Assembly (NCBI GenBank): GCA_024220525.1
Contig: JAMYWO010000279.1
Span: 1-40,690 of the forward strand
Direction: 5' to 3'
DNA from: Cochliopodium minus
Taxonomy: Eukaryota > Discosea > Himatismenida > Cochliopodiidae
DNA length: 40,690 nucleotides
How positions within the stretch are numbered: position 1 is the stretch's first letter; every line of letters starts with the position of its first letter. A program made the position numbers and the translations under genes. Shown one piece after another: positions 1-40,690 of the stretch. A model generated the notes under the pieces. It was given only the letters and a program-made list of their open reading frames with translations. It made no database searches and had not been told where the DNA came from.

Positions 1-151
1 AGAACTCAAAAATTTGATGCTAAGAAATTTCGAATAATTCAAGATTTTTGCAATTTTTATAAAAAATATCACATATTCAATATTTAATTTAAAATTTTTA
101 TCTTCAGTGAAATTAATTTTAATTTTAAAATAAAAAATTTGTGATTCTTAC

Positions 152-385
152 AATGTTGGAAGCCAATTGATAAACAACTGAATTATTGTTGAGTGTGATA
201 TTATTCAACAAGAATGCACAATCAGGAATACTTATAGTCTGACCTTTCACTTTAAAATTCAAAAATGAAACAAAAATGATTGATAACAAAATGATTTGAA
301 GTGAGAAAAACTTTAAGAAGAATTTCTTTATTAAAACGTTATCCTTTATATGATTTTAAAAAGATATTACCTTTGGTGATGTCAT
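152..385 (-). CDS. N-terminus of a GLUG-type surface protein (partial, runs off left edge)
   Basis: Two exons read in phase: 385-371 (MTSPK) and 343-152 (64 codons), ending at a GTAAG donor whose partner exon lies outside the window. The protein has a short basic start, then a hydrophobic segment at about residues 17-33 (LQIILLSIIFVSF) that looks like a signal peptide or signal anchor. A luminal or extracellular stretch follows and ends VVYQLASNI. That ending fits directly onto the first exon of the right-edge gene (38011-40557), which starts DCSSVGPF in the same phase, so the two are probably paralogues sharing an intron position. No catalytic motif is visible. The family assignment is inferred from this junction and the secretory start, because the repeats themselves are outside the window. 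Confidence 0.6.
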
Positions 386-592
386 TTTTTTTTTAAAGAA
401 GCTTGGTTTATTTTTTTAATTTTATTAATTAAATTATAAATCATTTAAAAAAAAAAAAAAAGAAAGAATATCTTAAATAAAAGCTTGGATGCAAAGATCT
501 TTGAACACAAGAAAAGATTTTTTTTAAAAAAAGTTGGGATAGTTTAATATTTTCGGCAAATTTTTACTGTACAAAATAAAAAAAAATTCAAT

Positions 593-3500
593 TCAATTCA
601 AATTTTTATTGGGATGGTTGAACTTCTTCCTGATGTCACTGACACTTAAACCACGATTAGCAAGAAAGTTTCTCTTCTTATCATGAGTAACACCCTGAGA
701 AAAATTGAGGATGTTCTGTTGAAAAACGTTTTCTTGAGAGGAACTTAGAGGATCTTTTTTTTTTTTATCCGAAATGTTGTTGGAGGTTTTAGGAACTTTG
801 TCTTTGTCGTCATCAAAGTCTTCGAAGATGATTGACTTTCTATCGTCTTTTTTGGGCCTTTGTTTTTTCTTTTCGTCTGTGTAGGGGATAGTTTGTTGGG
901 GCCTGTTTTCTTTGCGGATGACGGTCCAGATGTTGAGGGACCCATCTGATCCAGAAGACCAAATCACATGATCTTGAGATTCTTTAAATCAGAAAAATAA
1001 ATAAAATAATAAAATAAATAATAAATCAATAATGAGAAAAATTAATTCGAAAAAATATAAGAACAATTTAATATGACATTAAAATAAATTAACTAATATT
1101 CTTGTTTAAAAGAATAATAAAAATTAACCATTTTGGATTTAAAAAAAAAAACATAATAAATAAAAAAAAAATTATTTAATGAAATAAAAAAAAAAGAAAT
1201 AATATTCTCAAAATTTAAGAAAAAATAAATTTTTACCTTCTGTTTTGATTACTAAAAAAGATTGTACAGAGTCCTCGTGAAAAGAAGAAATTTTTTCTAC
1301 AAGCTGGAAATTCTTTGTGTTCCACAGCTTGATTGAATTTTGAGAAGAGCCACTCCACACTATGTCGTCTATAACGACTAAACACTTTATAGAGTTGTTG
1401 TGAGGATTAATTCTTTTTTTGAGTGTTCCCTATTTAAAATAATAAAAAAAAGTTGAGAAATTTTCAAAAAAAAGAAAAAAAAAAAAAATTTTTTTAATAA
1501 AAATACTGAAATAATAAAAAAAAATTATCAAAAAATAAAAAAAAAAAAAAAAATTTACCTTTTTGGTCCATACAGCAATGGTGTCGTCATCTGAAGCACT
1601 CCAAACATGTTCACCACAAGTTATGAAATCGTTGATTCTAAATTCATGTGCGTCAGTTATTCTGAGTACCTGTGACTTTGTTTCATAGTCGAAAACCAAC
1701 ACGTTGTTAAGGGTTGACGCTGTCCAAACTTGGTTGCCGATCGTTTTCATCAAGTGAATGTTTTCGTTCAAAATTGCTGAAAATTAAAAAAAAATATGAG
1801 CCTGAATATAATGAAAATAATTATTTTGAACTGAAAATATTTGTAAGAAAATATAGTGATATTTAACGAAATAAAATTGAAAGGAAATTGAAAAAAAAAA
1901 AAAAAAAAAAATTTCAGTAAAAATAAAATAAAATAATACTACTAGGAATAATAAAATATAAAAAAAGAAAATAAAATAAAAATGAAACCAAATTGAAAGA
2001 TAAAAAAACAAATAAAATTAAAATTAAAAAATAAAAATAAATAAAAAATAAAAAATTAAAAAATATTAGTACGAATATTTCCAGACAATCTGAGGGTATC
2101 AGTATCGAAAATCAAAATTTCATAATCACTGCTGACCCAAACACTGTCCTGTATGGCACACAAATGATATCCACTCGAACTGAAGGTGTACACAACTTCT
2201 CCCGAGTCGGTCAAGACGGAGATGGAGTCTTCGGAGCATGTCCATATCTTGTTTTTCGTGTAAATGAAATAAGTTACAGGCGTTTTCAGCTTTAGACTGA
2301 ATTCTTTGACAAATTTCAACTCCTTTCAAGTAAATTTTGTGAAATTAAATTCAAATGAAGAAAATTTTTAAATATCAAATATTTAAAGAAATAATACAAA
2401 TTTGATGATAATTTAACAATATAAAAAATATTTTTATAATAAATGTAAGTTTTTATAAAAGATGAAAAATATATAAAAATAAATAAAAATAAATAAAAAC
2501 TCTTCAATTTAAAATAATGTATAAAAAATGTTTACGTTGGTACTCCATATTTTGATATTGTTGGAGGAATCTAACGACCATACTTGACAAAGACCTTCTA
2601 CATACAACAAAGATCTAATAGGAGAATTATTCCCAAAAAACTTTACCCGAAATTGAGGGGAAGGGTTGATGGGAGGTTTATATACAATGTAAGGATTCGT
2701 AATGATGAAAGAGGTGATCTCGTCCAACATAGAGTTAATATCCATATTGTCTTCCTTTTTAATCAGAACTGGAGAAAGAATTTTAGAGAGTATGTTCAAA
2801 GTTAATTTATTGCAAAAATCATTTTTTGAGATCTGAAAAATAAAAATAAAAATATTAAAATTTACTTAATGATTTTTTTATTATTATTTTTTTTTTTTAC
2901 ATTTTGGAATAAAATGGAGATGTGATATAACAATTTTCTGTCGCACTCTGAAACGTACTTTGCAAAAAGCTTGTTTACATTCAAGAACTGTTCGTCATTC
3001 ATCCCCACATTAAGTATTTTTTTATGTAAATCTAAATTTTATAATTTTTAATTTAAAAATATTGATGAAGAAAAATAATAAAAAAAAAAAATCGGGAAAA
3101 AATCGAAAAGTTTTAATACGAAAAAATTACCATCCAAAGAAGATAAAAAGGATTGTTGATTATTTTCGGAAACAATTGGACTTGGAAGGGACTTTAAAAA
3201 ATACATGAGCAAAAGAAACAAAACGTTAGGAGACTCCTTCTTCACATCAAACTTGTCATCATTATCGATCTTCACTATCAAAGTTTTCAGCTTTACATTT
3301 ACAATGCTGTTAGAATCGCACAAATTCTCTTTATTCAAACCCCTCATCAACAACTGTTCGATAACTTGCACGAGAAAGGTAGGGATGCACATTAATTCGT
3401 TCTCCCTCTTCATCACTTCTTCCGTGTTCTTTCCAAAAACCAACTCTTTGTTTTTGTTTTCTTCTATCTTCTGATTGTTTGTATTATTGTTCGTATCTGT

Positions 3501-4110
3501 TTTGTTTGGATTTGTTGCAGTCACTTTTTTCTTTTTCAGCTTTTCTATTTTTTTCTGAATTAATCAATTTGAAAATAAAGATTGATTTAAAATAGTAAGA
3601 TTGTTTAATTGTAATTTTGATTTTGATATTTATGTATTGTTTGAAGATATGTTTGCTTAAATTTTGAGGCATTTTATTTTTTTTTTTAAGATTCTTATTT
3701 TTTTCTTTTTTAACGAGATATTCTATCCCCAATGCATTTATCGGATATAATTAATTAAATTTGTTTCTAATATATTTCATATTTCATGTTTCTTATAAAA
3801 TTTTTGAAGATTTATATTCATATTTTTAAAAGTAAATGTTATTAATCAAAGATTGATTAGGTATTTATCTTACCAGCATCTTTCCCACCATATTTTGTAT
3901 ATCTTTTGATTTTTCATTCTGAATTTTATGTTCATATATCTTCCCATCAACTATAGGAGATGAAGAATTGGATTTGGATTAATATTTGGATATCTTACCT
4001 TGCACGTATAATCTCAGTTGTCCTATTGAATTTTCTTTGTATTTCTTTTTTAAGAAATTGATGATGTGTTGATTCTGTAAAAGATCATTCCCATAAACTA
4101 TATTTGTCAT
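593..4110 (-). CDS. RhoGAP-like domain plus WD40 repeats, 696 aa
   Basis: Nine exons stay in phase: 4110-3999, 3950-3874, 3554-3131, 3031-2901, 2832-2536, 2322-2073, 1776-1559, 1429-1237 and 981-593 (TGA). Residues about 100-310 match the RhoGAP fold: an IPTFLVQVIEQLL helix, LMYFLKSLPSPIV (the lKxylReLPePL block), LLYHISILFQN, and NKLTLNILSKILSP. The usual arginine-finger block (EGIFRxSG) reads ENLCDSNS, with Asp near residue 143 in place of Arg, so GAP catalysis is doubtful. From about residue 325 a set of degenerate WD40 blades follows (NNIKIWST, DDTIAVWT, NSIKLWNT, GSLNIWTV), then a charged Lys/Asp-rich tail. It probably scaffolds a Rho/Rac-type GTPase. Start chosen at 4110 because only this first exon joins exon 2 in frame. 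It is divergent from the WD40 gene at 4764. Confidence 0.85.
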
Positions 4111-4763
4111 TCAATGATTTGAAATGTGGTGATATGATGGGGAGATATTATTTTGGAAGCTATAAATAAATAAAATACAATTTTATTTTTTATTTATTTT
4201 ATAATTATAAACACACTTTTTTTGATTTTTGGAGATCTGAGATTTATGGAATTTGGAATACTTCTTTTGCCTCAAAATTAATAATTTAGGTTCATAATTT
4301 TGTATTCACAACAGTAATTTTCTCAAATAATCTTTTATTTTTGTTTTTTAGAAAGAAAATAAATATTTATGTTGCTCATTAATTATAACCTTAATCATAT
4401 AATAGTCATAAGCGCTAGCAACATTAATTTTGTGCACAAAAGATTATTTAAACTAAATATTGGAATATTCAGCCCTTAATAAAACTTTTATGCATTTGAT
4501 TACTCTTTTTCTTTATTTCTTTTTGAAAATAAAGGAAAAGTAACTATAAAGACTGATTTTTTTTTTTTTTTTATTAAATAAAGAAAGGGATAATTACCAA
4601 AAACAAAAATTTCTCAAAATTCATTGAATTAAACAAGATATCAAACCAAAACAAGAATTAATTGATCATTTATCTTTTTGAGTTTTTATTCAAAATTCAA
4701 AAATTTAATATAAAAAAAAATAAAAAAAATTTATTTATTTTTTAACGAAAACCAAAATTAAGA
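4111..4763. other. Divergent intergenic region between two WD40 genes
   Basis: This 653-bp stretch separates the start codons of two divergently transcribed WD40-containing genes, so it must hold both promoters. It is AT-rich, with a long poly-T run near 4558-4572. I found no ORF with coding character, RNA gene or recognisable promoter motif. Confidence 0.6.
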
Positions 4764-6698
4764 ATGTATTTTAAAACAGATCAAATAACAAATCTCAAAG
4801 AACTTATAAAAAGGAACACAAATGTAAGAAAAACAAAATTAAGATATTTTCTATAATTTTTCAAATAAATTAACATAAAGACTCTAATTTAAAGGTGATC
4901 TTATCAATGAAACATCAATACAAAGAAATGAAGGAAAGATTGGTATTTATGGAAAAACAGATAACAACAATGGAAGAAAATAACGAATATTTGAAAAGAG
5001 TGATGGATAAACAACCAATATCTTCTGAAAATAAAGAATTTTCAATGGAAGAACTTCCAATACAGAAATATGAAGATGAAGATACTCATAGTTCTGGTGA
5101 AATAGAGACATTCTTCAGAACGGATTCATTATCGGACAGTTTCACCAAAAAAAAGCCCTCTGCATTATCTATATCTGGATTTGGTTCAATCAAACATTTT
5201 AAAACATTCGAAGAAGAGCATTCAATCGATTATAAATGCATGTTCTTGAAAGGGAATATATGTGTAACATGCAAAACAAATATAAGAGCTTGGGATATCA
5301 ATACTGGGAATACAACAATGGTAAAAAAGAAAAATTACAATTACCCTCGATGATATAATAATAATTTTACCAACATATCAAAAATTTTAGCACAAATTTT
5401 CTATTATTCATATTATAATCATAATTTCAAGAAATATAAATCATTGAATCACTATAAATTAATTTTGAAAAGATTAAATTTATTATTTGAGAACATTATC
5501 TCCGAGTTAAATTTAAAAAAAAAAATTTTAATAAATAAATAATAAATAAATAAAAAAAAAAGAAATTTTATTTTAATAATTAATTTAAGAATATAAAATA
5601 TTTGGCAAATTAATCTAACATAGATCCCCAACTAAAAAAAAAAAGGTTATAAGAGAAACAGAAGAAAAGTACAATTGTTTACATGTCTTTCAAAACTTGA
5701 TCATAGCAGGAACAAAAAACAAAGATCTGAAAGTGTGGAATTTTGAAAAAGGAAATCATTTAAAGACGTAAAGAGAATTTGATTTTTTTATTAATTACTT
5801 TTTTTATTTTAATATTTGTTTATTATATTTTTTTTTATATTTATTTTTTTATTTTTTCAAGGTTTAAGGTTGAGAGCGAGATCAAATGTTTAAGCAGCTA
5901 CGAGAACATCATCTATGCAGGGTCGAAAAAGGGGATCGTTTACATATGGGACTTCACCAAAGACAAGAAAATGACATTAGATGGTAAAAAATGATAAAAA
6001 ATAAAAAAATAAAACTTTAATAAATAATAAAAAAAAAAAATTTTAATTTTAATTTTAATTTTTTTTTTAAAGCTCATCAAAGCAAAATATATTCCATAAA
6101 TGTTAGTTCAAAGCATATTTACACGGCCAGCAAAGATGCTTCCATCCGCGTTTGGAACCGTACGAATGGAAACTTCGTCACCCAAATAAAACACGTTTCA
6201 GCTGTCAACTGCATTGCTTTTTCTGAAGATAGGAGCATTCTGGTGAGTGGATCATGTAAGAAAATAAAAAGAAATATTTCTTTTTTATTTTTAATTTATT
6301 AACATCAGAAAAATATTTTGTTCCAAAAAAAAAAAAAAAGATGATGGTGTTGTGAGAGTTTGGAACTTGAAAGATTTTAAACTTGTTTCTGAACTTAAAA
6401 GCCATAATGGTCCTATTGTATCAGTTTCTCTTCACAGTAATTTATAATTTTTTATTTTTTTTATTTTTTATCAAATATTTTTATTTTTAAAGAAAATTTC
6501 ATTTTGAGTGCGGGTAGAGACGGAACTTTAAAATTTTGGAATGAAAACTTCAAGTTAGTTGCCTCCGTCAAATGCCACGACGAATCTTTTAGCAACTTCC
6601 AAATCTTAAACTCTAAACTTGTAACCTCTTCGAAAAACAGAAGTATAAAGGTTTGGAACATCGCCGAAGAAAGCTTTGAAAATTTATTTTTCAAATAA
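4764..6698 (+). CDS. Coiled-coil plus WD40-repeat protein, 404 aa
   Basis: Seven exons remain in phase: 4764-4823, 4895-5320, 5646-5767, 5862-5983, 6073-6255, 6341-6436 and 6493-6698 (TAA). Residues about 1-65 form a likely coiled coil rich in Lys, Glu and Met. An acidic, Ser-rich linker follows (about 70-115). Six to seven WD40 blades come next, with repeat ends such as NIRAWDIN, DLKVWNFE, IVYIWDF, SIRVWN, VVRVWNL, TLKFWNE and SIKVWNI, which is enough for one propeller. The architecture resembles the coiled-coil plus WD40 part of TRAF7-like proteins, but no RING or TRAF zinc finger is present. The role is therefore most likely protein-protein scaffolding, with unknown partners. Exons begin and end near blade boundaries. 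Confidence 0.88.
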
Positions 6699-6814
6699 TA
6701 TTGTTTTGAAAAAAAATAAAAAGCTTGTGTAAATAAAAAAATTACTTATTTTATTTAGTTTTGTTTCAAAAATTATTTTTTTTCATTTTTTTTTTTTTAA
6801 TTGTTTAAATCATT

Positions 6815-9436
6815 TTAATTCGATTCCTTTTCGGTTTGAGCTTCCCAAATTTGAAAAAGAGATTCAGAAATGGCGACCTTTTGGGCATGTACTTCCTTCA
6901 CGTCCAGATCTTTGATCTCGTACCACTTGTCTGTACTTTTTTGTCTCAAATAAATAGAGTAGAAGCCCGAATTTACATTTCCAGTATGAGAAATACTTGC
7001 AATAAGATCATACTTGGTAAAATTTTTCTCAGGATTTTCTACATCTTCCAAAAAAAAATAAATAAAAAAACAAAAAATAAATTAAAAAATAAATTTAAAA
7101 ATAAATTAAAAAATCATTTTTTTTTCTTTACAATCGTATAATGAAAGATTTTTTAAGGGAAAAGTGACAATAGTAGGATTTTTCTCCAAGAAAAACCTAT
7201 TCTCAGTAAACCTCTTCAAGTGGAAGATGAGGTAGTTTGGAGATCCAACAATTTTGTGAGTTCTACGTTCATTTTTAACAGGGAACTCGGTATATTTTGT
7301 TCCTTTTTTTGCAATAAAATATAAAAAAAAAAAAATTTACATTATTAATAAAAAAAATTTTGAAATTAAATTAAAAAAAAAAAATTTTTTAATATTTTCT
7401 TTTTACCATTAAACTTCTCCAACAATACTAACAATGAAACTTGAGGAATGATTTGTTCTATGTCATCTCTGAAGAGTGGAGGCTCGGGAATGTCTATGGT
7501 GAGCATGAGGAAGGGCAACTTTGTGGTGGTGATTTTGGGTTTTTTGGGGAGGTTGTCTTTTTTGATGTCTTCTGATTCCAATTCATCTTTTTCAGTTAAT
7601 AACTTTTTTAAAATAAAAATAATAAAATAAAATAATAAAAATAAAAAAAATTAAGTAATAATAAAATAAAAATAATAATTTTTTAAAAATTTACATTTTT
7701 TATTTATTTCATACCTTTAAAGTTCCTCTGAAGGAAGTGTCAATTAGAGGGTAACCGAACTTTGTTTTTTTGAAGTCCTGTTCCATTTGGTTGAGGATCC
7801 ATGTCAAGAACTGGAGGGGATCGCATTTTTCTCCAATTTTAAATCTAAAAAAAATTACAAATAAAATAAAAAAATAAAAAAATTTTAAAAAAAAATATAA
7901 AATTTGACATCTAAGAAATTTTGTAAAATTAATTAATTTTTTTTTTAAAAAAAAAAAATATTTTTACTTTTTTTTACTTGTAAGAGAAACAGCTTGCAAA
8001 ATTTCATGTGGACTGACATGGCTTTTAAAGTTTTTGGGATTCCACAGCTTTCTGCACAAAGTACTGAGCTCCTTCAACAAGAAACTGTCCTGCTCGTCTC
8101 TGTTTAGAAGGAGGTAGTTTCTGAGAGGCTTCACGTGCAAGAGGGCTAACAGAACCACATTCATTGAATCGTTTTCCTTGATGTTGTTCAATCCCACTAT
8201 CCCAGGGAGATATGTTTTACCTTTTAAAAATTAATTGTCAAATAAAATGTTTTTTTTTTTTAATTTTAAAACTAAAATGATAAATTAATTATTAAAAAAT
8301 ATATTTTTTTAATTTTAAAAACTTTGGTGATTGAAAAATTAAATAATAGTAAAAAGAACATATTTTATTTTTCAAAAAATTTGATTCTTTTTCGTAGGAT
8401 TTTTTTATCAAGATTTTTGAAAATTTTTTTGTGAGAATTTAATTGCGCCATAAATTTTGGACCAATTTTTATGTCTCAACATAAGATACTATATTATTGA
8501 TAAATTAAATATGTTAATTTATATTGATCCGATTCTCGATCATTTTTACAAACAAATTTTAAAAAATATTAATAAAAAAATATTTAAAAAAAATATTGAT
8601 TAAAAAAATATTGATTAAAAAAATATTTTTAAAAAAATAATGTGAAGAATTTTTTATGAAATTAATAATTTTGTTTTGTTTTGGTTTTTGATTTACCATC
8701 CAAAGATATTGACAAGTTTTCTTCTTCTTTAGACTTGTCAAGTGAATCAACTTGTTCTTTAGTGTAAGTTGGATCCAAGACGTATTTGATGTCATCCAAT
8801 GAGGAGTCGATCACCTCGTAACCATCTGGGAGGCAGTAAACCTTCTTGGAGATCAAGTCTATGAATACGTGGTGCTCTGATGACAACGAGTGAACGTAAG
8901 CTGGTGTCTTTGTTGATTTTCCTATTTGATAAAAATAAAAATTTAATTTTTTTTTAAAATGGAATAAAGTTGATTCAATAATGCAATCTAGAATTTTTTT
9001 TTCAAAAAGTATGAATTGGACATAATTAGTTTTCAAAGATTCATTTTGTTTGATTTTCTTTTTTGCAAATTGATTTTTATGAATGAAAAATTACTTATTT
9101 TTCTTTAATTTTAGTGAGGATTGGAATAATGAAATCAATAGGCTTCAAAATTTTGTGATTCTTATATTATAACATCCATTTGATTTTCTTTATATTTTTT
9201 ATTATTTACTTATAACGATATTCTTCAAATTTTAATTGATTTTATGGAATATTCTGGATAATATTTGAGGTTTATGATGATTTTTTACCTTTGAAATATT
9301 TTCCACAAACCAAACAGACATATACATTCAAATTGGAAAGAGATACGGAACAGGTTTTCTCAAAATCGAAATCCAACATATTTCTATTAATTGTATCCAA
9401 ATAAGGGCATTGATTCGAATCAATAGATCTCTTCAT
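6815..9436 (-). CDS. USP39: U4/U6.U5 tri-snRNP protein USP39/Sad1, 450 aa
   Basis: Seven exons: 9436-9289, 8921-8697, 8220-7968, 7844-7715, 7602-7407, 7302-7132 and 7044-6815 (TAA). All junctions keep phase and the length is close to the family core. The N-terminus carries the UBP zinc finger (CPYLDTINR, VCLVCGKYF, HSLSSEHHVF) and then the family signature YCLPDGYEVIDSS. The ubiquitin-hydrolase fold follows: GLNNIKENDSMNVVLLAL, KLWNPKNFKSHVSPHE, YLIFHLKRFTENRFFLEKNP and KWYEIKDL. The catalytic Cys position is Asp (IKENDS) and the His-box position is Phe (SGFYSIYL). Loss of protease residues is a known hallmark of USP39/Sad1, which helps assemble the tri-snRNP during nuclear pre-mRNA splicing. 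Start taken at 9436; an in-frame ATG at 9478 would add 14 mostly Lys/Asn residues not seen in the family. Confidence 0.95.
8592..8632. repeat. Short tandem repeat in USP39 intron 2
   Basis: About two and a half copies of a 15-nt unit (atattgattaaaaaa) lie inside the 475-nt intron between exons 2 and 3 of the USP39 gene. This is simple AT-rich sequence with no sign of coding use. Confidence 0.6.
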
Positions 9437-9742
9437 TTTTTTTTTTTTATTTCTCCTTATAATATTTATAAAGATCATTATAAGTAAAAAAAAAAGATCA
9501 TTAAGATAAATTTGGGTAGATGTTCAAAAATTTAAAAAATTAATGAAAGTTAATAAAGGTTGTAAATTTAGTAAAGTGATTGAAGGAATAATTTTGGAAC
9601 ACTTAAAATGAATTTTTAACTTTTATATCAGCTGAAAATTCTCCTTGTTGTAGATCAGTTGTGTGAGAAATTTATTTTCATTTATATTCTTTTTTTTTTT
9701 TGTTTAAAGTAAAACCAAAAAATTCTTGGAAAAATTTAATTT
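9437..9742. other. Intergenic region between USP39 and copper ATPase
   Basis: About 306 bp of AT-rich sequence between the 5' end of the USP39 gene and the stop codon of the copper ATPase, both on the minus strand. It should hold the USP39 promoter and the ATPase 3' end. Nothing else recognisable was seen. Confidence 0.5.
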
Positions 9743-12700
9743 TTAAACTAAAAGATTATATTCCTTTTTTTTGGTGGTAAAAGAATCTTTTTTGTTGATA
9801 TTAGGAGGTCGGAAAAATCTCAACAAAAGAGAAGAAAGAACCACAGTAATAGAAGAACCAGCCCTATTTAATCAAAATAAAAAATAATTAAAAAAATTAA
9901 AAAATAAAAAATAAAAAATAATTAGAAAAGAGATAAAAGAGATATTACATGGCAAGAGCAGCAATAGCAGGGTGGACCTTTTAAATATTTCAAAAAAAAA
10001 ATTAAATTATATTTGATAAAATTTAAAAAGAACAAATGTAAGTTTTTTTTACAGTAACTGGGCGAATGAAAGGGTAGAGGATTCCTGCAGAGAGGGGAAT
10101 TCCTATACCGTTATACATGAAGGACCATACAAAATTCATTTTGATTCTGTTGTAAGTAGTTTTGGCAAGAGCGATGGCAGTGATGATATGTGAGAGATCA
10201 CTTCTCATCAAAACAATGTCTGCAGCTAAATAGGAATTAATTTTTATTTCATTTTTATTTTTTATTTTTTTATTTTTTTATTTTTTATTTTTTATTTTTT
10301 TTTTATTTTTCTTTTTTATTTTTATTTTTTATTTTTTATTTTTTATTTTTTATTTTTTATTTACTTTTTCTTTTCATTAATTTTTTATTGTTTACCTTCC
10401 ATTGCAATATCAGTGCCTGCACCAACAGCAATACCAACATCAGCTAAAGAGAAAAAAAACAATGAATAATTATTCAAAAAATAAATAAGAACATATTGTC
10501 GAATACCTTGAACCAAAGCAGGAGAATCATTAATTCCGTCCTTTTTAAAAAAATGTTAATTTATTTTTTGAATATTTTAAATATTTATTAGAATTTTTTA
10601 TTATTCATTTAAATATTTATTTGAATTTTATTTTACACCAATCATTGCGACATTATAACCTTGACTTTGGAGCTCTTTGACTTTAGAAACTTTGTTCTGA
10701 GGCAAAACTTCAGCGAAGACCTCAGTGATCCCGATTTGTTTGGCAATTGTCTTGGCTGTTTTCCTGTTGTCTCCTGTCACCATGTAAGATTCTATTCCCA
10801 ACTCTCTTTTGAGATATGAGACTACTGATGCTGCTTCTTCTCTAATCTTTTTTAGGAAAAGTAAATAAAAATAAAACATATTAAAATAATATTAAAATAA
10901 TATTAAATATAACAAAAATAAAATAAAATAAATTTTGATTTACTGTATCTGCAATAGCAATAATTCCTGATATTTCTCCATCTAATGAAACATAAAGTAC
11001 CTAGTTGATTTATCAAAAAAAAATAAAAAATAAAAAATAAAAAATAAAAAATAAAAAATAAAAAAATAATAAAAAAAAACCAAAAAAATTAAAAATTAAA
11101 AATTATTTTTACAGTTTTTCCTTCGTTTTCGTAGGATTGGACAAGAGAAACAACATCCTTGGTGATAACGTTGTTCATCCACTTTTGGTTACCAATCTTA
11201 ACTTTCTTGCCTTCAATGGTACATTGGAGACCGTTACCTGGGACGGTGGACCAATCAAAAACTTCCAACAAGGATCCTACATTCAATTCCTTTGCTTTTG
11301 TAATGATTGCTTTCGCCAAAGGGTGTTCACTTTGACCAAAAAAAAATTTAAAAAAAATTTTGGAAAATTAAAAAAAAGAAAAAATAAAATAAAATTTATT
11401 TACCTATCATTTTCTGCAGAAGATAAGTAACGGAAAAAGATGTTTTCGTCTGTAAAAAAATTCTTGTTGATGATATAGTAGTCTGTCACTTCTGGCTTTC
11501 CATGTGTCAAAGTTCCAGTTTTGTCGAAAATGATTGCATTTATGTTATGTGCTTTTTGCAAGATAGCTCCACTTTTTATCAGAATACCATGTTTCGCACC
11601 TTTAGAATTAGACATAAAATATGAATAAAAATAAATTTCTTTTGATCAAAATATTCTTTTTAGTTTACCAACACCTGTTCCAACCATCACTTTTTTTTTT
11701 TTTGAAAATGAATTGTTTTGTTTTAAAAAAGATTTTAAATTTGTATTTATCAAAAATTTTGAACCTGCAGTTGGTGTCTTTTGAAGAAAGTTAGAAAAAA
11801 AAATTTTAAATGATAAAAAAATAAAAAAAGGATATTTACAGCAAGACCTATTGAATTAAAATAAATAAGTAAAAAAAAATTTTTGAAATTTTTGATAAAA
11901 AAAGGTTTGTTACCAAGGGAACAAGGACAAGCAATGACCAAAACACTAATACCAAAAAGAAGAGAAAACAAAAAGTTGTTGTAACCTTTAGGAATCCAAG
12001 ACTCAGGGACAACAGTGGAAGTAAGGATCATCCAAACGATAAAAGTGAAGAGGGACAAACTAACAACAATAGGAACGAAAATGCCCGAAATTTTGTCAGC
12101 GAGTTTTTGGATGGGAGCCTTGTCTGTTTGCGCGTTTTCCATCATCTTGACGATTTGGGAGAGAACAGTGTCTCCTCCCACCATTGTGGCACGTACGTAG
12201 ATGCATCCTTCTTGATTAATGGTGGATCCGATCACTTTGTCGCCTGGCTTTTTGGAGACGGGCATGGATTCACCTGTTAACATGGACTCATTGACAGAAG
12301 AAGATCCTTTGACTATAACTCCGTCTATAGGAACTTTTTGACCAGGCAAAATCTTGATGATATCTCCTCTTTGTACAAGATTGGTGTCTATTTCTTTTTC
12401 TTCGTTTTTGCTGTAATCAACATCTCCTTCTCCTTTTTTGTTTGCATCTACTATTAAGGTGGCGGTGGGTGCTTGTAATTGGATGAGTTTTGTAAGTGCT
12501 TCGCTTGTTTTTCCTTTTGCGATACTCTCCAAAAGTCTCCCAAGCAAAATGAAACTGATCAACATCACTGGGGTGTCGAAAAACAATTGACTTTCAAACT
12601 TTGGGTTGATCATTCCTACCAACAGAGCAGCGACTGAATAAATATATGCAGACCAAGTTCCCAAACTGACCTAAAAAAAAGAAATAAATCACTTTTAAAT

Positions 12701-14149
12701 TCTTTAAATCTTTTTTATATGATTTACTAAAACATCCATTGTGGCAGCTCTGTGAGATAAACTCTTGTAAGCAGGAATATGAAAGACCATACCTTTTTAA
12801 AACATATTTATTGATATTTTTTAAAAAAAGAAAAGAAAAACTAACCAATCCAAAATTGCATAGGAGTGGCCAATATGAAATTCAAAAAAGCATCTATAGT
12901 TAAGGCCCTGTAGATCTTTGTGTGCAACAACATCATTGCAGGCTTGATCCACATCATTACCATCAAAATGAAGGAAGGAACAAAAAAGAACATGGAGATC
13001 TTGAAATATCTGGTGTATTTTCTTATCGCCTCTTTTTTCTTTAATGCGTCTTCGTTACTTCTTTTTTCTTGTTTGATTTTTGCTTCGAATCCTACATCTT
13101 CTACTGCAGAGAGGATTTCTCTTACTCCAATTAGATCAGTGTTATACTCGATTACTCCTGAGCAGGTCATTAAATCTACCACTGCGGAATTAATCCCCGT
13201 GATGTTTTTTAAATAGGTTTCGATGATACTTACACAAGAAGAACATGTCATTCCTTGATAAAACAAATAAAAAGAAATCAATAAATGGTTATCAATAAGG
13301 GGCGATGATTCTTATTTCTTTTACCTTCTATTGAGATATTACATACATTAGTTTCATTCTTTGGAATTATTTTTGCTTCAAATCCTATTTCTCCTATTGC
13401 ATCTTTTATTTTCTCTATAATTTTGGAAGGAAAAAAGAAATACTAAATTTGGTGTTTGGATTTTTAAAAAACCTCCTCAATTTACCTTTGGTGACAACAT
13501 TGGGATCATACCATACATCTCCTGATCCAAATAGATAGTTAATAGAACTTTTTGATACTCCCGTTATGCTGGATAGATAATGTTCGATTGTATTTGAGCA
13601 AGATGAACAAGTCATACCTATTTCATAAGGTATTTAAATGAAAATAAAGCATATTTTTAAATAAATTTTGGTATTGAAGGTAAAATATATTATTATAACG
13701 CATAGCATGGTTAAATAAAAGGAAATATATCTTATTCAAATGAAATATTAGGCTAAATTATGTCTGAAATATCAATTATACCTTCTATTTTAAATTCCAC
13801 TTTCTCTTGAGTATCAAAAAGTGATTTGTTCTTGTTTGATAGGGAATAATGATAACCAGATTTCGTCAACAATTCAAATATCTTGTTGGGATCCTTATCA
13901 TAAGTCTCCACATGAATAGTGGAATTATCTGAAGAAATTTCTACATTCTGGACATCCTCAAGAGTATTAATGGTTTTAATAATCACATTTCTTTCATTGC
14001 TGTATTAGGGGGTTAAATATTTTGAGATTTATAATATCTTTTTTATTTTACTTGCTCTTTATTCCTTCTACTTCAATAGATAAATTGAATAATTCAGACA
14101 TTGAAATCAATTGATTATCTCTGAGATCCATTTCTATATCCATTTCCAT
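9743..14149 (-). CDS. Copper-transporting P1B-1 ATPase, 964 aa, 19 exons
   Basis: Exons, all in phase: 14149-14052, 13999-13782, 13617-13486, 13414-13325, 13253-12846, 12792-12728, 12670-11914, 11847-11840, 11777-11765, 11689-11669, 11599-11404, 11329-11113, 11000-10944, 10846-10637, 10540-10507, 10443-10396, 10225-10053, 9977-9949, 9863-9743 (TAA). Order: a degenerate heavy-metal-associated domain without CxxC (about 17-85), two HMA domains with MTCSSC (about 107 and 181), then the membrane and pump core. Hallmarks: TGES (about 469), CPC (about 585), DKTGT with phosphorylated Asp about 629, SEHPLA (about 669), TGDN (about 784), GDGINDSP (about 830). Late helices carry YN (SFMYNGIG) and MAGSS, the Cu(I) selectivity signature of subgroup P1B-1. 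It pumps Cu(I) out of the cytosol into secretory compartments or out of the cell. Exons 8-10 are micro-exons of 8, 13 and 21 nt spanning the CPC-to-loop segment. Confidence 0.96.
10255..10365. repeat. Heptameric (ATTTTTT)n tract in an ATPase intron
   Basis: Roughly 110 bp of mostly perfect ATTTTTT units fill much of the intron between exons 16 and 17 of the copper ATPase. The same unit or its complement recurs in introns at 11022-11076, 35385-35472, 35799-35895, 36593-36637 and 36881-37010, in both orientations relative to the host gene. Confidence 0.85.
11022..11076. repeat. (AAAAAAT)n tract in an ATPase intron
   Basis: About seven units of the heptamer AAAAAAT lie between ATPase exons 12 and 13. 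Relative to the gene it is inverted compared with the tract at 10255-10365. Confidence 0.8.
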
Positions 14150-14298
14150 CCTTTTATTTTTTTTTTTTTATAAATTACGTGAAAAAACTAATTTGATTTT
14201 AAGCGCAAACAAAAGGGTTTTTGAAGTAGGATTAGAAATGATTCGATTTTTAAATAAATTAAATTTAAAGTTTAATATTTTAATTTCTTATTTCAATT

Positions 14299-15500
14299 TT
14301 AATTTTTCTTGAACCCAGATCCACCCATAACTACAGTGGTCTTACCAGGTTTCTTGAAAGATTTTTTAGATTCAGGCAAAGGGTTTTTAGCAACAACAGT
14401 GGTTTGAACAGTTGGTTGTTGTACAGAACGTTTTTGTTCTTCTTGCTCTTCTCTTTCTTCTTGTCCTTCTCCTTGATTTTCATCTCTGAATTCTTCTTGT
14501 TCTTCTTCATCTTCTTCTCCTCTAAATCTACGGTAAGATGGTTTTACGAATCTTTTACCAGCTTGTTGTGGTTTTTGTACTTCTTGTTCTTCTTCTTGAT
14601 TGTGATGGAAGGAATGGAAGTTGTGTCCGTGATGATGAGTTTTGTGTTTCAATGGTCTATCGAATTTTCCGAAAACAAAGTCTCTAGGTTTTGGGAGAGT
14701 TTTCAAAACAGAATTATCTGCAGCATTTGGGCAAATACCTTTTATATTGAAATATAATAAGTATGATATTAAAAACTATGTGTTTAACATGAAATACATT
14801 AATGATTATTGGATATATATCTTTGCATTTGAATTAAATTCATAAATACTTGAACTCAATCAGATTTTTCTCAATTCAAATAAAAAATTTTACCTCCATT
14901 TGGTGTAATATAACTACAACATGATCCAGCTTCATTTTTAGTGAAACAAGTAGTTGGTCTGATAAATTTCTTACTAGAAAAATACAATACATCATCATTA
15001 ATAAGAAAAGCACCCTTATTATCTTTAACGATCAAATTATCTGTGCAATTAACAACAATAGCACGTTCTCCAATCCCACAAACATTATGTCCAACCGCAC
15101 AAGATGGTCTTCTCAAATAAACTCTATTTTTGCTTGCTATAGGTTTAGTTGGTCTGAAGGATACAACAAAAGCTCTTCTAAATGCTCTACCACTGGTCTG
15201 ATCAAATACTTCGACTACATCAACAATAGATCTCCCCTTTCTTACATTAACACATTGAATATCTGCATTCAAATCTGCATTATCTTCAGTCCCAGTAATA
15301 GGTAAACATCCACCTTCTGGCAATTTACTCACACTGATGTTTTGTTTAAAAAATTCTCTGCATGAGCCAAGAAAGTGAAATCTCATAATTGTTGATTCGT
15401 GAGATATTGCACTACTTCTTGCTCTTTTTCTTGATACTACTTCTGTTCCACAAGAAGCTAATAATACACAAAGTATCAATAATAACAATACTTTTCTCAT
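14299..15500 (-). CDS. Secreted Cys- and His-rich protein with charged tail, 348 aa
   Basis: Two exons, 15500-14894 and 14738-14299 (TAA), join in phase. The start at 15500 gives a classical signal peptide (MRKVLLLLILCVLLASC). Upstream in-frame codons to 15551 add only Lys-rich sequence that would mask it. The mature part (about 20-205) has about ten cysteines, including CAVGHNVCG and SCCSY, suggesting a disulfide-bonded extracellular domain I do not recognise. Exon 2 encodes a low-complexity tail: a His cluster (KHKTHHHGHNFHSFHHNQ), long Glu/Gln/Arg runs, and a Lys/Gly-rich end. The His cluster could bind metal. Its neighbour downstream on the same strand is the copper ATPase (149 bp away), so a role in metal handling is possible but is inference from context alone. 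It could equally be a wall or surface matrix protein. Confidence 0.8.
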
Positions 15501-16179
15501 ATCAGTAATTCTATTTTTTTTTAATTTTTTTATTTTTTGTCCTTTCAGCATTTGATCAAAAAAAAAATGAAAAATAATGGAAGAAGTATATCACCTTGAA
15601 CTTTTTGATTGTTGAAAATGAAATCAATTTCAACAATCAATTAAATTTTTCGATTTTTTTTGAATTGTGGAATAATTATAAATAAAAAATCTCCTGTTAT
15701 ATTTTGATAATATCTTACAAGGAATTTGTATTTATTTTGGATAAAATGATCAATCCATGAGATTGAAGTTTTGTTCAATCAAAAATCTTCATATTTGCAA
15801 AGAGAAAAAATTCATCCAAAGATAGTTTGAGGATAAAGATAATTGATCGTTGCAAATCAAATTTTAATTACATTGTTCATATAAGATCTATAGAAGAACC
15901 CTTAATTCATATTTATCCAAAATTATATTTTTTTTTTTTATTTTATATATTGATTGATTCTGGAAATTATAAGGGATTGGTAAAATCTGTCTATCTTGTT
16001 AAATCATAATCTGAATGGCAACATTATTGTTAATCATAAATTTTGATAATATATTGAAATATAAAAATAAAAATAATAGAAAAAGAAAAATAAAATTGAA
16101 ATTTTTTCAGATTATTCAACCTATATTCCAATTATAGTTTAAACACGCATAAGCAAATATCTTTGTTATTATTGGATAT
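15501..16179. promoter_or_regulatory. Divergent intergenic region with inverted repeats
   Basis: A 679-bp AT-rich spacer between the secreted-protein gene and the RhoGAP-DEP gene, which are divergently transcribed. It holds a perfect inverted repeat with 13-bp arms (15605-15617 and 15628-15640, loop 10 nt) and a weaker one near 15759-15778 with 7-bp arms (gattgaa/ttcaatc). No gene was found. A 60-codon open frame at 15827 has no coding character. Promoter content is inferred only from position. Confidence 0.45.
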
Positions 16180-19100
16180 ATGAGCAATAATGATGGAAAG
16201 AAGAGGAATGATGAGGAAGATCAAGATTTGGCGGAAAAATACAACAAATTGATGAAAATGTATGAAAAAACGGCGAATTTATGCTTTGAGTTAAATTCTA
16301 AAGTGAATATATTGACCAATCAAGTTTATGATCTGAAAATATCCAATAAACAATTAGAATCAAGGATTAATGTTTTAGAAAGAAGAACTACAACGATTAA
16401 TTTTTTGGATACAAAGAATATAGAGATAGAGGAAGTCGATATAGAGGATGATAGCTCTAATGAGATTTTATCACCCACAATAACAACATCAAGAAAATCA
16501 AATGGTATGCCAACAATGCGCAAACAAAATTCATTTTTGATGATTTCATCAGATGAAAGTCTTTCGACGAATGGATCCCAAAATAATATTTTTGGTGACA
16601 ATAAAAATTATAACAACATCTCCACACCCAATATAGATATCAAAATGGATTATAGCAGTGAAAAGACAACAAATGATGAATCATCATTCATCACCAAAAA
16701 CTTTAATAACTTCAAAATTAACCTCAATAATCCCTTTTTTAGCGAATCAACCATAAGCAGAGTTTCTATAGGTATATTTCTTTTTTTTTTTGATTCTGAA
16801 AGTAATTTTGATTTAAATCAAAAATTTTATTACGACACCATTGGTTTCTCAATAAATATTTCATTTTGTATTAAATTCTTCTAAAAAAATTCTTACAAAT
16901 TTTATTAAACACTTTTAAATAGGTCTTTCTTCTGGCTTAGAGTTAGATGAAATGGAGGAACCCAAGAGTCAGCAAGATAAAATCAAAAGGACGATGGATT
17001 TGTTATTGTTATTTTTAAACAAGAACAAAGAAGCCAAAGTTATATATGATAAGTGTTGGAAAGTGTATCACCATGTTTGTGTAAATTTTTTTTTTTAAAA
17101 AATTTTTAACCAACATTAAATAAAGAATAATTTAATTCCTTTAATTCATTTAATTCATTTATTTCTGTTTTGTTGACAGAAAGATTCAAAATTATGTTTC
17201 GAGTCACCAGGGTTTTTTGAAACACTGATACAGCTAGTGTTCAGCTACAAACTTGAAAAGAACTCTGTCTGCATTCTCCTATGCTCACTTTCAAGACTAA
17301 TGGAAGAGGCGCAGCTGGAAAAATCTCAGATAGATTTAATGAAAGAAACCATAATCACCAAACTTTGTTGTTTGATGAATTTGCACGTTTCAAAAATCGA
17401 GAATAGACTAAAAAGAGTCATTGTGATGACTATATCCAATTTCTTTTCTATTGTCAAAGACCCTCCTTACCTTGTTTTTCAAGAATTGGTCAAGAACATC
17501 TCAGAGATTGATGATAACAAGTTTTATGACGTCGAGCTTTTGTTGACCCAGATCCTCAAGAACTGCTTCGTTCCACAGGATGTTCTTAACAAGTATTACA
17601 CTCTCAAACTCGCCAATTCTTTGTTGTCAAGCACTAGTTCCCCTGTTGTATTAGATACTTTATTCAATCTTTCTGAAACAATTAATGTAAAGTTTTTTCT
17701 TATTTTCATTATTTTGATTCTTATTTTTAAATAGATTAGTGGATTTTGTGAATCGAAGGAAATTCTTAAGCAAATTTCAGACTTCAAGGTACATGAGTTC
17801 AAGTACAAGAAAGGTTCTCGGTTCAATGATACAATAAACATCAAAAAAGATCATTTGGTCCAAGAAATTTCCAAATTATTGCAAAAAAATCACAAGTCGA
17901 CTTGGATATCTATTTCTTTTGTAAAAACTTTCTCAACTAACAATTTTTTAAAAATTAAAAATTTTTAGAGCGAGGGTAAAGAGGATGTTCCTAATATTCT
18001 TGATGGTCTACCTTTATTTGTTTTGGATAGTATTCTTTATTTGTTCAATAATTTGGATCAGATTTTTTATTTATTTTTCAATAAGAACAAGCATGATTCT
18101 TCAATAATGAAGCACTTATTAACTGAAACTTTTTCCATCATTCAAACAAAGATAATAAAATCTCGTAATAATTTTTTTTTAAATTTTCATTCCATTTTCA
18201 AATTTTATTCTTTTTAAAGCTTTAAACATACCTTTTGTCATGTTTTCTAATGATGGATTGGAAGATTTGTTTTCAATATTTTTTTTGATTGCTTTAAAGA
18301 AAACTCAATCGATATTGCTAGATAAAAAAGATGCAAAAGAACCAATCAACAAAATAATTCTTGATATTTACAAAGAATTCAAACTAGAACCCCCAAAAGA
18401 TAAGGTGCAAGCACAATCATTCTTAGATTTTCATATTAATTCATCAAGTAATTCTTTTTATTCTGAATAATTCTTTTAAATATTTTTTTTTTTTGTAAAA
18501 AATAGTACATGAGACACAAAAAGTGGAATTATCGGAGAAACTAATGAATTTGGTAAGGAAAAACACGCAAGAGGAAGAGATCTTGGAGCCAATAGACTAC
18601 TTCAAATATAAAAACCTCTACAAGGCAGACCTCTCTGAGTTCATCACGACCGAAGAAGGAGTGCCCAAAATCTTTGAGTTTTTGAAAGATTCTTTGTTAG
18701 AAAAGAAAGCGTTGTCTTACGAAGGACTTTTTCGACAAAATGGCGCTTCTGTCAAAGTTCATAGTCTAGAAAAGAAATTGAATAAGAGTGGTCTAAACAC
18801 TGGTATTGTCAAGTACCAACCTGATGTCATTGCTACGGTCATCAAGAGATGGTTTTCTTGCTTGTCTACTGTCATTCCTGCTTATGAGGAACTTTTGGAG
18901 TTAGTCAAGAAGAAAGTCTACAAAGATATTCCTAGCATCATTAAAGATAACTCTACAAAACAACAAATAGCTACATTGAGATCATTATTAAGATTTTTAA
19001 GGGTAATTGAACTTTTTTTTTTAAATTGATTTTTTAAAACTTATTTTTAATTTTTTTTTTTTAAAAAAAAAAGCTTTTTACATCAACAAAAAATAACACG

Positions 19101-19757
19101 AAAATGAACGCAAATGGTATCAGCATCATTTTTTCACCTATCATCTTCAAACCAGAAAAGATTAATCTTTCAGACAGCCTCCAAAACCAACCTTTCGAAA
19201 AAGAAGTAGTTCTCTATCTCCTTACACTAGGTTATGAGGAGATACTTTATTCAGGAGACACCTATCTAAAAAAAGAAGGTTTAAAGTTCAAAAACGTTCA
19301 AATGATCGGTTTACATTCTAGTGCGACTATTGGAGATTACATTATTTCCAATTTTGTCCTTAACATTCTCAATTATGTACCCAAAGTTAATTACACTCGA
19401 GGTGGTATCCTTTTCCAAGATTCTTTCAGTGGGAAAACTCTTTCTGATTTCGTTCAGGATCATCTCAAGATCGATTTTGAGAGTTCTTTCATCATTTGTC
19501 AATGGTTGCTTGACTTGTACATTATTTCTCCTATTTCTGATCACAAAACTTTTTTTCCCACAAAGGATGTTCAATATTTATTTATTTATAACTTCAACAG
19601 CAAAAAATCTCTTAAGATCCGCAACGGTAGCAAGAGTCTCCGTTTGAAAAAGAACGAGAAGTTTTTGGATAAGGATTCTCTTCACAAGCTTTCCAACAAT
19701 TCTCTCACCAAGAAAAAATCTGGTTTGGATATAAAAAATTTTAAGTATCATGATTAG
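16180..19757 (+). CDS. RhoGAP-DEP protein with long helical N-terminus, 1015 aa
   Basis: Eight exons keep phase: 16180-16771, 16923-17080, 17180-17686, 17735-17920, 17969-18164, 18220-18447, 18506-19002 and 19074-19757 (TAG). Residues about 18-75 are a predicted coiled coil, followed by a Ser/Asn-rich disordered stretch to about 195. Residues about 215-620 are Leu-rich helices with ARM/HEAT or formin-FH3 flavour but no firm match. The RhoGAP domain spans about 655-845 with an intact arginine finger (SYEGLFRQNGAS, Arg near 699) and IIFSPIIFKP at its end. A DEP domain follows (about 870-960: FQDSFSGKTLSDFVQDH, FIICQWLLDLYIIS), a module that often binds membranes or receptor partners. It should speed GTP hydrolysis on a Rho/Rac GTPase at the cortex. 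The tail is Lys/Ser-rich. Unlike the RhoGAP at 593-4110 it looks catalytically competent. Confidence 0.9.
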
Positions 19758-20164
19758 AAGAATTGATGATTAATTTCCATTCAATTAAAGAATGTTGTGT
19801 TTATAATGAAAAATAAAAATTTTTAATTTTTTGATATATTATATTATATTGTTTGAAATCAAAATGATCAATCATTTTATATATATCAGATCAATGGAAA
19901 TAAATCAATCATCTTGTTCATTTAATTTTCAAAAAATTTTTAAAATTTTAAATTAAAGAGGCAAAAAATTCAAAAAATAATTTAACCCAATTTAATTTCA
20001 ATTGAGTTTTATCTTCTAGTTGTTATTAATACTTTTGATCAAAGGGATTTTAAGTGTTTTTATTAAATTATTTATTTTAAATTATAAAATATAAAAATAA
20101 AAAAAAATATAATATATAAAAGTATTTTTGGAAGCGATATTAATTGTCTTTTTGGGCTATCAAA
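19758..20164. other. Intergenic region before the JmjC gene
   Basis: About 407 bp of AT-rich sequence between two genes on the plus strand. It probably includes the 3' end of the RhoGAP-DEP transcript and the JmjC promoter. No gene or clear motif was seen. Confidence 0.5.
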
Positions 20165-23100
20165 ATGAAGAAATATTTCCATTATTATTCAAAAAATAAT
20201 CAACCCAACCTGATAGAAAATAAAAATATAAACATAGAAGATAATTTCAAAAATCCACCTATATTTCTTCCATCAACAACCCAATTCAAAGGTAAAAAGG
20301 AAATCAAATATAATCAGTTAAAAAAAAATCTTTTAAAAAAAAAAAAAAAAAAGAAATCATCTTATATTTTTTCACAAATCAAAAATAAATAAAAATATAT
20401 CAAGTGAAATATCATTTATTAATGATATTTTGATTATTCAAAGTATCACATCATATCAATCCACAAACATTTAAAATATAAGTTATCTGTTTGAGGATTT
20501 TTAATTTTCACTAACAAAAATTTAGTAAAGCAATATAATTGAACGTATATCAACTTAGGTTTTGTTATATTTCTTTAAATAAACTTTATTTGAAAACAGA
20601 TTTTGAAAGATTCATATGGGAGATCACAAATTGCAATATTTTGAAAGAGATGGGAGTATGTGTAATAATTCCACCCAAAGATAAAGGAGCATGGATACCC
20701 ATCAGCACCAATTTCAAGAATATAGATCCAAATAAGCTGATGATCAACGTGAATGAACAGAATTTCGATAGGGTGAAGCAAGATAAAAGTATCAAGATTA
20801 TATCCTCTTCGTCCCTCTCTAAATTCATTGATCAATCACATAAAAATAAACAATTGATTTTCAAAGGAGGTAAAAAGAAATTAAATTCCTATTTATAGAT
20901 ATATATCTTCAAATTATATAAATATTTAATAAATCAATAAAATCAATAAATTTTTGAAAGAATCACCAATAGAAAAACTTTGTTCGTAAAATTATTTTAA
21001 TTGAATTTATTAAAACAGAAGCTTCTGTGAAAGAAATTGAAAAAAAATATTTCGAAACTGTAAGAACAGGAACAAAATACACAACAATAGGATCAGAAGA
21101 AATAACCACACCAAGTGAATTTACTTATTTCCCAACAAAAAAGGAGCTTCCAGTTACAGAATATGCGTTCAAATGGAACTTAAAGGTTTTGAGGGAAAGC
21201 AACTGTTTCATGCAAAGACATTCAAAAGAAAGATTGGAGAAAGGAGAGCATGATACCATTGTTAATTTTGGTTCTGTTTTATATTCTTATAATTGGACTA
21301 TAGAACAGGATGCATTGTATTTATTAGAATATTTACATTATGGAGACCCTAAGATTTGGTAAAAAAATAAAATTTTTTTTTTTTAATATTAAATTTATAA
21401 TTTATTTTCAAAAATGTTATAAATGAAGATTATCTCATTCATTTTTGATTATTTGAATCTCTTTTAAAATTAAATTTATTATTTGTTTTCTAAAATAAGT
21501 TTATCTCGCGCATATTTTGTCTTTAATTGATTCCTTTTTTTTTTTTTACATTGAATCCATTTTTTTTTTTTGAATTTTATTTATTTCGTCTAAATAGGTA
21601 TGTTGTCCCTCCTCAATATTTAGCAAAAGCTGAAGAATTGTTGAACAGTAAAATCGAGTCGTCGAATTCTCAAGTGAAAGTGGTAAATCCTTCCTTTTTA
21701 TTGGAAAACAAAATCCCAGTTTACAGATACGTCCAAGAGCCTGGTCAATTCATAATCTTATTACCTTTTACTATATATGCAAAAGTAGATACAGGAGTAA
21801 AAAATTTTTTAATTGAATTTTAAAAATAACAAAAATAAACTTTAAAAATAAAATTTAATTAATCCAGAAAAAATGTAAAAAATAAGAAAAATAGAAAATC
21901 TCTATAAAAATTAAAAATTTGATTAATAAAGAAAAAATTATTTAAATTTTTTATTTCAGAAAAAAAATAAGAAAAATCAAAAAGTTTTATGAAAAAAAAA
22001 TTAAAAAGTTTTATTGATAAAAAAAATAGTTTAATTGCTCAGAAAAACTATCGGTTTGCTTTCCTAATTGGTATGAAATCTTCGATTTGGTTTGCCAATA
22101 CAACAAAAAGAACCATCTGGAGTCCACCTTCGACTATGGAAGAGCACTCATCAATGGATGCATGTCCGAACAAGCCCTAGGGTTCACCCAGTCACTCCTC
22201 TCCACTCTAGAAAAGTTGACGCTTAAAAACGAAGAGATATTCAACAAATTGAAGGTGGATCTTGTTTCCCCACAAAAGTTAGACTTAATCAAATTTAAAA
22301 CGTGTTTTTGCGGAAAGATTTGCATCAATTTTTATTGTAAATGTAGTTGTAATGGCTACCTTCTTTGTCATGATCATGCTTGTTCTTATTGTACTCATGG
22401 TCCTGAGCTCAAGAAGGCTTATTACTACGATTTATTCGGCATGGTGCAGACTTTGGAGAATGACGTCCATACTCACCAGGATCATACAATAGAAAATATT
22501 TCCGTATCGAGGAACATACATTCGTCCAAAAATAATTTTAATAAAAGAGAAAATTACTGTGAAATAAGTATTCTCGATCAGGTTTATTTTTTCTATCTTT
22601 TTTCTTTTTTTTTTTTATTTTTTATTTTATTTCTATATTTTTTATTTTATATTTTTATTATTTATATTTATTTTTTAATTTTTTTTAATTTTAAATTTAT
22701 TTTTATTTTAGATTTGTTATTATTTATTAATTTTTTAATTTTTTTTAAATTAATTTTTTAAAATTTTTTTCAGGTTTTGTTAAAACTTTGTAAAGAAAAT
22801 GTCAAGGAAGACACCATTTTGAATTTCGACAAGGATTCTTGTGAATCATTTCGCAACTCTCTCATCTTTAACGGAGAAAATGTCACGTTGACCATCCACG
22901 ACTATTACGACTTTGCCAAAAACTCAGGAGCTTGCTTTGAAGAATTTAACGATGTTTATAATAATAACAATAACGGAGGAAATAATAATTCAATTACTTC
23001 CTCCAATAAAAAAAGAAAAGTCAATTTAGATCAAAAAGAAACATTAAAGTACGACAGGGAAGAGAATCTTTTGGAGTCTGTCAAGGAGAGAATCGTTTTG

Positions 23101-23271
23101 GTAGCCAAACAAAAAGAGAAGAACAAAAATTATCCTTGGCCTCATGATCTTGTTCAAGACATCAAGTCTTTGGAGAAGTTTCATGACAAGAAGAATTTGT
23201 CTCATATCCTTGATATTCCTATTGCCACCCTCAACCACATTTTCAGGAAAGCCATTGAAAAAAATTTATAA
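20165..23271 (+). CDS. JmjN-JmjC-C5HC2 protein, probably catalytically dead, 661 aa
   Basis: Six exons in phase: 20165-20291, 20600-20869, 21019-21358, 21598-21796, 22030-22581 and 22774-23271 (TAA). JmjN lies at about 30-80 (PPIFLPSTTQF, DFERFIWEI, GVCVIIPP). JmjC lies at about 200-335 (ALYLLEYLHYGDPKIWYVVP, IPVYRYVQEPGQF, FNCSEKLSVCFPNW). A C5HC2-type zinc finger at about 404-433 (CFCGKIC, CKCSC, CHDHACSYC) gives the KDM4/KDM5 domain order. The first iron ligand block, normally HxE/D, reads T-I-E (Thr near 226). The second His, normally in a YHSGFN block, is Tyr near 306. The 2-oxoglutarate Lys (PKIW) is kept. Family knowledge says both His residues are needed for Fe(II), so demethylase activity is unlikely and a structural chromatin role is inferred. 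An Asn-rich linker with KKRKV suggests nuclear import. Acceptor at 22029 was chosen because it restores the FNCxE block. Confidence 0.88.
20407..20430. repeat. Perfect short palindrome in JmjC intron 1
   Basis: Ten-base arms (aaatatcatt and aatgatattt) separated by tatt, inside the 308-nt first intron of the JmjC gene. In sequence this AT-rich such palindromes arise by chance, so no function is claimed. Confidence 0.4.
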
Positions 23272-23411
23272 ATAAAAAAAAATAAAAAATAGAAAATATA
23301 AAATAGAAAAAAAAAAGAAAAAAAATTCTGAAAACTGTTTTGTTTTGATTTAGAAAAAAAATTTCAAATATAATTTTATTATTTTTAAAATAAATAAATA
23401 AAAATTAAAAA

Positions 23412-24949
23412 ATGGAATGTGCCACTTGCAATAATAAAAATTTAGATATAAACATATATTGCAAAAATTGCAAATCACTTTTATGTACAACATGTAATAC
23501 GCTTTCATTATTAAATTTGAATTTTTTTATTTTAAATTTTGCACGATTCAGGTTATAAAGCATTGAATTCATCTAATTCTTCCCAGCATCAAAGAAAGAA
23601 AAATAAGAATCCAAGAAAATGCACAGAGTAAAAAATATAATCAAAATTTTGCTTTTATTTTTCAAAAAATTATTCTAGTTGTGTCAAAGAAGAAGCGAAA
23701 AAGAAAATGGAGGAAAATGAAGAATCAGATATCTATCATTATTTTGAAAGTTTTTTATGGTAAGTCTTTTTTTTTTTCTCTTGATTATTAACTCATAGTT
23801 CAATTATCTTGTTTATCTCACATATTTTCAAAAGGTATCAAACTGAGAAGGGATTTCCAAGGGCACATATAACATTCCAGAAATTATATCAAACATTGAA
23901 TTTTTCATTCAGATATAATAGGTAAGTGAATAAAAATCCATTGACAAAATAATCATTTCTGGATTATGATTTGGATATTTTTTATAAAAATTTCTAAAAT
24001 CTGCAATCATTTGAAATTTCTTTGCATAAAACTTGGGTTATGTTTATATCAGATCATTTCAAGTATAATGCTTAAAATCATTGTGATTTCTGTATATTTG
24101 AAATCACTAAAATGCATTCAAATGATTTTACAAAAAAAATTTTTGGGAAGTTAATTATGCCCGATAATAACATTTCTTTGTTAGAAAGAGAAATATTTTT
24201 TTTTTTTTGATTTAATTTCGATGCGATTCTTGGTTTTTATGTTTACTCGATAAAGTTTATAGAAAAAAATTGATAAAATTGAAATTCTTGAATTAATCAA
24301 ATATTTCTAATTTATTTCGAATGAAACTTCTTTGTTTGGAAAGTTATTAAAAAATTTTTCTAATTTAGTTTTTTCAAAGGAGGTTTTGAATTAAATAAAT
24401 TAAATATTAAAAATTAAAAAATAAAAATTAATTTGACAGAGATTAAATTAATCCAATGAAAATTACATTTTTTTTTTTCAAAGACAATTTAGAATGAAGA
24501 GATTCGGAAGCCTAATCCTTGAAGGACACTACGCGCTTGAGAAAGAAGGGATTAGACTCTATCCTGTTCACCAAAAAAAAAAGATCGACCCCATCTTCAT
24601 TAAATTCTCTAAAAACATGGTCATCTTTAACAACAATACTACCAATTTAATTTCGATTGACAAAGCGGTGCCCATTCCTCAACAATTCCCAAGGTTAATG
24701 ACATCTGATTGGAACAGACACAAACACAAATATTATCCGCAAAAGTTCCGCGATTTTATTGTCTCCTTTCTTTTTTATCTTCGCTGTTACCAAAAGAAGT
24801 CCAATGTTCCTCCTTTGCCTAAGCTTTTGCTTCAATCTAAGATCATTTCTCTTCTTTACCAAGATTTTTGTCATAAGCATAAGATTGGTTTTTGTAAAGT
24901 TCATTTGGCTAATCCTTATGATAGAAGTTTCCGAATCAATAAAAAATAA
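23412..24949 (+). CDS. Small protein with N-terminal B-box-like zinc motif, 263 aa
   Basis: Five exons in phase: 23412-23493, 23552-23627, 23679-23759, 23835-23921 and 24484-24949 (TAA). The N-terminus has paired cysteines, CATC, then YCKNCKSLLCTTC, spaced as in half of a B-box or treble-clef zinc finger. A Lys/Glu-rich linker follows. The C-terminal two thirds contain TSDWNRHKHKYYPQKF, then LFYLRCYQ and LPKLLLQSKIISLLYQDF. The W...H..YP..F block followed by LPxxLLxxI resembles an F-box- or SOCS-box-like element recurrent in some protist proteins, but I cannot name it. Intron 4 is unusually long (562 nt) and holds a dispersed repeat. The stop codon is only 4 bp before the ATG of the next gene on the same strand. 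The function is unknown. Confidence 0.72.
24211..24270 (+). repeat. Dispersed repeat, copy A (intronic)
   Basis: About 60 bp in intron 4 of the preceding gene, containing tttcgatgcgattcttgg and ctcgataaagttt. It matches the reverse complement of 40622-40681 with only a few differences. It is less AT-rich than its surroundings and has no shared open frame, so it looks like a non-coding interspersed element. Confidence 0.7.
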
Positions 24950-24953
24950 AAAA

Positions 24954-27356
24954 ATGAGCAAAAATAATATTATTAAATTGGCCCTAATTGGTGCGGGAGG
25001 AACAGGTAGATTTCATCAATCACAAATAAGATTGGATATCAATTTTTTATAGAATTAAAAAATGAAATTGTTAAAAATGATCAACATTTTTAGAAGATAT
25101 TTAATTTTAACTCATTTATCAATAATATACTATCTCATTGTTAAGATATAAATAAATGATACAAAAATTATATTGAATATATTTTTTATTTTCAAAATAT
25201 AATATTAAATATTGCGATTTTGATCTTCATTTGAAAGATTATTACTCCCCACTTACATTTATCCATTCCAAATAAAATTTTGAATATTTTAATCAAATAA
25301 AAAAACAATTTTTATCTTCATTTAGGATGCACAGCTAATCTAATAAAATTTACGAGCGATTTTTTCATTGAAACATAGTAAAAAGATGTATTTTTAAAGG
25401 ATGTCAATTATAAATTAAAAAATTAATCCAAAATAAGTGATCCTACAATAGAAGATTCATATACTAAACAAACATTTATAGATGATATAGAGGTATGTTA
25501 TGAAATCCTTGATACAGGTGGGTAAAATTTTTTTTTTAATTATATATTTTTTGAACTAATAATTTGTTTTTATCAAATCAATAGTGGGGTAAAAAATTTT
25601 ATTATTTCTAAATTTATTTAAATTGTATTAGGAACTTTATTCTTTTCTAAGGGAACAATGGATTACAAGATCCGATTGTTTCATACTAATGTTTTCAGTA
25701 ATAAGAAGATACACTTTCGATGATTTAAAGTATTACATTGACCAAGTATTAAGAATCAAAGGGAACCATTATATTAGTAACATTTTTTTTTAATAAAATT
25801 TTTTTTTTTTTTTCATTTTTTTTTTTAAAAAGGTTTAATAACAATTGTTGGAAATCAAAGTAATGAGCCTTTTTTTTTATTAATTTTAGAATTTTTTCAA
25901 TTTAATAAGTTTTTAATCAATTATTTACTTATATCTTTTTATCAACAATTTTAATTTAAATGAAAATAAAGTTGATCATGTGAAATCTAGAGTAATCAAC
26001 CCTTGTGAAGGGTTGGCACTTTCAAAAATGATGGGTTGCAAATATTTTGAAACATCTGCGAAAACTGGACACAACATAAACTCAAGCTATTTTCATATAG
26101 GAAGGGAATGCTATCAATCAAAGAACAACCCAAAATATAAACAAGAGAAAGAGAAAGAAAGATTGAAAAATAAGAATATAACTTTATTGTTGGGAAGAGG
26201 TTGGTCTGATTTCATCCATACATCTTTTTTCAACAAGAAATGGGACAAAGTCGAAATTCCAGAAATCAACAAAAACTTGAAAAACGTTTGGATTCTCATC
26301 TTTTCTTACTTGATAAACTACAAAGATAGAAAAAACAATGAAGAATTATTGAATTACAAATTGGTTTGTAAACATTGGTTTGAAATGATCTCTAAAAACT
26401 TTAAGGGGACTTATTCTAAGGAAAATGAGGGAATAGGTATGGGATCTTTTGATACGAATAGTGGAGATTGCATTGTCTTTGCAGATTGGGATAAACCTGT
26501 TTATTTTTTCAATGTTGTGAATTGTGTTGTCTTTGTGGATGTATCGGAATTAACTTTCAATGAATCTAAAAAATCGGAATTTGAAACAGCAATTGAATGG
26601 ATCAATGATAATAAAAATTTTGAGCCTTTGACAGGGATAACAGTAGTTTTACATAATTTCACCAAAATCAAAAGAGATTCCATCAAGATCCCAGGAAATT
26701 TTAACTATGAAATAGATTCCCTAAAAAAAAATAGTAAAGTGTACAATGTAATAGAAGTTGATGACCTTTTCTCAATTGAAAATATAGAAGAAGTTTATTT
26801 GAAAGCAAAAATTCCTAAATTTGATTTAAAGTTAAATAAACCCAATGTGGATTCTCACTATGATGAAAGCAGCAAATTTGACATGTTTATTCTTTGTGAA
26901 TCTCCCAAAAAAATCTATAATTTCCGTCATAGTGCATCCAAGTATGTCAATATTATTTCGGCAGAGCAATTAACTCTTAAGAACGAAGAAATAAACAATA
27001 AATTTCAAAAAAACAAAGTTGAAATCAAACTTCCTGTTGACATTTTTATTGTTGAAATGATTGGAATAGAAAATCAAAATTCAAGAGTTAATGAGAATGA
27101 AAGTGAACAAATTGATTGGACAGGCAAAGTAATGTTTACAAATACAAATAATTTTGATTTAAAGGTCAAAATTTTTTGTAATCACGTTGGTTTTAAATTT
27201 GAGAAGGAATTTACTTTAAAGAAAAAGTTTTCTTTTCCTTTCGAGTTAAAGTGTACCAGTTATGGAAATGAAGGAACATTTTTGATTGTTCAAATCAAAA
27301 AATCAGCATTCAAGAAAACCTCTATGTTTTTAAAACTCGTTGATAAAAAAAAATAA
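24954..27356 (+). CDS. Ras-like/F-box fusion protein, copy 1, 574 aa
   Basis: Exons: 24954-25005, 25326-25377, 25438-25521, 25652-25776, 25833-25859 and 25972-27356 (TAA). Residues 1-160 are a Ras-family G domain: P-loop LIGAGGTGCTANLIKF (the Lys of GxxxxGK[ST] is Cys), effector YDPTIEDSYTKQ, EILDTGG, VGNQID (NKxD-like) and FETSAKTG. A large unique extension follows. It starts with LLLGRGWSDFIHTSFFNKKW, then an F-box-like block (about 205-250: LKNVWILIFSYLI, NYKLVCKHWFEMISKNF), then about 320 unrecognised residues conserved with copy 2. F-boxes recruit SKP1/cullin ubiquitin ligases, so a Ras-like domain may select targets or location; this is inference. Exon 4 only stays in frame from the acceptor at 25651, dropping the switch II residues (ELYSFLR) encoded just upstream. 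The usual acceptor at 25631 would frameshift. It may be active with altered switch II, or an early pseudogene. Confidence 0.75.
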
Positions 27357-27490
27357 AAAATGGAATTCTCAAAGAATCTTATTTGGAGATTTCTTAACAA
27401 GTCCGAATAATGATCTTTATAAATCAAACTTTTTTTTTTTGAATAATTTAAAATAATAAATAATTAAAAGATTATCAAATTTTGATCATA

Positions 27491-27740
27491 GGAAGAGGTT
27501 GGCCCAATTTCATCCATACATCTTTTTTCAACAAGAAATGGGACATGTAGAAAAAACTATGAAAAATTATTGAAATCAAAAATTATTGGTTAGTAAACAT
27601 TTTTTTGAAATCATCTCCAAATATATCTTCTTTTTCAATAGGTTCTTGTTTTTTTACATCCTCTTTTTTTGAACAACTTTGCCAGGTCAGTTGTTTTATG
27701 TTTCAAATGATAGTAATGGAATGTGGGAAAATCCTTCATA
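27491..27740 (+). pseudogene. Relic of a Ras-F-box gene
   Basis: A decayed fragment between the two larger copies. It shares near-exact blocks with both, for example catccatacatcttttttc at 27520, followed by a shortened counterpart of the VCKHWFE region (27570-27615) and then a block near 27655-27730 matching copy 2 at about 29110-29185. Several in-frame stops are present, and the start of the F-box (about 80 nt) is deleted. No intact reading frame remains. The short open frame at 27679-27975 overlaps the relic and the first exon of copy 2 and is not a gene. Confidence 0.8.
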
Positions 27741-27879
27741 TTTTTTATTTTATCAAATGAGTTGTCTAGTATGTTTAGGAATAAAACAATTTACAAAGAA
27801 CAAATCTAAATTTCAAAAGGCAAATAGAATGGCAAAGAAAGAAAAAATTGAATTTGAAATTAATTCAAAAAAAAAAAAA

Positions 27880-29874
27880 ATGAGTTTGGGAATTCCCTCA
27901 ATAAAAATATGTTTTTTTGGAAGTGGATCAATAGGTCAATTATTTCAAAAATATAAAACCATTAGAAAAAAATAAACAATCTAATATTTTTTTTAATTAA
28001 AGGTACAAAAACTTCTGGCATTATTAGATTCATTAATGGTGTTTTTTTGGATAGTAAAAATCAATAATTAATCTCTTTTGAAGCATAGTAAAAAAATTTT
28101 TCATTTTTTCAGTGAAAAAAATTAAATTAATTTAATTAGTGATCCCACAATAGAAGATTGGTATTCAAAACAAATTGAATTAGATGGAAAATCTATTAAA
28201 TTGGAACTCCTTGATACACCTGGGTAATTGAAATTATTTTCGAAAAATAAAAAATTTTTTTAAAAAAAATCTTCATCTAGACAAGAAGAGTATCGTATAT
28301 TTTGGGACGGCTGGATAAATAATACACAATGTTTTGTTATTGGTTTTTCTATTACCGACAAAAGAACTTTGTATGAAATAAAGCCTTACATCGATCTCAT
28401 ATTAAAACTAAAAGGAGATAATATTACTGGTATATTAAAAAAATTAATTTTTTTAATTTTTATTCTCGTTTCAATATTTAGATATGATGACCATTGTAGG
28501 AAATAAAGGTATAAAAAATTATTTTTAATATTAAAAATTCAAATATTTTTAATTATTTCTTCTTTTTTTATTTTGATTATTGATTAAAATTTAAAAAAAA
28601 GTTGATTTAGAATAACGAAGGGAAGTAAAATCGTGTGAAGGATTAGCAATTTCGAGGTTATTGGGATGCAAATATTTCGAAACATCGGCAAAAACAGGAT
28701 ATAATATTAATGAGAGTATTTATCATACTGTGAGACAATGTTACCAATCCAAATACAATCCAAAATACAACCTTGATAAAGAGAAAGAAAGATTGAAAAA
28801 TAAGAATATAACTTTATTGTTGGGAAGTGGTTGGTCTGATTTCATCCATACATCTTTTTTCAACAAGAAATGGGAAAAAGTTGAAATTCCAGAAATCAAC
28901 AAAAACTTGAAAAACGTTTGGATTCTCATCTTTTCATACTTAATCAAAAGCAATGACTCCTACAACAAAGAAAAATTGAATTACAAATTGGTTTGTAAAC
29001 ATTGGTTTGAACTGATCTCCAAAAATTTTACCAACACCCATTCTTTAAATAATTTATGGAAAATGGGATTTATGAAAATAACAAAGACTGTGTAGTTTTT
29101 TCAGATTGGGAAAAACCTCTTTTTTTGCACAACGTTGTCAGGTCGATTGTTTTTATGGATTCAAATGGTTGTAATGGAAAGTGGGATCAAACAATCAAAT
29201 GGCTCAAAGAGGAGAACCTTTCTAAAGTGAAAGAAGTCCATGTCGTGATTCACAATTTTTCCGATTCAGCTTCATCACCTGATTTGAATTTTTTAAAATC
29301 ATTTAAATCTTTTAATGTGATAGAAGTTGGCGATCTTTTCTCAATAAAAAATGTCGAGACAGTTTACTCAAAAGCGAAAATACCAAAAATAAAGTATGGT
29401 GATCTCAATCATCCATTTAACTCTAATTCCGAATTTGACATTTTCTCTCTTTGTGAATCTCCCAAAAAAATCTCAAAAAATCTTATTCAAGCTTCAAATT
29501 ATATCAAAACCCTTTCATTTGGAAAAATAGTTCTCAAAAATGAAGAAATAAACAAAAAGCTCCAAAAAAATAAGATTGAAATCAAACTTCCTGTTGATCT
29601 TTTTGTTATTGAAATGATTTCCAACAAAAATGAATGGACCGGTAAAACAACATTTATCAATACAAACGATTTTGACTTAAAATTGAAGATCTTTTCTTCT
29701 GACAATGATTATCTGTTTCAGAAAGCATTTACTTTGAAGAAAAATTTTTCTTTTCCTTTTGAAATAAAATACAGTGGAGAAAAACAAGATGGATCATTTT
29801 TGGTTGTTCAGATCAAAAAATCAGCTTTCAAGAAAACTTCTTTCTTTTTTAAAATTAAATTTAATTTGAAATAA
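27880..29874 (+). pseudogene. Ras-like/F-box fusion, copy 2, disrupted
   Basis: The exon layout parallels copy 1: 27880-27934, 28003-28053, 28140-28223, 28281-28429, 28482-28508, 28602 onward. The G-domain motifs are better kept in places ([38 protein letters not shown]). Breaks: the P-loop reads GSGSIGTKTS with an extra Thr, exon 2 is 51 rather than 52 nt so exon 3 falls out of frame, a TAA stop at 28613-28615 follows NKVDLE, and a frameshift lies near 29056-29090 between the F-box part and the C-terminal part (open 29056-29874). The C-terminal frame has few other lesions (ESPKKISK, KLPVDLFVIEMIS, KKSAFKKTS), so disruption looks recent. The stop sits where relatives usually have a polar residue, but the rest of the window uses TAA as a true stop, so reassignment is unlikely. 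Confidence 0.82.
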
Positions 29875-29880
29875 AATAAA

Positions 29881-31344
29881 ATGAAGTTTTTGATTTCTAT
29901 AATCTTTGCATTATTTCTTTTCATTCAATTTATCAATGCCAATCAAGTATATGTATGGATGTGCTTGGAGAGGTATCAAGTTAATTTTCTAATTGAATAA
30001 GATTAGGCCATGATTTAATCATGATAGATGTTATAGAGAAAAATGATTCTCCTGCTCATAATGCATCTATGCATTCCATAATCGAAATATATTCTATAAT
30101 ATCAAAGCATATATAAACACTACTAATAAAATTTCTTAAATTCAAAATATATTTAAAGATGCAATCAAACACAGCAACAAGTAGAGAAGAATCTCGAGCA
30201 GATAGGAGATTTAAGAAACATATTGAGCGGCATCTCCTTCGAGAAATATAATTTGGGAAATGATTCCAATTTTGTTGATAATATTGGTTTAACCAATGTA
30301 TCCAAACAATTGAACGAATGGGGATTGATAACGTAAAAAAATTAACGAATAATAATTAAATTTATATTCAAATAAAAAAAATAAAAATTAAAAAATAAAA
30401 AATTAAAAAATAAAATAAAAATAATTCAAAGATCAAATAAAATTTTCTTTTTTTAAAGTTTACCAATGATTTCAAGCTACCCTTATCCTCCACAGTAAAA
30501 ACTAACTCCTCATTTAATTCTTTTTATGATTATTTTTTGTGATTTTCTAGATTTATAGTATGGATGAGAAATGTTTTCAAAAATCCTCTCCCATTTATTA
30601 ACGAAGCTATAAATTTGGCAAACCAATTCGACTACAAAGGGTACGAAAATAAATTGATTTTATAAAAAAAAAATTATTGTAAAAAAAAAAAAATTATTCT
30701 AAAAAAAGATTCAATGTAGATTGGGAACCAACTGTATAATTATTTATTCTTTATCATTTTTACCTTTTTTATTTTTATTTTTTCCAAAGGTAAATGGGAC
30801 TGAACAAGATTCAAAAGACTATGCAAATTTTTTGGACCAATTCGCAAAGGCCTTGCATCAACACGGAAAGGTTTTGTCTGTGGACGTAGCTAATTGGAAT
30901 CCTTTGTGGAACTTCACTTTGTTATCTCAAACAAACATTGATTTGTAAGAAAAAGAAATCAAAATTTTTGATATTAAAAAAAAATTTTTTTTTTAAAATT
31001 AAAATATTTTAAAAAATTACATTAAGAAATTATTTTTTTTAGGAATTTACCTTATAAATCATTTTTTAATTAATTTGTCTAGGATTATGACCATGTCTAC
31101 TTATACAGGAAATTTCGAGTATTTTGAAGAAAACCTTGTCAATGCAGTTTCGCAAATCGGCCTTGACAAACTTGTTGTAGGATTAGAGACCGTTGATACA
31201 ACTAACAATCTCCCTTACTCAACCGCTAACATTGCAAAGAGATTCGATTTGATCAATAAGTACAACGTAAATAAGATTGCTTTTTGGAAAAGCCCCATTT
31301 ATGCCAATTTTGTTCCTTTTATCACCAAATTCATTAAACAATGA
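29881..31344 (+). CDS. GH18-like secreted glycosidase, 277 aa
   Basis: Seven exons keep phase: 29881-29972, 30159-30332, 30459-30494, 30551-30640, 30709-30733, 30790-30944 and 31083-31344 (TGA). The N-terminus is a signal peptide (MKFLISIIFALFLFIQF, cleavage near INA-NQ). The body is a TIM-barrel-like alternation of strands: LPMISSYPYPPQF, then YKGFNVDWEPT matching the GH18 motif DGxDxDxE as KGFNVDWE, then KVLSVDVANWNP, IDLIMTMSTYTG, KLVVGLET and KIAFWKSP. The proton-donor Glu and its preceding Asp are present, while the inner Asp is Asn. GH18 enzymes cleave beta-1,4-linked N-acetylglucosamine polymers, and some members are lysosomal di-N-acetylchitobiases or inactive lectins. A role in digesting bacterial or chitin walls in phagosomes is plausible. 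It begins 6 bp after the stop of the Ras-F-box pseudogene. Confidence 0.85.
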
Positions 31345-31628
31345 AAACATTAATTGCTTTTTTAATTAATTATTTTTTTTTATTTTTATATTTAGCTGAT
31401 TTTTTGACCAATATCTTCATCCAAAATCAAAAAGGAAGATAAAATATCCTCTTTGATCATTGAATATATTTTTTAAATCTCTTTCAATCTTAAAACAAAT
31501 AAAAAAAAAATTTTTCATTCAAAAAAAATATCACCAAATAAAAAAGCAACAATACAATCCTTTATATATTAGAACATCATATTAAATTCTTTTCAAATAC
31601 TATCTACGAGGATTTTTAAATTTAAAAA

Positions 31629-34600
31629 ATGCAAATTCCCAAATCAAAGCCAATACCCATATCTGGGGATAATAGCATCAAATCCAAGAAAGATAATGAT
31701 TTGGTGGAAATGAAAAAGCCAAGAAAAAACGAAGAAGAAATGAATTTGAACACTAATATAAAAAACAATAAAAAGGAGGTGAGGTCTTATAATGAATTGC
31801 CTATCGGAGTGGAATTTATTGATGAAGAGGGAAAGCTAGTAAAGAGATTTTCTGAGGATACTGTGTTGATAAAATCATCACTGTCAGAGGAATATTTCTT
31901 GTTGACGAATGGATTTGGATCCAAAAGCGTATCTGTGACAAAATTGAATGGTAAAGAAAAAAAAAAAAAAAAATTTTTGCGAACAGGAATATTTCTATTT
32001 GAAAAGATATAGTCCTTAAAATTTCTTTATAATCAAATTATTCTTCATGGATCGATTTATATTGATAAATTTTTTTTACCTTTTTTGAAGAAATAATGTT
32101 TATCAAGACTTTATTAAAATCATTTATTTTAAAAAAGGATTATGGACCATATTATTTCCATATCTATCATATAATTTAAATTTAATCAGTTGATTCTTTG
32201 CATTTAAAATAGAGATGTTCAAAATTTTACAACAGTTTAAAATTTGTTAGTCATAAATTAATATCCGCTAACAAAGTTGTAAATTTTGGACATGTCTACA
32301 TTTAAAAATTGAAAAGAAAATTTCATATTATCTAAGTTTTTTCGAAACAAATTTATTCAAAGAAAGTCCTTGATAACATTCATCAAACCACCAATTCTTT
32401 TATCAACCTTTTTTTTTAAAATAATAGAGGTTGGATCGATCAGCGACAAAGATCATCACAGCGACAGTGAGGAAGAAATAGATGACTCTGGAATGAACAG
32501 GAAATCTATTTTCAAGAACACTGGCCACTTATTGCAAGGTAAATTTTTTTCATTAATATTTTTTTTAATTTTAAAAACTTTATTATTTTTATTTAAAAAT
32601 TTTTTGATTTATTATTTAATTTATTTTGATTATTAAAAGGCGAAGAATTTTTGATGGACTTTTCAGAGTTTGCTGTCAACTTGCAAAGAGGCGAAGAGAA
32701 GGTGGGTGGGAGGCTCTGCATTACTAATTACAGGCTCATCTTCATCTCCAAACTGTTTCTCAAAAAGAAGCCCAGATCTTCTCTTGAGTCCCCTTTTGAT
32801 GTAAGAAAAAAACAATTGTTGAAAAAAAAAGTTTAATATTTTTTTTAAATAATTTCAAATTTCAAAATTTTAAATAAAAAAAAGAAATATTTTTTCATTT
32901 TTTTAATACTTATTTAATTTTTTTTTTTTCATTTTATTTTTTCATGTTATTTTTTTATTTTTGCTTTTCATATTTATTTTTATTTTATCATGTTATTTTT
33001 TTTTTTGGCAGATAAGAAAAAATTTGGGAAGCGAAAATCAATTTTCAATGAAAAAAAGAACACATTCTCTTTACCAAAAGACCAAAACCTTTGAAGACAT
33101 CAAAACGGACAAGATAATTGTCCCATTGGCAAATGTGGAAAGAACCAAAATTAGTGTCATGAAAATGGGGAACGAACTTACCTTAAAACTTTATTGCAAA
33201 AATTTTAGAGTTTATAATTTTCATATTGCAGGTTTAAAAAAAATTTATTATTTTATTTTTAAATTTTATTATATTTTGTGTTCAATTAAAATTTTTTTTT
33301 ATTTTTTTTATTATATTTTTAAAGTAATAAATTTTTATTTTTTTATTTTATTAAAGTTATTTTATTTTCATTATTTTATTAAAGTTATTTTTTATTTTAA
33401 TTGATTTAATTTTTATGATTATTTTTATTATTTGATTTTCCATTTTTTTTATTTTTATTTTTTAGGACCTATATCTTTCGAAGGAGAACTGATCAACTAT
33501 TTGACAGATGACATGCACATCGAGCCACTCTTCAAGTACACCTTCCTCGAAATGCATGAAGCAATCATCAATTTGTTCAAAAAAAGCAAGCTTACTCCCC
33601 TCGACCAAGTTTTTGCTTTTAGTTACAAAGAAGTATTTAAAACTGATGGTAAATAAAATTTTTTTTTTTATTTTATTCTATTTTTATTTTTTTATTTATT
33701 TTATTTATTTATTTTTTTTTTTTTTTATTTTTTATTTTATTTTTTTTTATTTCTTTTTTATAAATTTGTTGATTGAAATGAATTTTTTTGTTTGATTATT
33801 TTTGTTTGATTTTTGTTATTGTCATTTAATTTTATTTTTTAAAATATTTATTTTATTATTTTTTTTGGTTTTATTTATTATTTTTTTATTTTGATAAATT
33901 TTTATTTTTTTTTTATGATTTTTTTCATTTTATTTCTTTTTTTGTAGGATGGAGTGTTTATGATGATTACAAGGAAATAGAAAGAATTTTTAATTACAGA
34001 TTTGAGGAAAATGAAGATTGGAGGTAATCTTGATCCCATTTTTTTATTTTTTATTTTTTTATTTTTTTATTTTTTTTATTTTTTATTTTTTTTATTTTTT
34101 TTATTTTTTATTATCTTTTATTTTTATTTTTTTATTTTTTATTATCTTTTATTTTTATTTATTTCTAGATTAAGCACCATAAATTCTGATTTCACTTTTT
34201 GTCCAACTTATCCAAAACATTTTGTAGTTCCAAGGTAAAAAAAAAAAACCAAACAAAAAATCCTTCCATCAAAAAATAAAATTTAAAAAAAATTTAAAAT
34301 AAACTTTTTAAAACGAATTAAAAAAACTTTTAATCTTTAAATAAAAAAAAACAAAAATAAAATAAAACTTTTTAAAAAATAAAAATAAAGTACGATTTCG
34401 GATAACGCATTGATGGAGGTAAGAAAGTTCAGAAGCAAAAACAGAATACCTTATTTCTCCTGGATCGACTTGGACAGCAACGCGACGCTTTTCAGATGCA
34501 GCCAGCCCCTTTCGGGAGTTTCTGGCATGAGGAACACTCAGGACGAAAAGTTTTTTGAGACCATTTTGAAGTTGTCTAAGAAGGATTGCGTTTACATTTT

Positions 34601-35797
34601 GGATTCTCGTCCTTGGGTAAATGCTGCCGGAAATAAAATGATTGGTGCTGGTAAAAAAATTTTATCATTAAAAAAATTCAATTTCAAAAATTTAATTTAA
34701 AAAAATTCAAATTTAAAAATATTCGAATAATTAAACTTTATTAAAAAATACAAAAATTTAAATTTAAAAAATATTAATGTAGATTTAAAAAATATTAATG
34801 TAAATTTAAAAAATATTAATGTAAATTTTAATTTAAAAAACCTTTTCATTTTTTTTTAAAAAGGATACGAGAACCCTTCCAACTACAAAAATTGTATAAT
34901 AGAGTGGATGGGAATAAAAAACATACATGATGTAAGAGAAAGGTAAAACGACTTTTATTATTTTTATTTTAATTTTTTAATTTTTTAATTTTTTTTATTT
35001 TTTATTAATTTTTTATTAATTATTTTAATTTTAATTTTAATTTTTTGATTTTATTTTTTAAATTTTATTATTGATTTAATTTTTTGATTTTAATTTTATT
35101 AAAAATTTTTTTTTTTTTTTAAAAGTCAAAATAACTTGATGAAAGTTTGCCATAAAATGCGAAAAGATTTCTTCTCCGACCCCGAAAAGTTTATGAAGGC
35201 AGTCAATAATACGGGTTGGACCACGATCATCTCCCTCATCCTTAAAGCTTCTCTCGCTGTTGCCCAAAAAGTGACTGCAGGGTATCCTGTAGTGGTTCAT
35301 TGTAAAAAAAAAATAAATTATATTTTAAAAATTTCTCATTATATTAAACTTTATTTTTCTTTTGTTCATTTTATTTATTTTTTGTTTTTTATTTTTTATT
35401 TTTTGGATTTTATTTTATTTTTTATTTTTTATTTTTTATTTTTTATTTTTTATTTTTTATTTTTTATTTTAAAGTTATTTTTTTTTTTATTTTACTTTTA
35501 TATTATTTTTTATTTTTTATTTTTATTTTATTTTTTGGTTTTAAATTTTTAATTTTTAATTTTTTTTAATGTTATTTTTTATTTTTTTATTTTCAATATT
35601 TATTTTTTATTTTTTATATCCATTTTTTATTTTTTCTAAAATATATTTTTATAAATAGGTTCAGATGGCTGGGATCGTACTTCACAAATGACTTCTTTGG
35701 GAATGTTGTTGATGGATCCTTATTACAGAACATTAGTGGGCTTCCAAGTTTTGATCGAAAAAGAATGGATTTCTGTTGGACACAAATTCACAATAAG
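31629..35797 (+). CDS. Myotubularin-family phosphatase, C-terminally truncated (597 codons)
   Basis: Eleven exons in phase: 31629-31950, 32428-32538, 32640-32800, 33012-33231, 33466-33648, 33948-34023, 34169-34234, 34391-34650, 34864-34942, 35126-35301 and 35659-35797. A disordered basic N-terminus precedes a PH-GRAM domain (about 145-270: [26 protein letters not shown]). The myotubularin phosphatase core follows: [27 protein letters not shown]-like block, [26 protein letters not shown], and the CX5R loop [13 protein letters not shown]. Such enzymes remove the 3-phosphate of PI3P and PI(3,5)P2 on endosomes. The reading ends GHKFTI just before AG-GTAATAAAT, a normal-looking donor; reading through adds Arg and TAA. 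Family members need about 150 more residues (the SPIFLQFLD and FGTFL region), which are absent. The next gene lies head-on 118 bp away. So this copy is truncated, rearranged, or misassembled. Confidence 0.88.
32201..32311. repeat. Long imperfect inverted repeat in myotubularin intron 1
   Basis: Inside the 477-nt intron 1, the left arm (about 32201-32250, including gatgttcaaaattttacaac and ttgttag) pairs with the right arm (about 32268-32311, including ctaacaaagttgtaaatttt and acatgtctacattta). The loop is about 17 nt and there is one internal bulge of about 10 nt. It could fold as a hairpin or be a small inverted-repeat element such as a MITE remnant. No target-site duplication was recognised. 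Confidence 0.6.
34760..34822. repeat. Three tandem 21-bp units in myotubularin intron 8
   Basis: Three consecutive copies of aaatttaaaaaatattaatgt, with one mismatch in the second unit, lie between exons 8 and 9. This is recent tandem slippage in intronic sequence, with no coding role. Confidence 0.85.
35385..35472. repeat. (ATTTTTT)n tract in myotubularin intron 10
   Basis: About nine heptamer units within the intron separating exons 10 and 11. That intron splits the CX5R active-site block after the codon for His. Confidence 0.8.
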
Positions 35798-35798
35798 G

Positions 35799-35895
35799 TA
35801 ATAAATAAAAAATAAAAAATAAAAAATAAAAAATAAAAAATAAAAAATAAAAAATAAAAAATAAAAAATAAAAAATAAAAAAATAAAAAATAAAA
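35799..35895. repeat. (ATAAAAA)n tract at a head-on gene junction
   Basis: About twelve units of the heptamer fill nearly the whole 118-bp gap between the last myotubularin exon and the last kinase exon. On each strand a consensus-like splice donor opens into this tract, and neither gene shows a matching acceptor. The tract is the same type as those found inside introns in this window. Confidence 0.85.
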
Positions 35896-35915
35896 ATATA
35901 AAATATAAATTTTAC

Positions 35916-37745
35916 CACTTTTCTTTGTTACACTATGTACTTGCTTTTTCAAATGAGGGTAATAAGTGTCAATCATATTGAAAAGAGCATCAGGATGCTT
36001 TTGCTGCATTAACTGCAAAAATTTGGAAAGAGAGACAACTTCAGCGGAAGGTCTTTTGTTTTGGTCGATCACCAACATTTCGGCGATGAACCCTCTGAAG
36101 AGGTCTGTGAATGATCCTGGGTCTTCTAGTGTTGGTGATTTTTCGAGCATTCCTATGCATAAAAGTGCTTCAAGAGGTTCATGATCGACTAAAAAATAAG
36201 AATGAAGAAATAAAAAGAATTTTAAAAAGAAATATTAAATGAAAATAAAAAAAAAATGAAAAAAAATAAAAAACTTAAAATTAAATAATATAAAAAAATT
36301 ATTAAAAAAATTTTATCAAAAAAAAAATGAAAATAATAAATGTAAAAGATTAAATTGAGTTTTTTGGAATTTTTTTTACTTAATGGAACAGTTCCTTTAA
36401 TTCAAACATTATTTTATTTTACTTTATATTTTTCATCTTTATTATTTTCACCTTCTGCCAATTCCATCACTGTTATACCCAAAGCCCAAATCTTTTAAAA
36501 AGCAAATTTATGTACACAAAACAAAAAAAAAACAATCAAAAAAATTACATCGACTGTTTTTGATTCAAAAAATTTAAAGTATTATTATTAAAATAAAAAA
36601 TGAAAAATAAAAAATAAAAAATAAAAAATAAAAAATACTTTTTGTGTTGTATCCAAGTCCCTTTGGAATTTCTATTTGGAATTTTTAGGAGAATTTTTTT
36701 TTTAATATTAAATAACAATTTATTTCAAAAAAAAAGTTTTTTTATTTCATTTTATATTACCAGGAGCCATGAAGTAAGTGGTTCCTCTTATGTCCTTCTG
36801 GAGGTCCTTTTTGTTGAACATCACACAAGCCTCTCCAAAATCAGATATTTTGACTTCACCTCTTTATTATAAAAAATAAAAAAAATGAAAAAATAAAAAA
36901 AATAAAAAATAAATAAAAATAAAAAAATAAAAAAATAAAAAAAATAAAAAAAATAAAAAATAAAAAATAAAAAATAAAAAAAATAAAAAAATAAAAAAAT
37001 AAAAAAAAAAAATTTTTTTACTTCATATTCAATAAAATCTAAAAAAATAAAATGATTAAAAATTAATTAAATTTAGTTTTTTTATTTTACGTTGTCTGCC
37101 CTAATGTCTCTATGTATGATGTTGGAGTTGTGGATCATTTCGAGTCCTTTCAACACTTGTATACAAATCAAAGCGATTTCTTTCTCGAGAAAGGTGGATT
37201 TAATGGTAGACATGTGTTTCTTCAGTGAGCTATTAATCAATTTAAATCAATTTTAAAAAATGTAAAAAAAAACTTTTTAATTTTACCCCAATTCACAAAA
37301 CTCAGTTACAATCTTTCATTTTTTTTTTTTTTTACATAATTTATTTTATATTTTTTTTTTTATTCACCCATATTTCTTGCTTTGAATTTATTTGAAAATA
37401 TTTGTGGAATTTGATCACATTATCAATGTTTTGGCATCTCTTCAAATAATCAATTTCCTTTTTTGTAGATATAACGATTATTTTAGTACGATAATAAATG
37501 ATTTTGAATTTTTTACTCTCATAATCATATCTTTATCTTGGATTGAATCTATGATCTTCACTGCAACTTTCTCATTTGATTTGGTGAATCCAATATGGAC
37601 GTTACCATATGAACTGAAAATGATTTTTTGATTTGATAGGTGAAAAATGAATATATTGTAAGAATATTGAATATGTAATTTACCCTGTATCGAATAAGAA
37701 ACCTATTTCATATTCTTCATGTCCTCCAGATGAAAAGAGATTCAT
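35916..37745 (-). CDS. STE20-like protein kinase, 3' end missing, 12 exons
   Basis: Exons in phase: 37745-37684, 37613-37517, 37457-37368, 37312-37287, 37229-37091, 37038-37022, 36861-36761, 36671-36639, 36553-36549, 36491-36452, 36394-36380 and 36188-35916 (299 codons plus one base). The kinase domain nearly fills the protein: glycine loop FDTGSYGNVHIG, KVAVKII with the ATP Lys, HRDIRADNILL (catalytic Asp; Arg replaces the usual Lys), ISDFGEA, TTYFMAPEIPKG, KIDIWALGITVMELAEG and NKRPSAEVV. GTTYFMAPE and DIWALGITVMELAEG are typical of the STE20/MST/PAK group, which relays cytoskeletal and growth signals. The last exon ends KKSG at a GTAAAATTT donor; read-through would give a meaningless Tyr/Phe/Leu repeat to 35788. 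So a regulatory tail is lost or unassembled. Exons of 5, 15 and 17 nt are present. Confidence 0.85.
36881..37010. repeat. AAAAAAT-type tract in a kinase intron
   Basis: About 130 bp of A-runs broken by single T at 6-8 nt spacing, in the intron between kinase exons 6 and 7. A shorter tract of the same kind is at 36593-36637 next to exon 8. Confidence 0.75.
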
Positions 37746-38010
37746 TTTTTTTTTTCATATTTTGAGAATATAATTTAAAAAAGCTGGATCTGTATTTGCA
37801 TCTTCTGGGATCCATTAATGTTTCAATTTCTTAATAAAAGAATATTAGATGCACCATTCAACTTTATAAAATTTGAAAGCAAAAATATTTATTGAAGAAA
37901 ACGAGAATAGATCAAGATATCATCCACATTATCGATTCAATCCATTTACTTTATAAGATATCAAAGAGAGTAAACTGAAATAGAACAAAAAAATTTTTAA
38001 ATATATTTAT

Positions 38011-40557
38011 TCAAAAAAGCAACAAGGCAAAAAAGATCAGAAGAAAACCAGAATAAGAGACCACATTAGAAAGAGATCTAACAAATTATTAAAAAAAATT
38101 ATATTAATTAAAAAAAAATTTATAAATAAAAAAATAAATTAATTAAAATACTAAATTAAAAACTAAAAAAAAATATTTACGTTGAACCAGTAGTTGGCAA
38201 TGTAGAGGGTGTAAATGTAGATGGAGTGTTTGTAACTGGAGATGTAGTAGAAGGAGAAACAGAAGGGGAAGTGGTAGTAGAAGTGGGCAATGTCGATGGT
38301 GTCAGTGTCGAAGGGGTGATGGTTGATGGAAATGATGTTGATGGAGTAAATGTAGATGGTGGTAAAGTGGATGGAACAAGTGTGGAAGGTACTGTAATAA
38401 AATTCAAATTAAAAATAAAAACTTTAATGCAAAAAAAAATTCAATGAAAAGAAAAATTTTGAAAAGAGATTTCATTAATAAAAAATTAAATAACAAAAAT
38501 GAATAAAAAAAATTTAATAAATTCAAATAAAAAAAAAAAGAATAAAATAAAATAAATAATTAAAAAATTAAAAAAAATAAAATTTAATAAAAATAAAATA
38601 AAAATAACAATAACAATAAAAGATTTTTTTAATTTAAATACAAAAAAAAAATTAAAAAAAAAATTCTTACTTGTACAATTCATTACACCAGGAGAGTAAA
38701 AGGATTCGATCAACAATCTATCATTTCCCCATATGGTTCCTTGTGGAAAAGAAGTACTGACAGTGTTGAAGAGATCAATACAGCCCAATCCTGTCCCTAC
38801 AGTACTGTTTGCAATTGTTTTATCGTAAAAAGCACTTGATGTGTCGTTTGGACCTGTTCCAATGAATCCAAACTTCAAAAAATAAAAATTCATTCATTAA
38901 TAGATTATTTATTCAAAAAATTAAAAAAAAATCAATTAGTATATTGTTTAATTAATAAATTAAAAATTAAAAAATAAATTATTCATAATTTAAATTTATC
39001 AATTTATTTATTTAATATATTAAAATAATTAAAATGTTTAATTTTTAAAATTTTAATTAATAGATTATTTAAAAAAAATTTACCAAAGCACCAGAAAAAG
39101 TCATGCTTGAGGAAACTCGCGTTGAGGCATAGCAATTCCCAAAAGTAACATTTGAAGTAGTTTGGTCATAAGATCCTGTTAATCCTTTTTTAAAAATAAA
39201 TAAAAAATAAATTTTTTTAAAAAAAATAATGATTAAAATTAATAAAAAATAAATAAAAAAAATAATAAATAAAAAAAAATATGAAATGTACCCCCAACAT
39301 TATTGAAACCACTTACGCTGTTTGCTCTTGAGTAAGCGTTAGTAAAATAATAGTTTATACTTGGTTGGATATGGTATTGTCCAACCAATCCTCCACACTT
39401 TAAAAAAAAATATTAAAATTCAAAAAATTCAAACGATTAAAAAAAAAAAATAAAAAAAAAAATAAAAAAAAATAAAAACAAAACAAAAATTAATTGAAAA
39501 AAATTTTAAATTAAATTTGAAACAAATAAATTTACATTTGTATTTCCAATAACAGTAACGCCTGGTCTTGCGTAAACTTGATCATAACAGACAGAAATAG
39601 AATGTCCAACCAAACCTTTTTTGAAAAAAATAATTAAATTTAATGTAACAATTTTAATTCAAACAAAAAATTATAAAATTTTACCTCCTACTTGATTTTG
39701 AGATGTTTTTATTGTACCACTTGAAATACCAGATTTGGTAATTTGAGAATTTGCTTAATTATAATAATACATTTAATAATTGTAATTAAATTCAAATATA
39801 AAAATTTTTTTTATTACTCAAAATTAAACCAACAATTCCTCCCGCATTACCTTATTTAATTTTTTAAAATAATTTTGTTAAAATAAAAAATTAAAATACT
39901 TTTTTACTCGTCCCATTTAGAATTGTTCTTGAAGTGTCAGATGGAAATCCATTGTTGTGAAGATTTGTGAGTGTTGAATTAATTGCATAACCAACAAACC
40001 CTCCTAAATAATCTCTTCCTTCTGTTGTTGAATATGAAAAATATCGAAGTATTTGTTACTGTGCATTGTGAGATCGTAGTAACTTAATTCAAAAAAAATT
40101 AATTATTATAAACAAAAAATGTTAGAAATTAGTAAACAAAAACTTTAATGGAAAATAAAAAAAAATCTATTAGAAAATTACATTGAATGTATCCAACAAT
40201 GTTTCCATAATAAGTTTCAATAGAACTGATTCCTTGGATAAAGTTTTGTGGAGTGTTTTGGGTTATGAAGTGAATGTTATCAATGTTACATCTCACGCAA
40301 TACCCAAATAAGAAACCAATGTAGAAAATTTGAGATTGAGAATTAGAAGTGGTACTGAATGTCAATGAAACATCTTTCAATGTTAAGTTAGTTACTGTAC
40401 AGTCTTGTCCAAAACCAAATATCCCTATGTACGTCACATTATTGGAAGAGGAGATGGTAAGGTTCGAGATGGTAAATCCTTTGCCGTCGAGTTTTCCTCT
40501 AAAGTTTAGTGTGCTGTTTCCGATGTAGGGAGAGAAAGGGCCAACTGATGAACAATC
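38011..40557 (-). CDS. GLUG-repeat surface protein with mucin stalk and GPI signal (partial, apparent frameshift)
   Basis: Eleven exons seen: 40557-40182, 40082-39908, 39850-39818, 39753-39685, 39615-39536, 39397-39292, 39184-39084, 38872-38671, 38391-38181 and 38077-38011 (TGA), with at least one more 5' exon off the right edge; ten are listed because the first is outside the window. The N-part has beta-helix GLUG-type repeats: FRGKLDGKGFTISNLTI, YIGIFGFGQDCTVTNLTL, then GGFVGYA, GGIVGL, GLVGHS and CGGLVGQY. Exon 38391-38181 is a stalk of PST/TPST units, a likely O-glycosylation target. The final exon ends SLSNVVSYSGFLLIFFALLLF, a hydrophobic C-terminal GPI-attachment signal. It is probably an adhesin-like cell-surface protein. 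In exon 40082-39908 the phase only works if one base of the A-run at 40037-40041 is extra. No sequence beyond that is implied. Confidence 0.8.
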
Positions 40558-40621
40558 CTTTTTCAAACGAATTAAATAATTGAAATATTTGTTTATTTAA
40601 TAAAAATTTTGGAATATGAAA

Positions 40622-40681
40622 TTTTTTTTATAAAACTTTATCGAGCAAACAGAAAAAACCAAGAATCGCATCGAAATTAAA
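40622..40681 (-). repeat. Dispersed repeat, copy B
   Basis: Reverse-complement partner of 24211-24270, sharing tttcgatgcgattcttgg and ctcgataaagttt. It lies upstream of the first visible exon of the GLUG gene, in an intron or promoter. A short open frame starting at the ATG inside it (about 40671) is not shared by copy A and is not called. Confidence 0.7.
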
Positions 40682-40690
40682 ACAAAAAAT

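Follow-up and report, generated by a model that had tools for sequence, protein, structure and literature searches.

Small GTPases that share a polypeptide with a cullin-ligase adaptor have precedents. RhoBTB is described as carrying a GTPase and a cullin 3 adaptor on one chain, with a proposed autoinhibitory contact (PMC4931677). For its small GTPases, the main text of the Naegleria genome paper points to a supplement and cites, among other sources, reviews on F-box, BTB and RhoBTB proteins (PMC8296547). These citations suggest that GTPase–F-box fusions were noted in the Naegleria Ras-superfamily set, so that the idea of a Ras–F-box protein may not be new in print. Insertions and duplications in the P-loop of human KRAS are described as favoring the GTP-bound state (PMC12488390).

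We analyzed a 40,690-nucleotide stretch of Cochliopodium minus DNA (the window) that holds copies of a Ras–F-box family. As in RhoBTB, a GTPase domain lies N-terminal to a putative cullin-ligase adaptor, and a further C-terminal domain follows. Whereas RhoBTB combines an atypical Rho GTPase with two BTB domains, the G domain of this family is of the Ras type (YDPTIEDSY) and its adaptor would be an F-box; Pfam scans of the family returned no BTB/BACK match, which places it outside RhoBTB. Switch I, DTAGQE, GNKxD and ETSAK are shared with canonical Ras (human KRAS and the Ras encoded at L057 in the same genome), but in this family the P-loop is longer by one residue, a CaaX end is absent and an F-box follows the G domain. 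Searched alone against the PDB, the F-box block of copy C45a finds FBXL17 as its best match (E 0.014). Unlike F-box proteins such as FBXL17, family members carry a Ras G domain ahead of the F-box, and Pfam scans of them gave no LRR match.

Domain order across the paralog family

The 44.65 Mb genome contains 13 paralogous Ras–F-box copies, those in the window included. In 11 of the 13, the ETSAK end of the G domain, the F-box-like block and the C-terminal ~300–320 residues form one open exon, so the junction between G domain and F-box is independent of splicing. Spliced alignment places the introns within the G domain at positions common to family members. The spliced models all match KRAS (13/13, with E from 5e-24 to 3e-41 among 13 sequences searched, the models having been fitted to a Ras-type reference), and the family profile matches KRas in the PDB (best E 5.1e-6). 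The portion of the G domain inside the large exon, taken alone, scores below the Ras cut-off in all 10 members scanned.

A divergent relative on contig C188 combines Ras profile positions 39–159 with an F-box in a single 365-codon open frame, at 45.4 bits for Ras (cut-off 21.6) and 21.7 bits for PF00646 (cut-off 20.5). Values of dN/dS are 0.16–0.46 for the large exon (13 chosen pairs) and 0.09–0.48 for the G domain in eight of nine chosen pairs, the ninth being saturated; these ratios are limited by saturation of dS in some pairs (up to 2.2 for the large exon and 3.0 for the G domain). The Ras-to-F-box order of the original prediction is thus borne out by the paralogs, by Pfam and by the two-domain frame on C188. 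On the sequence evidence, the family is real and conserved, with this order on one chain. Searches with tblastn, each based on two peptide patterns, found no relatives among 84 pattern stretches from viral contigs or 72 from prokaryote genome contigs. Ras and F-box sequences also lie close together on C134 and C307; these were taken as separate genes, the Ras frames ending in tails of their own (GLCSLL and KKCIIF). A search of the genome also turned up one hydrogenase-like locus, and having a single such locus argues against an origin in Anaeramoeba; the enolase matches were not diagnostic.

The tandem copies in the window

The window holds the predicted tandem array: two large copies and a fragment of a third (Table 1).

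Table 1. Features of the Ras–F-box copies in the window
Feature	Position	Strand	Basis or remark
Copy 1, whole	ATG at 24954, stop 27354-27356	+	tandem with copy 2
Copy 1 G-domain exon 1, start codon and first P-loop part GAGGTG	24954..25005	+	spliced alignment; GT donor at 25006
Copy 1 exon 2, C-T-A-N-L-I-K-F, without P-loop lysine	25326..25377	+	spliced alignment, KRAS comparison
Copy 1 exon 3, from switch I (DPTIEDSY) through DTGG	25438..25521	+	spliced alignment
Copy 1 doubtful exon of 4 bases, flanked by introns of 63 and 43 bases	25585..25588	+	spliced alignment; frame breaks if unused
Copy 1 exon 4, ELYSFLREQW...	25632..25776	+	spliced alignment
Copy 1 exon 5, ending GNQ at the G4 place	25833..25859	+	spliced alignment
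Copy 1 large last exon: G-domain end, F-box, C-terminal region, stop	25972..27356	+	open frame 25917-27356; acceptor from spliced alignment
Copy 1 ETSAKT (G5) motif	26049..26066	+	sequence, KRAS comparison
Copy 1 F-box-like block	26286..26396	+	PF12937 E 1.4e-4, 22.0 bits, below cut-off 24.3
Copy 1 family-specific C-terminal region, ~320 residues	26385..27353	+	family alignment; no convincing family match
Third-copy fragment: linker and start of F-box region, two internal stops	27464..27595	+	E 7.3e-7
Copy 2, whole	27880-29874	+	tandem with copy 1
Copy 2 G-domain exons, irregular exon 2/3 junction, TAA at 28613-28615	27880..28615	+	spliced alignment
Copy 2 open frame, G5 motif and F-box	28616..29095	+	PF12937 at 28916-29026, E 0.0016, 18.6 bits
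Copy 2 C-terminal region, different reading frame	29053..29874	+	sequence, family search

Spliced copy 1 matches human KRAS with an E value of 4.6e-33 (set of 13 sequences; splicing guided by a Ras-type reference), and the DPTIED and ETSAKT motifs first reported for it are present. The description of the G domain as complete-looking was wrong for both large copies. In copy 1, the P-loop reads GAGGTG-C-T against GAGGVGKS in Ras, with the lysine gone, and G4 reads GNQIDH against GNKCDL. G3 reads DTGGGE against DTAGQE, and only by way of the implausible 4-base exon; otherwise the frame shifts. Copy 2 has its in-frame TAA, and its reading frame shifts somewhere between about 29023 and 29095; it retains its G-domain motifs (DTPGQE for G3) despite the stop.

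Both window copies are probably pseudogenes that arose by tandem duplication and are now inert, the family being functional elsewhere, a reading compatible with the SCF-adaptor explanation given below. The stop and frame break of copy 2, the doubtful exon and lost motifs of copy 1, and the third-copy fragment all point this way. The related copy C364 is broken too, so that lesions or lost motifs occur in all three members of the sub-clade formed with copies 1 and 2. Against it, the 442-codon end of copy 1 is open throughout, and its dN/dS relative to the copy 2 pieces and C364 is 0.16–0.34; therefore, at least the last exon was for long kept by selection. Judged from these lesions, the window appears to represent a decaying sub-clade in which both copies look decayed: copy 2 is a likely pseudogene, while copy 1 would be either a pseudogene or a pseudoGTPase–F-box protein.

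The G domain, the F-box block and the C-terminal region

The P-loop pattern GxxxxGK[ST] fails in 11 of the 13 copies, copy 2 among them, through an extra residue before the lysine. Correct spacing is found only in C364, where alanine replaces the second glycine; copy 1 has no lysine. The predicted GTPase switch, by which ubiquitin transfer might be gated or localized, is weakened accordingly, both by this longer P-loop, present in all 10 copies outside copies 1, 2 and C364, and by the window copies, which have lost nucleotide-binding residues or intact frames. Switch I, DTAGQE, NKxD and SAK are found in C45a–e, C189a–b, C130 and C97, with small switch I changes in C45b (YDVTIED) and C45d (YDPTIDD); the models of C45b and C6 require GC–AG introns read by eye. 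None of the 13 copies ends its last exon with a CaaX prenylation box.

The extra residue and the missing lysine of copy 1 are what would be expected of a pseudoGTPase scaffold, a G domain that does not cycle and offers a fixed protein-binding surface beside a functional F-box part. The set of switch I, G3, G4 and G5 motifs is altered in copy 1 and C364, with G4 changed in both; in C188, inspected by eye, G4 is lost. In Ras, GNKxD and ETSAK bind guanine. The better-preserved paralogs otherwise retain motifs G2–G5, these two included, and G-domain dN/dS is low, both of which speak against such a scaffold; we consider it possible but rather unlikely.

The F-box-like block also proved to be a family feature. 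Of the 12 rows in the family alignment, 11 match it (best E 2.5e-6, with values up to 1 accepted), the twelfth row being a piece of copy 2 without the F-box region. For PF12937 (cut-off 24.3), five of the 11 pass (24.4–27.6 bits), one lies at 24.3 and five fall below (17.9–23.1), copy 1 being among the last, with its match at residues 87–123 of the open exon. The leading Leu-Pro usual in F-boxes is absent from the block. The five sub-threshold members leave some room for the block being a helical linker with no Skp1 binding, in a protein whose role lies outside ubiquitin tagging. We regard this as improbable given the 11 matching rows, the five passing scores, the PF00646 match of C188 and the constant position of the block after the G domain. 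That two neighboring genes were read as one is very improbable, since 11 of the 13 copies have ETSAK and F-box together in a single open exon and C188 has most of a Ras domain in frame with an F-box; a gene break near 26100, the outcome named at the outset as telling against a fusion, is likewise unlikely on these sequence features and the low dN/dS.

The C-terminal region of about 300–320 residues is conserved and family-specific, in keeping with the roughly 320 conserved residues first described, and profile searches matched it convincingly to no known family (single PDB match, E 0.072). An NYN ribonuclease assignment was dropped, PF11977 matching one of 10 members (E 0.011) and none of the other nine. 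A second, degenerate small-GTPase domain after the F-box was also rejected: on visual inspection the order of strands and helices is plausible, yet the hhalign score against the second half of Ras, 13.7, was no better than those of 60 column shuffles (median 11.7, highest 17.5, with at least 10 of the 60 above 13.7); the reversed comparison gave 12.9.

A possible Ras-type counterpart of RhoBTB

An F-box normally plugs a protein into the ubiquitin-tagging machinery, its adaptor partners being Skp1 and cullin 1; Skp1 genes score over the cut-off at six places in the same genome. Read along the chain, a predicted family protein has a Ras-subfamily G domain whose P-loop is longer by one residue, a short linker, the F-box and the C-terminal region. 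We propose that the F-box binds Skp1, making the protein an SCF adaptor. Either the C-terminal region, as a guess at its role, or the Ras effector surface may select the target, and the atypical Ras module could act as a regulatory or docking arm, perhaps an autoinhibitory one as proposed for RhoBTB. We give a slightly better than even chance that the family members serve as SCF adaptors whose Ras arm is atypical, analogous to RhoBTB and cullin 3, and that the window holds a decaying sub-clade of them. There is a slim chance that the Ras module is instead the substrate receptor, its effector loop intact and its longer P-loop making it non-hydrolyzing, so that it captures Ras effectors or GAPs for SCF; if so, the family would be a decoy Ras that destroys partners of the Ras pathway.

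As SCF adaptors with a Ras arm, these proteins would form the Ras/SCF counterpart of the Rho/cullin 3 RhoBTB proteins, and small GTPases would have become linked to cullin ligases on more than one occasion. A Ras P-loop that is one residue longer and conserved across a family also provides a natural test of how much the G1 motif tolerates.

Family copies and their relationships

Using the open last exon of W1, the first of two tandem gene copies in the window, and that of its paralog C130 as queries against the organism's own genome (44.65 Mb over 598 contigs, with the window forming the whole of contig C277), we identified 13 copies with a Ras-type G domain, an F-box and a C-terminal region in that order. 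Named by contig outside the window, these are W1, W2, C364, C130, C97, C6, an array of five on C45 and two on C189. The large last exon, which encodes the end of the G domain, the F-box-like block and the C-terminal region, is uninterrupted in 11 of the 13; the exceptions are W2, spread across two frames, and C364, with one TGA. Introns are short, with GT or GC donors and AG acceptors, and the G+C content of the window is 20–34% per 2 kb. Matches in the genome include actin, Skp1 and numerous Ras and F-box sequences; together with the introns, these mark the source as a eukaryote. By eye, the window also holds exons of a copper-type P-type ATPase (11750–13311, minus strand; CxxC and TGES motifs) and RhoGAP-like exons (18499–19757).

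In a tree drawn with the divergent relative C188 as a long outside branch, and with W2 entered as its C-terminal piece only, W1, W2 and C364 cluster together (support 100/99), with C130 as their neighbor (96/99). The five-member array (C45:185843–195953) has open last exons and two members arranged head to head, and is the best material for experiments. The C189a and C189b copies (locus L011) are identical over their last 189 residues and 543 3′ coding bases, whereas their front parts diverge (dS 0.78 in the F-box part), which suggests recent gene conversion or partial duplication.

Features in the window and F-box-like scores of family copies
Feature	Window position	Source of position	PF12937 score (bits)	Relative to cut-off (24.3 bits)
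W1, first of two tandem gene copies	24954–27356	genome search	22.0	under
Fragment of third copy, between W1 and W2	27464–27595	genome search		
W2, second of two tandem gene copies	27880–29874	genome search		
W2 piece			18.6	under
C45a			27.6	over
C45c			26.1	over
C45b			25.7	over
C45e			25.4	over
C6			24.4	over
C189a			24.3	at
C189b			23.1	under
C45d			21.3	under
C97			19.4	under
C130			17.9	under

The G domain and its P-loop

Stretches upstream of each large exon were aligned to a Ras-type reference, with GT–AG introns permitted. Models free of stops and frame steps were obtained for eight of the 13 copies (C45a, C45c, C45d, C45e, C189a, C189b, C130 and C97), the first exon of C130 being unsure. 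With the script admitting GT donors only, the C45b model required one frame step and the C6 model read through two introns; GC–AG introns are visible by eye at the problem sites of both. The W1 model requires a 4-base exon, W2 contains one stop and a 4-base piece, and C364 one stop and one frame step. All 13 models, themselves fitted to a Ras-type reference, matched human KRAS, with E-values of 5e-24 to 3e-41 for a 13-sequence set.

The better-preserved paralogs retain switch I (YDPTIEDSY-like), DTAGQE, GNKxD and ETSAK, while W1 lacks the P-loop lysine and has GNQIDH as its G4 motif. No copy (0/13) ends in a CaaX box. In 11 of the 13, the P-loop is one residue longer than in Ras and follows the pattern GDGGxG-N-K-T, where N may be replaced by S, A or T, with further changes in some copies; the insertion was placed by MAFFT and its exact position is ambiguous. 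In contrast, L057, a Ras gene that this genome also carries, shows standard P-loop spacing. The extra codon lies after an intron in 10 of the 11 long-loop copies. However, the C130 model carries the extra residue with no intron at that site, so a mere choice of splice site is unlikely to explain it.

Nei–Gojobori dN/dS was 0.16–0.46 for the large exon (13 chosen pairs) and 0.09–0.48 for the G domain in eight of nine chosen pairs, the ninth being saturated; these ratios are rough, as dS is large in several pairs, reaching 2.2 and 3.0.

The F-box block, the C-terminal region and related loci

In the 12-row family alignment, 11 rows match the Pfam F-box-like profile; the remaining row is a W2 piece without that region. 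The top PDB match for the C45a block was FBXL17 (E 0.014). The C-terminal region spans ~300–320 residues, is conserved, with a mean column identity of 52% (12 rows), contains N-[ST]-N-x-F-D-L-K and has a lysine-rich end. Searches with this region returned only weak Pfam matches to differing families (10 members, best E 0.005) and nothing consistent in NCBIfam (five members, best E 0.0076) or PDB (a single hit, E 0.072). In one own-genome search, the last 187 residues of C130 matched family members only.

The relative C188 encodes Ras and F-box domains within one 365-codon frame (L063:1279–2376). Its Ras part scores 45.4 bits against a cut-off of 21.6 (profile positions 39–159 of 162), and its F-box 21.7 bits with PF00646 (cut-off 20.5) and 23.8 with PF12937, below that profile's own cut-off. 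By eye its G4 motif is degenerate or lost, and its tail differs from that of the family.

At another locus (L060; C11:121500–131400, minus strand), five F-box frames, all matched, alternate with five small-GTPase frames that are Rho-like by eye (Pfam Ras match in 4/5) and end in C-x-x-F (CNLF, CIFF, CTLF, CFLF and CILF). These are possibly F-box–GTPase–CaaX fusions in reverse order, or alternating genes. Near C1:633782, a putative 14711-residue open frame surrounds a Ras match; it may be a run of withheld letters.

Possible function and known analogues

Among the papers listed by literature searches, no description of a Ras or small GTPase fused to an F-box was seen. The Naegleria fowleri genome paper places its small-GTPase results in a supplement whose references include F-box, BTB and RhoBTB reviews (PMC8296547). 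That supplement may therefore already record fusions of this kind, which weakens the case for novelty.

Insertions and duplications in the KRAS P-loop are reported to bias the protein toward the GTP-bound state (PMC12488390), so by analogy a locked Ras arm is possible, although the insertions named there (residues 9–14) lie closer to the loop start than the family's as placed by MAFFT. The nearest known analogue is RhoBTB, for which autoinhibition through contact of the GTPase with the adaptor domain has been proposed (PMC4931677).

Ras and F-box families look strongly expanded in this genome: a first look gave 771 Ras-family candidates (150 scored), and all 150 scored of 469 F-box candidates matched at E up to 1. 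Because Skp1 is found at six places and F-box candidates match, a Skp1/cullin/F-box (SCF) system is expected in this organism. In the simplest reading, the family proteins would be putative SCF adaptors carrying a Ras-type arm.
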